Source: Kribbella sp. NBC_00382
Lineage (GTDB): Bacteria > Actinomycetota > Actinomycetes > Propionibacteriales > Kribbellaceae
DNA: 64,000 nucleotides
Reading direction: 5' to 3'
NCBI RefSeq assembly: GCF_036067295.1
Contig: NZ_CP107954.1
Location: 3,782,001-3,846,000, forward strand
A program made the translations under genes and the position numbers. A model generated the notes under the pieces. The model was not told the origin of the DNA. It ran no database searches and saw nothing but the letters and a program-made list of their open reading frames with translations. Numbering within the stretch: the first letter of the stretch is position 1; every line of letters starts with the position of its first letter. This document shows, piece after piece, positions 1 to 64,000 of this stretch.

Positions 1-250
1 GTCCGGGACCGGTACGTCGTCCGGCGGCTCCAGTGGGGTCCAATCGCGGTGGGAGCCGGCCCGGCGGACGGCGTCCGACAAGCCCATCGTCAGCCTCAAC
101 CCGGGCGACCGGGTGGTGCACGACAGCTTCGGCATGGGCACCGTCGTGGTGGTCCGCGGAGAGGGTCAGCAGGCCCAGGCGGATATCGACTTCGGCTCCG
201 AGGGCGTCAAGCGCCTCCTGCTCCGCTACGCCCCTGTGGAAAAGATTTAA
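1..250 (+). CDS. pcrA: ATP-dependent DNA helicase PcrA, C-terminal end (partial)
   Basis: Only the last 82 codons are present; the gene enters from the left edge in the frame whose first full codon is at base 2, and stops with TAA at 248-250. After a Gly/Ser-rich linker the tail reads PGDRVVHDSFGMGTVV and then ADIDFGSEGVKRLLLRYAP. This is the Tudor-like C-terminal domain found at the end of PcrA/UvrD-type superfamily 1 helicases, which contacts RNA polymerase in known members. PcrA acts in DNA repair and removal of obstacles ahead of replication. The helicase motifs lie outside the window, so the family call rests on this tail alone. Confidence 0.8.
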   Translation, partial: SGTGTSSGGSSGVQSRWEPARRTASDKPIVSLNPGDRVVHDSFGMGTVVVVRGEGQQAQADIDFGSEGVKRLLLRYAPVEKI

Positions 251-326
251 CAGACCACGACGTGCCGAAAAGCAGGCTGGCTGCGACAATTGAGGTTCGG
301 CCCCTCCCGGACGAAGGTCCAGCCCC

Positions 327-890
327 ATGCCCAAGGCACCAGACGCGAGCAACCGCCGGATCATCCTGGCGGGGGCGAACCCTGGGCTGAGGCTGTTCGA
401 CAAGGACGGCAAGGTCACCGCGTTCGCCTCGATCTGGATGGTCGACTGGTCGATCTGCGGAGCCGGTACGGCGGTAGTGCTCTGGTTCGACGGGATCGTC
501 CGGGTGGTCTCCGAGGACGTCGACCTGGCCTCCTGGCTGGAGCGGTACTTCGTCCGCTCGTTCCTCGAGGTGCAAGGCCTGCCGTGGCACGAGCCGGCCG
601 TCGAGCGCGACCTGGTCCAGGTCTCGATGAACCTCGCCGACGGGCTGAGCGCCAAGGCCGCCGACATCCAGATCGAGATGGGCGGCGTGCTCGACCGGCG
701 GCTGTTCGCGACCGACAACTTCCAGCTCGCCGAGGGCGCCCACAGCCTCAGCCTGGTGATCGCCCCGGTCCGCTCCGCGACGGTGTCGATCGGCGGCGCG
801 TCCGTACCGGGCTTCGTCCAGGTGGACGGCTCGGCCGACCGCCCGGGATCGTCCGCCTTCCTCACCACTGCCGAGGTTTGGCGCCGCTAG
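327..890 (+). CDS. Hypothetical protein, 187 aa, soluble
   Basis: I do not recognise this protein. It starts at the ATG in MPKAPDASNRRIILAG, has no signal peptide or membrane segment, and looks like a mixed alpha/beta soluble protein. A hydrophobic beta-rich middle (FASIWMVDWSICGAGTAVVLWF) is followed by an acidic segment and a C-terminal stretch rich in short hydrophobic strands. There is no clear Shine-Dalgarno sequence. It lies 76 bp after pcrA on the same strand and 90 bp before a secreted chitinase with its own promoter, so it is probably a single-gene unit or the tail of the pcrA transcript. Function cannot be inferred from sequence. Confidence 0.6.
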   Translation: MPKAPDASNRRIILAGANPGLRLFDKDGKVTAFASIWMVDWSICGAGTAVVLWFDGIVRVVSEDVDLASWLERYFVRSFLEVQGLPWHEPAVERDLVQVSMNLADGLSAKAADIQIEMGGVLDRRLFATDNFQLAEGAHSLSLVIAPVRSATVSIGGASVPGFVQVDGSADRPGSSAFLTTAEVWRR

Positions 891-913
891 CCCAACTCCA
901 ACGTGGTGACCTC

Positions 914-959
914 TTGACCTGCGGCGATCCTTAGATACTAATGCTTCTTAATTATCTAA
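914..959 (+). promoter_or_regulatory. Promoter and AT-rich inverted repeat of the first chitinase
   Basis: TTGACC (914-919) and TACTAA (936-941) are separated by 16 bp. An inverted repeat, TTAGATA (931-937) and TATCTAA (953-959), overlaps the -10 and the expected start of transcription. In this GC-rich genome such an AT-rich block is conspicuous; it is a candidate operator controlling the chitinase. Confidence 0.45.
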
Positions 960-980
960 CTTCATCGCTCGGAGGCGACC

Positions 981-2555
981 ATGACCCGCCCCAGGTCACG
1001 CATGCTCACTCCTGTTCTCGCCCTCCTCACTCTGCTCGCCGCCTTCGCCGTCGCGGCTCCCGCGACGGCGGCCGGTTCGGTCACCGCGACGTACGCGCTG
1101 ACCGGCGAGTGGAGCGGCAACTTCCAGGCCGCCTACACCGTCACCAACGGCACGGCTTCCACCATCAGCAGCTGGAAGGTCGAGTTCGACCTCGCCACCG
1201 GCACGAACATCACCAGCTCCTGGGATTCCGTCATCACCCGCACCGGCAATCACATCGTCGCCGGGAACGCGAGCTGGAACGCTCCGCTCGCGGCCGGCCA
1301 GTCGGCCACGTTCGGATTCATCGCGAACGGCCCGGCCCGCCCGACGAACTGCCGGGTCAACGGCGGCCTCTGCGAAGGCGGCTCGGGTGACACCAGTGCA
1401 CCGACCGCACCCGGCAATCTCAGGGTCACGGCGACGAGCAACAGCATCGTGGCACTGGCCTGGAACGCCTCCACCGACAACATCGGGGTGACCGGCTACG
1501 ACGTCTACTCCGGTAGCACGCCGGTGATCAGCACGGACGCGACCACCGGCACCGTTGGCGGACTCAACCCAGGGACCGCCTACACCTTCTCGGTGCGTGC
1601 GCACGATGCGGCCGGGAACTCCTCGCCGGCGAGCAACACGGTCACCGCGAGCACCTTGCCCGGCCCGGCCGGGTCACTGGTACCGGTCGCGCCGTACGTC
1701 GACATGGGTGCCTGGCCGACGCCTTCGCTCACCACGATGGCCACCGCCGGAAACCTCCGATCCTTCACCCTCGGATTCATCACCGGAGCCGGCGGCTGCC
1801 ACGCGAGCTGGTTCGGCGCGTACGACCCCCGGACCGGCTGGGGCAAGGATCAGATCGACGCGATCCGGGCCCGTGGCGGCGACGTCAAGATCTCCCTCGG
1901 CGGCGCCGCAGGCAGCGAACTCGCCCAGGTGTGCCCGACACCGCAGGCGACCGCTACCGAGTACCAGGCTGTCGTCGACGCCTACCAGCTGCGCTACCTG
2001 GATATCGACATCGAGGGCGGGGCGGTGGCCGACCCGGTCTCGGTCGCCAGGCGCTCCCAGGCCCTCGCCATCCTGCAGGCCAACCGGCCCGCGCTGAAGA
2101 TCTCGCTCACCCTGCCAGTACTGCCCGAAGGCCTCGACGCGAACGGGTTCGCGACCCTCAAGTCGGCCCGCGACAACGGCGTCAACGTCGACGTGGTGAA
2201 CGTGATGGCCATGGACTACAACCGGTCCTCCGGCAACTACGGGGACTTCGCCGTCCAGGCCGCACAGTCCACGTTCGGTCAGATCAAGTCGCTGTGGCCG
2301 GCCCTCACCGACGCCCAGGCGTGGCTCAAGGTCGGCGTCACGCCGATGCTCGGCAAGAACGACGACGGCGGCACCTTCAACCAGAGCCACTCGACCCAGC
2401 TGGTGAACTTCGCCCGCACCAAGCACCTCGGGATGCTGGCCTTCTGGGAGATGACCCGGGACCGCAACGCCTGCAACGGCTCACTCACGAACTGCACCAA
2501 CGTGCCGCAGACGCCCTACGAGTTCAGCAAGATCTTCGCGGGCTACACCGGGTGA
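981..2555 (+). CDS. Secreted chitinase: CBM2, fibronectin III and GH18 domains
   Basis: Extracellular endochitinase of 524 aa. A Sec signal peptide (about residues 1-30, ending APATAA) is followed by a family 2 carbohydrate-binding module (about 31-130, Trp-rich, closing Cys near its end), a fibronectin type III domain (about 145-225) and a GH18 barrel (about 235-524). The GH18 signature reads LRYLDIDIEGG, giving D341, D343 and the catalytic acid E345. Start ATG follows GGAGG. CBM2 binds crystalline chitin or cellulose while GH18 hydrolyses beta-1,4-GlcNAc linkages with retention. The 3' end overlaps the convergent LanC-like gene by 13 bp. It is related in design to Streptomyces ChiA/ChiC-type enzymes. 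Confidence 0.92.
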   Translation: MTRPRSRMLTPVLALLTLLAAFAVAAPATAAGSVTATYALTGEWSGNFQAAYTVTNGTASTISSWKVEFDLATGTNITSSWDSVITRTGNHIVAGNASWNAPLAAGQSATFGFIANGPARPTNCRVNGGLCEGGSGDTSAPTAPGNLRVTATSNSIVALAWNASTDNIGVTGYDVYSGSTPVISTDATTGTVGGLNPGTAYTFSVRAHDAAGNSSPASNTVTASTLPGPAGSLVPVAPYVDMGAWPTPSLTTMATAGNLRSFTLGFITGAGGCHASWFGAYDPRTGWGKDQIDAIRARGGDVKISLGGAAGSELAQVCPTPQATATEYQAVVDAYQLRYLDIDIEGGAVADPVSVARRSQALAILQANRPALKISLTLPVLPEGLDANGFATLKSARDNGVNVDVVNVMAMDYNRSSGNYGDFAVQAAQSTFGQIKSLWPALTDAQAWLKVGVTPMLGKNDDGGTFNQSHSTQLVNFARTKHLGMLAFWEMTRDRNACNGSLTNCTNVPQTPYEFSKIFAGYTG

Positions 2556-3880
2556 GGTAAGGACGCCCACCAGTTCTCCATCCGGAGGGCGGGGATAGCG
2601 GCACGGCCCTGGTCGACCACCCGGGCCGCCCTGAAGAGGTACGCCGCTATCCCCGCGGCCCCCTGCATCCAGCCGACCCCTGGGGGCAGGAGTGGGACCT
2701 CGTCGCGGTGCTCGATGAACTGCCAGTAGGCGTGCTCGCCGTCGCGGACCGCGCGCTCGACCAGCGTGTCAGCCAGGGACAGTGCGAAGTCCAAGTCGAC
2801 CTGGTCGCCCGTGGACTGCCACGAGTCGAGCAGCACGTCGGCGACTCCCGTAGTACCGCAGCAGCGGCCGTCGTTGTCCCAGAAGCCTGGGTAGAGCCGC
2901 TCTGGGAGTCCAGACGTCCGAACACTGTGGGAGCAGCGCCGCCGCCAGGTCACTGGCGACTCACCGGCTACCTGCTCGACACCGGCGTGCTCCAGTGCGG
3001 CGAAGAGCAGCGACGTCCCGGCTGGGCCGTGGCACCAGTTGTAGGTGACCGGGTCGAGATCCGAGTCCTCTTTGACCGGTACCAGCCTCGGGATCAGCAG
3101 GCCCTTGTCGTCGCCGACCGTGAGAGTTACTAGATGCTCCGCCCCGCCCTGGGCCGCCGCCACCAGATCTGGCAGGCCGAGCTCAGTACCGGCGATGGCT
3201 AGTGTCGCCGCGATCCCGGCGAGTCCGTGCGACAGGTTCGGCATCGATGAGCGCGGCTCGGTCAGGAAGCGCTCCGGTATGAACGGCCAGTCCAGGCCGG
3301 TGGGCCGTGAGACCGCTTCGGCGCGCAGTACCGCCAGTGCCTGCTCTGCGAGCCGGGTAGCGCCCTCTACGCCGCTCCTGCGGGCCCACAGCGCACCCAG
3401 GAGCACCCCGGCGGTACCGAGCGTCATGTCGTTGATCCGCGCGCCTGGCAGGTATCTGTCCGGGTCGACAAAGCTGGACGGCCACCCGTCAGGCTCAGCC
3501 AGCTCCAGCAGCCGCTCAACCGCAGCAGCCGAGCCAGGCATGCCCAACGACGTCAGTACGCCGATGTGGCTGACCAACCCATCAAAGAAGGTGCAGTTGG
3601 TCTCCGCCGCGATGCCAGCGTTGACCTGCTCGGCAATCGCCTCCGCCAGCGTCTGCTCCTCGGCCGTCCAGGCCCGGCTGAGCCTGATCTCAGCCAGCCC
3701 ATGCGCCAGCCCCCCAAGCCCACTGTGCATCCCGTTGTCCCGGTACTCCGGTACCTCCGCCGCCCCCGGCCCACCCACCGACTCAGGAATCCACGGCCCG
3801 TCATTCCACCGAACCTGCCCAAGCACCCACCCCCAGGCAGCCTCACCCACCTCGCGATAGGAGTCCGAGGACCAGGCCAT
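2543..3880 (-). CDS. Stand-alone LanC-like protein with CCG zinc motif
   Basis: Protein of 445 aa with the repeated helical-hairpin Gly motifs of the LanC fold (GLGGLAHGLAE, NLSHGLAGIA, WCHGPAGTS, CCGTTGVADVL, WMQGAAGIAAY). Zinc ligands are predicted at C283 (WCHG) and C340/C341 (CCG). Canonical LanC enzymes use Cys-Cys-His with CHG; a CCG site with three cysteines is known from one clade of LanM cyclases. LanC enzymes add Cys thiols to dehydrated residues in lanthipeptides, but no dehydratase or precursor peptide is nearby, so it may act on another thiol adduct or be regulatory. Its ATG overlaps the DUF6886 stop codon (TGATG), implying translational coupling. Confidence 0.8.
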   Translation of the reverse strand: MAWSSDSYREVGEAAWGWVLGQVRWNDGPWIPESVGGPGAAEVPEYRDNGMHSGLGGLAHGLAEIRLSRAWTAEEQTLAEAIAEQVNAGIAAETNCTFFDGLVSHIGVLTSLGMPGSAAAVERLLELAEPDGWPSSFVDPDRYLPGARINDMTLGTAGVLLGALWARRSGVEGATRLAEQALAVLRAEAVSRPTGLDWPFIPERFLTEPRSSMPNLSHGLAGIAATLAIAGTELGLPDLVAAAQGGAEHLVTLTVGDDKGLLIPRLVPVKEDSDLDPVTYNWCHGPAGTSLLFAALEHAGVEQVAGESPVTWRRRCSHSVRTSGLPERLYPGFWDNDGRCCGTTGVADVLLDSWQSTGDQVDLDFALSLADTLVERAVRDGEHAYWQFIEHRDEVPLLPPGVGWMQGAAGIAAYLFRAARVVDQGRAAIPALRMENWWASLPHPV

Positions 3881-4401
3881 CAGCGGGCGATCGCGTTGCG
3901 CAGCCGGATCCCACTGAACTCGAGCGTGCTCGCGACCACAGCGTCCCAGAACTCGTGCAGCCGGGGCAGTACGCGCAACTGGATACCGGCTTCCTCATGC
4001 AGCTCGAAGAGATCGCCGACCCGCTCAGGCGGACCCAGCGGCGTCACCTCGGTTGTCGCCACGAAAGCCGCCTCAGCAGGCTGGAACGGCTCGGCGGGCA
4101 GCCGGTACGCGTACAACTCGACCGTGCGCATCGCTTCCAGCCAGCCGTACTCGACTGCGTGCACCCGCATGCCACTTCCGTCGCCGATGATGCGGGAGCG
4201 GTCCTCTGATGACGTCCCGGGGCCCACCCATGCCATCGCGCGGGGGCACTGCCGGGGGAACCAGTAGTCGGGCGCACGATCGTGGCCGACGGCCCAGACG
4301 TACTCACCGGTCTTGGTCGACGTGGCGGCGATGTGGGGCCGGAAGATCTGGATCGCCGGATCTTCGGAGAAATGGAGGACCTCACCAGGCCGCGGGCGCA
4401 T
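3880..4401 (-). CDS. DUF6886 family protein
   Basis: A 173 aa soluble protein matching the DUF6886 family by its opening RPGEVLHFSEDP, the YVWAVGHDRAPDYWFPRQCPRA block and the closing EFSGIRLRNA. The function of the family is unknown. The conserved His/Asp/Cys-rich N-terminal half suggests a small enzyme or ligand-binding fold, but this is inference. It is the first gene of a two-gene unit with the LanC-like protein (one-base overlap). No Shine-Dalgarno is visible; a TAGGCT hexamer ends 7 nt before the ATG, so the transcript is probably leaderless. Confidence 0.8.
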   Translation of the reverse strand: MRPRPGEVLHFSEDPAIQIFRPHIAATSTKTGEYVWAVGHDRAPDYWFPRQCPRAMAWVGPGTSSEDRSRIIGDGSGMRVHAVEYGWLEAMRTVELYAYRLPAEPFQPAEAAFVATTEVTPLGPPERVGDLFELHEEAGIQLRVLPRLHEFWDAVVASTLEFSGIRLRNAIAR

Positions 4402-4414
4402 GCGCGGCAGCCTA
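4402..4414 (-). promoter_or_regulatory. -10 of predicted leaderless DUF6886-lanC transcript
   Basis: TAGGCT (4414-4409) followed by 7 nt and then the ATG at 4401; no ribosome-binding site. A TTGGCT-like -35 lies about 19 bp further upstream. Confidence 0.5.
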
Positions 4415-4459
4415 GTACCGCGGATCAGCGCTGAGCCAAGCCTTATTCAACAGCGTGGA

Positions 4460-5359
4460 TCAGGGGTTGAGGCCGCAGTGGTTGCGCAGCCACGGCATCG
4501 GGTCGATCGGGTCGCCACCGTTCGGGCGGACCTCGAAGTGCAGGTGCGGGCCGGTGGTGTTGCCGGTGACGCCGACCGCGCCGACCTGGTCGCCGGCGTA
4601 CACGGTCTCGCCGACCGAGACGCTGAACTTCGACATGTGGTTGTACCAGGTCTCGGTACCGTCCTCGTGCCGGACCCGGACCTGGCGGCCGTACGGGCCG
4701 GCGAACTCGGCGCTGACCACGACGCCCTTCATCACGCTGCGGATCGGGGTGCCGATCGGGGCGGCGAAGTCGGTGCCGGTGTGGTTGCGGGCCCAGCGGC
4801 CGCCGGCCTGACCGAAGCCGGCGGTGATGTGGTAGCCGGAGATCATCATCTCGCAGCGGGTGGCCGACTCGCGGGCGGTCTTCTCGGCCAGCTCGGCCTT
4901 CGCCTTGGCGCTCGCGAGGGCGCTGGCGCGCTTCACGGTGAGGGCGCGGGTGGCGTCGAGCTTGGCGGCGCGGGCCTTCGAGATCCGGTCGGCCGCGGCC
5001 TGCTTCTTGGTCAGGTCGGCGCCGGTGAGCTCGACCCGGGAGGAGTCACGGGTGGCCAGTTGGCGGCGCTCGATCCGCGCGGTGGTCAGCGCGTTCATCT
5101 GCCCGTCGCCGATGCTCAGCGCGGCGATGTTGACGGCGGAGTTGGCCGACGTCGGGTTCGCGAGCGCGCTGTGGCTGAAGCCGACGGCGCCGGCTGCGGC
5201 CGCAAGTGCTGCGGTCAGTCCTACTACCTGCGTACTGCTCGGGGTGTTACGCCTGGCGACTCGATGCTTGCCACTGTGACGACCTGCGCCGGTCTTGCGC
5301 GCAGCGCTGGCAGCTTTGCCTGGCGTGACGCGGCTGGCCGCGGCACGGTGCTGGGACAC
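4460..5359 (-). CDS. M23 family murein endopeptidase, secreted
   Basis: Cell-wall metallopeptidase of 299 aa. A basic N-terminus with a hydrophobic helix (VVGLTAALAAAAGAVGFSHSALA) serves as signal peptide or anchor, followed by an Ala/Lys-rich coiled-coil stretch (about 95-165) and a C-terminal LytM domain. Zinc ligands are H193 and D197 (HTGTD) and H274, with H272 in HLHFE as catalytic base. M23 enzymes cut peptide cross-bridges in peptidoglycan; the coiled coil resembles that of division-linked NlpD/RipA-type hydrolases. GTG start preceded by AAAGG. The gene sits between pcrA and sucC, its usual place in actinobacteria. It has a leader of roughly 80 nt from a clear sigma-70-type promoter. 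Confidence 0.9.
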   Translation of the reverse strand: MSQHRAAASRVTPGKAASAARKTGAGRHSGKHRVARRNTPSSTQVVGLTAALAAAAGAVGFSHSALANPTSANSAVNIAALSIGDGQMNALTTARIERRQLATRDSSRVELTGADLTKKQAAADRISKARAAKLDATRALTVKRASALASAKAKAELAEKTARESATRCEMMISGYHITAGFGQAGGRWARNHTGTDFAAPIGTPIRSVMKGVVVSAEFAGPYGRQVRVRHEDGTETWYNHMSKFSVSVGETVYAGDQVGAVGVTGNTTGPHLHFEVRPNGGDPIDPMPWLRNHCGLNP

Positions 5360-5442
5360 AACGTGGCCTTTCGGTCACAGGGGAGGGGGGCTGTCCTGTT
5401 GGTTCACTCCCGGGAGGTTTTATTCCCCTCGGGGGCTCATGC

Positions 5443-5471
5443 ACCATAACGGAACCGCAACGAGCCGACAA
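5443..5471 (-). promoter_or_regulatory. Promoter of the M23 peptidase
   Basis: TTGTCG (5471-5466), 17 bp, TATGGT (5448-5443) on the minus strand. The transcript would carry a leader of about 77 nt containing a small CCCC-GA-GGGG hairpin. I looked for the conserved blocks of the c-di-AMP riboswitch here and did not find them. Confidence 0.55.
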
Positions 5472-5576
5472 ACCCCGCCACCCCATTTCGGGCCCTAGCT
5501 TCACGAAACTTTTGCATGCGCGGCTGCACGTGCATCGGCCTGAGCGCTCAGAAGGCTGCTATGTCAGGAAGAACTT

Positions 5577-6425
5577 TCACGCGACTGTGTGCTGTTCGTC
5601 GTCGAGATGCGACAACATTCCGGTGATCTGATGGACCACATCGCCGTGGAACGGCAGTGACAGGTGACCGACCCCGTCGACCCGGACGTTGCGGGCGATC
5701 AGGTCGGGGTGCCGGATCCGGGCCCGCCGCTGCGGCACGATCAGCTGGTCGACGTCGCTGTAGAACGCGACGAAGCGGGTCTGGCAGTCCGGCGCCGGCT
5801 CGGCGAGCTCGGCCATCAGGTCGCTGTCCGGCCGGAGCTGCTTGACCAGCGGCCAGGGAAAGAGTCGTGCGGCGAACGTGCCCTGGTGCGGGGTGCCGAG
5901 CGTGACGCAGGTGTGGACGCGTTCGGAGCCGCCTAGCCGCTGCACGTAGTACCGGGCGATCAGGCCGCCCAGGCTGTGGCCGACGATGTGGATCTGGTCC
6001 GAACCGGATTCCTCGCAGAGCCGCTCGATCTCGGCGCCCATCCGCTCGGCGGTACTCCGGACATCGAGCGTCAATGGGGAGTACGAGAAGGTCTGGATCC
6101 GGGTGAAGCCGCGGCGGAGCAGCTGGCGGCGCATCAGGGCGAACACCGTGTGGTTGTCGATGATGCCGTGAGCGAGCAGGATCGGCGTACCGGCCGCCCG
6201 GACGTCGCCGACCAGGAGGCTGCGCTGGGCCGGCGTCAGGCCGCTCAGGGTGAGTCGCTCGGCGCGGTTGCCGGAGGCGCCGACCAAGCCGAGCGGGTAC
6301 ATCGCGAGGTGGGTGGTGATCCAGCCGAGCTCGACGGCGGCACCCTGCAGCACGCGGGGCGACAGCACCGAGCGGGCGCCGTACTTGAGTCCTTGGAGAG
6401 CTTCCCGGATGTCCTCGGCGCTCAT
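5577..6425 (-). CDS. Alpha/beta-hydrolase lipase/esterase
   Basis: A 282 aa lipase-like hydrolase. An oxyanion-region segment (PILLAHGIIDNHTVF) precedes the nucleophile elbow GHSLGG, followed by TLGTPHQGT, an acidic-residue strand (FYSDVDQLIVP) and the His loop VGHLSLPFHGDVV. This order is typical of class 2 lipases and PGAP1-like esterases. No signal peptide is obvious; the N-terminal 45 residues include a hydrophobic stretch that could associate with membranes. ATG preceded by GGAG. Transcribed divergently from the B12-binding protein with a 128 bp gap. Substrate cannot be deduced. Confidence 0.8.
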   Translation of the reverse strand: MSAEDIREALQGLKYGARSVLSPRVLQGAAVELGWITTHLAMYPLGLVGASGNRAERLTLSGLTPAQRSLLVGDVRAAGTPILLAHGIIDNHTVFALMRRQLLRRGFTRIQTFSYSPLTLDVRSTAERMGAEIERLCEESGSDQIHIVGHSLGGLIARYYVQRLGGSERVHTCVTLGTPHQGTFAARLFPWPLVKQLRPDSDLMAELAEPAPDCQTRFVAFYSDVDQLIVPQRRARIRHPDLIARNVRVDGVGHLSLPFHGDVVHQITGMLSHLDDEQHTVA

Positions 6426-6541
6426 CGCGTCTCCTCACTCCCAATCAGACCCCCCGTACAACTGGTCCGATCACTTTCAACGGTAACCGGTTCCCCGTTC
6501 GCGTGGCCGGGAACACACGCCGCTGTGTCTGATCCGTGAGG

Positions 6542-6553
6542 TAGCTTCTGCAT
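6542..6553 (+). promoter_or_regulatory. -10 of predicted leaderless B12-binding protein transcript
   Basis: TAGCTT at 6542-6547, then 6 nt, then the ATG at 6554, with no Shine-Dalgarno sequence. Confidence 0.45.
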
Positions 6554-6970
6554 ATGTCTGCCACGAGCCCACTGCGAGTAGTTGTTGCCAAGCCAGGACT
6601 GGACGGCCACGACCGCGGCGCGAAGGTGGTCGCCCGGGCCCTGCGGGACGCCGGTATGGAGGTCATCTACACCGGTCTGCACCAGACGCCCGAGCAGATC
6701 GTCGAGACCGCGATCGCCGAGGACGCCGACGCGATCGGTCTGTCGGTGCTCTCGGGTGCGCACATGACCCTGTTCAAGAAGGTCCGCGAGCTGCTCACCG
6801 AGCGGGACGCCGACGACATCGTCGTGTTCGGCGGCGGGATCATCCCCGAGGCCGACATGCAGCCGCTGGCCGAGCTCGGCGTGCACAAGATCTTCACTCC
6901 CGGCGCGACCACCACCGAGATCGTCGAGTGGGTCCGCGGCCATGTCGGCGACGCCTCAGCGACTGCCTGA
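6554..6970 (+). CDS. Stand-alone cobalamin-binding subunit of an acyl-CoA mutase (IcmB/MutB C-terminal type)
   Basis: A 138 aa B12-binding domain with the base-off signature DGHDRG (D-x-H-x-x-G), then GLSVLSG and GGG loops that cradle the lower axial ligand. The sequence closely resembles the small subunit of isobutyryl-CoA mutase and the C-terminal domain of methylmalonyl-CoA mutase. It would pair with a separate large subunit that binds the acyl-CoA and catalyse carbon-skeleton isomerisation linking branched-chain and odd-chain acyl-CoA metabolism to succinyl-CoA. No large subunit is in the window. sucCD, which handles succinyl-CoA, lies 6 kb downstream, as is common in actinobacteria. Confidence 0.88.
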
Positions 6971-6995
6971 CCACTGTGTGCAGCCGATTGGCATG

Positions 6996-7129
6996 TTACT
7001 AATCGGTAATACCTAATCGTTAAGAAATACCTGGTTGTGCACGGTGTGGAATCGCGGTCGCATACAGCCATGCGTTAGTTAGTCCGGGCAACCACCGGGA
7101 CCGGGAAGATGTGTGGCTCAGGACACATC
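6996..7129 (+). promoter_or_regulatory. Control region of the sugar ABC transporter operon
   Basis: The 269 bp gap before the binding-protein gene holds an AT-rich block with an inverted repeat TTAC-N6-GTAA (6996-7009) and repeated TAATCG, and further down a second inverted repeat GATGTGT (7108-7114) with ACACATC (7123-7129). These are candidate promoter and operator elements; no regulator gene is adjacent. Confidence 0.3.
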
Positions 7130-7239
7130 GGCCCCGATCTCGGTTACTGTCCGGAGAGGCCGGCTCGCAGCGTGGTGGGGGTCTGCGGACGACCGACGCA
7201 GGACCATGTGACATCCCATCGGGAGAGGGCAGGTACACG

Positions 7240-8559
7240 ATGAGGTTTGAACGATCACATACGCGCAAGGCGGTCGCTCTGGCCGTGGCCGGCAGCTTGG
7301 CGCTGCTCGCCTCCGCGTGTGGCGGTGACGACGGAAGCAAGAGCGACACGGGTGGCGCGGCGGCGGGGGCACTGGAAGGCCGCGGGCCGATTACGTTTGC
7401 CACCGGCAAGGACACCTCCGGCAACCTCGGGGCCCAGGTCGCGGCCTGGAACTCGCAGCACCCGGACCAGAAGGTGACCGTCTCGGAGCTACCCGAGTCG
7501 GCCGATGCCCAGCGCAGCCAGATGATCCAGAACGCGCAGGCGAAGTCGGACACCTTCACGGTGCTCAACCTCGATGTCGTCTGGACCGCCGAGTTCGCGG
7601 CCAACCGGTGGATCACCCAGCTGCCCGAGGACAAGTTCCCCGACCTCGGCAAGTTGCTGCCGTCAACGGTCGACACGGCGAAGTACCGGGACAAGCTGTA
7701 CGCCGTACCGGTCACGTCCGATGGTGGATTGCTCTACTACCGCAAGGACCTGCTGGACAAGGCGGGTGTGAAGCCGCCGACCACGTGGGCCGAGATGAAG
7801 GCCGCCTGCGACAAGGTCAAGGCGCTGCCCGAGGGCAAGACGATCAGCTGCTACGCCGGTCAGTTCGAGAAGTACGAAGGCCTGACGGTGAACTTCTCCG
7901 AGGCTGTCAACGGTGCGGGCGGTGTGGTCGTCGGCGACGACGGCAAGCCGAACGTGGACACCCCGGAGGCGCTGGCCGGTCTGCAGTTCCTGGTCGACGG
8001 TTTCAAGTCGGGTGAGATCCCGAAGGCCGCCATCACGTACCAGGAGGAGCCGGGTCGCCGGGCCTTCCAGGAAGGCAACCTGGTCTTCCACCGCAACTGG
8101 CCGTACATGTACGCGCTGGCCAACAAGACCGACGGCTCGTCCAAGGTGGCCGGCAAGTTCGCGGTCGCGCCGCTGCCGGGCAAGGACGGCGCCGGGGTCT
8201 CGACCCTGGGCGGTCACAACTACGGCATCAACGAGTTCGCCAAGAACAAGGCGACCGCGGTCGACTTCATCAACTTCATGGCCAGCGAGGAACGCCAGCG
8301 GGCCAACATCGAGAAGACGTCGCAGGCGCCGACCTGGGCCTCGCTGTACGACGACGCCGCGCTGAACAAGCAGTTCCCGTACCTCGCACCGCTGAAGGCC
8401 TCGATCGGGTCCGCCAAGTCGCGGCCCAAGGTGGTCAAGTACGGCGATGTCACCACTGCCATCCAGGAAGCCGCGTACGGCGCCCTGACCGGCACGACAC
8501 CACCCAAGGATGCGCTGGCCGGTCTGCAGACCAAGCTGAGCTCACTCATCACCCCATGA
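7240..8559 (+). CDS. ABC transporter sugar-binding lipoprotein (alpha-glucoside/trehalose type)
   Basis: Extracytoplasmic solute-binding protein of 439 aa, family 1. The signal peptide ends in LASAC, a lipobox, so the mature protein is a lipoprotein starting at Cys. Features of the family include YAVPVTSDGGLLYYRKDLL, NWPYMYALAN and the C-terminal hinge segments. NVVWTAEF-like text (LDVVWTAEFAANRWI) and the neighbours suggest the LpqY/ThuE/AglE group, which binds trehalose or other alpha-glucosides; this is inference. The ATG at 7240 was chosen because a GGGAGAGGG ribosome site precedes it; the frame opens further upstream. First gene of a three-gene importer operon. Confidence 0.87.
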   Translation: MRFERSHTRKAVALAVAGSLALLASACGGDDGSKSDTGGAAAGALEGRGPITFATGKDTSGNLGAQVAAWNSQHPDQKVTVSELPESADAQRSQMIQNAQAKSDTFTVLNLDVVWTAEFAANRWITQLPEDKFPDLGKLLPSTVDTAKYRDKLYAVPVTSDGGLLYYRKDLLDKAGVKPPTTWAEMKAACDKVKALPEGKTISCYAGQFEKYEGLTVNFSEAVNGAGGVVVGDDGKPNVDTPEALAGLQFLVDGFKSGEIPKAAITYQEEPGRRAFQEGNLVFHRNWPYMYALANKTDGSSKVAGKFAVAPLPGKDGAGVSTLGGHNYGINEFAKNKATAVDFINFMASEERQRANIEKTSQAPTWASLYDDAALNKQFPYLAPLKASIGSAKSRPKVVKYGDVTTAIQEAAYGALTGTTPPKDALAGLQTKLSSLITP

Positions 8560-8653
8560 TCGAAACGGCGGGGCCGGTACTCGACGAACTGTCGACGTGC
8601 CGGCCCTGGCCTGTCCCTGCCCGGCTCCGCCGGGTGGAGAGAAGGAGGCAAAG

Positions 8654-9712
8654 GTGAGTGCATCCGCCGCCCCGGTCAAGGCCGGACCAGGCAAGCAGAC
8701 CACCAAGGCCGACCGGGTCACCTCGTTCAACGAGGGCACCGGCCGGCTCGCAGCCACGCTGTTGTCACCGACCCTGATCGTCTTGGTCCTGGTCGTCGTC
8801 TATCCGATCATCGCCGCGTTGCGCGAGTCGCTCTACACCAGCGGCGACCGCGTCGACGCCGACGGCTTCATCGTCCAGGGCTCGCAGTTCGTCGGCCTGG
8901 ACAACTTCACCGCGATCTTCAGCGGCGAGGTCGGCGACCGTTTCTGGAACGCCTTCTACAACACCACGTTCTTCACCGTCACCTGTGTGGTCCTGGAGAC
9001 CATTCTCGGGATGGCGATGGCCATGGTGATGCACAAGGCGTTCAAGGGTCGCAGTGTCGTCCGCGCCGCCATCCTGGTGCCGTGGGCGATCCCGACGGTC
9101 GTCTCGGCGCTGCTCTGGAAGTGGATCTTCCAGGCCGACGGTGCCGCGAACGCGTTGCTCGGCCAGCAGATCCTCTGGTCGACCGAAGGCTGGCAGTCGG
9201 TCCTGTCGGTCATCATCGCCGACACCTGGAAGACCGCACCGTTCATCGGGCTGCTGGTACTGGCGGGCCTGCAGACGATTCCGGACGAGGTCTACGAGGC
9301 CGCCAAGGTGGACGGGGCGAGCCCGTTCAACACCTTCATCCGGATCACGTTGCCGCTGGTCAAACCGGCTCTGCTGGTTGCGGTGCTGTTCCGCATTCTC
9401 GACACGCTGCGGATCTTCGACCTGCCGTTCGTGCTGGTCGGAGCCAACAAGTCCTCGGTGGAGACGTTGTCGATCCTGGCCTATCTGGAGTCGAACCAGA
9501 ACCGGTACGGGCCGGCCGCGGCGTACGCGACGCTGCTGTTCATCTACGTCGCGGTGACCGCCTTCGTGTTCGTCAAACTGCTCGGCGCCGACGTGCTCGG
9601 AGACGCCGTGCAGAAGAAGAAGGGCAAGAAGAACGGCAAGAGCAAGAACAAGCTTGACGCGCCGCCCGGGGTCGGGCCGGCGGCTGCCGCTGGTGGCGGA
9701 GGAGGGTTCTGA
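8654..9712 (+). CDS. Sugar ABC transporter permease (MalF/UgpA-like)
   Basis: Inner-membrane permease of 352 aa with six predicted membrane segments after a cytoplasmic N-terminal extension. The EAA loop that docks the ATPase is EVYEAAKVDGASPFNTFIRITLPLVKP. GTG at 8654 was chosen because AAGGAGG lies 5-6 bases upstream; an in-frame ATG 57 bases earlier has no such site. The C-terminus ends in an unusual Lys-rich then Gly/Ala-rich tail (KKKGKKNGKSKNK). Its stop overlaps the next gene's start (TGATG), showing tight coupling. Confidence 0.9.
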   Translation: MSASAAPVKAGPGKQTTKADRVTSFNEGTGRLAATLLSPTLIVLVLVVVYPIIAALRESLYTSGDRVDADGFIVQGSQFVGLDNFTAIFSGEVGDRFWNAFYNTTFFTVTCVVLETILGMAMAMVMHKAFKGRSVVRAAILVPWAIPTVVSALLWKWIFQADGAANALLGQQILWSTEGWQSVLSVIIADTWKTAPFIGLLVLAGLQTIPDEVYEAAKVDGASPFNTFIRITLPLVKPALLVAVLFRILDTLRIFDLPFVLVGANKSSVETLSILAYLESNQNRYGPAAAYATLLFIYVAVTAFVFVKLLGADVLGDAVQKKKGKKNGKSKNKLDAPPGVGPAAAAGGGGGF

Positions 9713-10587
9713 TGGCCGTAGCTGAGAAGGCTCCCGCGAAGATCGATGTCAAGGCCGCCGAGGCCGGGCCGCTGCGCCGGTGGGCGCCGTTGCTGGGTGT
9801 CGCGCTGATCGTGCTCTACTGCCTGGCGCCGTTCTACTGGATGGTCGTGTCGGCGCTGCGCCGGCCGTCCGACCAGTTCAGCAACTCGATCATCCCGACA
9901 ACCTGGTCGGTGCAGAACATCAAGGACGTCTTCAAGCCAGGAACAGGCTTCGGCAGAGGTTTGCTGAACAGCCTGATCGTGGCCGGCACAGTGACGATCC
10001 TGACCCTGGTCATCGGGATGGTCGCGGCCTACACGCTGGCCCGGCTGGAGTTCCGGTTCAAGAACTTCGTGCTGGCGATCATCATCACCACCTCGATGTT
10101 CCCCGGCATCTCGCTGGTGATCCCGCTGAAGAAGCTGTTCGTCGACATCAGCTGGATCAACACCTACCAGGCGATGATCGTGCCCAGCCTGTCGTTCGCG
10201 CTGCCACTGGCGGTGTGGAACCTGACCACGTTCTTCCGGCAGATGCCCAGAGAACTGGAACAGGCGGCGATGGTGGACGGCTGCACACCGGCCCAGGCGT
10301 TCCGCAAGGTGATCATCCCGCTGGCGGCACCAGGCGTGTTCACCACCGCGATCATCACCTTCATCGCGGCCTGGAACGAGTTCCTGATCGCGCTGAGCAT
10401 GGTCAACCGCAAGGAGATCCAGACCGCCAACGTGGTGATCTCGCAGTTCACCGGCGCGTCCGGCCGGGACCAGCCGTTCGGCAGCCAGATGGCGGCCGGG
10501 GTGGTCGTCACCATCCCGCTGGTGATCGCGGTCCTGATCTTCCAGCGCCGGATCGTCGCAGGCCTCACCGCCGGCGGCGTGAAGTAG
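9712..10587 (+). CDS. Sugar ABC transporter permease (MalG-like)
   Basis: A 291 aa second permease, forming the channel heterodimer with the preceding protein. Six membrane segments are visible, and the EAA motif reads ELEQAAMVDGCTPAQAFRKVIIPLAAPG. The C-terminus RRIVAGLTAGGVK is characteristic of MalG-family permeases in actinobacteria. One-base start/stop overlap with the upstream permease. No ATP-binding subunit follows, so the importer presumably uses a shared MsiK-type ATPase encoded elsewhere. Confidence 0.9.
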   Translation: MAVAEKAPAKIDVKAAEAGPLRRWAPLLGVALIVLYCLAPFYWMVVSALRRPSDQFSNSIIPTTWSVQNIKDVFKPGTGFGRGLLNSLIVAGTVTILTLVIGMVAAYTLARLEFRFKNFVLAIIITTSMFPGISLVIPLKKLFVDISWINTYQAMIVPSLSFALPLAVWNLTTFFRQMPRELEQAAMVDGCTPAQAFRKVIIPLAAPGVFTTAIITFIAAWNEFLIALSMVNRKEIQTANVVISQFTGASGRDQPFGSQMAAGVVVTIPLVIAVLIFQRRIVAGLTAGGVK

Positions 10588-10636
10588 GCACCTTCAACCG
10601 GCGTATGGTCAGAGGCCTAGCCGCTGGAGGTGGCAG

Positions 10637-10759
10637 ATGAGCTACGGAGACAACCGGAACAAGCGCGACCAAGAGGACCGGGACCGCAGGGACCGCGAAG
10701 AGCAGGAGCGTCGCGCCCGTGATGAGCGGGACCGGCGGGATCGCGACGAGAAGCGCTGA
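10637..10759 (+). CDS. Small highly charged protein, 40 aa
   Basis: Short ORF with ATG preceded by GGAGG (10626-10630) at a good distance, 49 bp after the permease operon and before a strong terminator. The product begins MSYGDNRNKRDQ and continues as alternating Arg, Asp and Glu (about three quarters charged residues), with no hydrophobic core, so it is probably disordered or a single charged alpha helix. I do not recognise it. The ribosome site and its position inside the transcription unit support translation, but low complexity makes homology hard to judge. Confidence 0.55.
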   Translation: MSYGDNRNKRDQEDRDRRDREEQERRARDERDRRDRDEKR

Positions 10760-10771
10760 CAGCAACTGATA

Positions 10772-10808
10772 CCGAGGGGCTGGATCCGATCAGGGTCCAG
10801 CCCCTCGG
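10772..10808. terminator. Bidirectional terminator, 13-bp stem
   Basis: CCGAGGGGCTGGA (10772-10784) pairs perfectly with TCCAGCCCCTCGG (10796-10808) across an 11-nt loop. It lies between the transporter operon and the convergent GH13 gene and would stop both. Confidence 0.8.
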
Positions 10809-10814
10809 CTTGTC

Positions 10815-12455
10815 TCAGACCTTGAGCCAGACGGTGGCGTCCACCGGGAGCTGCCCGCCGGTGACGGGCTCGCTGGCCAGCAGTACTTCGCCGGTCGGCA
10901 GGTCGATCGGTGCCTCGCCCAGGTTGACCACGCAGCGGAAGCCCGGGTCGCGGGTGAAGGACAGGACGCCGTCGGGGGCGTCGAGGTCCCAGGTGAGACG
11001 GCCTTCGCCCAGGGCTTCCTCGGAGCGGCGGATGCGGAGTGCTGCCTTGTAGAGGGCCAGGTGGCTGTTGGGGTCGGCTGCCTCGGCCTCTGCCGTCAGG
11101 GGAGCCCAGTCGGCCGGTTGGGGGAGCCAGGGCTGGCTGTCGCCAGTACCGAAGCCGTACGGCGGTTCGCTGCCGCTCCACGGGATCGGCACGCGGCAGC
11201 CGTCGCGCCCACGGACGGTGTGGCCCGAGCGCTCCCAGGTGGGATCGTCCAGTACCTCCTCCGGCAGGTCCTCGACCTCAGGCAGACCCAACTCGTCGCC
11301 CTGGTAGATGTACGCGCCACCGGGCAGCGCCAACTCGAGCAGAGCAGCCGCCCTGGCCCGCCGAAGCCCCAGTGCCAGATCAACCGGTACTACGCCCGCA
11401 CCCTCCAACGCATCCCGTTGATCCCGTCCATACCGGGTGCGGTGCCGAACGGTGTCGTGGTTGCTGAGTACCCACGTCGCCGGCGCCCCGACGGCCCAGA
11501 GGCTCTCGGTGGTGTAGTCGATGACCTGGCGAAGCTCCTTCGCGTCCCACGCGGCCCGGAGTACGTCGAAGTTGAACGCGGAGTGCAACTCGTTCGACCT
11601 TACGTACTGCGCGAGCCGCTCGGCCGGGGACAGCCATGCCTCGGCAACGAACACCCGCGGACCCTGCGGGCTGTCGGCGTACTCGTCCGCGATGGCCCGC
11701 CAGCGCTGGTGGATGGGGTGCACGCCGGGCTGGTCGTAGAACGGGTTGCCGACGTACTTGTCCCTGGTCGGGTGACCGTCGGGGTCGAGCGGTACGTCCG
11801 GCAGCGACGCGTCCTTCGCCATCGAGTCGGCGACGTCGATCCGGAAGCCGTCGATGCCCCGGTCGAACCAGAACCGCAGGATCGAGTCGAACTCCTCGAT
11901 CACCGTGGGGTTGTCCCAGTTCCAGTCCGGCTGCGAGATGTCGAACATGTGCAGGTACCACTGGCCGTCCTCGATCTGTTGCCAGGCGCCCCCACCGAAG
12001 GCGGCCGGCCAGTTCGTCGGCGGCAGGCCACCGTCCTTGCCGTCGCGGAACCAGAACAGGTCGCGCTCGGGCGAGCCCTTCTCCGCGGCCAACGCGGCCT
12101 TGAACCACGGGTGCTCCCAGGAGCAGTGGTTCGGGACCAGGTCGATCAGGATCCGGATCCCCAGCGCGTGCGCCTCGGCGATCAGCGCGTCGGCGTCCGC
12201 CAGGGTGCCGAACTCCGGGTTGATGTCGCGGTAGTCGGCCACGTCGTAGCCGCCGTCGAGCAGCGGGGACGGGTACCACGGGCTGATCCAGATCGCGTCG
12301 ATGCCGAGCTCGGCCAGGTACGGCAGCTTCGAGCGGATGCCGTTCACGTCACCGGTTCCGTCACCGTCCGCATCGGCGAACGACCGAGGGTAAACCTGGT
12401 AGACGACGGCGCTACGCCACCAGTCGTCAGCTGGTCTGGTCGCTTGTTCTGTCAT
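10815..12455 (-). CDS. GH13 alpha-glucosidase/oligo-1,6-glucosidase
   Basis: Cytoplasmic glucosidase of 546 aa. Family regions are in order: region I DLVPNHCSWEHPW, region II GFRIDVADSM with the nucleophile Asp, region III FVAEAW with the acid/base Glu, and region IV VLSNHDTVRH with the transition-state Asp. The N-terminal WWRSAVVYQVYPRSFADADGDGTGDVNGI is typical of alpha-glucosidases that act on short oligosaccharides. ATG at 12455 was chosen because AAAGG lies upstream; an in-frame start nine codons earlier is less likely. It converges with the ABC importer and probably hydrolyses the imported alpha-glucosides. Confidence 0.9.
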   Translation of the reverse strand: MTEQATRPADDWWRSAVVYQVYPRSFADADGDGTGDVNGIRSKLPYLAELGIDAIWISPWYPSPLLDGGYDVADYRDINPEFGTLADADALIAEAHALGIRILIDLVPNHCSWEHPWFKAALAAEKGSPERDLFWFRDGKDGGLPPTNWPAAFGGGAWQQIEDGQWYLHMFDISQPDWNWDNPTVIEEFDSILRFWFDRGIDGFRIDVADSMAKDASLPDVPLDPDGHPTRDKYVGNPFYDQPGVHPIHQRWRAIADEYADSPQGPRVFVAEAWLSPAERLAQYVRSNELHSAFNFDVLRAAWDAKELRQVIDYTTESLWAVGAPATWVLSNHDTVRHRTRYGRDQRDALEGAGVVPVDLALGLRRARAAALLELALPGGAYIYQGDELGLPEVEDLPEEVLDDPTWERSGHTVRGRDGCRVPIPWSGSEPPYGFGTGDSQPWLPQPADWAPLTAEAEAADPNSHLALYKAALRIRRSEEALGEGRLTWDLDAPDGVLSFTRDPGFRCVVNLGEAPIDLPTGEVLLASEPVTGGQLPVDATVWLKV

Positions 12456-12638
12456 GGCAACCAGCCTTTCACGCGGGCGCAAGAGACCTGTGACGGTCGT
12501 CTCAGCGTGTACCCCGACTGTCGCAGCAAGGCATGAGGTGGCTAGTCTCAGGCCGACGGAACGCGCCGGCGACCGTGCCTCTCTAGCACCGCAGCCTGCC
12601 GCGGCCTAACTCGAACAGGCGAGAGAGGGACCACACTC

Positions 12639-13814
12639 GTGGATCTGATGGAGTACCAGGCGAAGACTGTCTTCGCCAAGCACGGTGTAGGGACGACGGT
12701 GGGTGAAGTCGTCACCACGCCCGAGGAAGCACGCGCTGCGGCCGAGAAGCTCGGTGGCGGCACGGTGGTCGTGAAGGCCCAGGTGCTGACCGGTGGCCGC
12801 GGTAAGGCAGGCGGCGTGAAGCTGGCCGCCAACCCGGACGAGGCCGAGGAGCGCGCCCGCGAGATCCTGGGCCTGGACATCAAGGGTCACATCGTCAAGA
12901 TCCTGAACATCGTCCCGGCCGCGGCGATCGCGGAGGAGTACTACTTCTCCTTCCTGATCGACCGGGCCAACCGCAACTACCTCTGCATCGCCTCCGCCGC
13001 CGGCGGGATGGAGATCGAGGAGGTCGCGCACACGAACCCGGACGCGGTCGCCAAGATCTCGATCGACCCGGCCCAGGGTGTCGACGAGGCCAAGGCCCGG
13101 GAGATCGCGACGGCAGCCGGCTACCCGGCCGACATCATCGACGCGGTCGCGCCGGAGATCGTCAAGCTGTACGAGGTCTTCTTGAGCGAGGACGCGACGC
13201 TGGTCGAGGTCAACCCGCTGGTCAAGCTCAAGGACGGCCGGGTCGAGGCGCTCGACGGCAAGGTCTCGCTGGACGAGAACGCCGAGTTCCGGCACCCGGA
13301 GTTCGCGGACTACGCCGACAGCTCGGCGCAGGACCCGCTGGAGGCCGCGGCCAAGGCCAAGGGCCTGAACTACGTGAAGCTCGACGGCTCCGTCGGCATC
13401 ATCGGCAACGGCGCGGGTCTCGTGATGAGCACCCTCGACGTGGTCGCCTACGCCGGTGAGGAGTTCGGTGGCGTCAAGCCCGCCAACTTCCTCGACATCG
13501 GTGGCGGCGCGTCCGCCGAGGTGATGGCGAACGGGCTGGAGATCATCATCTCCGACGCCCAGGTGAAGAGCGTCTTCGTCAACGTCTTCGGCGGTATCAC
13601 CGCCTGTGACGCGGTCGCCAACGGCATCGTCCAGGCGTTCGAGCTGCTGGCCGCCCGCGGCGAGGCCGTGAGCAAGCCGCTGGTCGTCCGGCTGGACGGC
13701 AACAACGCCGAGGAGGGCCGCCGGATCCTCGACGAGGCCGGCCTGGCCGGACTCGAGCGGGTCGACACGATGGACGGCGCCGCCAAGCGGGCCGCCGAGC
13801 TGGCAGCGGAGTAA
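12639..13814 (+). CDS. sucC: Succinyl-CoA synthetase (ADP-forming) beta subunit
   Basis: A 391 aa ATP-grasp subunit of the TCA-cycle enzyme that interconverts succinyl-CoA and succinate with nucleotide phosphorylation. It begins [17 protein letters not shown], has the nucleotide-binding segment [21 protein letters not shown], the metal-binding EVNPLVKL region and the C-terminal flavodoxin-like domain with [15 protein letters not shown] start, with a purine-rich GAGAGAGGGA upstream. Followed after 13 bp by sucD. Length is normal for the family. Confidence 0.97.
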
Positions 13815-13827
13815 GGGAAAAGCTGAA

Positions 13828-14718
13828 ATGTCTATCTTCCTGACCAAGGACAGCAAGGTCATCGTGCAGGGCATGACCGGCTCGGAAGGCACCAAGCACA
13901 CCACCCGGATGCTTGCCTCGGGCACCAACATCGTCGGCGGCGTGAACCCGCGCAAGGCCGGCCAGTCGGTCGACTTCGACGGCAAGGCGGTGGCCGTCTT
14001 CGGTACCGTCGCCGACGCGATCAAGGAGACCGGCGCCGACGTGTCGGTCATCTTCGTGCCGCCGAAGTTCACCAAGGACGCCGTGATGGAGGCGATCGAG
14101 GCCGGCATGCCGCTGGTCGTGGTGATCACCGAGGGCGTGCCGGTGCACGACACCGCCGCGTTCTTCGCCGCCGCGCAGGCCTCCGGGACCACCCGGATCA
14201 TCGGCCCGAACTGCCCCGGCATCATCACGCCGGGCGAGTCCAACGCGGGCATCATCCCGGCCAGCATCGCCGGCGCCGGCCGGATCGGCCTGGTGTCGAA
14301 GTCGGGCACGCTGACCTACCAGATGATGTACGAGCTGAGCGACTTCGGCTTCTCCACCGCGATCGGCATCGGCGGCGACCCGATCGTGGGCACCACCCAC
14401 ATCGACGCGCTGCAGGCCTTCCAGGACGACCCGGAGACCGACGCGATCGTGATGATCGGCGAGATCGGCGGCGACGCCGAGGAGCGGGCGGCGGCGTTCA
14501 TCAAGGAGAACGTCACCAAGCCGGTCGTCGGCTACGTGGCCGGCTTCACCGCCCCGGAGGGCAAGACGATGGGCCACGCCGGCGCCATCGTCTCCGGCTC
14601 GTCGGGCACCGCGGCCGCGAAGAAGGAGGCCCTCGAGGCCGTCGGCGTGAAGGTCGGCAAGACGCCGAGCGAGACCGCCAACCTGATGCGCGGCATCATG
14701 CAGGAGCTCACCAAGTAA
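13828..14718 (+). CDS. sucD: Succinyl-CoA synthetase alpha subunit
   Basis: A 296 aa subunit carrying the CoA-binding Rossmann domain ([16 protein letters not shown]) and the phosphohistidine ligase domain. The phosphorylated histidine is H250 in [22 protein letters not shown] and [15 protein letters not shown] are the conserved central motifs. It forms the heteromeric enzyme with SucC. The two genes form a bicistronic unit closed by a strong palindromic terminator just after the stop codon. Confidence 0.97.
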
Positions 14719-14729
14719 CAACGCAAGTA

Positions 14730-14779
14730 ATCAAAAAGAATTCGCCCCGCCGGGCCCGGCGGGGCGAATTCTTTTTGAT
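14730..14779. terminator. Perfect 50-bp palindromic bidirectional terminator
   Basis: Every base from 14730 to 14779 pairs about a centre between 14754 and 14755. The stem begins with ATCAAAAAGAATTC, so both strands end in a T-run after a GC-rich core. It ends sucCD on the plus strand; on the minus strand it includes the last base of the stop codon of the small secreted protein gene. Confidence 0.92.
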
Positions 14780-15075
14780 CAGCGGTAAAGGACGTACAGG
14801 TACCAGGTGGTCCAGCCGCTCTGCTGGCAGTAGTAGTTCGAGATGACGCCGCGGACCTGCAGCTTGGCGCCCTCGCTCTCGCAGGTGTCCCGCGCCCAGT
14901 ACCACGTGTAGTACTCGTATCCCTGTACCGTGCTCGGGCTCTGGGAGACGGTCTGCTGGACCGCGGCCGCCGGTGCGGCCGACAAGGCGGGCGCGGCAGA
15001 GGCGGGGGCTGCGCCGGCCAACAGCGCACCACCCAGGGCAGCCGTCGTGAGTCCTGCGGCGACGAATTTGTTCAT
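14779..15075 (-). CDS. Small secreted protein, 98 aa
   Basis: Begins with a clear Sec signal peptide (MNKFVAAGLTTAALGGALLAG, cleavage near ASAAPA), leaving a mature protein of about 70 residues with two cysteines that could form a disulfide and many aromatic residues (YEYYTWYWARD, YYCQQSGWTTWYLYVLYR). I do not recognise a family. ATG follows TGAGGAAA. A perfect palindrome ATTGATCAAT lies 16 bp upstream (15091-15100). Tyr/Trp richness suggests ligand or surface binding, which is speculative. Confidence 0.7.
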   Translation of the reverse strand: MNKFVAAGLTTAALGGALLAGAAPASAAPALSAAPAAAVQQTVSQSPSTVQGYEYYTWYWARDTCESEGAKLQVRGVISNYYCQQSGWTTWYLYVLYR

Positions 15076-15242
15076 CGATTTTCCTCACATATTGATCAAT
15101 GGCCATTTTCGACGTGCTGGCACTAATCGGCGACGGCCGGCCAGGAAAACCTTCGCCTAATAGAACGGTACGGCGGGCTTTTTGCCCTGCCTAGCCTTTC
15201 GACTAAAAACGAAGTGTTCCGGTCCGCGGCGAGGAACCGGAG

Positions 15243-16592
15243 CTACTTGTACGCCGCGGACCGTTCGGCTGCCCGGATCAGTACTTCGTTGAAACCGGAG
15301 TTGGTGATGTCCAGGTCCTCCAGCACCGGGTAGAGCACGTAGATCGCGCGGGATCCGGACACCGCGATCCCGACCCGGTAGGTGAAGGTCTTGTTGTTGC
15401 CGGTCTCGTACGACGCGCGCCAGCTCTCGCCCTTGATGCTGGTGCCCAGGGCGACGTCGCCGGTCGCCTTCACGGTCGCGTTCGACTGGGTCTTCTTGCA
15501 GGTGTCGACCGCCTTGCGGATCGCGGCGACGTAGGTGTTCGCCGCGGCCGGGCTGGCGAAGTTCGCCACCATGGTGTCCAGCCCGAACTCGGCCGGCACC
15601 TTGGCCTCCGGTACGACGTACGTCTGCGACTTGTACGACTTGGGCTTGGCCTTCTTGATGTCGAGCTTCTCGGTCTCGCAGCCGCTGCCCTTGGGTGCCG
15701 CACCGGCCGTGCTGACCCAGGGCTTGTCGATGCTCGGCAGTACCGGCAGGTCGATCGGCGCCATGAAGCCGGCCGGCTCGGTGGTCGGCAGCAGGCCCGG
15801 CTTGGCGGTCGGCGTACCGGTCGTGCACTTCGCCTCGGCGCAGATTCGCTTCAGCCCGGCGCCGGCGGTCGCGATGACGGTGTCCGGCTTCGGCGGGGTC
15901 TTGGCGGTGGTGTCGTACTCGACCACCATCGTCGCCTGGCCCGCGGTGCTCACGCTGATCGTGCGGTACTTGTTCGACTTGTCGCCGGGCTGGCCGAAGA
16001 CGGCCACCACGCCCTTGCTGCCGAGGCCGTCGGTCGTGTAGCTGGCGACCAACCGGATCTGCGGGGTGTTGCAGGCGCTGAGCCAGCCGGTGATCGTGCT
16101 GTACGCCTTGCCGGCCGCCGCCTCGTCGTTGGAGACCTCGACGTACTGGACCGCGGTCTCCTTGGTCGACGGGTTGCGGAAGTTGCGGATCCAGGTCCGG
16201 ATGCCGGCCGGGTCGGCGAACCGCTGCGACTGGCAGACGAAGGCCTTGTCGGGGGCGCTGCTGCCGTCGTCGGTGCTGGCCACGGCCCAGGCTCCCGATG
16301 CGGGCGCGAGCTGCTTGGCCGCGTAGCCGTCGAGCAGCGTCTTGGTGGCGTCGCCGAGCAGGCCCGAGTCGCCGCCGCCCGAACCGTCGTCCTGGCCCTT
16401 GCCGGACTTCGCGTCGCCGGGGGAGTCGCTGCCACCGAAGGCGTTCACCGCCGCGATACCGCCGCCGCCGATGACGAGCAGCGCGGCCGCTCCGGCACCG
16501 ATCAACTGGTTCCGTCGGCGCGTTTGCTGACGGCGTGCCTCCCGGGCGGCGGCACGACTGCCGCCCCGCGAGGCGCGGTGGGAACCGGTCAC
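15243..16592 (-). CDS. Membrane-anchored extracytoplasmic protein with two related domains
   Basis: A 449 aa protein with a basic cytoplasmic N-terminus (about 25 residues), a single membrane helix (NQLIGAGAAALLVIGGGGIAAV), a Gly/Ser/Asp linker and a large external part. The external part looks like two copies of a similar unit, each with a first Cys, a beta-rich middle, an Ala-rich helix (AGKAYSTITGWLSAC; ANTYVAAIRKAVDTC) and a closing Cys. The layout recalls the PknH extracellular sensor fold, but this is a weak structural impression. GTG at 16592 was chosen because GGAGG lies upstream. Function unknown. Confidence 0.65.
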   Translation of the reverse strand: MTGSHRASRGGSRAAAREARRQQTRRRNQLIGAGAAALLVIGGGGIAAVNAFGGSDSPGDAKSGKGQDDGSGGGDSGLLGDATKTLLDGYAAKQLAPASGAWAVASTDDGSSAPDKAFVCQSQRFADPAGIRTWIRNFRNPSTKETAVQYVEVSNDEAAAGKAYSTITGWLSACNTPQIRLVASYTTDGLGSKGVVAVFGQPGDKSNKYRTISVSTAGQATMVVEYDTTAKTPPKPDTVIATAGAGLKRICAEAKCTTGTPTAKPGLLPTTEPAGFMAPIDLPVLPSIDKPWVSTAGAAPKGSGCETEKLDIKKAKPKSYKSQTYVVPEAKVPAEFGLDTMVANFASPAAANTYVAAIRKAVDTCKKTQSNATVKATGDVALGTSIKGESWRASYETGNNKTFTYRVGIAVSGSRAIYVLYPVLEDLDITNSGFNEVLIRAAERSAAYK

Positions 16593-16754
16593 TAGTTCTT
16601 GACCTCCAGACTGATTCCACCCGACGGTACCTGGTGGTCCGTCGTCATCCACCCCGAGTCCAAGCAATTAACAGAGAGCGAGCAGGGCCGAAGTCTTCCA
16701 TATCCGGCGTGTCAGAACGAGCGGCGTCCAGGCAGCGAGTGACGATGGAGGCAG

Positions 16755-17999
16755 ATGACCGACATGATGAGCCGTCCGGGCGCCCGTGACGGCGGATCTC
16801 ACCAGGCGCCCGGGCCCGCCCAGCCCGACGCCATCGCACCGACGAAGCCGGTGATCGTCTCGGCGGTGATAGGAGCAGGTGCTTGCCTGCTCACCGGTCT
16901 ACTGGCCTGCGCTGCCGTCGCAGTGGTCGGCTGGCTTGCCGCGGCCTTCGGTGGCGCGGCCGGTGCGGTCCGGGCCGGTGCCACTGTGTGGTTGGTCGCT
17001 CACAAGGCCGGTGCCACTCTCGGTGACGCACGGCTCAGCGTTGCTCCGCTTGGCCTGACCCTGTTCCTCGCCTGGTGCCTGTACCGCGGTGGCCGGTTCA
17101 CTGCCCGGGTCAGCGGGGCGGACCAGACCAAGGACCTCGCAACGGCTGCCGGAGTGCTCGCTGTCACCTACGGGCTCGGTGCGCTCATCATCGCGCTCCT
17201 GACCTCCGACGGCGCTGTGAAGGTCTCCCCGGCGTCAGCGTTCCTTGGTGCCGCCACACTGGCGCTCGTCGCGGGCACTGCCGGGATACTGGTCGAGTCC
17301 GGAGCCGCTAGGGACATAGCCGACGCCACCCCGCCGGGACTGCGTGACGTGGTCCCTGCCGCCATGGCCGCGGTACTGACGATCGTGGCCGTGGCCAGCC
17401 TCCTGTACGCCGTACTGCTGGCAGTCCACTTCTCCCGCGTCACCTCGATGCTGGAGCTGCTCGACGCCGGTGTGGTCGGCTCAGTGGTCCTCTTCGCGAT
17501 CTGCCTGATGCTGCTCCCCAACGTGATCCTGTACGTCGTGGCGTTCCTCGCCGGCCCTGGCTTCCAACTCGGAGTCGGTACGACGATCGCCCCCACCGGG
17601 GTGGATGTCGGCAATCTGCCCGCGCTGCCGTTGCTGGCCGCAGTACCGGCGGATGGCGCGACACCGACGTACCTGCTCGTGCTGACGGCCCTCGTGCCGC
17701 TGCTGGCCGGGGTGATGGCCGGGTTCGTGGTCGCCCGTCGTGGAATGGCTGCGGCGGACTCGGACGTGCTGGGCTGGGATGCCTTCGCTCTGCGCGGTGC
17801 CATCGCTGCCCTGCTGGCCGGGATCGTGCTGCTGGTGCTGATGACGCTGTCGGGTGGCGCCGCCGGGCCGGGCCGGATGGCTCAGGTCGGCGTCTCGGGC
17901 GCGATCCCTGCGGCCGGCGTGCTCGTCGCGGGAATGGCGATCGGAGCGGCGATCACCGCGGCCATCGTCACGGCCCGGCGCCCGCAGCCGGCCGAGTAG
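16755..17999 (+). CDS. DUF6350 family integral membrane protein (PerM-like)
   Basis: A 414 aa polytopic membrane protein with about ten hydrophobic segments. It matches the actinobacterial DUF6350 group, some members of which are annotated as cell-division protein PerM, by composition, by WLAAAFGGAAGAVRAGATVWL and by its position directly before purN. ATG preceded by GGAGG. The family's role is poorly known; linkage to cell division comes from annotation of relatives. It is separated from purN by 48 bp containing a -10 element. Confidence 0.82.
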   Translation: MTDMMSRPGARDGGSHQAPGPAQPDAIAPTKPVIVSAVIGAGACLLTGLLACAAVAVVGWLAAAFGGAAGAVRAGATVWLVAHKAGATLGDARLSVAPLGLTLFLAWCLYRGGRFTARVSGADQTKDLATAAGVLAVTYGLGALIIALLTSDGAVKVSPASAFLGAATLALVAGTAGILVESGAARDIADATPPGLRDVVPAAMAAVLTIVAVASLLYAVLLAVHFSRVTSMLELLDAGVVGSVVLFAICLMLLPNVILYVVAFLAGPGFQLGVGTTIAPTGVDVGNLPALPLLAAVPADGATPTYLLVLTALVPLLAGVMAGFVVARRGMAAADSDVLGWDAFALRGAIAALLAGIVLLVLMTLSGGAAGPGRMAQVGVSGAIPAAGVLVAGMAIGAAITAAIVTARRPQPAE

Positions 18000-18034
18000 C
18001 TCTACCGGATTCTCGTCCGGGCGGGCTCGGACGA

Positions 18035-18047
18035 TATGGTTTGCCGA
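18035..18047 (+). promoter_or_regulatory. -10 of predicted leaderless purN-purH transcript
   Basis: TATGGT at 18035-18040, 7 nt, then GTG at 18048; no Shine-Dalgarno. It gives purNH its own promoter separate from DUF6350. Confidence 0.5.
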
Positions 18048-18680
18048 GTGACAGATCCGGTTGCGCCCACCCCCGAGCCCGCGCGCCTCGTCGTGCTCAT
18101 CTCGGGCTCCGGCTCGAACCTGCAGGCCCTGCTGGACGCCTCCGCGGATCCGGCCTACGGCGCCCAGGTGGTGGCGGTCGGCGCGGATCGGGACGGTATC
18201 GCCGGGCTCGAGCGCGCCGAGGCGGCCGGGGTGCCGACATTCGTGCACAAGGTCAAGGACCACGCCGAGCGGGCCGACTGGGATCGCGCCCTGACGGCGT
18301 CCGTCGCGCAGTACAAGCCCGACCTGGTCGTCTCGGCCGGGTTCCTCAAGCTGGTCGGTGACGACTTCCTGGCCGGCTTCGGAGATCGCTACATCAACAC
18401 CCACAACGCGCTGCTGCCCGCCTTTCCCGGCATTCACGGACCGCGCGACGCGCTCGCGTACGGCGTCAAGGTGGCCGGGGCGACGCTCTTCTTCGTCGAC
18501 GGCGGCGTCGACACCGGGCCGATCATCAGCCAGGTCGTCGTACCGGTTCTCGATGACGACACCGAAGAAACCCTGACCGAGCGGATCAAGGACGACGAAC
18601 GCCGCCAGCTGGTGGAGTGGGTCGGCAAGCTGGTCCGCAACGGCTGGACCATCACCGGACGAAAGGTTCGACTGAAGTGA
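18048..18680 (+). CDS. purN: Phosphoribosylglycinamide formyltransferase
   Basis: GAR transformylase of 210 aa, third step of de novo purine synthesis, using 10-formyl-tetrahydrofolate. The N-terminal [14 protein letters not shown] is the phosphate loop. The catalytic Asn-His pair sits in [15 protein letters not shown] and the Asp in [12 protein letters not shown] at 18048 was chosen over an ATG 12 bases earlier because the latter overlaps the -10 hexamer. Overlaps purH by 4 bp (GTGA), a standard coupling signal. Confidence 0.95.
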
Positions 18681-20236
18681 GCACCGACCGCAGGCCGATC
18701 CGCCGGGCGCTGATCAGCGTCTACGACAAGACCGGTCTGGAGGAGCTCGCGAAGGCGCTGTCCGAAGCCGGGGTCCAGATCGTCTCGACCGGCTCCACCG
18801 CTTCCCGGATCGCGGCGGCCGGCGTACCGGTCACCAAGGTCGAGGACCTGACCGGCTTCCCCGAGTGCCTGGACGGGCGGGTCAAGACGCTGCACCCGAA
18901 GGTGCACGCCGGGCTGCTCGCCGATGTCCGCAAGCCCGACCACGTCGAGCAGCTGGCCGAGATGCGGGTCGAGCCGTTCGACCTGCTGGTCAGCAACCTG
19001 TACCCGTTCAGCGAGACGGTCGCGTCCGGCGCCTCGGTCGACGAGTGCGTCGAGCAGATCGACATCGGCGGTCCGTCGATGGTCCGCGGTGCGGCCAAGA
19101 ACCACGCGAACGTGGCCGTGGTGACGTCGCCGGAGCAGTACGCCGACGTCTACACCGTGCTGGACGAGGGCGGCTTCTCGCTGGACGAGCGGAAGAAGCT
19201 TGCTGCGGCGGCCTTCGTGCACACCGCGGAGTACGACGTGGCCGTCGCCTCCTGGATGGGCAACGTGCTCACCGACAGCAGCGAGGGCTCGGGCTTCCCG
19301 GCCTGGATCGGTGCTGCCTGGGACAAGAAGGCGGTACTTCGCTACGGCGAGAACCCGCACCAGCCGGCCGCGCTCTACACCAACGGCCGCACGGGTCTGG
19401 CGTCCGCCGAGCAGCTGCACGGCAAGGAGATGTCGTACAACAACTACGTCGACGCGGACGCGGCCCGGCGTACGGCCTATGACTTCAGCGAGCCGGCCGT
19501 CGCGATCATCAAGCACGCGAACCCGTGTGGCATCGCGGTCGGCAAGGACATCGCCGAGGCGCACCGGCGCGCGCACGAGTGCGACCCGGTCTCGGCGTAC
19601 GGCGGCGTGATCGCCACTAACCGCCCGGTCACGGTCGAGCTGGCCAAGCAGGTCGCGGAGATCTTCACCGAGGTGCTCGTCGCCCCGGCGTACGAGGACG
19701 GCGCGGTCGAGATCCTGCAGGCCAAGAAGAACATCCGGCTGCTGGTCTGCCCGCCGATGAGCTTCGACCAGCCGGTCGAGATCCGGGCCGTCAGCGGCGG
19801 TCTGCTGATGCAGGCGCGGGACGCCTTCCAGGCCGACGGCGACAGCCCGTCGAAGTGGACGCTGGCGGCCGGCGAGGCCGTCTCCGACGAGGTGCTGGCC
19901 GACCTCGACTTCGCCTGGAAGGCCTGCCGCGCGGTCAAGTCCAACGCGATCCTGCTCGCCTCCGACGGCGCCTCGGTCGGCGTCGGCATGGGCCAGGTCA
20001 ACCGGGTCGACTCCTGCAAGCTGGCCGTCTCCCGGGCCGGCGAGCGCGCGGCCGGCTCGGTAGCCGCCTCGGACGCCTTCTTCCCGTTCCCGGACGGGCT
20101 CGAGGTGCTGCTGGAGGCCGGCGTGAAGGCCGTCGTCCAGCCCGGTGGCTCGATCCGTGACGACCTCGCCATCGAGGCCGCGAACAAGGCCGGCGTCACC
20201 ATGTACTTCACCGGAACCCGCCACTTCTTCCACTAG
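18677..20236 (+). CDS. purH: AICAR formyltransferase/IMP cyclohydrolase
   Basis: Bifunctional enzyme of 519 aa catalysing the last two steps to IMP. The N-terminal cyclohydrolase (MGS-like) domain has [15 protein letters not shown] and the [14 protein letters not shown] loop; the C-terminal transformylase carries [13 protein letters not shown], with the catalytic Lys-His pair, and ends in [12 protein letters not shown] start overlaps the purN stop; AAAGG lies upstream. Works with PurN in the same folate-dependent pathway, which FolD (7 kb downstream) supplies. Confidence 0.97.
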
Positions 20237-20276
20237 TCCCAGAGTTAGACCCGGAGTTCGTCCAGGGACTGGGGTA

Positions 20277-20290
20277 AGAAAGCGCTCTCT
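20277..20290 (+). promoter_or_regulatory. LacI-type operator-like palindrome before second chitinase
   Basis: AGAAAGCGCTCTCT is an almost perfect 14-bp palindrome centred on CG, like sites of LacI-family sugar repressors (AGCGCT core). It lies about 40 bp upstream of the promoter of the second chitinase. Confidence 0.45.
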
Positions 20291-20330
20291 CAGGCGGCGC
20301 GGGTGGTAGGAAATTGCTTTCGCAGGGACA

Positions 20331-20360
20331 TTGCCTAAATAACTCGGGCCGACCTAGGGT
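20331..20360 (+). promoter_or_regulatory. Promoter of second chitinase
   Basis: TTGCCT (20331-20336) and TAGGGT (20355-20360) with an 18-bp spacer, 38 bp before the ATG. Confidence 0.45.
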
Positions 20361-20398
20361 GAGGCAACTGTCCCTCCACCCGCCCGTTGGGGAGAAGC

Positions 20399-21676
20399 AT
20401 GTCGGTGAAACGTCGGAGTCTCGCGCTGCTCGTGGCAGCCGCGGTCGTGGTCCCTGTGGCCCTGACCGCGGTGCCCGCCGAGGCCCACAGTCAGAAGCGT
20501 GTTGTCGGTTACTACACCCAGTGGAGCGGTTACGACCGCAACTTCCTGGTCAGTGACCTGGTCAAGAACGGTACGGCCGCCAAACTCACCCACCTGAACT
20601 ACGCGTTCGGCTTCCTGGATGCCTCCGGCAACTGCATCAGCAGCGACCCGTGGGCCGACTACCAGCGGCCGTTCACCGCGGAGCAGAGCGTCAACGGCAC
20701 GGCGGATGTCGCCGGCCAGCCGCTGTCCGGCAACCTGAACCAGCTCAAGCAGCTGAAGAAGAAGTTCCCGAAGCTGCGGATCAGCATCTCGATCGGCGGC
20801 TGGACCGGCTCGAAGTACTTCTCCGACGCCGCGCTCCCGGCCAACCGGGCCGCGAGCGTGAAGTCCTGCCTGGACATGTGGATCAAGGGCAACCTGCCGG
20901 GCGCTCCGGCCGGTGCCGCCAAGGGCATCTTCGACGGCGTCGACCTGGACTGGGAGTGGCCGGCCAGCGAGGGCAACCCGGGCAACGTCATCCGGCCCGA
21001 GGACAAGCAGAACTTCACCGGTTTCGTGCACGAGTACCGCAAGCAGCTCGACCGCGCCTCGTGGCCGTTCAGCGGCCGGTACACGCTGAGCGCCTTCCTG
21101 CCGGCCAACCCGGCGATGATCGACCGCGGCTTCGAGGTCTCCAAGATCTTCAGGGACCTCACCTTCGGTACGACGCAGGGCTACGACTACCACGGCACGT
21201 GGGAGCCGCTGACCAACCAGCAGTCCGCGATCGACGGTCCGAAGGGCGATCCGACCACGCCGGAGTTCAGCTCGCAGGTGACGATCGACTCGTACCTCAC
21301 CCGCGGCGCCCCACGGAACAAGCTGGTGATGGGCGTGCCGTTCTACTCGCACGGCTGGACCGGCGTCACCAACCAGAACGACGGCCTCTTCCAGCCCGCG
21401 ACCGGCCCGGCGCCGTCGCGGTTCGAGGCCGGCACCGAGGACTACCGCGACCTCAAGGTGAAGCTGCCCGGCTTCACCGTCCACCGCGACACCAAGGCCG
21501 GGTTCGCCTGGCTGTTCGACGGTACGACGTTCTGGACCTGGGACGACCCGATCGAGATGAAGCGCAAGGCCAAGTACATCTCCGACCGCAACCTCGGCGG
21601 CGCGATGATCTGGTCGCTCGACGGCGACACCTCGAACGGTGAGCTGATCACCGCTCTGCACCGCAACCTTCGCTGA
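20399..21676 (+). CDS. Secreted GH18 chitinase, catalytic domain only
   Basis: A 425 aa endochitinase with a Sec signal peptide (cleavage near AEAHS) and a complete GH18 barrel. The active site FDGVDLDWEWP gives the D-x-x-D-x-D-x-E signature with catalytic Glu. ISISIGGWTGSKYFSDAA is the preceding strand motif and MIWSLDGD the final one. No carbohydrate-binding module, unlike the chitinase at 981. ATG at 20399 is preceded by GGAGAAG. Together with the first enzyme it would degrade chitin outside the cell. Closed by a terminator hairpin. Confidence 0.94.
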   Translation: MSVKRRSLALLVAAAVVVPVALTAVPAEAHSQKRVVGYYTQWSGYDRNFLVSDLVKNGTAAKLTHLNYAFGFLDASGNCISSDPWADYQRPFTAEQSVNGTADVAGQPLSGNLNQLKQLKKKFPKLRISISIGGWTGSKYFSDAALPANRAASVKSCLDMWIKGNLPGAPAGAAKGIFDGVDLDWEWPASEGNPGNVIRPEDKQNFTGFVHEYRKQLDRASWPFSGRYTLSAFLPANPAMIDRGFEVSKIFRDLTFGTTQGYDYHGTWEPLTNQQSAIDGPKGDPTTPEFSSQVTIDSYLTRGAPRNKLVMGVPFYSHGWTGVTNQNDGLFQPATGPAPSRFEAGTEDYRDLKVKLPGFTVHRDTKAGFAWLFDGTTFWTWDDPIEMKRKAKYISDRNLGGAMIWSLDGDTSNGELITALHRNLR

Positions 21677-21677
21677 C

Positions 21678-21731
21678 ACACAAAAGGACCAGCCCGGCGC
21701 TCAAGAGCGTCGGGCCGGTCCTTTTTTGTGT
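21678..21731. terminator. Terminator between chitinase and pirin
   Basis: ACACAAAAGGACC and its complement with a T-run flank a GC stem (GCCCGGC...GTCGGGC). The hairpin starts two bases after the chitinase stop and ends six bases before the pirin stop, serving both strands. Confidence 0.85.
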
Positions 21732-21737
21732 CGAGGG

Positions 21738-22724
21738 TCAGTTGGACTCGTGCAGGTCGGTGCCGAGGCCGTGGACGGCCGGGATCGAGCCGAGCTTTCC
21801 GGCCTGGAAGTCCTCGAAGGCCTGGATGACCTCTTCGCGGGTGTTCATCACGAACGGGCCGGCCATCGCGATCGGTTCGCGGATCGGGCGGCCGCCGAGG
21901 ATCAGTACGTCGAGGTTCGGCTCGGCCGACGGCTGCGAGAGGGCGGCGGCGGTACGGATGGTGTCGCCGGGGCCGAAGAGCGCGAGCTGACCCTTGCGGA
22001 TCGGGCGGTGCTCGGCGCCGACCGTGCCCTGGCCGGCAAGTACGTAGACGAGGGCGTTGTAGTCGGGCTGCCAGGGGAGCACCATCTCGGCGCCCGGGCT
22101 GACCGTCGCGTGCACCAGCGTGATGGGGGTGTTGGTCGAGCCGGGGCCTTCGTGGCCGTCGACGGAGCCCGCGATCACGCGGATCAGCGCGCCGCCGTCA
22201 GCGGTCGACAGCAGTGCCGAGTCGCCACCACGGATGTCCTGGTACTTCGGTGCCGCCCACTTCTGCGCCTTGGGCAGGTTCACCCAGAGCTGGATGCCGT
22301 GGAAGAGTCCACCGCTCAGTACGAGGTGCTCAGGCGGCGTCTCGATGTGCAGCAGCCCGCTACCGGCAGTCATCCACTGGGTGTCGCCGTTGGAGATGAC
22401 ACCACCGCCACCCTGCGAGTCCTGGTGCTCCATGATCCCGTCGAGCATGTACGTGACGGTCTCAAACCCACGGTGCGGATGCCACGGGGTGCCCTTCGGC
22501 TCACCCGGCGCGTACTCGACCTCACCCATCTGGTCCATGTGGATGAACGGATCCAGATCCTTCATATCCACACCCGCGAACGCGCGACGTACCGGGAACC
22601 CCTCACCCTCATACCCGCTAGGCGCCGAGGTGACCGACCGAACCTTCCGCTCATTCGCGACGGCCGGATCGGGCTGATGCACCCGCGGCAGAACGGTGAT
22701 GTCACTGACGGTCACGGCAGGCAT
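21738..22724 (-). CDS. Pirin family protein
   Basis: A 328 aa bicupin. The N-terminal cupin has the metal ligands in TPWHPHRGFETVTYM and GLLHIETPPE (His, His, His, Glu), characteristic of pirin; the C-terminal cupin lacks metal. Characterised bacterial pirins include quercetin 2,3-dioxygenases and redox-responsive regulators, so the precise role is open. ATG at 22724 is chosen because GAGGAG precedes it. Short cytoplasmic protein, single-gene unit. Confidence 0.9.
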   Translation of the reverse strand: MPAVTVSDITVLPRVHQPDPAVANERKVRSVTSAPSGYEGEGFPVRRAFAGVDMKDLDPFIHMDQMGEVEYAPGEPKGTPWHPHRGFETVTYMLDGIMEHQDSQGGGGVISNGDTQWMTAGSGLLHIETPPEHLVLSGGLFHGIQLWVNLPKAQKWAAPKYQDIRGGDSALLSTADGGALIRVIAGSVDGHEGPGSTNTPITLVHATVSPGAEMVLPWQPDYNALVYVLAGQGTVGAEHRPIRKGQLALFGPGDTIRTAAALSQPSAEPNLDVLILGGRPIREPIAMAGPFVMNTREEVIQAFEDFQAGKLGSIPAVHGLGTDLHESN

Positions 22725-22804
22725 GAGGTCTCCTCGGTCGGAATAGTTAAAGAATAAACTACCCACCCCAACCCCAGCAACCCCCAAGGCATTCCAGCCG
22801 CAAC

Positions 22805-22892
22805 GAACTGGCGACCTTGACCACAAAGTGGCGACCTTGAACAGGTAATAACTTGTTCAAGGTCGCCACTGGGTGGTCAAGGTCGCCAGTTC
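22805..22892. repeat. 88-bp near-perfect inverted repeat with internal repeats
   Basis: Two 42-nt arms (22805-22846 and 22851-22892) match at 39 positions around a 4-nt loop. Each arm itself holds two copies of TGGCGACCTTGA, giving four copies in alternating orientation. It lies between the pirin promoter region and the 3' end of the MMPL gene, so it can act as MMPL terminator, but its length and internal duplication exceed what a terminator needs. Confidence 0.9.
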
Positions 22893-22901
22893 TGGCCGGG
22901 G

Positions 22902-25067
22902 TCAGTCGACGAGGACCAACTGCTTCTCCGCTGGCTTTACCTGGAGAGAGTCGCCTTCGATGTCTACCTTCGGGGTGATTCGGTCCAGCCACTTGGGGAA
23001 GTACCAGGCTCGGCCGCCCAGGAGGGAGAGGACGGCGGGGACGATCGACATCCGGACTACGAAGGCGTCGATCAGGACGCCGATGGTGAGGCCGAAGCCG
23101 ATGGTTTTGATGATCGGGTCGTCGACCAGGATGAAGCCGGCGAAGACGGCGGCCATGATCAGGGCGGCGGCGGTGACGACGCGGGCACCGTGGCCGACGC
23201 CCTGGACGGTCGCCTCGGTGGCGTGCTTGCCGTGCACGAACTCCTCCCGGACCCGGGACACGATGAACACCTCGTAGTCCATCGCCAGCCCGAACAGGAT
23301 GCCCATCATGATGATCGGCAGGAAGCTGACCAGCGGCCCCGGCGAGTCGACGCCGAGCAGTGACGCGCCCCAGCCCTTCTGGAACACCCCGACGGTGATG
23401 CCGAAGGTCGCGCCGATCGTCAGCAAGAAGCCGAGCGTCGCCTTCAGCGGCACCAGGATCGACCGGAACGCCAGCAGCAACAGCAGGAACGACAGCCCGA
23501 TCACCACGAGCAGATAGACCGGCAGCGCGTTGGTCAGCTTGTTGGACACATCCACCCCGACCGCGGTGTTTCCGGTGACAGACACCGTCGTACCACCGGT
23601 CTCCAGCGGATGGATCGCGGTCCGCAGGTCCTTCACCAGTTCGGCCGTCTGCTCCGATGCCGGCCCGCTCTTCGGGATCACGCTGACCAGCCGCGTCGAC
23701 CCGTCCTTGCTACCCGGCCCAGGCTGTACTGCGATCACGTCGGCCAACCCCTTGGCCTTACCCATCACCTGCTCGACCGCCGCAGCAGACGTCGCAGCGC
23801 TGTCGCTCTTCACCACAACCACCAGCGGCCCGTTCGACCCCGGTCCAAAAGCCGAAGCAGCCAAGTCATACGCGACCCGTTGGTTCGTACCGGCCGCAGC
23901 CGACGCCCCATCCGGCAGAGCCAATCGCATGTCCTGCGTGGGAATCGCCAGCACCCCGAGTCCAATGATGCCCACGGCAACAATCGGAACGCGGAACCGC
24001 GTCACCAACCGCGCCCACCGGAAGCCGAAGCCCTCGACCACCGGAGCCACAGCGACCTTGCGAGTCTTCCGCGGCAGCACCCGACGACCCATGAACCCAA
24101 GCAACGCAGGCCCGAGCGTCAAAGCAACCAGTACTGCGGTAAGCACCGTCGCGGCAGCAGCCAACCCCATCGCCGTCAGGAACGGAACGCCCACAACACT
24201 CAACCCAGCAAGCGCAATCACCACCGTCGCCCCGGCGAACATCACCGCCGACCCGGCCGTCGCAGTCGCCCGGCCAACGGATTCCTCGATCTCCATCCCC
24301 GCCGCCAACTGCGAGCGATGCCGCGAGCTGATGAACAACGCGTAGTCGATCCCGACCGCAAGCCCCAGCATCAACGCCAGGATCGGCGCAGTCGACGAGA
24401 CGTCAACAAAGGAGGTGACGATGAACAACCCGGCCATCCCGGCCAGTACGCCGAGCAGCGCGGTCAGCAGCGTCATCCCAGCGGCCACCAGCGACCCGAA
24501 CGTGATGACCAGGACCAGCGCCGCCACCGCGACCCCGATCGCCTCGGTCGAGCCGATCTCCGGCGGCCCACCGACGATCTGGCCACCCGGCACCACCTGC
24601 AGGTCACCCGAACTGAGCGACGCCAGGTTGTCGTAGGCCTCCGTACTCTCCTTGGACAGCTCATCAGCGGCCTTGTCGAACTGCACGCTGATCAGAGCCG
24701 TCGTGCCGTCCGGGCTGATCGCCTTGCTGGTGAACGGATCGATCGCCGCGATCACCTCGGGCACCTTGGCGACCTTCGCCACGGTCGCACCGACTGCCGC
24801 CTTCACGGCCGGGTCCGTCAGCTTCTTGCCCTCGGGCGCCTTGACGACCACCGACGACGAGGCGCCGCTCGCGGCCGGCAGGTCCTTCTGCAACGCGTCC
24901 AGCGCCCGCTGCGACTCGGTCCCGGGGATCGAGAAGGCGTTCGTCGTCCCGCCGCCGAGCGTCAGCGCGCCGACGCCGAGCAGGACCAGGACGAAGGTCC
25001 AGATCGCCGCGACGAGCCGCCGCCGCTGGTAGGAGAACCGGCCGAGCCGGTACAGGAGATTGGCCAT
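22902..25067 (-). CDS. MMPL family RND-type exporter
   Basis: A 721 aa membrane transporter with the MMPL layout: one N-terminal helix, a large extracytoplasmic loop, five helices, a second large loop and a final helix bundle. Proton-relay segments are LALMLGLAVGIDYALFISSRHR in the first half and IMMGILFGLAMDYEVFIVSRVREE in the second. Such proteins export lipids, siderophores or drugs using the proton gradient. ATG preceded by GGAAG. It lies 54 bp downstream of a TetR-type gene on the same strand, so the two probably form an operon under TetR control. Confidence 0.93.
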   Translation of the reverse strand: MANLLYRLGRFSYQRRRLVAAIWTFVLVLLGVGALTLGGGTTNAFSIPGTESQRALDALQKDLPAASGASSSVVVKAPEGKKLTDPAVKAAVGATVAKVAKVPEVIAAIDPFTSKAISPDGTTALISVQFDKAADELSKESTEAYDNLASLSSGDLQVVPGGQIVGGPPEIGSTEAIGVAVAALVLVITFGSLVAAGMTLLTALLGVLAGMAGLFIVTSFVDVSSTAPILALMLGLAVGIDYALFISSRHRSQLAAGMEIEESVGRATATAGSAVMFAGATVVIALAGLSVVGVPFLTAMGLAAAATVLTAVLVALTLGPALLGFMGRRVLPRKTRKVAVAPVVEGFGFRWARLVTRFRVPIVAVGIIGLGVLAIPTQDMRLALPDGASAAAGTNQRVAYDLAASAFGPGSNGPLVVVVKSDSAATSAAAVEQVMGKAKGLADVIAVQPGPGSKDGSTRLVSVIPKSGPASEQTAELVKDLRTAIHPLETGGTTVSVTGNTAVGVDVSNKLTNALPVYLLVVIGLSFLLLLLAFRSILVPLKATLGFLLTIGATFGITVGVFQKGWGASLLGVDSPGPLVSFLPIIMMGILFGLAMDYEVFIVSRVREEFVHGKHATEATVQGVGHGARVVTAAALIMAAVFAGFILVDDPIIKTIGFGLTIGVLIDAFVVRMSIVPAVLSLLGGRAWYFPKWLDRITPKVDIEGDSLQVKPAEKQLVLVD

Positions 25068-25121
25068 CAGAATGCTTCCGTTTCGCTGGTACGGGCAGGC
25101 AGGGGAGAACTGGTGCGTCGG

Positions 25122-25676
25122 TCAGCTGGCTGGCCGGAGCAATCGCTGCAGTGCTGTGTCGCAGAGAGCCTGCAACTCGGCATCGGTGCGCTCGACCGAG
25201 TACCGGCACTCGGTAAGCAGTCCGTTGACGGCGAACTTCGTCAGGTCGAGCTCGAGTTGGTCGTCCGGGCCACCGGCCATGATCACGGTGAGCTGGAGGC
25301 CTTTGCTGATCAGATCAGCGAACTCAGGCATCTCCTTGATCGTCGGCAGGATGTCCTGCAGCACGCTGATCACGCCACGGAACTCGACGTTGAGCTCGAC
25401 GAACCGCTTGATCGCGACCCGCTGCGCCTCGGCGGCGGGCAGCCCCGACGCCTCGTCGAGCAGCTTCACCAGCCCGGCGTGCGACGGCTCGAGGACCGCG
25501 ACGAGCACGGCGGCCTTGCCGTTGAAGTGGTAGAGCACGGTGGCCTTCGAGCAGCCGGCCGCGGTGGCGATGTCCTGCAGAGAGGTGGCGTTGTAGCCCT
25601 TCTCCTGGAACAGGGTCATCGCCTGCTGGACGATCTCGCGCCGGGTGCGCTCGCGGACCGGGGTGTTCGTTGCCAT
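25122..25676 (-). CDS. TetR family transcriptional regulator
   Basis: A 184 aa repressor. Helix-turn-helix near the N-terminus: MTLFQEKGYNATSLQDIATAAGCSKATVLYHF. The C-terminal half is the ligand-binding and dimerisation domain. I place the start at the ATG at 25676, not the one nine bases upstream, because AACTAT lies 7 nt before it with TTGAAA 18 bp further up, fitting a leaderless transcript. Twin operators overlap this promoter. The likely target is itself and the MMPL exporter. Confidence 0.88.
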   Translation of the reverse strand: MATNTPVRERTRREIVQQAMTLFQEKGYNATSLQDIATAAGCSKATVLYHFNGKAAVLVAVLEPSHAGLVKLLDEASGLPAAEAQRVAIKRFVELNVEFRGVISVLQDILPTIKEMPEFADLISKGLQLTVIMAGGPDDQLELDLTKFAVNGLLTECRYSVERTDAELQALCDTALQRLLRPAS

Positions 25677-25683
25677 GCCTCCC

Positions 25684-25725
25684 ATAGTTCCTGACCGCTC
25701 GGCCAGTTTTCAACCGATCGGTCAG
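25684..25725 (-). promoter_or_regulatory. tetR promoter with two operators
   Basis: Minus-strand TTGAAA (25713-25708), 18 bp, AACTAT (25689-25684). Operator 1 (CTGACCGCTCGGCCAG, 25691-25706) fills the spacer; operator 2 (TCAACCGATCGGTCAG, 25710-25725) covers the -35. Both are variants of CTGACCGATCGGTCAG, a common TetR-family site, and their centres are 19 bp apart. Confidence 0.7.
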
Positions 25726-25763
25726 GATTGTGCGCCAGTTCACGTCCGCCGCGCCGGGCCTGG

Positions 25764-25777
25764 CAGACTCCGGTGTT
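25764..25777 (+). promoter_or_regulatory. -10-like hexamer before folD
   Basis: CAGACT (25764-25769), 8 nt, then GTG at 25778; no ribosome site. A weak candidate for a leaderless start, 40-70 bp from the tetR operators. Confidence 0.35.
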
Positions 25778-26644
25778 GTGACGGCGGAGATTCTGGACGG
25801 AAAAGCGACTGCGGCGGCGATCAAGAGCGAGCTGGCGGTCCGGGTGGCCAAACTCGCCGAGCAGGGCGTCGTGCCCGGGCTCGGCACGATCCTGGTCGGC
25901 GACGACCCGGGCAGCCGGGCCTATGTGGCCGGCAAGCACCGCGACTGCGCGGCGGTCGGGATCTCCTCGATCCAGGTCGAGCTGCCCGACACGGCGACGC
26001 AGGACGAGATCGCGGCGAAGGTGGTCGAGCTCAACGAGAACCCGGAGTGCACCGGTTTCATCGTCCAGCTCCCGCTGCCCAAGCACGTCGACACCAACGA
26101 GATCCTCGGCCTGATCGACCCGGCCAAGGACGCCGACGGCCTGCACCCGATGAGCCTCGGCAAGCTGGTACTCGGCCAGGACGGCCCGCTGCCGTGCACC
26201 CCCAAGGGTTGCGTCGAGATCCTCCGGCGGTACGACGTACCGATCGCCGGCGCGCACGTGGTGGTCGTCGGCCGTGGTGTCACGGCGGGCCGGCCGATGG
26301 GGCTGCTCTTCACCCGGCGGTCCGAGAACGCGACCGTGACCCAGTGCCACACCGGTACCAAGGACCTGGCCGCCGTCGTCAAGACCGGTGACATCGTGAT
26401 CGCCGCCGCCGGCTCGGCCGGGCTGATCACCGCCGACATGGTCAAGCCGGGCGCGGTCCTGCTGGACGTCGGTACCAGCCGCAACGCCGAGGGCAAGATC
26501 GTCGGCGACGTCGACAACGCCGCCCGCGAGGTGGCCAGCTGGATCGCGCCGATGCCGGGTGGGATCGGCCCGATGACCCGGGCGATGCTGCTCACCAACG
26601 TCGTCGAGGCAGCTGAAGCGGCCCAAGCGGCCAGCGCCGGGTGA
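25778..26644 (+). CDS. folD: Bifunctional methylene-THF dehydrogenase/cyclohydrolase
   Basis: A 288 aa cytoplasmic enzyme making 10-formyl-tetrahydrofolate, the one-carbon donor used by PurN and PurH. Motifs: [12 protein letters not shown] with catalytic Lys, [18 protein letters not shown], the NADP-binding [14 protein letters not shown] and [18 protein letters not shown] at 25778 begins [11 protein letters not shown], matching the family's N-terminus. Stop overlaps the next gene's ATG by one base. Confidence 0.95.
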
Positions 26645-26913
26645 TGGCTGCCCAGGCAGAGCGGCGCTCCGAGTGGCCGCTGGTGCTGTCCGGGCTGGTC
26701 GCACTGACCGGCCTGATCACCCTCACCTTCTACAACTGGCGCAACGGCGTACTGATCTTCGCCGGCGGCGTCCTGTTCGCGGCCTTGCTCCGGGTCAGCC
26801 TGAGCGACAGCGCGGCCGGCCTGCTGCGGGTCCGCGGCCGGATGTTCGACATCTTCCTGCTGACCGGCGTCGGCGCCGCGATCGGCATCCTCGGCCTGAT
26901 CGTCCCCAACTGA
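26644..26913 (+). CDS. DUF3017 small membrane protein
   Basis: An 89 aa protein with three hydrophobic helices (LVLSGLVALTGLITLTFYNW, VLIFAGGVLFAALLRVSL, IFLLTGVGAAIGILGLIVPN). It matches DUF3017, a family encoded beside folD across actinobacteria. Translational coupling with folD (TGATG) and conserved linkage imply a shared function or at least shared expression, but no role is known. Confidence 0.88.
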   Translation: MAAQAERRSEWPLVLSGLVALTGLITLTFYNWRNGVLIFAGGVLFAALLRVSLSDSAAGLLRVRGRMFDIFLLTGVGAAIGILGLIVPN

Positions 26914-26961
26914 TCGTCCCGCACTGGCCCGCTGACGATCTGAGGCATTGGTCTGGCTGGG

Positions 26962-27003
26962 ATTGACCTGATCGGGTCAATGTCGGCTGCCGAGCAACGT
27001 TGC
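26962..27003 (+). promoter_or_regulatory. Two palindromes upstream of the subtilase gene
   Basis: A 20-bp interrupted palindrome ATTGACCTGATCGGGTCAAT (26962-26981) and a perfect GCAACGTTGC (26994-27003) lie in the 189 bp gap before the S8 protease. They are candidate operator sites; the second abuts a TTGCAC that may be a -35. Confidence 0.35.
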
Positions 27004-27102
27004 ACGGGGGTCTTTGCGTCTCACCCTATGTGTCGTCCTGCATCCGCACTGTGAGGTCACAGGCGGCACCTGTTGAGGACAACCAAATGGGAGGGACTCA
27101 TC

Positions 27103-30100
27103 GTGAGATCCAGAACCAGATCGCGGCGACTCGGGCTGACCGCTGTCGCCTCGCTGGCCGTGCTGAGCCTGGGCGTCACCGCCATCGGGCAGGCACAAGC
27201 GAGCAGCACCGCAACGAGCACCGCAGAAGCAGGTAAGGGCAGGGCGGCCAAGGTGGCTGCCCCCGACCAGGTCGTCACGCTGATCACGGGTGACAAGGTC
27301 ACCCTACACGGCGGCGACCAGGCCAAGGCGTCGATCCAGCCGGGACCTGGGCGGCGTGGCGTGACGTTCCAGGCCACCCGGCAGAAGGACCGCCTGTTGG
27401 TGATTCCGTCCGACGTCAGTGCGGCGGTGACGTCGGGCCGGATCGACAGCCGGCTGTTCGACGTCACCGGGCTGATCAAGGCCGGGTACGACGACAAGTC
27501 GAGCAAGGTGATCCCGCTCGTCGTCACCTACCAGGGCAAGGCGAAACGGTCCGCTCCCGCCGGTACGACCGTCAGCCGGAACCTGCCGGTGATCAACGGC
27601 GCGGCGCTCAAGGTGGACAAGAACACCACCGCAAGCTTCCTGGCCGAGGCGCAAACGGCCAGGTCGGCCAGTGGGATCGACAAGATCTGGCTGGACGGCA
27701 AGCGGCACATCTCGCTGGACCAGTCCGTCCCGCAGATCGGCGCCCCGGAGGCGTGGAAGGCCGGCTACACCGGCAAGGGTGTCTCGGTCGCGGTGCTCGA
27801 CACCGGGATCGACGCCACCCACCCGGACCTGGCCACTCAGGTCGCCGGCGCGAAGAACTTCACTGACGGCCCGGCCGGTGACGACGTCGGTCACGGCACC
27901 CACGTCGCGTCGACGATCGCCGGTACCGCCGCAGCGTCGGCAGGCAAGTACAAGGGCGTCGCGCCGGACGCGAAGCTCTACGACGGCAAGGTCTGCCAGC
28001 TGGACGGCTGCCCCGACTCCGCGATCCTGGCCGGGATGGAGTGGGCCGCGACCGAGGTGAAGGCGAAGGTGGTCAACATCAGCCTCGGCGGTCAGGACAC
28101 CCCGGAGCTCGACCCGATCGAGGAGGCCGTCAACCGGCTGACCGCGCAGACCGGCACCCTGTTCGTAGTGGCCGCAGGCAACAGCGGCCCGGGCGAAGGG
28201 TCGATCGAGTCGCCTGGCAGCGCGGATGCCGCGCTGACCGTCGGTGCGGTCGACAAGCAGAACCAGCTCGCCGACTTCTCCAGCCGCGGACCGCGGATCG
28301 GTGACGGCGCGCTCAAGCCGGACGTGACCGCTCCCGGCGTCGACATCGTCGCCGCCAGGGCGAAGGACGGCGTGATCGGCGAACCGGTCGGTGACAAGTA
28401 CCTACGTCTCTCCGGTACTTCGATGGCGACCCCGCACACCGTCGGGGCGGCCGCGATCCTGGCGCAGCAACACCCGAGCTGGAAGGCGACCGAGCTCAAG
28501 GGCGCGCTGATGGCATCGGCCAAGGTCGCCGCCAACCAGTCCGCGTTCGAGCAGGGCGCCGGCCGGATCGACGTCGCGAAGGCGATCACCCAGTCCGTCA
28601 TCGCCGAACCGGGCAGTGTCTCGTTCGGGACTGCGCAGTGGCCGCACACCGACGACGCCCCGGTGACCAAGACGATCACCTATCGCAATCTCGGCGACCA
28701 GGCCGTGACGCTCGCTCTCAGCGCGTCGCTGTCCGACTCGACCGGAGCCTCGGCTCCTGCCGATTCCATCAAGCTGAGCGCGTCCTCGGTGACCGTGCCG
28801 GCCGGTGGTACCGCGAGTGTCGAGGCCACCTCGAACACCAAGCACAGTGGGCCGGACGGCCTGTACTCGGGCCGGGTCACCGCAACCGCGGCCGGTACTT
28901 CCGTGGTCTCCCCGGTCGGGGTGAACAAGGAGGTCGAGAGCTACACGCTGACCATGAAGCAGGTCGGTACCGACGGCAAGCCGACCGCCGACGGTGGTTC
29001 CCTGGTCTTCGGTCTCACGAAGCCCTGGTTCGACTTCTACGGCGACCCGAGCGGTACGTCGACGGTCAGGCTGCCCAAGGGCGACTACCTGCTGCAGGGC
29101 GACCAGACGGTCGAGCGGCCGAACTCCGAGGGGTACGACAGCTACTCGGTCGTCCAGCCGTTGCTGCAGCTGACCAGCGACAAGACGGTCGTGTTCGACG
29201 CTCGGACGGCCAAACCGGTGAAGGTCACGGTCCCGGACAAGAACGCGAAGGTGGTCCTGGCCGACGTCGGCTACGACCGCGAAGGCTCGCCGGAGACGGG
29301 CAGCCTGACCTCGAGCATCCTGGTCTTCGACTTCGACGGGGTGCACACCGCCAACCTGGGCGGACCGGCTCCGGCCGGTCAGATGGCCTCACACGTCATC
29401 TCCAATTGGGGCCTGCCGACCACCGACAACGGCTTCACCAACACGCCGTACCTGTACGGGCTGGTGAACACGAAGCCGAACGTCTTCTACGACGGGTTCC
29501 AGCGCGCGGTCCGGGCCAAGGACCTGGCGACGGTGACGCAGTCGATCAACGCGACCGCCGACCGGCAGGTCGAGCGGGGCGTGTTCCCCTACGCGCCAGG
29601 TCTTGGCGGCGCCTGGACACCGATCCTGACCTATGACCTGCCGGCCAAGACGAAGCTGTACGTCGATCCGGCGCCGGCGGGCTGGAACACCGAGGTGTCC
29701 GAGATCATGCCGAGCACGGATCCGCAGGACCCGTTCCCGATCACGGTGAGCCGGTTGACCTCGCCGCAGCGCACGTACCGGGCGGGCAAGTCGTACCAGG
29801 AGCGGTACAACGCGGCGGTGTTCGCGCCGACGCCGCTCTACACGACGCGCACCGGCAACGAGCTGGAGCTCGGGCTCTTCTCGACCACCGATGCCGACGG
29901 CAACGACGGGGCGACCGCCGCGGACAGCCAGAGCAGCAAGCTCTACCGGGACGGCCAGCTGGCCGGCGAGTCCGAGTGGTTCGGCGATCTCGTGGTAGGC
30001 GACCTGCCGGCGGGCAAGGCGTCGTACAAGTACGTGACCTCGCTGGACCGGTCGTCGCTGCTGAAGCAGTCGAGCAAGATCGATCTGACCTTCACCTTCA

Positions 30101-30450
30101 AGTCGGCCGGCTCCGGTAAGGATCAGCTGATCCCGCTGCGCACTGTGGGCTACCAGCCCGCGGTGGACAGCAAGAACACGGTCAGGCGGTCGCCGGTGAC
30201 GGTGCTGCCGATCCATCTGACGGCGCAGCCCGGAAGTACTGCGCTGCCGGCCGTGAAGAAGCTGGAGCTGAAGGTGTCCGGCGACGACGGCAAGACCTGG
30301 AAATCGGCCACTGTGGTGCGGACCGGGTCTGGGTACCGAGCAATCTTCGTCACGCCCAAGGGCGGCGCGGTTTCGCTGCGGGCGCACCTGGTCGACGCGG
30401 CCGGAAACACGACGGATCAGACCACGATCGGGGCGTACCAATTTCGCTGA
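27103..30450 (+). CDS. Secreted subtilisin-like (S8) serine protease, 1115 aa
   Basis: Extracellular protease. Signal peptide (about 1-35), a pro-region, then the S8 catalytic domain with D233 (VAVLDTGID), H264 (GHGTHVAST) and S440 (GTSMATPHT). Beyond about residue 490 lies a long beta-rich C-terminal half with Ig-like or jelly-roll-type segments. The layout resembles large actinobacterial subtilases thought to serve in nutrient release. GTG at 27103 was preferred because GGGAGGG lies upstream; an earlier TTG is in frame without such a site. Single-gene unit closed by a terminator. Confidence 0.92.
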   Translation: MRSRTRSRRLGLTAVASLAVLSLGVTAIGQAQASSTATSTAEAGKGRAAKVAAPDQVVTLITGDKVTLHGGDQAKASIQPGPGRRGVTFQATRQKDRLLVIPSDVSAAVTSGRIDSRLFDVTGLIKAGYDDKSSKVIPLVVTYQGKAKRSAPAGTTVSRNLPVINGAALKVDKNTTASFLAEAQTARSASGIDKIWLDGKRHISLDQSVPQIGAPEAWKAGYTGKGVSVAVLDTGIDATHPDLATQVAGAKNFTDGPAGDDVGHGTHVASTIAGTAAASAGKYKGVAPDAKLYDGKVCQLDGCPDSAILAGMEWAATEVKAKVVNISLGGQDTPELDPIEEAVNRLTAQTGTLFVVAAGNSGPGEGSIESPGSADAALTVGAVDKQNQLADFSSRGPRIGDGALKPDVTAPGVDIVAARAKDGVIGEPVGDKYLRLSGTSMATPHTVGAAAILAQQHPSWKATELKGALMASAKVAANQSAFEQGAGRIDVAKAITQSVIAEPGSVSFGTAQWPHTDDAPVTKTITYRNLGDQAVTLALSASLSDSTGASAPADSIKLSASSVTVPAGGTASVEATSNTKHSGPDGLYSGRVTATAAGTSVVSPVGVNKEVESYTLTMKQVGTDGKPTADGGSLVFGLTKPWFDFYGDPSGTSTVRLPKGDYLLQGDQTVERPNSEGYDSYSVVQPLLQLTSDKTVVFDARTAKPVKVTVPDKNAKVVLADVGYDREGSPETGSLTSSILVFDFDGVHTANLGGPAPAGQMASHVISNWGLPTTDNGFTNTPYLYGLVNTKPNVFYDGFQRAVRAKDLATVTQSINATADRQVERGVFPYAPGLGGAWTPILTYDLPAKTKLYVDPAPAGWNTEVSEIMPSTDPQDPFPITVSRLTSPQRTYRAGKSYQERYNAAVFAPTPLYTTRTGNELELGLFSTTDADGNDGATAADSQSSKLYRDGQLAGESEWFGDLVVGDLPAGKASYKYVTSLDRSSLLKQSSKIDLTFTFKSAGSGKDQLIPLRTVGYQPAVDSKNTVRRSPVTVLPIHLTAQPGSTALPAVKKLELKVSGDDGKTWKSATVVRTGSGYRAIFVTPKGGAVSLRAHLVDAAGNTTDQTTIGAYQFR

Positions 30451-30484
30451 GAATGCTACTCGGTGAACTGAGCTGATCACTGCG

Positions 30485-30514
30485 AGAGACCCCCGGAAGT
30501 GTCCGGGGGTCTCT
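30485..30514 (+). terminator. Terminator of the subtilase gene
   Basis: A 13-bp perfect stem, AGAGACCCCCGGA paired with TCCGGGGGTCTCT, with a 4-nt loop, 35 bp after the stop codon. Confidence 0.85.
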
Positions 30515-30642
30515 TCGTGTATTCCAGGCGAAATTTGCACCTTCTTGCAGTCCAGGGGCATAACTTTCGCCCGGCAGTGCTCCATCGAGAGGGCAGAATG
30601 GCCAACCGGTCTGGACCGTAAGACGATGGAACCGAGGATTCA

Positions 30643-33135
30643 GTGGCAACGGCAGAACACGTCGTGATGATGGTGGCGAACGCCGTCGACAACGACAGCA
30701 GGGTGCTGAAGGAAGCGATGGCGATCTCCCGCACCGGGGTGCGGGTCACGCTGCTCGGGGTGTCTCCTGACGGCGTGCTGTCGATGAAGTGCCTGGACGG
30801 CAACACCGTCATGGCCAGGCTGCCCAGCGCGTTCACCCTTCGCGACGACCTCAGGCGCCGGCGTGCCCGCCGACGCGCCCGCCGGTTGCCCCTGGTGGGC
30901 TACAAGTCGGCCGTCGACGCTGCTGCCCGGGAGGCCCGGATCGCGGCCAGGCAGGCCGACCTGAAGGCTGAGTCGGGCGACGCGGTCGGCGCTCGCCGGG
31001 CCGGCGCCGCGGGCCCGATCCCGTTCCGGGTGGGGGTCGTCAGCCGGGTGATCCGGCAACGCTGGCTGGGAGCCGCCTCGGTCGGGGTGCGGATCCGGCG
31101 GGACTTCATGCTCAGCCAGAACAACATGTTCGCCAAGAGTTGGGCCTGGTACGACGGCCGGGTGAACCGGCTGGAACGGCCGGTCTCCTGGCGTGGGGTC
31201 GTTCCCGAGGCCTGGGACTACGAGCAGATCTTCGGCCAGGTCCTCGACGAGTTGGCCCCGGACGTGCTGCACGCGCACGACATGCACCTGGTCGGCGTGG
31301 CCGCCCGTGCCTCGAGCCGGGCCAAGCTGCGTGGCCGGAACCTCAAGATCGTCTACGACGCGCACGAGTACGTGCCCGGCATCGCGCAGTACGGGCACCG
31401 CACGCCGCGGTGGATCGCGGCCTGGGCCGATCACGAGAAGGAGTACCTCGGTGCGGCCGACCGGGTGATCACGGTCAGCTCCGCGATCGCCGAGCGGCTG
31501 AAAGAGGAGAACAACCTCGATCACCTGCCGCAGGTCATTCTCAACACCCCGGACATTCCCCGCGAGATCGAGCTCACGCAGGACATCCGGACGGTCACCG
31601 GGCTGTCCGCCGACGTCCCGTTGCTGGTCTACAGCGGCGGCATCACGGCGGTACGAGGGGTCGAGACCGCGATCAGGGCGATGCCGAACATGCCTGACGT
31701 GCACCTCGCCGTGGTCGCCGTGCCGTCGCCGGACCAGCCTGCGGTCGCAGTACTACGCAAGCTCGCCATCCGGATCGGCGTCGAGGACCGGATGCACTAC
31801 TTGCACCCGGTCGCGCCGCACGAGGTGACTGCCTTCCTCTCGACCGCGGACGCCGGCATCATCCCGATGCTGCGCGCGCCCAACCACGAGATGGCGATGC
31901 CGAACAAGCTGTTCGAGTACAGCCTGGGTGGATTGCCGGTGCTGGTCAGCGACATGTCCAGCATGAAGGAGTTCGTGGCCCAGTTCGGGATCGGCGAGTC
32001 CTTCGAGGCCGGGAACCCCGAAGACCTTGCGGAGAAGGCGAAACTGCTGCTCGGCCGGACCAACAAGTACCGCGAGCGGCTGGCCTCGCCGACGTTCAAG
32101 CAGGAAGCCGCGTGGAGTGGGCAGGCGGACAAGCTGCGCACCCTCTACAGCGAGCTGCTCGGCCGGGAGCTGGCCGTCCAGCCGCAGGCTTCGACCGTCC
32201 GGTCCCGGCTGCTGATCGGGCCGACCAACACGGACGGCCAGGCCTGGGCCTGGGCGCGCGCTGTCGAGCGGCACCAGCCGGGCTTCGAAGGCGAGTCGCT
32301 GCAGGTGGGTGGGGTCGCCGACGAGTTCGGAGTCGATCGGGTCGCCGGCTCGGCGGAGTACAAGAAGAGTGTCGGCTGGCGGATCGAGCATGCCGACCAG
32401 ATGCTGGAGAACGGGGTCAGCCACGTTCTGTTCGAGTCCGGCCATGCGCTGCTCGGGCAGACCGCGCTGCAGTGGTTCACGAAGGATCTGGAGTTCCTCG
32501 AGTCGTCCGGTATCGCGCACGGCGTCGTCTTCCACGCGGCGGACGTCCGCAGTCGTCGGTGGCAGGTGACTTCGGAGCGGCTCGCGGAGTACGAGGGGCC
32601 GCGGTTCGTGACGGCGCCTGATCTGGTGGATTCGGTCGAGTACAGCGTCTGGCTGCCGTTCGTGATCGAGGCTGCCGACCCGGCGGCGGCCCTGCCGGTG
32701 CTGGACCGGGACACCCCGGTCGTTCTGCACCTCGGGATGGTCGATCCGGTGCTCACCGATCTGCACGACCTGGGGCTGATCGAGTACCAGACGATCGAGA
32801 ACCGCTCGCGCGCCGAGCTGCTGGCGCTGGCCCGGACCGCGGACATCGTGGTCGACGACCTGCGGAACGGCTCGTACGGCGTACTGGCGGCCGAGGCGAT
32901 GGCGGCCGGCCGCGTGGTGGTCGGGCGGATCCCGCAGCGGGTGCGGGACCGGTTGCCGATGGAGGTACCGATCGTGCAGGCGGATCCGGGGGAGCTGCGC
33001 AACGTCGTCGAGCGGCTCATCGCGGACCGCGAGGCGGCGCGCAAGGCGGCCGGTGCCGGGCCGGTCTACATCAGCGAGGTGCACGACGGCCGCCGGTCGG
33101 CCGAAGCCTTGTCGTCGTTCCTCGGCAAGTCCTGA
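30643..33135 (+). CDS. Glycosyltransferase with two GT-B modules in tandem
   Basis: An 830 aa protein. The first 510 residues form a GT4-like enzyme: HDMHLVGVAARA, YDAHEYVPG, a nucleotide-sugar region with EYSLGGLPVLVSDMSSMKEFV and a Lys/Arg-rich insert. A linker leads to a second, more diverged GT-B-like module (about 520-830) with FESGHALLG and RSRAELLALARTADIVVDDLRNGSYGVLAAEAMAAGRVVVG. Two transferase modules suggest sequential sugar additions to a glycan or that the second is a donor-less scaffold. No signal peptide, so cytoplasmic. GTG preceded by GAGG. Acceptor unknown. Confidence 0.8.
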   Translation: MATAEHVVMMVANAVDNDSRVLKEAMAISRTGVRVTLLGVSPDGVLSMKCLDGNTVMARLPSAFTLRDDLRRRRARRRARRLPLVGYKSAVDAAAREARIAARQADLKAESGDAVGARRAGAAGPIPFRVGVVSRVIRQRWLGAASVGVRIRRDFMLSQNNMFAKSWAWYDGRVNRLERPVSWRGVVPEAWDYEQIFGQVLDELAPDVLHAHDMHLVGVAARASSRAKLRGRNLKIVYDAHEYVPGIAQYGHRTPRWIAAWADHEKEYLGAADRVITVSSAIAERLKEENNLDHLPQVILNTPDIPREIELTQDIRTVTGLSADVPLLVYSGGITAVRGVETAIRAMPNMPDVHLAVVAVPSPDQPAVAVLRKLAIRIGVEDRMHYLHPVAPHEVTAFLSTADAGIIPMLRAPNHEMAMPNKLFEYSLGGLPVLVSDMSSMKEFVAQFGIGESFEAGNPEDLAEKAKLLLGRTNKYRERLASPTFKQEAAWSGQADKLRTLYSELLGRELAVQPQASTVRSRLLIGPTNTDGQAWAWARAVERHQPGFEGESLQVGGVADEFGVDRVAGSAEYKKSVGWRIEHADQMLENGVSHVLFESGHALLGQTALQWFTKDLEFLESSGIAHGVVFHAADVRSRRWQVTSERLAEYEGPRFVTAPDLVDSVEYSVWLPFVIEAADPAAALPVLDRDTPVVLHLGMVDPVLTDLHDLGLIEYQTIENRSRAELLALARTADIVVDDLRNGSYGVLAAEAMAAGRVVVGRIPQRVRDRLPMEVPIVQADPGELRNVVERLIADREAARKAAGAGPVYISEVHDGRRSAEALSSFLGKS

Positions 33136-33143
33136 AGAACTGA

Positions 33144-33178
33144 AAACCCCACGGGCCCTCTCGGCGCCCGTGGGGTTT
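33144..33178. terminator. Bidirectional terminator between glycosyltransferase and mdh
   Basis: AAACCCCACGGGC (33144-33156) pairs fully with GCCCGTGGGGTTT (33166-33178); A- and T-runs flank the stem on both strands. Confidence 0.9.
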
Positions 33179-33195
33179 CTGCTGTTCGGGGGAGA

Positions 33196-34200
33196 TCAGC
33201 CGATCAGGCCGAGCGCCTTGACCGCGTCGCGCTCCTCGCCGAGCTCCTTGGTGCTGGCGTCGATCCGGGCGCGGGAGAAGTCGTTGATCTCCAGGCCTTG
33301 GACGATCTCGTAGTCGCCGTCCTTGGTGGTCACCGGGAACGAGGAGATCAGGCCCTCCGGGACGTCGTACGAGCCGTCGGAGACGACTGCCATCGACAGC
33401 CAGTCGCCGTCGGCCGAGCCCTGGACCCAGTCGCGCACGTGGTCGACGGTGGCCGCCGCGGCCGAGGCGGCCGAGGATGCGCCGCGGGCCTCGATGATCG
33501 CCGCGCCGCGCTTCTGCACGGTCGGGATGAAGTCGTTCTCCAGCCAGGCAGTGCCTTCAGCGTCGTTCGCCACCAATTCGGCGGCGTTCTTGCCGGCCAC
33601 CTCGGCGTGGAAGATGTCCGGGTACTGGGTGGCGCTGTGGTTGCCCCAGATGGTCAGCTTCTTGAGGTCGGTGACGTGCGTGCCGGTCTTCCTGGCCAGC
33701 TGGGCCAGCGCGCGGTTGTGGTCCAGCCGGGTCAGCGCGGAGAACCGCTCGGCCGGGATGTCCGGCGCGTTCGACTTGGCGATCAGCGCGTTGGTGTTGG
33801 CCGGGTTGCCGGTGACGGTGATCCGGATGTCGTCGGCGGCGTGCTCGTTCAGCGCCTTGCCCTGGACGGTGAAGATCGCGCCGTTGGCCTCGAGCAGGTC
33901 ACCGCGCTCCATCCCCTTGGTACGGGGGCGGGCGCCGACCAGCAGGGCCAGGTTCGCGCCGTCGAAGATCTTGTTCGCGTCGTCGCCGATCTCGACCCCG
34001 GCCAGCGTCGGGAACGCGCTGTCGTCGAGCTCCATCACGACCCCTTCGAGCGCCTTCAGCGCCGGGGTGACCTCCAGCAGCCGCAGCTCGACCGGCGTGT
34101 CCGGCCCGAGCAGCGCGCCGCTCGCGATCCGGAACAGCAGGCTGTATCCGATCTGACCGGCGCCGCCGGTGATGGCGACCTTCACTGGGGTTTTGCTCAC
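33196..34200 (-). CDS. mdh: Malate dehydrogenase (NAD)
   Basis: A 334 aa TCA-cycle enzyme oxidising malate to oxaloacetate. Nucleotide loop [41 protein letters not shown] with catalytic Asp and [11 protein letters not shown] with the catalytic His identify the cytosolic-type bacterial malate dehydrogenase. GTG at 34200 was chosen because GAGGAG lies 7 nt upstream; the open frame extends further. Frequently near folD-DUF3017 in actinobacteria; here the subtilase and glycosyltransferase genes separate them. Confidence 0.95.
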
Positions 34201-34374
34201 GACACGCTCCTCAAAGGGATTAACGACGGACTCCCTTCGGACGCTAGCAAGTCCGGCGCAGACAGGCGACGGTGGGTCAGGTGATCCACACCACCCGTTC
34301 ACGGCCAGGACTCCGTCCCGCCTTCTACCGAACCCACTGTGTGCTCAGTCCCTGACTTGTTAGGAGAAAGTTCG

Positions 34375-35562
34375 ATGATTTCGGTGCCCCGCCGGTTCGT
34401 CGCCGTCGCCGCCTCGGCTGTTGCCGTCGGCGCGTCGGTCTTCGTCCCGCAGCTGTCCAGCTCGTCCCCGCAGACCACCGCCCAGCCGGCTGCCCAGGCC
34501 TCGAACGCACAGGCTTCGGCCGAGCTGGCCCCGGCCGCCCGGCTGGCGGCGGCGAAGAAGCACGACGACTTCGTCATCGTCGGCCACCGGGGCGCCTCCG
34601 GGTACCGGCCCGAGCACACGCTGGCGTCGTACGAGCTGGCTGCCCGGATGGGCGCCGACTACATCGAGCCCGACCTGGTGACCACCAAGGACCACGTCCT
34701 GGTCACCCGGCACGAGCCGGAGATCAGCGGTACGACGGACGTCGCGGCGCACCCGGAGTTCGCCGACCGCAAGAAGACCAAGAACCTCGACGGCGTCGCC
34801 ACCACCGGCTGGTTCACCGAGGACTTCACGCTGAAGGAGCTGAAGACGCTCCGCGCGAAGGAACGGATCCCGGCGGTCCGGCAGCACAACACGGTCTTCG
34901 ACGGGCACTACCAGATCCCGACCTTCCAAGAGGTCATCGATCTGACCAAGCGGCTGTCCCGCGAGCTCGGCCGGCCGATCGGGATCTACCCCGAGACCAA
35001 GCACCCGACCTACTTCCGGCAGCAGGGGCTGGCGCTCGAGCCGGAGCTGATCAAGGCGCTCAACCGCAACAACCTGAACCGCCCGGACGCCAAGGTGTTC
35101 GTCCAGTCCTTCGAGGTGGCGAATCTGAAGGCGCTCGACAAGCAGCTCCGCGTCCCGCTGGTCCAGCTGACCAGCTCGGCCGGCGCGCCGTACGACTTCG
35201 TGGTGAGCGGTGACAAGCGCACCTACGCCGACATCGTGTCCGCCAAGGGGCTCCGCGAGGTCGCGACCTACGCCGACGGTGTCGGCCCGTCGAAAGACCA
35301 GATCATCCCGCTCGACGCGGCCGGCAAGCTCGGCAAGCCGACCGACCTGGTCCGCGACGCGCACCGGGCCGGCCTGGTCGTGCACCCGTACACGTTCCGG
35401 GTCGAGAACACCTTCCTGCCGGCCGACTTCGACTCCGACGCGGTGCCGTCGGACTCCGGCAACCTGTTCGGCGAGATCGCGGCGTACCGCAAGGTCGGCA
35501 TCGACGGCCTGTTCTCCGACAACACCGACATCGCGGTCGCGGCCGAGGCGGAGTCCCGCTGA
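34375..35562 (+). CDS. Secreted glycerophosphodiester phosphodiesterase
   Basis: A 395 aa enzyme with an N-terminal signal peptide (MISVPRRFVAVAASAVAVGASVFV). The GDPD barrel begins VGHRGASGYRPEHTLASYELAARMGADYIEPDLV, holding the catalytic His, Glu and metal ligands, and TRHEPEISGTTDV with a second His. It cleaves glycerophosphodiesters such as those from phospholipids or teichoic acids into glycerol-3-phosphate and alcohol. The ATG at 34375 follows TAGGAGAAAG. Resembles periplasmic GlpQ; phosphate or carbon scavenging is likely. Confidence 0.9.
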   Translation: MISVPRRFVAVAASAVAVGASVFVPQLSSSSPQTTAQPAAQASNAQASAELAPAARLAAAKKHDDFVIVGHRGASGYRPEHTLASYELAARMGADYIEPDLVTTKDHVLVTRHEPEISGTTDVAAHPEFADRKKTKNLDGVATTGWFTEDFTLKELKTLRAKERIPAVRQHNTVFDGHYQIPTFQEVIDLTKRLSRELGRPIGIYPETKHPTYFRQQGLALEPELIKALNRNNLNRPDAKVFVQSFEVANLKALDKQLRVPLVQLTSSAGAPYDFVVSGDKRTYADIVSAKGLREVATYADGVGPSKDQIIPLDAAGKLGKPTDLVRDAHRAGLVVHPYTFRVENTFLPADFDSDAVPSDSGNLFGEIAAYRKVGIDGLFSDNTDIAVAAEAESR

Positions 35563-35571
35563 TCTGCCTGG

Positions 35572-35583
35572 CAAGATGACCGG
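35572..35583 (+). promoter_or_regulatory. -10 of predicted leaderless methyltransferase-like gene
   Basis: CAAGAT (35572-35577), 6 nt, then GTG at 35584, without a ribosome site. Confidence 0.35.
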
Positions 35584-36390
35584 GTGGAACGAAAGGTAGG
35601 CACCGGGACTGCGACGGTCGAGGCGGAGCCGGACGGTACTTTCCTGCTCCGCGTCGACGGGTCGTTGCAGTCCCAGGTCGACCTGGCCGATCCGTCGAAC
35701 CTCGCGTTCGAGTACGTCCGGCGGATCGGCGACGTGCTCGACCTGGTCGCCGCCCGCAAGCAGCCGATCTCGGTCGTGCACGTCGGCGGCGCCGGGCTGA
35801 CGCTCGCCCGGTACGTCGCCGTCACCCGGCCGCGGTCCCGGCAGATCGTGCTGGAGCCCGACGAGGACCTGACCGAGTTCGTCCGCGAGACGCTTCCGCT
35901 GCCGAAGCGCTCCGGGATCAAGGTCCGCGGCGTCACCGGGCGGGCCGGCATCACCGAGATCTACGAGGACTCGACCGACGTGGTGATCGTGGACGCGTTC
36001 GTCCGCGAGGCTGTCCCGGCGAACCTCGTCACAGCCGAGTTCGTCGCCTTGTGTGCGCGGATCCTGCGTCCGGGCGGCGTGCTGGTGTTCAACCTGATCG
36101 ACGGCACCGCTGGGTTGGGCTTCGTCCGCCGGGTGGCGGCAACGCTGCAGGCGGGGCTGGGCGACGGCGTCGTACTGGCTGAGCGCAAAGTGCTGCGGGG
36201 CAAGGGGTTCGGGAACGTCGTCCTGGTCGGGTCGCGGCAGCCGGTACCGGACCTGGTGCCGTTGGGGCGGCGGGCGCAACCGCCGTACGAGGTGCTGCCA
36301 CTGGGCGAGCTCGCGGGCAAGGCGGCGCCGTTGACGGATGCGGAAGGGTTCGCGTCCCCAGCGGCTCCGGCCGGCACGTTCGGCCGCTGA
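35584..36390 (+). CDS. Spermidine synthase-like/SAM-dependent protein
   Basis: A 268 aa cytoplasmic protein with a Rossmann-type methyltransferase fold: VVHVGGAGLTLARYVA (motif I), QIVLEPDEDLTEFV (acidic ribose binder), DVVIVDAFVREAVPANL and LRPGGVLVFNLIDG. The order and spacing match the spermidine synthase-like group, which includes fused or orphan proteins of unknown substrate. The polyamine-binding residues cannot be confirmed. It follows the GDPD gene by 21 bp and probably has its own leaderless promoter. Confidence 0.75.
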   Translation: MERKVGTGTATVEAEPDGTFLLRVDGSLQSQVDLADPSNLAFEYVRRIGDVLDLVAARKQPISVVHVGGAGLTLARYVAVTRPRSRQIVLEPDEDLTEFVRETLPLPKRSGIKVRGVTGRAGITEIYEDSTDVVIVDAFVREAVPANLVTAEFVALCARILRPGGVLVFNLIDGTAGLGFVRRVAATLQAGLGDGVVLAERKVLRGKGFGNVVLVGSRQPVPDLVPLGRRAQPPYEVLPLGELAGKAAPLTDAEGFASPAAPAGTFGR

Positions 36391-36449
36391 ACTGGACAAA
36401 ACGCTGTCAACCTAGGCCAAAGCCTGGCTGGCTGGAGCTGGGCGGCAGG

Positions 36450-36462
36450 TAACTTTGGGCGG
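36450..36462 (+). promoter_or_regulatory. -10 of predicted leaderless MOSC gene
   Basis: TAACTT (36450-36455), 7 nt, then GTG at 36463; no Shine-Dalgarno. Confidence 0.45.
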
Positions 36463-37329
36463 GTGTCTGCTGCCAGGGTTGCCGAGCTGAGGTATTACCC
36501 CGTGAAGGGTCTTGCCGGGGTGTCCGTCGAGCGGGCCGACGTGCTCGCGACCGGGCTGCGGCATGACCGGAACTTCATGCTGGTGGATCCTTCGGACGGC
36601 ACCTTCCTCAGCCAGCGCGTGTTGCCGGCGATGGCGCCGCTGCATGTTGAGGTACTGGCCGACGGCGACTCGCTGCGGCTGAGCGCTGACGGCGCCGACG
36701 ACCTCGTCGTACCGGTCGCGTACGACGGGAAGCGCCGCGACGTGAGCCTGTTCGGCAAATGGTTCGGGGCTGGGGTGGTGCAGGACGCGGCCGCCGAGGA
36801 GTGGTTCTCCGAGCGGCTGCAGCGGCCGGTCGGATTCGTCCGGGTCACGCCCGAGCACGAGCGGCCCGGCTGGGGTGTGCACAAGGGACTCTCCAGCTTC
36901 GGGGACGCGCACGCGCTGATGATCACGTCGCTGTCCTCGCTCGACGGGCTCAACGAGCGGATCGTGGCGGGCGGTGGGGACGCGATCCCGATGAACCGCT
37001 TCCGTCCGAACATCGTCATCGAGGGCTGGCCCGAGGCGCATACGGAGGATCACGTACTGCGGGCATCGGCGGGCGCGCTCGAATTCGGCTACTCGGCCCG
37101 GGGGATCCGATGTGCGGTGCCGACCGTGGACCAGGTGACGGGGGAGAAGCGTGGGCCTGAGCCGACCCGCACGCTGGCGAAGTACCGGCGGCAGCCGGAC
37201 TACGGCGGCGGCGTGAGCTTCGGCATCAAGGGTGCCGTGCTGACCCCGGGAGTAGTTGCCGTGGGCGATGAGATCTTGGTACACGAATGGTTGCCGGAAG
37301 GCGTCGATCCGGCGCCCTCGGCTCGCTAA
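36463..37329 (+). CDS. MOSC domain protein (molybdenum cofactor-binding)
   Basis: A 288 aa protein with an N-terminal MOSC beta-barrel (VAELRYYPVKGLAGVSVERADVLATGLRHDRNFMLVD) and a C-terminal MOSC domain. The conserved cysteine that coordinates molybdenum or carries sulfur lies in GIRCAVPTVDQ. Related proteins are mitochondrial amidoxime-reducing component and YcbX, which reduce N-hydroxylated compounds. No ferredoxin domain is fused. GTG start. Confidence 0.87.
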   Translation: MSAARVAELRYYPVKGLAGVSVERADVLATGLRHDRNFMLVDPSDGTFLSQRVLPAMAPLHVEVLADGDSLRLSADGADDLVVPVAYDGKRRDVSLFGKWFGAGVVQDAAAEEWFSERLQRPVGFVRVTPEHERPGWGVHKGLSSFGDAHALMITSLSSLDGLNERIVAGGGDAIPMNRFRPNIVIEGWPEAHTEDHVLRASAGALEFGYSARGIRCAVPTVDQVTGEKRGPEPTRTLAKYRRQPDYGGGVSFGIKGAVLTPGVVAVGDEILVHEWLPEGVDPAPSAR

Positions 37330-37362
37330 CCTGCGAAGCTCCACCACCTGTGGGGAGCTGCC

Positions 37363-38667
37363 GTGCGCCGGATCGTTGTCCTCCTGCTCAGCTGTCTCTT
37401 GCTCTCGGCAACCGTTGCCGTCAGCCCTGCCGTTGCGGTAGGCAAGGAAGAGCGCGGGCCGGGATCGCTGCGGTACGACGTCACGCTGACCAGCGACGCG
37501 ACCGGGCGGAGCTGGACAGGGCGCGAGAGTGCCGGTTTCACGAATACGACAGGCAAGCCGCTGGGTGAGGTCTATCTGCGGTTGTGGGGCAATGCATGGG
37601 ACGGCTGCAAGCAGCCGGTGAAGGTGAGCAATCTCAGCGGTGGCGTGGCGGGGCCGTTGACGGTCAACTGCACCGTCCTCAAGGTCGAGCTGGCCAACGT
37701 GGTTGCTGTTGGCAAGCATGCGGTGATCTCTTTCGATCTGACGATGACGGCGCCGGAGCGGCTGGAGCAGTTCGGGCGCTCGGGTGCGTACAGCTTCTTC
37801 GGCAATGCGCTGCCGGTGCTGGCTGTGCATGACGTCGGTGGTTGGCATCTCGAGCCGGATGTCGGGATCGGTGAGAGCTACTACACGCTGGCCGCCGACT
37901 TCGCAGTAAGACTTCAGCATCCGGCCACGATCCAGGTGCCCGCCACTGGAATCACGTCCGCAGGGACAGTGAGTATCGCCAAGCAGGTCAGGGATTTCGC
38001 CTTCGCTGCTGGTCCGTTCCGGCAGTCGACGGCTACGTCGCCGGGTGGTGTCAAGGTCCGCACTTGGTCGACGAACACGGTGACTGCTGCCGCTGTAGCC
38101 GATGCGCAGACCACTGGGCTAGCGGCGATCGATGAGTTCGGCCGCCGCTTCGGCGCCTATCCCTACGGCGAGATCGACCTCGTCCTGAACGACAGATGGA
38201 CCTCGTTCAGCGGCATGGAGTACCCGGGCTTCGTACTCCTCATCGCTCCGGGGGGCCCGGTCGTTCACGAACTCGCGCACCAATGGTGGTACGGCATCAT
38301 CGGCAACAACGAGTACGCCGACCCGTGGCTCGACGAAGCCTTCGCCGTCTACGCCACCGACCTCCACGACGGCGATCCCGCCGACGGCTGCTGGCCCGGC
38401 ACCCTGACGGCATCGATCACCAACAACATGGGTTACTGGAAGTCCCACGGTCTCAACTGGGGCGTCTACGTCTACACCTACGGCGCCTGCCTACTCCACG
38501 ACCTGGACCGCGTCCTCGGTACTGAGGCGATGGCCACCATGCTCCGCACCTACGCTAAAACCCATTGGTACGGCGTCTCCACAGTTCTAGACTTCAAGTC
38601 CGCCGTCCAGGCCGCGACAACCGTCGATCTGACCTCCTTCTGGAAGGCTCATACGATCGGAGCCTGA
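37363..38667 (+). CDS. Secreted minimal M1-family metallopeptidase
   Basis: A 434 aa exported zinc peptidase. Signal peptide (about 1-25), a beta-saddle N-terminal domain, then a thermolysin-like catalytic part with the exopeptidase motif SGMEYPG and the zinc site H302-E303-x-x-H306 (HELAHQWW), whose third ligand is Glu in WLDEAFAVYATDL. It lacks the long C-terminal helical domain of typical M1 aminopeptidases, which are usually twice this length. Likely an aminopeptidase acting outside the cell. GTG start after GGGGAG. Followed one base after its stop by an MFS gene. Confidence 0.85.
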   Translation: MRRIVVLLLSCLLLSATVAVSPAVAVGKEERGPGSLRYDVTLTSDATGRSWTGRESAGFTNTTGKPLGEVYLRLWGNAWDGCKQPVKVSNLSGGVAGPLTVNCTVLKVELANVVAVGKHAVISFDLTMTAPERLEQFGRSGAYSFFGNALPVLAVHDVGGWHLEPDVGIGESYYTLAADFAVRLQHPATIQVPATGITSAGTVSIAKQVRDFAFAAGPFRQSTATSPGGVKVRTWSTNTVTAAAVADAQTTGLAAIDEFGRRFGAYPYGEIDLVLNDRWTSFSGMEYPGFVLLIAPGGPVVHELAHQWWYGIIGNNEYADPWLDEAFAVYATDLHDGDPADGCWPGTLTASITNNMGYWKSHGLNWGVYVYTYGACLLHDLDRVLGTEAMATMLRTYAKTHWYGVSTVLDFKSAVQAATTVDLTSFWKAHTIGA

Positions 38668-38668
38668 G

Positions 38669-39907
38669 GTGTCGCTGCGGCGCAACCGGCCGTTCGCGTT
38701 CTTCTGGGTCGCGCAACTGTTGTCCAACGCCGGTACGCAGGTCAGCGAACTCGCGATTCCGTTGATCGCGGTGCTGACCCTGTCGGCCGGGCCGACCGCC
38801 ATGGGTGTCCTGACCGCCCTGGAAGCCCTGCCCAGCTTGGTGCTTGCCTTGTTCCTCGGGGTGATCGTGGACCGGATCCGCCGCGGACGCTTGCTGTTCT
38901 GGTGCAACATCGGCCAGGGCGTGCTGATCGGCACCGTGCCCGTAGCCGCCGCCTTCGACGTGCTCACGATGGCGCAGCTCTACCTGGTGACCTTCGCGGT
39001 CGGCGCCCTCGCATTGGCCTACGGTCTCGCCCACACCGCCTACATCCCAGCACTGGTCCCCGACCGCCGCCAGCTGACCGCCGCGAACAGCAGCATCGCA
39101 CTGACCGACTCGGTCACCGCAGTAGCCGGCCCAGGCCTCGGCGGCCTGCTGGTGCAGCTGCTGACAGCTCCCGTCGCGATCGCCGTCGACAGTGCGTCCT
39201 TCCTCGTCGCCGCACTCCTCCAAGCCAGCGGACGAGGTCCCGACCCCGAGCCAACGGCCGAGAAGACGCGGTTCCTGCCATCTGTGCGCGCGGGCTTCGC
39301 GGCGTTCCGCGGCCAACCAGGGATCGTCGCCATCACGGCAGGCAAGGGAAGTTTCGACTTCTTCCAGTGGGGTGTGATCGCCCTCTACATCCTGTACGCC
39401 GTACGCGAGCTGGGACTGTCTCCCGCGGCGATCGGCGCCATCGCAGTACTGGGATCGCTCGGCCCGCTGCTCGCAGGCGTGATCACGACGCCGGTGAGCC
39501 GACGGTACGGAACGGCCTGGACCTCGGTCGTAGCGGCGATCCTGCTCAGTGGAAACCTGCTGATCCCGCTGGCTGGCGGCCCGGACCTGCTGGTGATCGC
39601 GACCATCGGTCTCGGGCAGTTCCTGCTCGGCCTCGGGGTGGTCTTCCTGATCATCGTCAGATCGACCATGTTGCAACGATCAGTCGATCCCGAACTGCTC
39701 GGCCGGGCCGGCTCCGTGATTCGCCTGGTCGAGTGGGGTGCCGGTCCGCTGGGCGGGCTGTTCGGAGGCCTGCTCGGCGCCGTACTCGGGCTGCGGCCGG
39801 GGTTGGTTGTGCTGGCAATCGGTACCTTGTCCGCCGTCCCCTGGGTGGCGACCGCCGCTGCCCGCGGGCACCTCACGATGCCCGACGAGCAGGATCGGAC
39901 GAGCTAG
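38669..39907 (+). CDS. MFS transporter (EntS/MFS_3 type)
   Basis: A 412 aa permease with 12 predicted helices. Starts SLRRNRPFAFFWVAQLLSNAGTQVSELAIPL, typical of the MFS_3 group that includes enterobactin exporter EntS and macrolide pumps, and has the cytoplasmic-loop motif LFLGVIVDRIRRGRLL. Substrate unknown. GTG start follows the peptidase stop immediately (TGAG-GTG), so the two are coexpressed. The last codons overlap the convergent lamin-tail gene by 4 bp. Confidence 0.87.
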   Translation: MSLRRNRPFAFFWVAQLLSNAGTQVSELAIPLIAVLTLSAGPTAMGVLTALEALPSLVLALFLGVIVDRIRRGRLLFWCNIGQGVLIGTVPVAAAFDVLTMAQLYLVTFAVGALALAYGLAHTAYIPALVPDRRQLTAANSSIALTDSVTAVAGPGLGGLLVQLLTAPVAIAVDSASFLVAALLQASGRGPDPEPTAEKTRFLPSVRAGFAAFRGQPGIVAITAGKGSFDFFQWGVIALYILYAVRELGLSPAAIGAIAVLGSLGPLLAGVITTPVSRRYGTAWTSVVAAILLSGNLLIPLAGGPDLLVIATIGLGQFLLGLGVVFLIIVRSTMLQRSVDPELLGRAGSVIRLVEWGAGPLGGLFGGLLGAVLGLRPGLVVLAIGTLSAVPWVATAAARGHLTMPDEQDRTS

Positions 39908-40365
39908 CAGGCGACGCGGGCGCGGCCTGTGACCGCCTTGTAGGTGCAGGTGTCGAAGGTCTTGCCGGCCGGGGTCTGGAATCGGGCGGTATCGCCGGTG
40001 TTGTTCCAGATGTAGTTGCCCTGGTTCCAGTACAGCTGGACCGCGGTGTTGCGGTTCTTGCCGGTGTGGACGACGGCCGTCGTCCGGCCCTTGAGGACAT
40101 AGCCGCGCGGGAAGACGTAGGTGTGGTTGGCGACGTCCTTCACCCGGTACCCGCTCAGGTTGATCGCCCGCGTGCTGACGTTGCGGATGCTGAAGTACTC
40201 CAGGTTGAGATGAGCGTTGGTCCGGGTGTCCTTACCGGCCGGGTCGTACTGGATCCCGGTCAGGACCACCGAACTCGCCGCCATCGCGGGCAGCGGTACG
40301 GCGAGGCCGACCACGGCGGTGATGACGGCGGCGGCGATGGGCAGGCTGAAGCGACGTACGAACAC
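39904..40365 (-). CDS. Secreted lamin-tail-domain protein, 153 aa
   Basis: Signal peptide (about 1-29, ending PAMAAS) followed by a single lamin-tail (LTD) Ig-like domain: VLTGIQYDPAGKD, LNLEYFSIRNVSTRAINLSGYRVKDVANHTYVFPRG and VQLYWNQGNYIWNNTGDTARFQ. Such domains are found in bacterial extracellular proteins next to nucleases or as stand-alone surface modules. No catalytic residues. A C-terminal Cys pair could form a disulfide. Many short LTD proteins occur in actinobacteria, role unknown. Confidence 0.8.
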   Translation of the reverse strand: MFVRRFSLPIAAAVITAVVGLAVPLPAMAASSVVLTGIQYDPAGKDTRTNAHLNLEYFSIRNVSTRAINLSGYRVKDVANHTYVFPRGYVLKGRTTAVVHTGKNRNTAVQLYWNQGNYIWNNTGDTARFQTPAGKTFDTCTYKAVTGRARVAC

Positions 40366-40501
40366 GGATTTCCCTCCGGCTGTGGGCCGATTTCCCCCCC
40401 GGCCCGATGAACTGCTGACTGCCGGTTCCCCCCGGCGCGACGAACCTAGTGGTCACCCTCCGTGTCCGTCAAGGGGTGAGGCCACTCAGAGTGACAATCG
40501 G

Positions 40502-40762
40502 CTAGAGCAACAGGAAGAGGGTGTAGAGCGCGGGCGTGGCGAAGGTGACCAGGAGGATCCAGGCCATCATCTTGTGGCCGGGTTTGGCCCGGTCGAGGTT
40601 GGCGACGAAGTGGACGACGGCGCCTTCCTCGGTGTGCCGGCTCAGGCCGATCCGCTTGGCGTCCTCGGGCCGGCGGTCCGGGCGCTCGTCCTCGATCGCG
40701 TCGGGCGGGATGCCGTACAACGCGGGCCGGGCCGGATCGAGATCATCGCGCTCGCCGTACAT
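40502..40762 (-). CDS. Small C-tail-anchored membrane protein, 86 aa
   Basis: A charged cytoplasmic part rich in Asp/Arg/Pro (about 60 residues) and one or two hydrophobic segments at the C-terminus (MMAWILLVTFATPALYTLFLLL). I do not recognise it. It lies alone between two short intergenic gaps. Confidence 0.6.
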   Translation of the reverse strand: MYGERDDLDPARPALYGIPPDAIEDERPDRRPEDAKRIGLSRHTEEGAVVHFVANLDRAKPGHKMMAWILLVTFATPALYTLFLLL

Positions 40763-40856
40763 CCGGCCTCCCGCAGGATCGGTGGAGGCTCAAGCTAACC
40801 CCGCGCTGGAGGCCGACTCAAGCACCTCGCCCCATCGTCCCACCCAGAGACCACAA

Positions 40857-40885
40857 ACGGCGGCCCGCAGTCCGCGAGCCGCCGT
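40857..40885 (-). terminator. Hairpin after first CAP-like gene
   Basis: ACGGCGGC (40857-40864) pairs with GCCGCCGT (40878-40885), 17 bp past the stop of the minus-strand CAP-like gene. GC-rich with no strong T-run, as is usual for actinobacterial terminators. Confidence 0.5.
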
Positions 40886-40902
40886 CCTGGGTAGTTCCGC
40901 AG

Positions 40903-41808
40903 TTACTGAAAGTCGACAACCCAGGCGTACCGGGTCGCGGTGTTCAGACAGACCAATACCTGCGTCGTGCAGTACTCCGCATCGCCCTGCCCTACCCCGA
41001 GTTCGTCCAGCCCGCAGTTGAGTACTGTCCTGGAGCTGGAGCTCATCAGCCGGTCGAATGCAGCCTTGGCGCTCATGTCCTTGCCACCGGTGGAAGCGCC
41101 GGACGAACCGCCCGATGCCATCTGACCGGTCCGGGCACGGTCCGCTGCTTCCGCCCGCGCGCCGCCGGTGAGGTTGCTGTTGCGGCGCAACGGCGAGCAG
41201 CCGCTCTCGACCCGCTGGTTGTCGACCAGCGCGAACAGCTCTTGCTCTTCGGCCGACATGCTGCCGCCATCAGCGGGAGGCGGCGGGGTGGTGGTGCTCG
41301 GCGTACTCGACGGGGTGCTGCTCGGCGAGTGCGTCGGTGTCGTGTTCGGGTTGTCCGGCGCCTTCGTCGTCGGGTCGTCGGTCGGCCCATCGGTGGTACC
41401 GGTGGTCGGGCCATCGGTCGGCCCATCCGTCGATCCGTCGGTGGGACCGTCCGTCGGTGTCGTGCTCGGCCTGTCGGTGGGCTTCTGGCCCGGGGTCGAC
41501 GGGGTGTCGCTCGGTGACGGCGTACCGGCTGTCGGCGTACCGGATGGTGTGCCCGGTGTCGTCGCCGACGGCCTCGCCACGACCGGCTTGGTCGAGGCCT
41601 TGAGATAGGTGTCGTCGTCCCTGCTGACGTAAGGGACGGAGGCGTCGGCCTCGTTGGACTGTGGCTGGTGGAGCAGGATCCAGGAGATCGGCGTGATCAC
41701 CAGGATGACGGTGCCCATCGCTACCGTGATCCGCTTGATGCGGGACTCCGGCCGAGCCGTTGCCGGCTTGCTCCGTCGCCGCCGCGCGGCAGCTGATCGC
41801 TGTGACAT
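40903..41808 (-). CDS. CAP-like membrane protein lacking the CAP cavity residues
   Basis: A 301 aa protein: basic N-terminus, one membrane helix (ITVAMGTVILVITPISWILL), a Thr/Pro-rich linker of repeated TDGPTDG-type units (about 70-180) and a C-terminal domain resembling the CAP folds of the next two genes. Where those have HATDM, AEN and GHRKNIL, this one has RARTGQM, no GEN block and SSSRTVLNC, so the His/Glu tetrad is missing. Four Cys are kept. It may be a ligand-binding relative with no metal site, or a diverging duplicate. Family call is from alignment by eye with its neighbours. Confidence 0.65.
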   Translation of the reverse strand: MSQRSAAARRRRSKPATARPESRIKRITVAMGTVILVITPISWILLHQPQSNEADASVPYVSRDDDTYLKASTKPVVARPSATTPGTPSGTPTAGTPSPSDTPSTPGQKPTDRPSTTPTDGPTDGSTDGPTDGPTTGTTDGPTDDPTTKAPDNPNTTPTHSPSSTPSSTPSTTTPPPPADGGSMSAEEQELFALVDNQRVESGCSPLRRNSNLTGGARAEAADRARTGQMASGGSSGASTGGKDMSAKAAFDRLMSSSSRTVLNCGLDELGVGQGDAEYCTTQVLVCLNTATRYAWVVDFQ

Positions 41809-41921
41809 TTAAGTGCTTGTTCCCTTCACGGTCGCGCCCCCAAGACGTGCCTCATTCGTCTCACCGTGGCGCCGTGAGGGGCGCCCGATGGCATAGCAAG
41901 GACGGATCTACCCGCGCTGAT

Positions 41922-41991
41922 CGGCGGACAACCGGGCATCCGTTGTCGGTTCGCCACAGTGAGTGCGGCGAACACGGTGCCCGGCGGACAA
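41922..41991. repeat. Nested hairpin flanked by 10-bp direct repeats
   Basis: CCGGGCA (41932-41938) and TGCCCGG (41978-41984) enclose GTTCGCC (41949-41955) and GGCGAAC (41967-41973). CGGCGGACAA occurs at 41922-41931 and 41982-41991. It lies just after the second CAP gene's stop and may be its terminator. Confidence 0.45.
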
Positions 41992-42007
41992 TGCTGAGTG
42001 CAACCGG

Positions 42008-43006
42008 TCAGTTACGACCGAAGTCCTGCACCCAGCTGCCCGGTCCCCAGTCGGACTTGACCTGGCCCGGGTCGTACCCGATGCCGATCAAGGTGAACTT
42101 GCAGTTCAGGATGTTGGCCCGGTGACCGTCGCTGTTCATCCAGGCGTTGAAGACCTTCTGCGCACTGCTGTAGCCGGCCGCGATGTTCTCGCCCCAGCCC
42201 GAGCCGTGGTACCCCGCCTTGGCCATCCGGTCGCCCGGGTCCTGGCCGTCGGGGTTGGTGTGGTCCATGTAGTGCCGGCGGACCATGTCGGACGCGTGCG
42301 AACCAGCTGCCTCGACCAGAGAGTCGCTCAGCTGCAACGGACGGCATCCCTGGCTGCGTCGAGCCTGGTTGGTGAGGTCGAGCACGTCGCGCTCGATCGA
42401 GCTGGTGCCGCCGCCACCCGGCGGGGGCGGCGGGTTGTCCGGAGTCGGCTCGGTGGTGGTGACCGTCTTGGTCGGCGTCTTCGTCGGCTGGGTCGCCGTC
42501 TTGGTCGGCCGCGTCGGCTTCGGCTTCTGCGACGGCTTGCCTTGAGCGTCCTTGGTGACGGCCGGGCCGGTCGGCGTGACGGTGACCGTCTCCACGCCAC
42601 CGGTCGGGCCGGTGGTGAGGACGGTGGTGAGGACGGTGGTCGGGGCACCGGGCGTTGCCGAAGTACTGGTGCTCATGGTCGACTCGGCCGACCCGAGGGC
42701 CGGCGTACCGGTCGAGATCACTGTCTTGCCGTTCGGCAGCGTCTTGGTCACGGTGACCTTCGGCTTGCCGGCTCCGGCGCTCTCACCCTCGACAGCCGCG
42801 GGGCCTGAGTTGTCCTCGGAGACGTTGAGGACCTTGGTGGCATCGTCGTCGGCAACAGCTGAGCCATTGTGCGCCGACATCACCCAGATCACGGGGCCGA
42901 TGGCGAGGAGCACGGACAGGGCACTGACGATCGGGCCGATCAGGCCTCTGCGTCGCCGTGCCTTTTTTCTGCTGCGGTGCCGCCCAGGGGTAGGCGAGTC
43001 CGTCAT
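42008..43006 (-). CDS. CAP-domain (SCP/PR1) membrane protein
   Basis: A 332 aa protein with a basic N-terminus, one membrane helix (LIGPIVSALSVLLAIGPVIWVM), a long Thr/Pro/Val-rich linker and a C-terminal CAP domain: SHASDMVRRHYMDHTNPDGQDPGDRM, GENIAAGYSSAQKVFNAWMNSDGHRANILNC and IGIGYDPGQ. The cavity His and Glu are intact. CAP proteins of this type in bacteria have uncertain activity; suggested roles include cell-wall or lipid binding and proteolysis. ATG preceded by GAAGAGG. Second of three consecutive related genes. Confidence 0.88.
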   Translation of the reverse strand: MTDSPTPGRHRSRKKARRRRGLIGPIVSALSVLLAIGPVIWVMSAHNGSAVADDDATKVLNVSEDNSGPAAVEGESAGAGKPKVTVTKTLPNGKTVISTGTPALGSAESTMSTSTSATPGAPTTVLTTVLTTGPTGGVETVTVTPTGPAVTKDAQGKPSQKPKPTRPTKTATQPTKTPTKTVTTTEPTPDNPPPPPGGGGTSSIERDVLDLTNQARRSQGCRPLQLSDSLVEAAGSHASDMVRRHYMDHTNPDGQDPGDRMAKAGYHGSGWGENIAAGYSSAQKVFNAWMNSDGHRANILNCKFTLIGIGYDPGQVKSDWGPGSWVQDFGRN

Positions 43007-43092
43007 GGGTGGGCGAGTCCTCTTCAGTTCGTCGTACTACCGGAAGTTCGTCGTTCCCCGTGGTGTTCGTTGCCAGGCCCCCCTGGTTACCG

Positions 43093-43127
43093 AACAGTGA
43101 CCTTAACGGACACGCAAGGTCACTGTT
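43093..43127 (-). promoter_or_regulatory. 12-bp inverted repeat in the CAP2 promoter region
   Basis: AACAGTGACCTT (43093-43104) and AAGGTCACTGTT (43116-43127). GTAAC and GTCAC-like pentamers flank it on both sides, resembling sites of the MtrA response regulator, but I cannot confirm this. Confidence 0.4.
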
Positions 43128-43178
43128 ACGGCTCGGCGTTTCGTCTTAACGAACCCCTTAGATTCGGAGCGTTCCGGG

Positions 43179-44036
43179 TCAGCCGCCGAAGTCCTGGACC
43201 CAACTTCCGTTGCCCCAGTCGGGCTTGACCTGGCCGCTGTCGTAGCCGATGCCGATCATCGTGTAGTCGCAGTTCAGGATGTTCTTGCGGTGGCCCTCGC
43301 TGTGCATCCAGCCGTCCACCACGGCGGCCGCGTTTTTGTAGCCGACGGCAATGTTCTCGGCCATCGCGCCGCCCTTGAAGCCGGCCGCCTTCATCCGGTC
43401 GAACGGCGACCGGCCGTCCTGGCTGTTGTGGTCGAAGAAGTGGTGCACGACCATGTCGGTCGCGTGCAGATCGGCGGCCTTGGTCAGCGCGCTGTTCATC
43501 TTCAGCGGACCGCAGCCGTTCTTGGCGCGCTCGTTGTTCGTGAGCTGCAGCACCTGCGCCTCGGCGCCACCACTCGGCGCCGGCGGCTTGGTGGTCGGCG
43601 GCTTGGTCGACGGCTTCGGCGTCGCGGTGTGGGTCGGCCGCGGCGTCGGCTTGGTCGGCTTGGGCGAGCGGGTGCCCTGCCGGCTCGGCGCGCTCGTCGA
43701 CCGGGTCGGTGTCGGGGTCGCGCTCGGGGTCTTCGACGGCGTCTTGGACGGTGTCGCCGACGGAGTCCTGGTCGGCGTGGCCACCGGGCTGCTCGCGTCA
43801 TCGGTCGGCGTGACCATCGGGTCGTCGGTACTGCTCTTGACGGTCAGCGGCTGGTCCTGGCTGGTCGCCTGCGTGGTGTCGCGGCTCACGTACCAGCCGG
43901 CGCCGGCCAGCAGGGCCAGCACTGCGAACGCTCCCAGAATCGGCCCCGCGACACCGGTCCGCTGCTTGCGGCGGCCGTGCGATCGGGGCGGTTCGGGGGT
44001 CTGCTCGTAGAAGGGATCGTTCGGTACTTCGTTCAT
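43179..44036 (-). CDS. CAP-domain (SCP/PR1) membrane protein
   Basis: A 285 aa protein with an N-terminal basic stretch, a membrane helix (VAGPILGAFAVLALLAGAGWYV), a Thr/Pro/Lys-rich linker and a C-terminal CAP domain: LHATDMVVHHFFDHNSQDGRSPFDRM, MAENIAVGY, EGHRKNILNCDYTMIGIGYDSGQ. The cavity residues are intact and the domain is about two thirds identical by eye to that of the preceding gene. ATG at 44036 chosen as the start of MNEVPNDPFYEQ; an in-frame TTG lies four codons upstream. Confidence 0.87.
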   Translation of the reverse strand: MNEVPNDPFYEQTPEPPRSHGRRKQRTGVAGPILGAFAVLALLAGAGWYVSRDTTQATSQDQPLTVKSSTDDPMVTPTDDASSPVATPTRTPSATPSKTPSKTPSATPTPTRSTSAPSRQGTRSPKPTKPTPRPTHTATPKPSTKPPTTKPPAPSGGAEAQVLQLTNNERAKNGCGPLKMNSALTKAADLHATDMVVHHFFDHNSQDGRSPFDRMKAAGFKGGAMAENIAVGYKNAAAVVDGWMHSEGHRKNILNCDYTMIGIGYDSGQVKPDWGNGSWVQDFGG

Positions 44037-44150
44037 CGCAGCCAGCAAGCCTCTCGTCGTCGATCCCCGTCGTTCCCCAGGCCGTGCGGCACGGACGTTA
44101 TCGGATCTTGATGTAACACGACGACCCCCGAACGCCCGACAGCGCTCGCT

Positions 44151-44188
44151 TTGACGAACCTTTTACGACGGACCGTAGTCTCCGAGCC
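44151..44188 (+). promoter_or_regulatory. Promoter of predicted leaderless epimerase gene
   Basis: TTGACG (44151-44156), 19-bp spacer, TAGTCT (44176-44181), 7 nt, then ATG at 44189. One of the few leaderless candidates here with a good -35. Confidence 0.55.
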
Positions 44189-45097
44189 ATGCGAGTCGTC
44201 GTGGGTTCAGGTCCGGTCGGTACTGCGGTAGCGCGCCTGCTCGTCGAGCGCGGGGAGCAGGTCCGGCTCGTCACCCGGAGCGGCACCGGGCCGGACGGGG
44301 TGGAGAAGGTCAAGGCCGACGCGACCGACCCCGCAGTACTGACCAAGCTCGCTGACGGGGCCGAGACGGTCTTCAGCTGCGGCGGACCGGCGTACGAGCG
44401 GTGGGTGCCCGATTGGCCGCCGCTGGGTGCCTCGCTGGTCAAAACGGCCGGGGCGACGGGGGCGGTGTTGCTCACCACCGGGAACCTCTATGGCTATGGG
44501 CAACCGGCCGGTGTGATGAAGGACGGCGACCCGGATCGGCCCAACTCGGTGAAAGGGCAGGTCAGGGCCAGGGTTTGGGCTGATGCGTTGGCGGCGCATG
44601 ATGCGGGGCGGATTCGTACTGCGGAGGTGCGCGGCTCGGACTATCTCGGTGCGGGAGCCGCCTCGTTCTTCACGATCGGGGTGCTGCCTGGCGTGCTGGC
44701 GGGGCGGCGTACCGCAGTACCGGCTGATCTCGACGCCTTGCACAGCTGGACCGCCGTGGACGATGTTGCCCGCACCCTTGTCGCGATCGCCTCCTCGGAC
44801 GACGGCGCCCTGGGCAGGGTCTGGCACGTACCGACTCCGCCGCCGACCTCGATCCGCGACCTCGCAGCCCAGGCAGCCGCCATCGCCGGAGCGCCGGCAC
44901 CGCGGTTGTCCGCGATGCCGGGGGCCGTGCTGTGGCTGGGCGGGCTGTTCAACAAGCAGGCTCGCGAGATCCGCGAGCTCCAGTACCAGTTCCGCGCACC
45001 GTTCGTCCTCGACTCGGCGGACGCGCAGCAGACCTTCGACCTCACCCCCAGCACCACCGCGGCGGCGCTGGAGGCGACGGTCAGGAGCGGGCGATGA
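44189..45097 (+). CDS. NAD-dependent epimerase/dehydratase family protein
   Basis: A 302 aa extended short-chain dehydrogenase. N-terminal VVVGSGPVGTAVARLLVERG is the dinucleotide loop; TTGNLYGYG is the Tyr region; SWTAVDDVARTLVAIA is the usual segment of the atypical NmrA/epimerase group. The catalytic YxxxK is not in its canonical form, so it may not be a true sugar epimerase. The 3' end overlaps the convergent GNAT gene by 17 bp. Confidence 0.8.
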   Translation: MRVVVGSGPVGTAVARLLVERGEQVRLVTRSGTGPDGVEKVKADATDPAVLTKLADGAETVFSCGGPAYERWVPDWPPLGASLVKTAGATGAVLLTTGNLYGYGQPAGVMKDGDPDRPNSVKGQVRARVWADALAAHDAGRIRTAEVRGSDYLGAGAASFFTIGVLPGVLAGRRTAVPADLDALHSWTAVDDVARTLVAIASSDDGALGRVWHVPTPPPTSIRDLAAQAAAIAGAPAPRLSAMPGAVLWLGGLFNKQAREIRELQYQFRAPFVLDSADAQQTFDLTPSTTAAALEATVRSGR

Positions 45098-45770
45098 CGA
45101 TGTCGGCGATGACCTTCCAGCCGAGGCTGCGGTAGAGGCGGAGACCGTCGATGGAGGCGATCAGGATGCCGCGTTTGGCGCCCTGGCCCGCGGCGGTCTC
45201 CACGAGTGACGCCATCACGGCACTGCCCAGGCCGCGGCGACGGTGGGCCGGGTCGGTCTCGATCCGGTCGGCGACGGCATCCTGGCCGACCACCGCCATC
45301 CGGCCGCTCGACACGACGCCGCCGTGCAGCGTCGCGCGGGTGATGATCAGGTCGTCCTCGAGCTCTGTGCGCAGCGTGTAGCGCTCGTTCAGCTTGAGCG
45401 CCGGCTGCTCGGACAGCTGGATCGTCATCAGCCAGTCCTGATCGGGTTGCACCTCCAGCCCGAGGTCCTCGAGCTGCTCGATCCGCGCCTCCCGGTCGTC
45501 GGTCGCGAGCGTGACCCAGCCGGCGCCCCGGCCGCTGCCCGCGGCTTTGGCCAGCTCGGCGGCGCGCTCGACCCGCTCGGGTTTGTCGTCGGCGTCCAGG
45601 ACGACGTACTCCATCGCGCGGTTCTCCTCACCCGCGCGGACGGTCAGGATCCCGTCGTTGTCATCCTCCACTGTGGTCCAGCCCCGCGATACAGACCACC
45701 CGGCCTGCCAGCGGCGGACGAGTTCCTCACGATCTCTCACTAGTCGATTCAAGCAGTCAGAACGTCTCAC
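45081..45770 (-). CDS. GNAT family N-acetyltransferase
   Basis: A 229 aa acetyltransferase whose C-terminal half has the acetyl-CoA loop THPAHRRRGLGSAVM-like motif (DPAHRRRGLGSAVMASLVETA) and the terminal LYRSLGWKV strand. The N-terminal half is a diverged GNAT-like region. Start at GTG 45770 is uncertain; another GTG at 45740 begins VRDREELVRRW. Substrate unknown. It shares its 3' end with the epimerase. Confidence 0.78.
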   Translation of the reverse strand: MRRSDCLNRLVRDREELVRRWQAGWSVSRGWTTVEDDNDGILTVRAGEENRAMEYVVLDADDKPERVERAAELAKAAGSGRGAGWVTLATDDREARIEQLEDLGLEVQPDQDWLMTIQLSEQPALKLNERYTLRTELEDDLIITRATLHGGVVSSGRMAVVGQDAVADRIETDPAHRRRGLGSAVMASLVETAAGQGAKRGILIASIDGLRLYRSLGWKVIADIVIARS

Positions 45771-45824
45771 GGCGAGAGGAAGATGTGTCGTCAGTCACCA
45801 ACTGGTCGCCGAGAGGCGGATTCG

Positions 45825-46967
45825 TTACCTCGGCGAACGACTTTTCAGCACCTGATCAGTGATCAAGAGATCGAAGCTGTGCAGGTCGCGGAAGCCGCCG
45901 TCGCGGTCCGGGTCGGCGGCCCGCTCGCGCCCGGTCCGGGTGAACCCGTTGACCTCGGCAACGCGCTGTGAGGCAGTGTTGCCCTCGGCAGCGAAAAGCA
46001 CCAGCCGGCGCCGCCCGAGCCCGCCGTCCTCGACCGGGGTGAAGGCGTGGCCGATCGCACCCCGCACCGCGGCGCTCATCACGCCCCGCCCGCGTGCGTC
46101 CGGGTGCGCCCAGTAGCCGACCTCGCCCATCGTCTTGTCCATCCGGTTCTTCAGGTCGAATACGCTCACATTGCCGAGCAATTCATCCGTGTCCGGGTCG
46201 GTGATCGCCCAGGTGACGCCCTCGCCGCTCGCGTAGTTCTCCTGCCGGCTCTCGATGAACCCCTCGGCATCCTCCAGCAGGTAAGGCGTCGGCAGGCCGG
46301 CCAGCCACTCCTGGGTCCGCGGGTCGTCGCACGCCTCCATGACGCGCTTGGCATCGGTACTACGAAGCGCCCGCAGCCGCACCCCATCCACATCGATCAC
46401 CGGCACCCGCCACCAGTTGCCCTGCGGCTCCGGCACGTCATCCCGGCCGATCGACGCGACCCACTCGTCCTGCCGGACCCCGCGCTGCACCCCGCCGGCT
46501 GGAATCGTCACCAGATTCCGGAAGCCGGCCTTCCACGCGACCCGCCGTGACCCCCAGTTGCCGACGTACGCACGCCAGGTCACCCGGTCCCAGCCCTGCT
46601 CGAACGCGTACTTCACCACCAGGCTCAACGCCCGCGTCATCACACCGTTGCCCCGGGCCCACGGTGCCACCGCGAACCCGACCTCGCCGACGTTGCCCTG
46701 CTCCGGACGCAGATCGATGGTGCCCGCGTAGCGCCCGTCGTACTCGATCGCCCAGGCCCAGCTGGTGCCCTCGCGCCAGCCCGCCGGGACGAACTCGGTC
46801 AGGAAGTGCTCGGCGTTCTGCAACTCGTACGGCACCGGGATCGTCGTCCAGCGCTGCATGTCCGGGTCCTGGCAGGTCTCGTACGCCGGCTGGACGTCCG
46901 CCACCGTGTGCGCACGCAGCGTCACGACGTCGTCGGCCAGGGTGGGGACGTCCTCGGGGAATCGCAT
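45825..46967 (-). CDS. Tandem GNAT acetyltransferase, RimJ/RimL type
   Basis: A 380 aa protein made of two RimJ/RimL-like acetyltransferase domains. The first (about 1-175) has GEVGFAVAPWARGNGVMTRAL, and the second (about 195-375) GEVGYWAHPDARGRGVMSAAVRGAIGHAF; both are intact acetyl-CoA-binding loops. Each half ends with the usual WKAGF or VNGF strand. Tandem arrangement may allow two substrates or a pseudo-dimer. Divergent from deoR with a 110 bp gap. Confidence 0.85.
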   Translation of the reverse strand: MRFPEDVPTLADDVVTLRAHTVADVQPAYETCQDPDMQRWTTIPVPYELQNAEHFLTEFVPAGWREGTSWAWAIEYDGRYAGTIDLRPEQGNVGEVGFAVAPWARGNGVMTRALSLVVKYAFEQGWDRVTWRAYVGNWGSRRVAWKAGFRNLVTIPAGGVQRGVRQDEWVASIGRDDVPEPQGNWWRVPVIDVDGVRLRALRSTDAKRVMEACDDPRTQEWLAGLPTPYLLEDAEGFIESRQENYASGEGVTWAITDPDTDELLGNVSVFDLKNRMDKTMGEVGYWAHPDARGRGVMSAAVRGAIGHAFTPVEDGGLGRRRLVLFAAEGNTASQRVAEVNGFTRTGRERAADPDRDGGFRDLHSFDLLITDQVLKSRSPR

Positions 46968-47064
46968 AGCTCAGCCTGACAAGCCGTCCGCCCGGCGGCA
47001 ACGCCATTTCACTGAGCGCGACACAAATCAACACAATCCGACTGCGATCGGGCAGGGCAGACCT

Positions 47065-47077
47065 TAGGGTGTCAGGT
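47065..47077 (+). promoter_or_regulatory. -10 of predicted leaderless deoR gene
   Basis: TAGGGT (47065-47070), 7 nt, then GTG at 47078. Confidence 0.45.
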
Positions 47078-47893
47078 GTGAACGTCTCCGGACCCACCGA
47101 ACCGTCCCGCGGCCGGGGCGGTCAGCTCGCCGCCCAGCGGCAGGCCACGATCGTTGCCGAGGTCAACAGCCGCGGCGCGATCACGGTCGCCGAGCTGGTC
47201 GACCGCTTCGGCGTGTCCGACATGACGATCCGGCGCGACTTGGACGCCCTCGATTCCAGCGGCCTGCTGCACAAGGTGCACGGCGGCGCGACCTCGGTCG
47301 GCCTGCGCAGCGCGCACGAGCCGGGCTTCGACGCCAAGCTCACCCAGGAGTCCGCCGCCAAGCAGGCGATCGCGATCGAGGCCGCCGCCCGGGTCCAGCC
47401 CGACAGCGCGATCGGCATCGGCGCCGGGACGACGACGTACGCGCTGGCCCGTCAGTTGCTCCGGGTCGAGAACCTCACCGTGGTCACCAACTCGGCCCGG
47501 ATCGCCGACGTCTTCCACGGCAACGGCCGCTCGGACCGTACCGTCGTCCTGATCGGCGGCATCCGCACCCCGTCGGACGCCCTGGTCGGTCCCATCGCGA
47601 CAGCCGCCCTCCAATCCCTCCACCTGGACGTCCTGTTCCTGGGCGCCCACGGCGTCGACGCGGAACACGGCCTCAGCACCCCCAACCTGATGGAAGCCGA
47701 AACCAACCGCTCCTTCATCGCCGCCAGCCGCGAGGTGGTCCTCGTCGCCGACCACACGAAGTGGGGCACGGTAGGCCTGAGCACCTTCGCCACCTGGTCC
47801 GACCTCGACCTGGTGGTCACCGACTCAGGCCTTGCCCCCTCGGCCAGAAAGTCCATGCGCGAGACCGGCTGCGAGCTGCTGATAGCCAGCTAG
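47078..47893 (+). CDS. DeoR/GlpR family transcriptional regulator
   Basis: A 271 aa repressor: N-terminal winged helix (RQATIVAEVNSRGAITVAELVDRFGVSDMTIRRDLDAL, then KVHGGA) and a DeoRC sugar-phosphate sensor domain with IGIGAGTTTYALARQL and LGAHGVDAEHGLSTPNLMEAETNRSFI. It probably senses a phosphorylated sugar. Convergent neighbours are galK and galT, and DeoR-type repressors control galactose genes in other actinobacteria, so this is the likely regulator, though direct evidence is lacking. GTG 47078 chosen because of the -10 spacing. Confidence 0.88.
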   Translation: MNVSGPTEPSRGRGGQLAAQRQATIVAEVNSRGAITVAELVDRFGVSDMTIRRDLDALDSSGLLHKVHGGATSVGLRSAHEPGFDAKLTQESAAKQAIAIEAAARVQPDSAIGIGAGTTTYALARQLLRVENLTVVTNSARIADVFHGNGRSDRTVVLIGGIRTPSDALVGPIATAALQSLHLDVLFLGAHGVDAEHGLSTPNLMEAETNRSFIAASREVVLVADHTKWGTVGLSTFATWSDLDLVVTDSGLAPSARKSMRETGCELLIAS

Positions 47894-48003
47894 GGACCGG
47901 ACCGCCACCACTCACAAACCTGCCGCTCCACCCGGGAGCACGCCTGCGCACGCTTGGCCCCAGGCGATCAGTTGAGGTTTGTGAGTGGTGGCGGTCCGGC
48001 CCT
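47892..48003. repeat. Long inverted repeat between deoR and galK
   Basis: Arms of 30 nt (47892-47921) and 29 nt (47975-48003) match except for one extra base; the loop is 53 nt. The left arm begins inside the deoR stop codon and the right arm ends 3 bp before the galK stop. It is the natural bidirectional terminator of the convergent pair, although unusually long. Confidence 0.85.
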
Positions 48004-48006
48004 ACC

Positions 48007-49137
48007 TCACGAGATGCGGGAGGCTCCGGTGGAGGGAGTGGCGTCCAAGGCGCTCGGCTTGGTGAAGCCGTGCTCCGCGAAGGCCTTGTCGATAGCAGCA
48101 AGGATCTCGGTGGTTGCCGACGCCTCGACCAGGGCGATGATGCAGCCGCCGAAGCCGCCGCCGGTCATGCGGGCGCCGAGGGCACCGGCCGCCAGAGCGG
48201 TGTCCACTGCGACGTCGAGTTCGGGGACGGTGATCTCGAAGTCGTCGCGCAACGAGGCGTGCGAGGCGGTGAAGAGCGGCCCGACGTCACGGAGGCGACC
48301 CGCGTGCATGAGGGCGACCGCGTCTTCGACTCGGCGGATCTCGGTGACGACGTGGCGGACCCGGCGGCGGGTGACGTCGTCGGACAGCCGGGACAGCGCG
48401 TCATCCAGGTCTTCGAAGGCGATCGAGCGGAGGGCCGGTACGCCGAGTTCCGCCGCGGCCTGTTCGCAGGACTTGCGGCGGGCCGCGTACTCGCCGTCGA
48501 CATGGCGATGCGGGGCCTTCACATCGACGACCAGCAGGGCCAGACCGTCCGCGGGCGGGTCGAAGGGGATCTGCGCCGTCGACATCGCTCGGATGTCGAA
48601 GTACAGGGCGTGGCCGGCCGTGCAGCACATCGAGGCCATCTGGTCCATCAGGCCGACCGGTGCACCGACGTACTGGTTCTCGGCGCGCTGAGCCAGCCGC
48701 GCCACCTCCGCCGGATCCACCTCAATCGACCGCAATCCCAACAGCGCAACGGCCGTCGCGCACAGCAAGGCGGCCGACGATGACAGCCCGGCGCCCGTCG
48801 GCAGGTCCGACTCGACCAGCAGATTGGCGCCACCGATCTCGTACTTGTCCTGCAGCAGCACCCAAGCCGCCCCCGCCGGATAAGCCGCCCAATCCTTCAC
48901 CGAGCCAGGAGCCAGCGAGTCCAGCGAGAACTCGACCACGTTCTGTTGCCCGGACGACGCCACCGCGATCACACCGTCGGTACGGGCCGAGGCGGTGATG
49001 GTGATCTGGTTCGGCAGTGCGATCGGCAGTACCAGGCCGTCGTTGTAGTCGGTGTGCTCACCGATCAGGTTGACCCGCCCGGGCGCCCGCCAGACACCCT
49101 CGGCCTCGACCCCGAAGACCTCCACGAACCTGCTCAC
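48007..49137 (-). CDS. galK: Galactokinase
   Basis: A 376 aa GHMP kinase that phosphorylates galactose at C1. Conserved segments are GRVNLIGEHTDYNDGLVLPIALP (galactose-binding), LLVESDLPTGAGLSSSAALLCA (ATP loop), GLMDQMAS and MTGGGFGGCIIALV. GTG start overlaps the galT stop by 4 bp (GTGA). Second gene of the Leloir-pathway galT-galK operon. Confidence 0.96.
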   Translation of the reverse strand: MSRFVEVFGVEAEGVWRAPGRVNLIGEHTDYNDGLVLPIALPNQITITASARTDGVIAVASSGQQNVVEFSLDSLAPGSVKDWAAYPAGAAWVLLQDKYEIGGANLLVESDLPTGAGLSSSAALLCATAVALLGLRSIEVDPAEVARLAQRAENQYVGAPVGLMDQMASMCCTAGHALYFDIRAMSTAQIPFDPPADGLALLVVDVKAPHRHVDGEYAARRKSCEQAAAELGVPALRSIAFEDLDDALSRLSDDVTRRRVRHVVTEIRRVEDAVALMHAGRLRDVGPLFTASHASLRDDFEITVPELDVAVDTALAAGALGARMTGGGFGGCIIALVEASATTEILAAIDKAFAEHGFTKPSALDATPSTGASRIS

Positions 49138-50183
49138 GAGCCCACCTTCCGCAGCGTCTCGGCGACGTCCTCGGGCAGCGTGTCCGAGATGAACGCGCCC
49201 ATCCCCGACTCCGACCCCGCGAGGTACTTGATCTTGTCCTGGGCCCGCCGGATCGACAACAGCTCCAGGTGCAGGTAGCCGAGCTCGCGGTCGACTCGTA
49301 CCGGCGCCGGGTGCCAGGCCGCGATGTAGGGCAGGTCGTCGTCGTACTGGCCGTCGAAGCGGCCAAGTACGTCGAGGTACAGCATGGTGAAGTCGTCCCG
49401 CTCCTCCGTGGTCAAGTCGGAGATGTCGGCGACCTGGCGATGCGGATACAGGTGTACTTCGACCGGCCAGCGGGCCGCCTGGGGGACGAAGGCCGTCCAG
49501 TTCCCGTTCTCCGCGACGATCCGGCGGCCGTCCTTGCGCTCGGCGGCCAGGATGTCGGCGAAGAGGTTGCTCCCGGCAACTTCCTGGTGCTCGCGGGCAC
49601 GCGCCATCAGCGTCTTGATCCGCGGCGGCAGGAACGGGTAGGCGTAGATCTGGCCGTGCGGGTGGCTCAGCGTCACGCCGATCTCCCGGCCGCGGTTCTC
49701 GAACGGGAAGACGTACTCGACGTCGGGGCGCGCGCTCAGCTCCGCCGTCCGGTCGGCCCAGGCCTCGACGACCAGCCGGGCCTGCCCCTGGGACAGCTCG
49801 GTGAAGGACTTGTTGTGGTCGCTGGTGAAGCAGACCACCTCGCACCGGCCGGGTCCGGAGAACGACGGGAACCGGTTCTCGAAGACGGCGACGTTGTAGT
49901 CGTGGTCCGGGATCTCGGTCGCGTTGCCCGGCCGGCTGGCGTCCAGCGGGCACTGGTCGGCCGGCGGCAGGTACGTCCGGGTGTTGCGGTGCGTAGCGAA
50001 GGTGATGGTGTCACCGGTCAGCGGATCGATCCGGAACTCGGCCAGCGGCTTCGGCGCGGGCAGGCCGCGGCTGTCCTCGAGCGGGACCCGCACGGGTGCG
50101 TCGGCCGGGTCGTAGTAGATCAGTTGCCTGCCGTCGGACAGAGTGGTGTCGGTCCGGCGGGCACCGCGAGGGGTGGTGTTCAT
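49134..50183 (-). CDS. galT: Galactose-1-phosphate uridylyltransferase
   Basis: A 349 aa enzyme transferring UMP from UDP-glucose to galactose-1-phosphate. The active-site HPH triad lies in LSHPHGQIYAYPFLPP; ENRFPSFSG and the C-terminal HLELLS are further signatures. ATG at 50183 is preceded by TACGAT at 8 nt rather than a Shine-Dalgarno site, suggesting a leaderless transcript. First gene of the operon; galE is not here. Confidence 0.94.
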   Translation of the reverse strand: MNTTPRGARRTDTTLSDGRQLIYYDPADAPVRVPLEDSRGLPAPKPLAEFRIDPLTGDTITFATHRNTRTYLPPADQCPLDASRPGNATEIPDHDYNVAVFENRFPSFSGPGRCEVVCFTSDHNKSFTELSQGQARLVVEAWADRTAELSARPDVEYVFPFENRGREIGVTLSHPHGQIYAYPFLPPRIKTLMARAREHQEVAGSNLFADILAAERKDGRRIVAENGNWTAFVPQAARWPVEVHLYPHRQVADISDLTTEERDDFTMLYLDVLGRFDGQYDDDLPYIAAWHPAPVRVDRELGYLHLELLSIRRAQDKIKYLAGSESGMGAFISDTLPEDVAETLRKVGS

Positions 50184-50197
50184 AGTGAACCATCGTA
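50184..50197 (-). promoter_or_regulatory. -10 of predicted leaderless galTK transcript
   Basis: TACGAT (50197-50192), 8 nt, then ATG at 50183. AACA repeats (50200-50215) upstream may form an operator for the DeoR regulator. Confidence 0.4.
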
Positions 50198-50238
50198 AAC
50201 CAACAAATTCGAACATGCATCGTGAGACCCGCCACCGC

Positions 50239-50250
50239 TACTCTTGATCG
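50239..50250 (+). promoter_or_regulatory. -10 of predicted leaderless leader ORF
   Basis: TACTCT (50239-50244), 6 nt, then ATG at 50251 of a short upstream ORF, suggesting transcription begins at or next to its start codon. Confidence 0.4.
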
Positions 50251-50304
50251 ATGGACGTCGCCCTACCATCGCGTCCTCTCCTGACTATCCGGAGAGGGCG
50301 CTAG
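50251..50304 (+). CDS. Putative leader peptide (17 codons) ahead of CNNM-type gene
   Basis: ATG GAC GTC ... CGC TAG encodes MDVALPSRPLLTIRRGR. A -10 hexamer lies 6 nt before the ATG, predicting leaderless translation. A 7-bp hairpin (CCTCTCC 50275-50281, GGAGAGG 50291-50297) lies inside, and the stop codon is part of TAGGA, the likely ribosome site of the next gene. It includes rare-type codons CTA and AGA. This could be an attenuator or coupling ORF; there is no homology evidence. Confidence 0.4.
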   Translation: MDVALPSRPLLTIRRGR

Positions 50305-50317
50305 GAACTCCCAGCTC

Positions 50318-51637
50318 ATGAACGAGACCCTGCTCAACATCGTCCTGATCTTCGTCTTCGTGCTCATCGGCGGTGTCTTCGCCGCCGCCGAGATGGCGCT
50401 GGTCTCCCTGCGGGACAGCCAGCTCAAGTCGATCTCCCAGCGCGGCAAGCGCGGTGAGACGGTGGCCCGCGTCGCCGCGAACCCGAACCGCTTCCTGTCC
50501 GCCGTCCAGATCGGCGTCACCCTGATGGGCTTCCTGTCGGCCGCCTTCGGTGGCGCGACGCTGGCCGACGGGCTGTCGCCGCGCCTGCAGAAGCTCGGTC
50601 TGCCGGAGTCGGTCGCGAACACCGTCGCCCTGATCCTGATCACCGTCGCCATCTCGTACGTGTCTATCGTGCTCGGCGAGCTGGCGGCCAAACGACTCGC
50701 GCTGCAGCGGGCCGAGACCTTCGCGCTCGGCCTGGCGCCGCTGGTCGACCGGATCGCGTCCGGCGCCCGGCCGGTGATCTGGCTGCTGTCCAAGTCGACC
50801 GATCTGGTGGTCCGGGCGCTCGGCGGTGACCCGAACGCGAACCGCGAGGTGATGAGCGACGAGGAGCTGCGCGAGATCGTCTCCGCGCATGAGTCGCTGG
50901 GCGAAGAGGAACGGCGGATCGTCGACGACGTGTTCGAGGCCGGTGGCCGGCAGTTGCGCGAGCTGATGCTGCCCCGGACCGAGGTGGACTTCGTCGACGC
51001 GGAGATGCCGGCGTACAAGGCGGTGAAGTTCGCCGCGGAACGGCCGCACTCGCGCTACCCCGTGATGAACGGCTCGGCCGACGACATCGTCGGCTTCGTG
51101 CACGTCCGCGACCTGTTCGATCCCGCGGTCGCGACCCGCTCGGTGCGGGTCGGCGATCTCGCGCGCGAAGTACTGATGCTGCCCGACACCGCCAAGCTGC
51201 TGCCGACCCTGACCGAGATGCGCCGGCGCAGCACGCACCTGGCGATCGTGCTCGACGAGTACGGCGGTACCGCCGGCATCGTCACGCTCGAGGACCTGGT
51301 CGAGGAGCTGATCGGCGACATCAAGGACGAGTACGACGAGGAGTCGCCGGAGACCACCCGGTTGCGCAGTGGCGACGTCGAGGTGGACGGCCTGCTCAAC
51401 CTGGACGACTTCGCCGACGAGACCGGCGTCGAGCTGCCGGACGGCCCGTACGAGACCGTGGCCGGTTTCGTCGCCGCCCAGCTCGGCCGGGTCCCGGCGG
51501 TCGGTGACGAGGGCGCCGTCGACGGCTACAAACTCACCGTCAAGGAGATGGACGGCCGCCGGGTGGCCCGGGTCCGCGTCCATCGCGTCACACCCGCAGA
51601 TCAGCTCGCGCCGGAGTCAGCAACGCCAGTCGACTGA
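50318..51637 (+). CDS. CNNM/HlyC-CorC family membrane protein
   Basis: A 439 aa protein: DUF21 transmembrane domain (about 1-180, four helices; GVFAAAEMALVSLRDSQL, MGFLSAAFGGA), a CBS pair (about 205-335; VMLPRTEVDFVDAEM-like, STHLAIVLDEYGGTAGIVTLEDLVEELIGDI) and a C-terminal CorC/HlyC domain (about 350-430). This family includes the Mg2+ exporters CorC/CNNM and haemolysin-like proteins. Preceded by a putative leader peptide. The final 50 bp overlap the convergent MFS gene. Confidence 0.9.
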   Translation: MNETLLNIVLIFVFVLIGGVFAAAEMALVSLRDSQLKSISQRGKRGETVARVAANPNRFLSAVQIGVTLMGFLSAAFGGATLADGLSPRLQKLGLPESVANTVALILITVAISYVSIVLGELAAKRLALQRAETFALGLAPLVDRIASGARPVIWLLSKSTDLVVRALGGDPNANREVMSDEELREIVSAHESLGEEERRIVDDVFEAGGRQLRELMLPRTEVDFVDAEMPAYKAVKFAAERPHSRYPVMNGSADDIVGFVHVRDLFDPAVATRSVRVGDLAREVLMLPDTAKLLPTLTEMRRRSTHLAIVLDEYGGTAGIVTLEDLVEELIGDIKDEYDEESPETTRLRSGDVEVDGLLNLDDFADETGVELPDGPYETVAGFVAAQLGRVPAVGDEGAVDGYKLTVKEMDGRRVARVRVHRVTPADQLAPESATPVD

Positions 51638-52844
51638 GTACCACCAGGCCGCCGACGAAGAAGCCGAGGCCTTGGAAGACCAGGACCGGGATGATGCCGA
51701 CCGTGTCGCCGAGGGCACCGGCGGCCGCGATCCCGACCAGTACGGCGAGGCCTTCGACCGCGAAGAGAGCACCGAAGACGCGACCGCGCGACGCATCGTC
51801 GGTGAGCCGCTGGATCACCGTCATCGACCCGGCGACCACGAAGGCGCCGGGCACCCCGACGACGATCATGCAGACGAAGGCAGGCGCCAAACCGTCCCAG
51901 AACAAGGGATACAGGAACATCACCAGGTCGATCAGCCCGAAGGCGACCGCCCCGAACCCCCACAGTTTCGCCGCGGAGAAACGGGAGCCGACAGCCGCGG
52001 CGATCAGCCCACCCGCGATCCCGCCGACCGCCTGCGACGAGGTGATCAGCCCGTACGCCGTACCGTCGCCGCCCAGCTCGGCCGAGACGAACGGCGCGAA
52101 CAAGGTGCTCATCACGCCTTCGCCGACGCCGGTCACCAGCCCGAACACGAACACCAGCCGCAGCGCCGGCCCGCTCAGACAGACCTGGATCCCCTCGACC
52201 CACTCGTCCTTCACTCCTCGGACTGCGGCCCGCAACCCGCCGACCGGCTCGACCTTCACCCGCTCCGGGCGATGCCGTACGCCGATCAGCGATGCCATCG
52301 CGATCAGGTAGGTCGCCGCATCGACCAAGGCCAGCAGTGGAATCCCACCGGTGGCCGCGAACACACCGCCGACCCCGGCGCCGACCAGCCGCGAGATGTC
52401 GTTGGCCTGGCTGTTCAACGAGTTGGCGGTCACCAGTTGCGGCACCTCGACCAGAGCCGGGATCAGCGACTGCTCGGCCGGCCGGAAAAATTGCTGGAGG
52501 CAACTCTGCGCGAGGATGACCAGATAGATCACCCAGAGCGTGCTGTCGTCCCGGACCAGCAGTAGCGGCAGCAGCACCAACGCATGCAGGAGATTCGTGA
52601 TGATCATCGTCCGTCGCCGGTCCCACCGGTCGACGAAGACGCCGGCCACCGAGCCCAGCACCACCAGGGGCAGGAACGACGCCAGCAGCAGTCCACCGGA
52701 CGCCAGGGTCGAGCCCGTCAACGCATAGACATGGAACGCGAGCCCGATCCGCAGGATCCAGTCGCCGGTCAGCGACACCAGCCCGGCGCTGAGTACCAGC
52801 CGATAGTCGCGCCTTTGCGCGAGTACCTCCCAGAGATTCTTCAT
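51588..52844 (-). CDS. MFS transporter under ArsR control
   Basis: A 418 aa MFS_3-type exporter with 12 helices (SAGLVSLTGDWILRIGLAFHVYALTGS; VAGVFVDRWDRRRTMI). ATG preceded by GGAGG; the start overlaps the arsR stop codon (ATGA). Coexpression with the regulator suggests drug or toxicant efflux. Shares its last 50 bp with the CNNM gene on the opposite strand. Confidence 0.88.
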   Translation of the reverse strand: MKNLWEVLAQRRDYRLVLSAGLVSLTGDWILRIGLAFHVYALTGSTLASGGLLLASFLPLVVLGSVAGVFVDRWDRRRTMIITNLLHALVLLPLLLVRDDSTLWVIYLVILAQSCLQQFFRPAEQSLIPALVEVPQLVTANSLNSQANDISRLVGAGVGGVFAATGGIPLLALVDAATYLIAMASLIGVRHRPERVKVEPVGGLRAAVRGVKDEWVEGIQVCLSGPALRLVFVFGLVTGVGEGVMSTLFAPFVSAELGGDGTAYGLITSSQAVGGIAGGLIAAAVGSRFSAAKLWGFGAVAFGLIDLVMFLYPLFWDGLAPAFVCMIVVGVPGAFVVAGSMTVIQRLTDDASRGRVFGALFAVEGLAVLVGIAAAGALGDTVGIIPVLVFQGLGFFVGGLVVLSRLALLTPARADLRV

Positions 52845-53440
52845 TGATCCTCCGGATGCACCACGACGATGCGGGTGATCTCGACCAGCCGGCTTCCCGG
52901 CGGCCGGGTGGACTTGTCGTCGATCGGGCGCTCGTCCACGTAGCGCATGAGCAGTGCCTGCATCTGCTCCTCGAGCTCCACGAACTCGTCGCGGGTGAGG
53001 TAGATCCCGGTCCGCCCGATGCCCGCGTTCTGGCGCCAGGCCGGTTCCTCGGCCGCTCGCCGCTTCTGCCAGATCGCGAGCTCGTCCAGCGCGCGCTCGG
53101 CCATCAACTGCTCCAGTACTTCGGCCGCCGCGGCCGCCTCCGGCGAAAGCTCGGTGTCGGTCCACGTCTGCGACGTCGAGACCGCCCGCCACGGCCGCTC
53201 GCGGTTGTCCTTACCCTGCGCCGGCTCCACGAAGTCGTACTTCGCCAGCTGCCGCAGGTGATGCGAAGCCAACGCCTGGCTGATCCCCAGCCGCCGGGCC
53301 GCATCGGCAGCAGTCAGCGGCCCTTCCCGTCCCAGCAGCGACAGCAGGTCGAGCCGTACCGGGTGAGCCATCGCCCTGATCGCCAGCGGGTCGTCCAGCA
53401 ACCGCCGCCGGCGAGGATCCTCCGAAGATTCCAAAGACAT
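52841..53440 (-). CDS. ArsR-type winged-helix transcriptional regulator
   Basis: A 199 aa regulator with an N-terminal ArsR helix-turn-helix (AMAHPVRLDLLSLLGREGPLTAADAARRLGISQALASHHLRQLAKYDFVE) and a C-terminal extension with a coiled stretch. No metal-binding Cys pair in the recognition helix, so a metal is not the obvious effector. Expressed from a promoter with consensus TTGACA/CATATT, 6 nt before the ATG, and autoregulation is likely because an inverted repeat spans the start codon. Operon with MFS gene by 4-bp overlap. Confidence 0.88.
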   Translation of the reverse strand: MSLESSEDPRRRRLLDDPLAIRAMAHPVRLDLLSLLGREGPLTAADAARRLGISQALASHHLRQLAKYDFVEPAQGKDNRERPWRAVSTSQTWTDTELSPEAAAAAEVLEQLMAERALDELAIWQKRRAAEEPAWRQNAGIGRTGIYLTRDEFVELEEQMQALLMRYVDERPIDDKSTRPPGSRLVEITRIVVVHPEDQ

Positions 53441-53490
53441 GCTTGGAATATGCGCCGACCGGAACCCGATGTCAAGCCCTTGCTTGGAAT
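53428..53490 (-). promoter_or_regulatory. arsR promoter and ATTCCAA/TTGGAAT operator sites
   Basis: Perfect inverted repeat ATTCCAA-N8-TTGGAAT (53428-53449) covers the ATG (53440) and part of the -10. Minus-strand TTGACA (53475-53470), 17 bp, CATATT (53452-53447), then 6 nt to ATG. A further TTGGAAT half-site lies at 53484-53490. Compatible with autorepression and a leaderless start. Confidence 0.7.
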
Positions 53491-53506
53491 AGGCCGTGCG
53501 GAGAGC

Positions 53507-54811
53507 TCAGCCGGTCGGCTTGCCGGTGTGCTGCGGTTTGGGGGTCCGCGTCGGCTTGGTCGGATGCGGCTTCTTGGTCTTCGTCGGTTCTGCCGACGGC
53601 GGCGGTATCGACGGCGGCGGCGACTGCAGTGATGGTGACTGCAGCGGTGGTGACGCCGAGGAGACGACGGCGGTGGCATCGACCGAGGTCGTGGCCGTCA
53701 GGGCTGGTCCGCCTACTTGGCCGGTCGTCTTCGGAGCCCCGGCCGGGGGGCGCGTCGAGGCCCGGTAGATCGTCGCGCCCGAGGTTGAGCTGCCGGGAGT
53801 GGGCAGGCCTGCGGCCGGTACCGAGGGCTGGTGCTCATCAGTGGCCGGCGGCTTCGAGTTCGTATCGATCAGGATGCCGACAGTCGAGGCGGCCGCGACC
53901 GCCAGCACGGCTCCGGCCGCGACGAGCAGACTGCGGGACGGCCGGCGGCGTACCGGAAGTACCGGATCCACGGAGGTCAGGGCGAGAGCTGGAGCCGGTA
54001 CGCCCGCGGCGACCTGCGCGGCAGTCGGGCGCTGGGCGGGATCCTTGTTCATCATCCAGAACAGCAGCGCCTCGGTCTCACCCGCGCACTGCGGGCGTAG
54101 CTCGCTCGGCGGGGTCGCCGTGGTCTGGACGTGCTGGTACATGATCGACGCGGCATCCTCCGCCTGGAAGGGCGGATGGCCGGTCAGCAACTGGTAGAGC
54201 ACGCAGCCGAGCGCGTACACGTCCGAAGGAGCGCCGGCCGGCTTCCCGATCGCTCGCTCGGGTGCGAGGTAGTGGCTGGTCCCGACGACCTGCCCGGTGG
54301 CGGTCAGGGTCGTGGTCGTGTCGCCGAGGATCCGGACGATGCCGAAGTCGGCGACCTTGACCACTCCGTCGTCGGTGACCAGCAGGTTGCCCGGCTTGAT
54401 GTCGCGATGTACCAGACCGTGCTGGTGAATGGCCCCGAGCCCGGCCGCCGCCTGCCGCACGATCTCCACGGCCCACTCCGGCTCGAGCGGACCCCGCCAG
54501 TTCAGCTCCACGCTGAGCGTGTGTCCCTCGACCAGTTCCATCGCGAGGAAGAAGCCGTCCTGGTGCGGCCCGAAGTCGTAGGTGGCGACCACGTAGGGAT
54601 CGCAGATCATCGCCGCGGCCCGGGCCTCGCGCCGGAACCGTGCCTGAGCTTCAGGCCCCTCCCTCGTCGGGAGCAACAGCTTGATGGCGACGTCGCGGCC
54701 CAGCAGTTCGTCCTTGGCGCGGTAGACGGCACCCATCCCGCCGCGACCCACCGGATCTCCGAGCCGATAGCGCCCGGCTACCAGCTCGCCGAGCTTTCCA
54801 GGTGACGTCAT
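53507..54811 (-). CDS. Membrane Ser/Thr protein kinase
   Basis: A 434 aa Hanks-type kinase. The kinase domain (about 10-275) has GRGGMGAVYRA, K44 in VAIK, HRDIKPGN (catalytic Asp), DFG and YLAPERA. A membrane helix (LLVAAGAVLAVAAASTVGILI, about 290-312) leads to a Pro/Ser/Thr-rich extracytoplasmic tail with Lys at its C-terminus; no PASTA or other sensor domain is visible. It is likely a signalling kinase whose tail contacts the wall. Follows arsR on the same strand but has its own spacing of 66 bp. Confidence 0.92.
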   Translation of the reverse strand: MTSPGKLGELVAGRYRLGDPVGRGGMGAVYRAKDELLGRDVAIKLLLPTREGPEAQARFRREARAAAMICDPYVVATYDFGPHQDGFFLAMELVEGHTLSVELNWRGPLEPEWAVEIVRQAAAGLGAIHQHGLVHRDIKPGNLLVTDDGVVKVADFGIVRILGDTTTTLTATGQVVGTSHYLAPERAIGKPAGAPSDVYALGCVLYQLLTGHPPFQAEDAASIMYQHVQTTATPPSELRPQCAGETEALLFWMMNKDPAQRPTAAQVAAGVPAPALALTSVDPVLPVRRRPSRSLLVAAGAVLAVAAASTVGILIDTNSKPPATDEHQPSVPAAGLPTPGSSTSGATIYRASTRPPAGAPKTTGQVGGPALTATTSVDATAVVSSASPPLQSPSLQSPPPSIPPPSAEPTKTKKPHPTKPTRTPKPQHTGKPTG

Positions 54812-54848
54812 CCGGGCCTCGTACCCATCCAGACCGGTTGCAAAGCGA

Positions 54849-55676
54849 TTACGACAGGTTATGTAGCCAATCGAGTCCGGACTCGGCGTGCTCGACGATG
54901 GTGAAGTGGCTGTCGGCGGGGAGGCTGCGGAGCTCGGCGGTCGGGCAGTGGGCGGCGAGCCAGCGGCCGTGCGAGCTGGGAATGATGCCGTCCCGGTCGC
55001 CGTGGAGGAGCAGCGTCGGCGCCACGATCGCGGTCGGGTCGCAGCCCCACGGGGTCACATAGGAGACGTCGTCGTCGATCAGTCCGTACGGTCCGGCATC
55101 GAGCCCGCCGCTGGCGACTTTGCCCAGCCAGCCCCACGGACCCTCGAACATCGCGTGGTCCGTAGGCGTGAAGCCGGGGTCGTACTCGACACCAGAAGCC
55201 TCCCAGGCCTCCTTCTTCGCGCGCCCGCCGAGCGCCGCCGTCAACGACGCAACCCCCGACGGCACCATCCCGTCGAACCAGTCCAGCCCGTCCACGCCGT
55301 ACGGCGCGATGGCGGCGAGTGTGACCGCGCCCCGCACCCGCTCACCCAGTACTGCCGCAGTACCCAACGCGTAGGACCCGCCCCCGGAGTACCCGACGAC
55401 CGCGAACCGGTCGATCCCCAGCGCATCGGCGACCTGCTCCACATCGCCAGCAACGGACGCCATCGTCCGGCCGGGCGCAGGAGTAGAGCCGCCGTACCCG
55501 GGCCGGTCGAACGAGATCCACCGCACCCCAAGCCGCTCCGAGGCCGCGAACAACGGCTCCGGCGGCGCACCGAGGTTGGGCGTGCCGTGATGCCAGAAGA
55601 CCGGCAGGTCGCCCCGGCCGGTGTCGTAGACGTGCAGGGTCCGGCCGTCGCTGAGCTGGAGGTCGGTCTCGTTCAT
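54849..55676 (-). CDS. Alpha/beta hydrolase
   Basis: A 275 aa hydrolase with oxyanion motif FWHGTP-like (VFWHHGTPNLG), nucleophile GYSGGG with Ser, an Asp in LLLHGDRDGIIPSSH and a His in DSHFTIVEH. No signal peptide. TAAGGT ends 6 nt before the ATG with no ribosome site, so it is probably leaderless. Divergent from the YCII gene across 142 bp holding two palindromes. Could be an epoxide hydrolase, haloperoxidase-like enzyme or esterase; substrate unknown. Confidence 0.85.
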   Translation of the reverse strand: MNETDLQLSDGRTLHVYDTGRGDLPVFWHHGTPNLGAPPEPLFAASERLGVRWISFDRPGYGGSTPAPGRTMASVAGDVEQVADALGIDRFAVVGYSGGGSYALGTAAVLGERVRGAVTLAAIAPYGVDGLDWFDGMVPSGVASLTAALGGRAKKEAWEASGVEYDPGFTPTDHAMFEGPWGWLGKVASGGLDAGPYGLIDDDVSYVTPWGCDPTAIVAPTLLLHGDRDGIIPSSHGRWLAAHCPTAELRSLPADSHFTIVEHAESGLDWLHNLS

Positions 55677-55682
55677 GGCTTC

Positions 55683-55688
55683 ACCTTA
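55683..55688 (-). promoter_or_regulatory. -10 of predicted leaderless alpha/beta hydrolase gene
   Basis: TAAGGT (55688-55683), then 6 nt before ATG at 55676. Confidence 0.4.
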
Positions 55689-55707
55689 GGGTCGATCCGC
55701 TGTGTCA

Positions 55708-55758
55708 GCCGGTACGTCGTACCGGCCCCGATTCACTCGACATTCCCGAAATGTCGAG
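55708..55758. promoter_or_regulatory. Two palindromes in the divergent hydrolase/YCII region
   Basis: A perfect 19-bp palindrome GCCGGTACGTCGTACCGGC (55708-55726) lies over the expected -35 of the hydrolase gene. A second inverted repeat CTCGACATT-N5-AATGTCGAG (55736-55758) follows. Both are strong operator-like elements; their regulator is not identified. Confidence 0.5.
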
Positions 55759-55818
55759 AACCCGGGTCAGCCTCCGACCTGTGCTGCGAGGATCCACTCG
55801 ACGGAAGGGAACACAGCC

Positions 55819-56196
55819 ATGAAGTACATGTTGCTCATCCACAGCAACCCGGTGACCTGGGGACATCCGTCCTTCCTGCACACCGAGGAAGGCAAGAAAC
55901 TGCCCAAGAAGGCCCGCGACGCGCTGGCCGCACAGCTCGACCAGCTGCTCGACGAGTTGCGCGAGCGCGGCGAGCTGATCACGGCCTCACCACTGGCCGC
56001 ACCGCATGAGACCAAGGTGGTCCGGGTCCGCGAGGGCGTCCGCGCCACCACGGACGGCCCGTACTCCGAGGCGAAGGAGCAACTCGCCGGCGTCTTCATC
56101 ATCGACGTCGCCACGCCTGAGCGCGCCGAGGACGTCGCGGCCCGGATCCCGGAGGCGCAGCAGTTCGCGATCGAGCTCCGCCCGATCTCCATGTAA
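55819..56196 (+). CDS. YCII-related (DGPF) protein
   Basis: A 125 aa protein beginning MKYMLLIHSNPV with the DGPYSEAKEQLAGVFIIDVA motif of YCII-like proteins (DGPF family), often encoded near sigma factors or PhnB-type proteins. Ferredoxin-like dimeric fold is expected; the enzymatic role is unclear. ATG follows GGAAGGGA. A terminator hairpin sits between it and the convergent GlcNAc kinase-like gene. Confidence 0.85.
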   Translation: MKYMLLIHSNPVTWGHPSFLHTEEGKKLPKKARDALAAQLDQLLDELRERGELITASPLAAPHETKVVRVREGVRATTDGPYSEAKEQLAGVFIIDVATPERAEDVAARIPEAQQFAIELRPISM

Positions 56197-56200
56197 ACGC

Positions 56201-56237
56201 ACTACGGCCCGGTGACGGAGAGCCACCGGGCCGTAGT
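56201..56237. terminator. Bidirectional terminator, 14-bp stem
   Basis: ACTACGGCCCGGTG (56201-56214) pairs perfectly with CACCGGGCCGTAGT (56224-56237) around a 9-nt loop, between the convergent YCII and kinase genes. Confidence 0.9.
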
Positions 56238-56250
56238 ACAGGGACGCCTA

Positions 56251-57288
56251 TTAACTGACGAGCCGGGCGTGGTTGTCGTTGGTCGCCAGGGCCGGGTCGA
56301 GGACGCCGAGCGCGAGCCAGGTCGCGCCGCCGACGCCGTCGTGCGCGGTCAGCACCTCGCCGTCGAAGTGCTCGTGAATGCTTTGCCGCAGCAACCGGCC
56401 GACCGGCGACGATTCACCGGCGACACTGCCGGCCAGCACCAACGGGCCGTTGTCCGACGTTGTCCACAGCCGGCTGACCGTTTCTATGAGCAGTTCTGCT
56501 GCGCGTTTCACCAAGGCGTGGGCCGTCTTGTCGTTCTGCTCGTACGCCGACACCACCGGGCGGGCCAGCTCGGCCAGCAGCACCGGTGGACGGGCGTTCA
56601 CCGTGCGAATCAGGTCGTCACGGAGCAGATCGTAGCCCTCACGCTCCGCGCTGGTGGTCGGATCACGGTCCGGCAGCACGGCCTCGACCACCGCCTCGCC
56701 GAGCACGCCGAGCGGCTCGCCCAGATCGATCGCGCGCAGCACGCTGCGCATTGCCTCCCGGCCGAGCCAGAAGCCCGAGCCGTCGTCGCCGAGCAGCCAG
56801 CCGTGGCCGCCCGCGGTGCGGACCAGCTCGTGGGCGCGGACCAGTCCGGTGTTGCTGCCGGTGCCCGCGATCAGCACGGTGCCGTCCGGCTCCGGCGTAC
56901 CGGAGGCGAAGGCGACCTCGAGATCGCCGATGAAGCGCGGTTCGCTGGTCAGTCCGGCGCCGGCCCAGGCCGCGTCGAACTGGGCCTTCACGTCCGGCCG
57001 GCCGAGCGCCGAGCCGCCGGCGGTACCGATCACGGCGGCCTGGACGGCGGCCGGATCGATGCCCTCCAGGGCCGCGTGAACCGCCTGGCCGAAGTTGGCC
57101 GCGGCGGTCGCCGGGTGGCTGGTCGGGTTTCCGCCGGCCGCGGCCCCGCGGCCTATTACGTTGCCCTCATGGTCCGCGATCACGATCCGGGTGGAGGTGC
57201 CGCCGAGGTCGCCGCCCAGGACCAGTGTGGATGCTGGCATCAAGACCACTGATTCCTTTGGTTGCGCGAGTGGGCGTTCGACCGACAT
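56251..57288 (-). CDS. N-acetylglucosamine kinase-like protein (BadF/BadG type)
   Basis: A 345 aa sugar kinase of the ASKHA superfamily with phosphate-1 motif VLGGDLGGTSTRIVIAD, adenosine-region IAGTGSNTGLV, GGHGWLLGDDGSGFWLG and VLAGSVAGESSP. Such proteins phosphorylate GlcNAc or related sugars in vertebrates and bacteria. ATG at 57288 chosen because GGAG precedes it by 10 nt; the frame opens earlier without a ribosome site. Divergent from SIS-ngcEFG, implying a common role in GlcNAc use. Confidence 0.85.
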   Translation of the reverse strand: MSVERPLAQPKESVVLMPASTLVLGGDLGGTSTRIVIADHEGNVIGRGAAAGGNPTSHPATAAANFGQAVHAALEGIDPAAVQAAVIGTAGGSALGRPDVKAQFDAAWAGAGLTSEPRFIGDLEVAFASGTPEPDGTVLIAGTGSNTGLVRAHELVRTAGGHGWLLGDDGSGFWLGREAMRSVLRAIDLGEPLGVLGEAVVEAVLPDRDPTTSAEREGYDLLRDDLIRTVNARPPVLLAELARPVVSAYEQNDKTAHALVKRAAELLIETVSRLWTTSDNGPLVLAGSVAGESSPVGRLLRQSIHEHFDGEVLTAHDGVGGATWLALGVLDPALATNDNHARLVS

Positions 57289-57427
57289 AAGCAATGCTCC
57301 AAACTGCTCGAAAGAGTCTAGTCGTGAACAACAACAGACAAGGTCACGCAACGGTCCCGATCTGGGAGGAAGAGTGAGATGAGCCTTGACTTTAGCTGTC
57401 AGGTGAGAAAAGTTCTGTCCAGCAAAC

Positions 57428-57439
57428 CGCAAACTTGCG
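57428..57439. promoter_or_regulatory. Short palindrome in the nag divergent region
   Basis: CGCAA-AC-TTGCG lies in the 209 bp gap between the kinase and SIS genes. I saw no DasR dre site (TGGTCTAGACCA). Weak candidate operator. Confidence 0.25.
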
Positions 57440-57497
57440 CACTTGTCGGCATCAGGTGTGTCGCGGCGATCAATTTAGTCGAGGGGTGGGGCCGCTG

Positions 57498-58298
57498 ATG
57501 GCCAGCACGGCAGACGGCAGCAGGCATGCCGCAGGAGGGGATCAAGAGGGTCTGAGCGCGCAGGCCTTTGTTCACGCGCTCACTCCGATCATGGCCGCCG
57601 TGACCGAGCAGATCGACGGTCCGATCCAGCAGGCGGCCGAACTGTTCACCACTTCACTGCGCGCCAACGGTGTCATCCAGGCCTTCGGCTCGGGGCACTC
57701 CGAGGCGCTCGCGATGGAGATCGCCGGCCGCGCCGGCGGCCTGATCGCGACCAACCGGATCGCGCTGCGCGACCTGGTCCTGCTCGGCGGCGAACCGCCG
57801 GAGCTGCTCCGCAGCGCCGAGCTCGAGCGCGACCCGCAGTACTCCCGCAAGCTCTACGAGCTGTCCGCGGCACAATCGGGCGATGTTTTCGTGATCGCCT
57901 CCAACTCCGGCGTGAACGGCTCGATCGTCGAGCTCGCCTCAGTGGTGAAGGAGCAGGGCCACCCCCTGATCGCGATCACCTCGCTGCAGCACACCAGCGG
58001 GGTCGACTCGCGGCACCCGTCGGGCAAGAAGTTGATCGACTTCGCCGACGTGGTGCTTGACAACCACGCCCCGTACGGCGACTCGGTGCTCGATCTGCCC
58101 GATGGGGGCAAGGTCTGCGCCGTGTCCTCCATCACAGCAGCGCTGATTGCGCAGATGCTGGTCGCAGAGGTTCTGCGCCGGCTGACCGAGGCCGGCGAGA
58201 AGCCACCGGTCTACCTGTCCGCGAACATCCCGGGCGGCGACGACCACAACCACGCCCTTGAAGCACAGTACGCCGGCCGGATCCGTCGTACTGCTTGA
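57498..58298 (+). CDS. SIS-domain sugar isomerase/binding protein
   Basis: A 266 aa SIS protein. FGSGHSEALAMEIAGRAGG and FVIASNSGVNGSIVELASVVKEQGHPLIAITS are the phosphosugar-binding strands and loops, close to GlmS-isomerase and MurQ-like folds. ATG preceded by a GAGGGG-type site. It lies in front of NgcEFG and divergent from a kinase, so it probably acts on GlcNAc-6-phosphate or related amino sugars; its exact reaction is uncertain. Confidence 0.82.
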   Translation: MASTADGSRHAAGGDQEGLSAQAFVHALTPIMAAVTEQIDGPIQQAAELFTTSLRANGVIQAFGSGHSEALAMEIAGRAGGLIATNRIALRDLVLLGGEPPELLRSAELERDPQYSRKLYELSAAQSGDVFVIASNSGVNGSIVELASVVKEQGHPLIAITSLQHTSGVDSRHPSGKKLIDFADVVLDNHAPYGDSVLDLPDGGKVCAVSSITAALIAQMLVAEVLRRLTEAGEKPPVYLSANIPGGDDHNHALEAQYAGRIRRTA

Positions 58299-58321
58299 AA
58301 CACTCTCGGAAGGCGGGACCA

Positions 58322-59740
58322 ATGACCACTCCCAACAACCTGTCGCGGCGGCTGTTCCTGCAGCGCGCGGCGGTCGGCACCCTGCTGGCCACCGGCGGCA
58401 GCACGCTCCTGGCAGCCTGCGCCGGCAGCGGCAGCGACGACAGCGGTTCAAGCGGTGGCGGCGCTGACAAGACCGCGGACAACCCGTTCGGTCTGGCCGA
58501 CAAGGCCACTGTCGACGCGGTGATCTTCAACGGCGGGTACGGCTTCGACTACGTGACGTTCGCGGCCGACATCGCGCAGAAGAAGTTCGCGGGCTCGACG
58601 TTCAAGGTCGCGCCGTCCACCCAGATCGCGCAGCAGCTGCAGCCGCGCTTCGTCGGTGGCAACCCGCCGGACCTGATCGACAACTCCGGCGCGAACCAGA
58701 TCGGCTTCAACACGATCCTGGACCAGCTGGCGACGCTGGACGACGTCTTCGAGGCGAACAACTACGAGGGCACCAAGATCGCCGACACGCTGTACCCGAA
58801 CGCGAAGAACCCGGGCACCTTCGACGGCAAGTTCGTCGCGATGAACTACGTGCTCACCCTGTACGGCCTGTGGTACTCCGAGAGCCTGTTCAAGGAGAAC
58901 GGCTGGGAGCCGCCGAAGACCTACGACGGTCTGCTCGAGCTCGGCGCCAAGGCCAAGGCCAAGGGCAAGCACCTGTTCGTCTGGGGCAAGGAAGCCGCCA
59001 CCTACTACCACACGATGGCCGTCGACGGCGCCATCAAGGAGGGTGGCGACGAGGTCCGGCTGGCGCTGGAGAACCTGAAGGAGAACTGCTGGTCGATGCC
59101 GCAGTTCCAGGGCATCTTCAAGGCCATGGAGACGATGGTCAAGAACGGGTACTTCGTGCCCGGTGGCGCCGGTACCCAGTTCACCGCCGCGCAGGCGAAG
59201 TGGAGCAACGACCAGCAGGCCATCCTGTACCCCTCGGGCTCGTGGATCGAGAACGAGATGAAGAAGGCCACCAAGGCCGGCTTCAACATGAAGGGCGTCC
59301 CGGAGCCGACGCTCACCGAGAGCCCGAAGCTGCCGTACGAGTCGCTGCGCAGCGCGGCCGGCGAGCCGTTCATCGTGCCGGCCAAGGGCAAGAACGTTGC
59401 CGGTGGCAAGGAGCTCCTGCGGGCGATGCTGTCCAAGGAGGCGGCGACCAACTTCGCCAAGACCCGGCTCGCGCCGACCATCGTCAAGGGCCTGGTTCCC
59501 GCCGACGGCTTCGGTTCGACCGCACTGCAGTCGCAGACCGCGATGCTGGATGCCGCCGGCACCAACATCTTCGACTACCAGGTCTTCGGTCTGTACGGCA
59601 TGAACACCGACCAGCTCGTGGTCTGGAACTCGTTCCTGTCCGGCGCGACCGACGCGGCCGGCCTGACCAAGGGCCTCCAGCAGATCACCGACAAGGTGAG
59701 GAACGACAGTTCCGTCAAGAAGATCCCGGTCACGAAGTGA
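58322..59740 (+). CDS. ngcE: GlcNAc/chitobiose ABC transporter binding lipoprotein
   Basis: A 472 aa solute-binding protein with a twin-arginine signal (SRRLFLQRAAVG) and lipobox (LLAAC), then a Gly/Ser linker and family 1 binding domain. The Tat-dependent lipoprotein signal and operon fit NgcE, the N-acetylglucosamine/diacetylchitobiose-binding component. ATG at 58322 preceded by GGAAGG. Stop overlaps the GTG of the next permease. Confidence 0.9.
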   Translation: MTTPNNLSRRLFLQRAAVGTLLATGGSTLLAACAGSGSDDSGSSGGGADKTADNPFGLADKATVDAVIFNGGYGFDYVTFAADIAQKKFAGSTFKVAPSTQIAQQLQPRFVGGNPPDLIDNSGANQIGFNTILDQLATLDDVFEANNYEGTKIADTLYPNAKNPGTFDGKFVAMNYVLTLYGLWYSESLFKENGWEPPKTYDGLLELGAKAKAKGKHLFVWGKEAATYYHTMAVDGAIKEGGDEVRLALENLKENCWSMPQFQGIFKAMETMVKNGYFVPGGAGTQFTAAQAKWSNDQQAILYPSGSWIENEMKKATKAGFNMKGVPEPTLTESPKLPYESLRSAAGEPFIVPAKGKNVAGGKELLRAMLSKEAATNFAKTRLAPTIVKGLVPADGFGSTALQSQTAMLDAAGTNIFDYQVFGLYGMNTDQLVVWNSFLSGATDAAGLTKGLQQITDKVRNDSSVKKIPVTK

Positions 59741-60741
59741 CCGTGACGCCAAATGTTGTGCCGGACGGCGGGCCCCAGCGGCCCGCCGCCCGGCGGCGCC
59801 GCCGCCCGCTGACCTTCGACCGGGTCAGCTTCATGGTCGTGTTCCTCGGCCTGCCGCTGGCGGTCTTCGTGGTCTTCGTGGTCTCGCCGTTCGTGCAGGC
59901 GCTGTGGTACTCGCTGACCGACTGGTCCGGCTTCAGCTCGAAGATGAACTTCGTCGGCTTCGACAACTACGTCAAGCTGTTCCACGACGACATCTTCCTG
60001 AAGGCGGTCCGCAACAACGTCGAGCTGGCGATCGTCGTGCCGATCGTGACGATCGTGCTGGCGCTGACCCTGGCCACGCTGGTGACGATCGGCGGATCGG
60101 GCACCGGGACCGTGCGCGGGCTGAAGAACTCCAGCCTCTACCGGATCGTCTCGTTCTTCCCGTACGTGATCCCCGCGATCGTGATCGGCCTGATCTGGGC
60201 GCAGGTGTTCACGCCGACCTCGGGCGTGCTGGACGCGCTGCTGTCGAAGGTCGGGCTGCACGGCTTCGACGACTACGCGTGGCTGGGTGACGCCCGGACC
60301 GCGATGCCGGTCTCGATGTTCGTGATGGTCTGGGGCTTCGTCGGCTTCTACATGGTGCTGTTCATCGCCGCCATCCGGGGCATCGACCCCGAGGTGTTCG
60401 AGGCGGCCCGGATCGACGGCGCCGGCCGGTTCCGGACCGCGATCTTCCTGACCGTGCCGCTGATCCGTGACAACGTGCAGACGGCCTACATCTATCTCGG
60501 GATCGCCGCCCTCGACGCCTTCGTCTACATGCAGGCGCTGAACCCCGGCGGTGGCCCGCAGAACTCGACCCTCGTGATGCCGCAGCAACTGTTCACCACG
60601 GCCTTCGCCAAGGGGCAGTTCGGGTACTCGACAGCGATGGGCGTGATCCTGGCCGTGGTGACGATGCTGTTCGCGCTGCTGGTCTTCACAGTGAACACCC
60701 TGACCGGCGGAAGCAACCGGATAGCGAAGGGACGCCGATGA
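59737..60741 (+). CDS. ngcF: GlcNAc ABC transporter permease
   Basis: A 334 aa permease with six membrane helices and EAA loop EVFEAARIDGAGRFRTAIFLTVPLIRD. The GTG at 59737 overlaps the ngcE stop (GTGA); a second GTG two codons on is possible. Basic N-terminus (RRRRRPLTF) is cytoplasmic. It forms a heterodimer with the next permease. Confidence 0.88.
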   Translation: MTVTPNVVPDGGPQRPAARRRRRPLTFDRVSFMVVFLGLPLAVFVVFVVSPFVQALWYSLTDWSGFSSKMNFVGFDNYVKLFHDDIFLKAVRNNVELAIVVPIVTIVLALTLATLVTIGGSGTGTVRGLKNSSLYRIVSFFPYVIPAIVIGLIWAQVFTPTSGVLDALLSKVGLHGFDDYAWLGDARTAMPVSMFVMVWGFVGFYMVLFIAAIRGIDPEVFEAARIDGAGRFRTAIFLTVPLIRDNVQTAYIYLGIAALDAFVYMQALNPGGGPQNSTLVMPQQLFTTAFAKGQFGYSTAMGVILAVVTMLFALLVFTVNTLTGGSNRIAKGRR

Positions 60742-61631
60742 CTACCACCGCCGCCGACCGGGTCGACGTCGTCGCCGGGTCCCGCGCGCCCCGGAAGCGG
60801 GGCCGCGAGGGCAGAGGCGTGGCGACGACCGCCCACATCGCGCTGATCCTGTGGTCGCTGCTGGTGATCCTGCCGCTGGTGTGGACCGTGCTGTCCTCGT
60901 TCAAGTCGACGCAGGAGGTGCTGGGCAACCCGCTGGCACTGCCGGGCAAGCTGCGCTTCAGCAACTACGAGACCGCGTGGACGACCGCCGGTATCGGCCG
61001 GTACTTCACCAACACCGTGATCGTGGTGACGTCCGCGCTGGTCCTGGTGATGATCCTCGGGGCCATGTGCGCGTACGTGCTGGCCAGGTTCTCGTTCCGC
61101 GGCAACCGGCTGATCTACTACTCGATGCTGGCCGGCCTGACGTTCCCGGTCTTCCTGGCGATCGTGCCGCTGTTCTTCGTGCTGAAGAACCTGTCACTGC
61201 TGAACACCCTGCCAGGGTTGATCATCACGTACGTGGCGTTCGCGCTGCCGTTCACCGTGTTCTTCCTGCACAGCTTCTTCAAGGCGCTGCCGGGCGAGAT
61301 CTACGAGGCGGCGCAGATCGACGGCGCCGGCGAATGGCGCACGTTCTTCTCGGTGATGCTGCCGATGGCCCGCCCCGGCATGGCCTCGGTCGCCATCTTC
61401 AACTTCCTGGGCCTCTGGAACCAGTTCCTCCTCCCAGTAGCCCTGAACACCGACTCGAAGAACTACGTCCTCTCCCAGGGCATGGCCTCCTTCGCCTCCC
61501 AAGCCGGCTACGCAGTCGACTTCGGCGCCCTGTTCGCGGCCGTGGTCATCACCGTCGCCCCGGTCCTGGTCGTCTACATCATCTTCCAGCGCCAACTCCA
61601 GGTCTCCGTCACCGCCGGAGGCGTGAAGTAG
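60738..61631 (+). CDS. ngcG: GlcNAc ABC transporter permease
   Basis: A 297 aa permease with six helices and EAA loop EIYEAAQIDGAGEWRTFFSVMLPMARPG. Its ATG overlaps the ngcF stop (ATGA). It ends in QRQLQVSVTAGGVK, as in MalG relatives. No ATPase follows; MsiK-type sharing is expected. Confidence 0.88.
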   Translation: MTTTAADRVDVVAGSRAPRKRGREGRGVATTAHIALILWSLLVILPLVWTVLSSFKSTQEVLGNPLALPGKLRFSNYETAWTTAGIGRYFTNTVIVVTSALVLVMILGAMCAYVLARFSFRGNRLIYYSMLAGLTFPVFLAIVPLFFVLKNLSLLNTLPGLIITYVAFALPFTVFFLHSFFKALPGEIYEAAQIDGAGEWRTFFSVMLPMARPGMASVAIFNFLGLWNQFLLPVALNTDSKNYVLSQGMASFASQAGYAVDFGALFAAVVITVAPVLVVYIIFQRQLQVSVTAGGVK

Positions 61632-61639
61632 GGCATAAG

Positions 61640-61658
61640 TTAGGTTAGGGGAACCTAA
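61640..61658 (+). promoter_or_regulatory. Iron box (DtxR/IdeR/DmdR type)
   Basis: TTAGGTTAGGGGAACCTAA is 19 bp and matches the consensus TTAGGTTAGGCTAACCTAA at 17 positions. It abuts and slightly overlaps the -10 TAATAT (61656-61661) of the siderophore-binding gene, so iron-bound repressor would block transcription. Confidence 0.85.
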
Positions 61659-61669
61659 TATCGACTGTG

Positions 61670-61679
61670 AGGTTCCCCT
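61670..61679 (+). promoter_or_regulatory. Second partial iron-box half
   Basis: AGGTTCCCCT, touching the ATG at 61680, is a perfect inverted copy of AGGGGAACCT inside the iron box. It may be a second repressor contact or chance symmetry; it contains part of the ribosome site GAGG. Confidence 0.45.
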
Positions 61680-62699
61680 ATGCGTTCCATCCTCCGGCCG
61701 CTCGCGCTGCTGGTCGCTCTGCCGTTGTTCGCACTCACCGCTTGTGGTGGGGGTGAGGACAAGGGGACGACCGATCAGCCGCAAGCGGCCGGTGGTGCGT
61801 TTCCGGTGTCTATCAAGAACAAGTTCGGGACGGCTGAGATCAAGGCGGCGCCTCAGCGTGTAGTCGTGGTCGGGCTGGTGGAGCAGGATGCGTTGCTGGC
61901 GTTGGGGGTGACGCCGGTGGCTACGACCGAGTGGTTCGGGGACAAGCCAGGAGCCTTGTTTCCTTGGGCCCAGGCGAAGCTCGGTGATGGGGCTGTGCCG
62001 CAGGTGTTGAGTGACAAGGACGGGATTCAGTTCGAGAAGGTCGCGGCGTTGCAGCCGGATCTGATCGTCGGGTTGTACTCGGGGATCACCGCGGACGATT
62101 ACAAGAAGCTCAGTGCGCTCGCGCCGACGGTCGCCCAGCTGTCCGGGGCGCCGGACTACGGGGTCGGGTGGCAGGACATCACCAGGACGGTCGGGCAGGC
62201 GGTCGGCAAGGCTACGGAGGCCGACGAGCTGATCAAGGGGGTCGAGGGGCAGTTCGCGAAGGTTCGCGCCGAGCACCCCGAGTTCAAGGGCAAGACCGCG
62301 ATCATGGCTTCGCCGTACGACGGGTACTTCGTCTACGGCAGCCAGGACCCGCGCTCGCGGCTGCTGACCGATCTCGGCTTCACCCTCCCGGCCGATCTCG
62401 ACAAGCTGCTCGGTGGCAAGTTCGGCGCCAACATCAGTACCGAGAAGGCCGCTCTGCTGGACCAGCAGGCGATCGTCTGGTTCCCGTCCAAGGGTGGTAC
62501 CGCCAAACTGCTCGCAGACCCGGTCTACAAGGCCCTCAATGTGGCCAAGCAGGGCCGCGGGGTCTACATCGAAGAGGACTACGGCAACGACCTCTACGGC
62601 GCCACCAGCTTCGTCTCGGTGCTCAGCCTGCCGACCGTACTGGACCAACTGGTGCCCAAGCTCGCCAAGGCGGTCGACGGCGACCCGGCGACCACATAA
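61680..62699 (+). CDS. Iron-siderophore ABC transporter binding lipoprotein (FecB-like)
   Basis: A 339 aa lipoprotein with signal peptide and lipobox (LTAC). Two-lobed helical-backbone binding protein: RVVVVGLVEQDALLALGVTPVATTEW, DLIVGLYSGITADDYKKLSALAPTVA, then the C-terminal lobe FVSVLSLPTVLDQLVP. Iron-box control supports a role in ferric siderophore uptake. No permease or ATPase is adjacent. ATG follows a GAGG site at 61669-61672. Confidence 0.9.
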   Translation: MRSILRPLALLVALPLFALTACGGGEDKGTTDQPQAAGGAFPVSIKNKFGTAEIKAAPQRVVVVGLVEQDALLALGVTPVATTEWFGDKPGALFPWAQAKLGDGAVPQVLSDKDGIQFEKVAALQPDLIVGLYSGITADDYKKLSALAPTVAQLSGAPDYGVGWQDITRTVGQAVGKATEADELIKGVEGQFAKVRAEHPEFKGKTAIMASPYDGYFVYGSQDPRSRLLTDLGFTLPADLDKLLGGKFGANISTEKAALLDQQAIVWFPSKGGTAKLLADPVYKALNVAKQGRGVYIEEDYGNDLYGATSFVSVLSLPTVLDQLVPKLAKAVDGDPATT

Positions 62700-62713
62700 T
62701 TTCGAGGTTATGA

Positions 62714-63835
<1,122 letters not shown>

Positions 63836-64000
63836 ATGGCGACGATCGGTGTGGCGATTCCGATCGCGGAACCGTACGGCACCGAGCTGCAGAAGTACCG
63901 GGCCGAGTTCGGCGATCCGATGGCGGCCTCGATCCCGACCCACGTCACGCTGCTGCCGCCGACGGACGTGCCCGACGAGGATCTGGCCGTGATCGACGAG
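63836..64000 (+). CDS. 2'-5' RNA ligase family protein, N-terminal part (partial)
   Basis: ATG begins directly after the trpS stop (TAG-ATG). Fifty-five codons are present: MATIGVAIPIAEPYG, then the first HxT motif SIPTHVTLLPP. The second HxT motif lies beyond the right edge. This 2H-phosphoesterase family often sits after trpS in actinobacteria. Coexpression with trpS is likely by zero-gap spacing. Confidence 0.75.
   Translation, partial: MATIGVAIPIAEPYGTELQKYRAEFGDPMAASIPTHVTLLPPTDVPDEDLAVIDE

Follow-up and report, generated by a model that had tools for sequence, protein, structure and literature searches.

A stand-alone LanC-like protein of Kribbella with a predicted three-cysteine zinc site and a possible LanCL-like function

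Genes and features of the locus

The window, meaning the whole stretch of 64,000 nucleotides analyzed here, comes from the complete 8.49 Mb genome of Kribbella sp. NBC_00382, a soil bacterium. It carries a gene for a LanC-like protein, whose closest relatives in public contigs are found in Kribbella-type records, and directly upstream of it a gene for a DUF6886 protein. The features considered are as follows.

4460..5359, minus strand: M23 peptidase, the syntenic upstream neighbor in the genus, given as context only (PF01551, 110 bits; cluster c7, fixed upstream of the pair)
3880..4401, minus strand: DUF6886 protein, 173 aa, upstream of the LanC-like gene with a 1-nt stop/start overlap, TGATG (a PF21820 family member at 224.4 bits, cut-off 27)
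2543..3880, minus strand: stand-alone LanC-like protein, CCG (Cys-Cys-Cys) type, 445 aa (a PF05147 family member at 58.3 bits, cut-off 23.2; AF2 model; Foldseek)
3428..3430, minus strand: D151, aligned to the conserved LanC acidic residue (NisC Asp141 by motif); D in 22/33 and E in 11/33 clade members
3227..3229, minus strand: H218, at the general-acid position (LanCL1 His219, NisC His212); invariant, 33/33; role from PMC9934072
3032..3034, minus strand: C283, predicted zinc ligand 1 (WCHG); invariant in 33/33 members of the CCG clade and 31/31 other LanC domains
3029..3031, minus strand: H284, at the position of LanCL1 His277, the enolate-oxygen stabilizer (PMC9934072); H in 27/33 and N in 6/33 clade members
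2858..2863, minus strand: C340-C341, predicted zinc ligands 2 and 3 (RCCG, with C341 for the usual His); CC in 33/33 clade members, C-H in 30/31 others

The junction between the two genes reads ...GCTGATGGCC..., in which one base is common to the stop codon TGA and the start codon ATG. The one-base overlap reported in the preliminary description was thus confirmed, with both reading frames at the coordinates listed. A scan for promoters and terminators yielded nothing convincing. The pN/pS values were 0.26-0.55 for the LanC-like protein and 0.28-0.41 for the DUF6886 protein, indicating that both are under constraint (purifying selection).

The DUF6886 protein itself offers few clues. Its AF2 model, built from 4 sequences only, reached a pLDDT of 33, profile searches against PDB and Pfam gave no match besides PF21820, and a partial literature search found no paper naming the family. 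An ADP-ribosyltransferase-like identity, guessed from its HFSEDP start, was unsupported and was dropped. A viral or phage origin of the locus was also rejected: viral contigs held no relatives of either protein, phage records held none of DUF6886, PADLOC reported nothing, and PHROG gave one insignificant match, to the LanC-like protein.

The LanC-like protein and its clade

The LanC-like protein contains a single Pfam domain within its 445 aa, and the Pfam search detected no fused DUF4135 dehydratase. An AF2 model built from 20 orthologues had a pTM of 0.87. In Foldseek searches this model matched CuvL, GCR2, LanCL2, LanCL1, MadC and NisC, each with a probability of 1.00 and at modest TM-scores of about 0.45-0.60; the best-ranked stand-alone PDB matches were GCR2, LanCL2 and LanCL1, before NisC. 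As modeled, the protein has the alpha,alpha-toroid LanC fold.

Residues 283, 284, 340 and 341 are C, H, C and C, lying in the motifs WCHG and RCCG. Alignment with 31 other LanC domains, comprising class I LanC proteins and LanM enzymes, placed C283 on the Cys of WC-x-G, C340 on the Cys of CHG and C341 on the His of CHG. The preliminary description of a stand-alone LanC fold with C283 and C340/C341 as predicted ligands, and with C341 in place of the usual His, therefore stands in both its residues and its alignment columns.

Relatives from 395 Actinomycetes genomes, together with those from Kribbella and Lentzea, share the motif WC[HN]G ... WDNxG[RQL]CCGT. In a tree with the 31 comparison domains, the 33 stand-alone relatives formed a monophyletic clade (support 0.997). 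CCG occurred in 33/33 clade members, compared with 1/31 of the other domains. Since the members were collected for their resemblance to the window protein, the first count describes conservation within the clade and is no census of all LanC proteins. The one other domain with CCG was a LanM, L200, the sole CCG LanM included in the tree, from which ProcM itself was left out. On the sequence evidence, the three-Cys site is the rule in a whole stand-alone, mainly actinobacterial clade, and the earlier view that such sites are uncommon among isolated LanC proteins was not confirmed. Two main branches can be distinguished within it. One holds the close relatives and is characterized by P-[NG]-x-S-H-G and WCHG; the other, to which the Kribbella paralogues L185-L188 belong, is characterized by H-H-x-[SA]-H-G and WC[HN]G. 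A partial literature search found no paper treating this clade. The same zinc triad has been named CCC and tied to promiscuous ProcM-type LanM enzymes (PMC11251773, PMC10027976). The clade would belong among the 1,392 LanC-like proteins that Walker et al. 2020 left unclassified, some of them near exporters and proteases; in the parts of that study consulted, PF05147 proteins without a neighboring dehydratase were neither sorted by zinc triad nor subjected to a genome-wide test for dehydratase absence (PMC7268733).

Reuse of the fold for other purposes, whether as a zinc scaffold, for hydrolase- or epimerase-like chemistry, or in a gene undergoing slow decay, is unlikely, yet it survives better than the other alternatives. 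Epimerases and glycosidases sharing the (alpha/alpha) toroid also appeared in the fold search, and the gene is dispensable: its distribution across the class is patchy, and 6/37 testable Kribbella-type genomes have lost it or carry a broken copy. In addition, a Mesobacillus plasmid encodes a distantly related protein that keeps CCG but has Tyr at the position of the acid His. Against such reuse, the mechanistic positions of LanC are conserved across 33 divergent members, pN/pS lies well below 1, and the Pfam search found no epimerase or glycosidase match to the window protein.

Lanthipeptide machinery and the DUF6886 neighbor

Bacterial LanC-fold proteins are usually treated as lanthipeptide cyclases, enzymes that form the sulfur bridges of peptide antibiotics. 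As regards LANTHIPEPTIDE machinery, no class I or II dehydratase was found near the pair, and neither immediate flank, an M23 peptidase and a GH18/CBM2 protein according to Pfam, belongs to lanthipeptide machinery; in this respect the preliminary description was borne out. Across the entire window genome, PF04738 (LanB) had no match, while one DUF4135 LanM was detected about 2.1 Mb from the LanC-like gene, with a CHG cyclase domain of its own. A third LanC-like stretch is weak and lies in an 859-aa frame. Among the 13 genomes outside Kribbella that carry a close-clade LanC, 12 (one of them, G156, only 82% complete) showed no LanB and no DUF4135 LanM in the whole genome, a result that speaks against classical lanthipeptide cyclization. 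In the exception, G355, a LanM and the LanC-like gene lie 33 kb apart, and there is also a partial LanB-like match. Known LanB and LanM genomes used as controls (G218, G409 and G400) were detected in these searches. These absences refer to class I and II enzymes (PF04738, DUF4135), and the PF05147 search does not exclude class III/IV synthetases. The latter also have LanC domains, and class III members can match PF05147 weakly.

Neighbors of the LanC-like gene vary between genera. No precursor, dehydratase, exporter, protease or conserved small ORF recurred beside it in the compared loci, and no alternative conserved partner of the CCG LanC was found outside the genus. Upstream genes there include one for an SRPBCC protein (Streptomyces) and others that we take to encode RegX3-SenX3-type regulators, a GNAT protein and an arsenate-reductase-like protein, some of these being named from a reading of the sequence only.

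The protein resembles class I LanC (NisC, MadC) in being a free-standing protein of the cyclase fold with identical zinc-site positions. It differs in that sampled class I members carry WCYG and CHG rather than WCHG and CCG, a LanB is found neither nearby nor in the genome, and the triad is not Cys-Cys-His. With the ProcM group of CCG LanM enzymes (class IIa, 'CCC' cyclases, PMC11251773) it shares the Cys-Cys-Cys triad and, as in ProcM, a His after the first Cys (PMC9934072). Unlike that group, it has neither a fused DUF4135 dehydratase nor precursor peptides, and its clade is separate in the tree from the sampled L200. It is thus neither a class I LanC nor a ProcM-type LanM.

We consider it improbable that the protein serves as the cyclase of an unrecognized RiPP pathway that has its precursor and dehydratase genes at other sites or uses unfamiliar types of both. 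Such a role would accord with the ability of ProcM-group CCG cyclases to act on many scattered precursors (PMC10027976), with the unclassified proteins of Walker et al., some of which lie near exporters and proteases (PMC7268733), and with the unlinked LanM of the window genome. That sole LanM, however, possesses its own cyclase domain, and both the 12 of 13 genomes devoid of LanB and LanM and the lack of any recurring small ORF, exporter or protease beside the gene speak against it.

The preliminary description also proposed that the LanC-like and DUF6886 proteins form a two-protein system, and several observations are compatible with this. Both genes are apparently intact and adjacent in 29/38 Kribbella-type genomes (in one, G001, the LanC-like gene runs off the contig). 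The DUF6886 stop overlaps the LanC start in 18/22 loci checked, and co-transcription is therefore likely. Both genes are under purifying selection, and 15/16 Lentzea/Actinophytocola genomes with this LanC also carry DUF6886, though elsewhere and unlinked. Nevertheless, in gene calls from a simple caller with approximate start sites, the pair occupies one syntenic slot in the genus, flanked upstream by lipase and M23 genes and downstream by a constant set of gene families, so that all 29 adjacencies go back to a single evolutionary event. Furthermore, either gene can be lost alone. DUF6886 is intact in six genomes with a missing or broken LanC-like gene: G009, G023 and G031 do not have it, in G006 a deletion spans its zinc site, and in G018 and G015 an apparent frameshift splits it. 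Conversely, the LanC-like gene is intact in two genomes from which DUF6886 has gone (G008, G025); in G007 the locus is cut by a contig end.

Outside the genus the pairing disappears. The preliminary description had named a lack of co-occurrence beyond close relatives as the outcome that would refute the pairing, and this is what the comparison gave: among 394 other Actinomycetes, close LanC occurred in 13 and DUF6886 in 21 with an overlap of 0, at numbers for which chance also predicts zero. No DUF6886 gene lies beside LanC in the Lentzea/Actinophytocola loci, and the genome-level co-occurrence there is evidence neither way, as DUF6886 could be universal in that family. Plasmid loci of Pantoea and Rhizobium carry DUF6886 without LanC alongside, and the DUF6886 tree did not group Kribbella and Lentzea as a joint clade. 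A general DUF6886-LanC functional unit was accordingly rejected outside the genus, and even for the window a dedicated two-protein system appears improbable. The DUF6886 gene is best read as a genus-specific operon companion and not as a proven partner.

Proposed function and significance

The reading we favor, held tentatively at somewhat short of an even chance, is that the window protein acts as a zinc-thiolate enzyme that adds a thiol to electrophiles in a manner similar to LanCL1/2, needing neither DUF6886 nor a dehydratase. By this analogy it would be a bacterial counterpart of LanCL and not a lanthipeptide cyclase. As there is no class I/II dehydratase to supply a lanthipeptide, intermolecular thiol addition is the simplest reading. 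The dispensability of the gene, seen in its patchy distribution and its losses within the genus, weighs against this reading.

Eukaryotic LanCL1 and LanCL2, which add glutathione (GSH) to the dehydroamino acids of proteins, likewise have a stand-alone fold and no dehydratase partner. In LanCL1 the thiol is activated by zinc, the alpha carbon receives its proton from His219, and the carbonyl oxygen is held by His277, which stands beside a zinc Cys. Eukaryotic LanCL proteins invariably have His directly behind the first zinc Cys, whereas bacterial LanC proteins mostly have Tyr there (PMC9934072). The window protein has His at this position, as in eukaryotic LanCL, in addition to the acid His, a likeness of H284 and H218 that was established by motif and by setting the alignment, which covered bacterial LanC domains only, against PMC9934072. 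The proteins share about 16% identity in structural alignment, and the third zinc ligand is His in LanCL and Cys in the window protein, which thus lacks the Cys-Cys-His triad. Because of this difference, the protein is not filed as a LanCL and is only said to work like one in its predicted mechanism.

According to this model, zinc held by C283, C340 and C341 would bind and activate the incoming thiol, H284 would stabilize the enolate oxygen, and H218 would protonate the alpha carbon. The net outcome would be a thia-Michael addition to dehydroalanine, dehydrobutyrine or a similar electrophile. Three thiolates should raise the nucleophilicity of the zinc-bound thiol, which would fit the wide substrate range of CCG LanM enzymes. 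In LanM enzymes CCG accompanies intramolecular cyclization of many peptides (PMC10027976), and a peptide substrate may consequently still be conceivable for the window protein.

The thiol would most likely come from outside the substrate, with mycothiol and free or protein cysteine as candidates. If the analogy holds, the bacterial protein would use a thiol other than the GSH used by LanCL1/LanCL2. MshC is encoded in the window genome (646 bits); mycothiol is therefore probably present and is an obvious candidate donor, although its assignment as such is a guess from the mycothiol genes. The broader proposal, that the widespread stand-alone CCG clade as a whole represents a bacterial LanCL in which mycothiol or a small thiol quenches Dha/Dhb in phosphorylated or damaged proteins, is more doubtful.

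The presence of a conserved three-Cys clade in genomes without a class I/II dehydratase suggests a role other than lanthipeptide cyclization, possibly in protein repair or thiol conjugation. If true, this would constitute a bacterial parallel to mammalian LanCL and would give the bacterial LanC fold a function unrelated to antibiotics.

Surroundings of lanC and its close relatives

The stand-alone LanC-like gene lanC, whose product has predicted zinc ligands of the CCG type (C283, C340 and C341), shares 13 nt at its 3' end (2543-2555) with a convergent neighbour:

981-2555, convergent with lanC: gene whose GH18-like product carries CBM2 and FN3 domains

A LanC with 82% identity to that of the window is recorded under the title 'Streptomyces sp. 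SID13031' (L004/L024), and its locus is syntenic with Kribbella; the record is therefore probably a misnamed Kribbella. An 11.85-Mb Nonomuraea 'plasmid' listed in PLSDB (L249) is evidently a chromosome. Among DUF6886 proteins, a Lentzea group (L236-L241) is missing approximately 16 residues midway through the domain.

Neighbours of second-branch CCG LanC genes

Some Kribbella genomes carry a paralogue from the other main branch of the CCG LanC clade, with a RegX3/SenX3-like two-component pair directly upstream (L185, L186 and L188). In three genomes of one genus (L142, L143 and L145), the second-branch gene is preceded by one for a small SRPBCC/polyketide-cyclase-like protein (146 aa).

Unlinked LanM and the CCG type outside Actinomycetota

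Two other proteins deviate at the general-acid histidine position (H218 in the window LanC):

G000 C1:1640136-1642541: unlinked LanM (L001) of the window's genome
L242 4440-5768: LanC-like protein of a Mesobacillus plasmid

Since the LanM has Arg at this position and WCSG where WC[HY]G is expected, its cyclase domain is possibly altered. The Mesobacillus protein has Tyr there and carries CCG, and thus, judged by sequence, the CCG type reaches beyond Actinomycetota.
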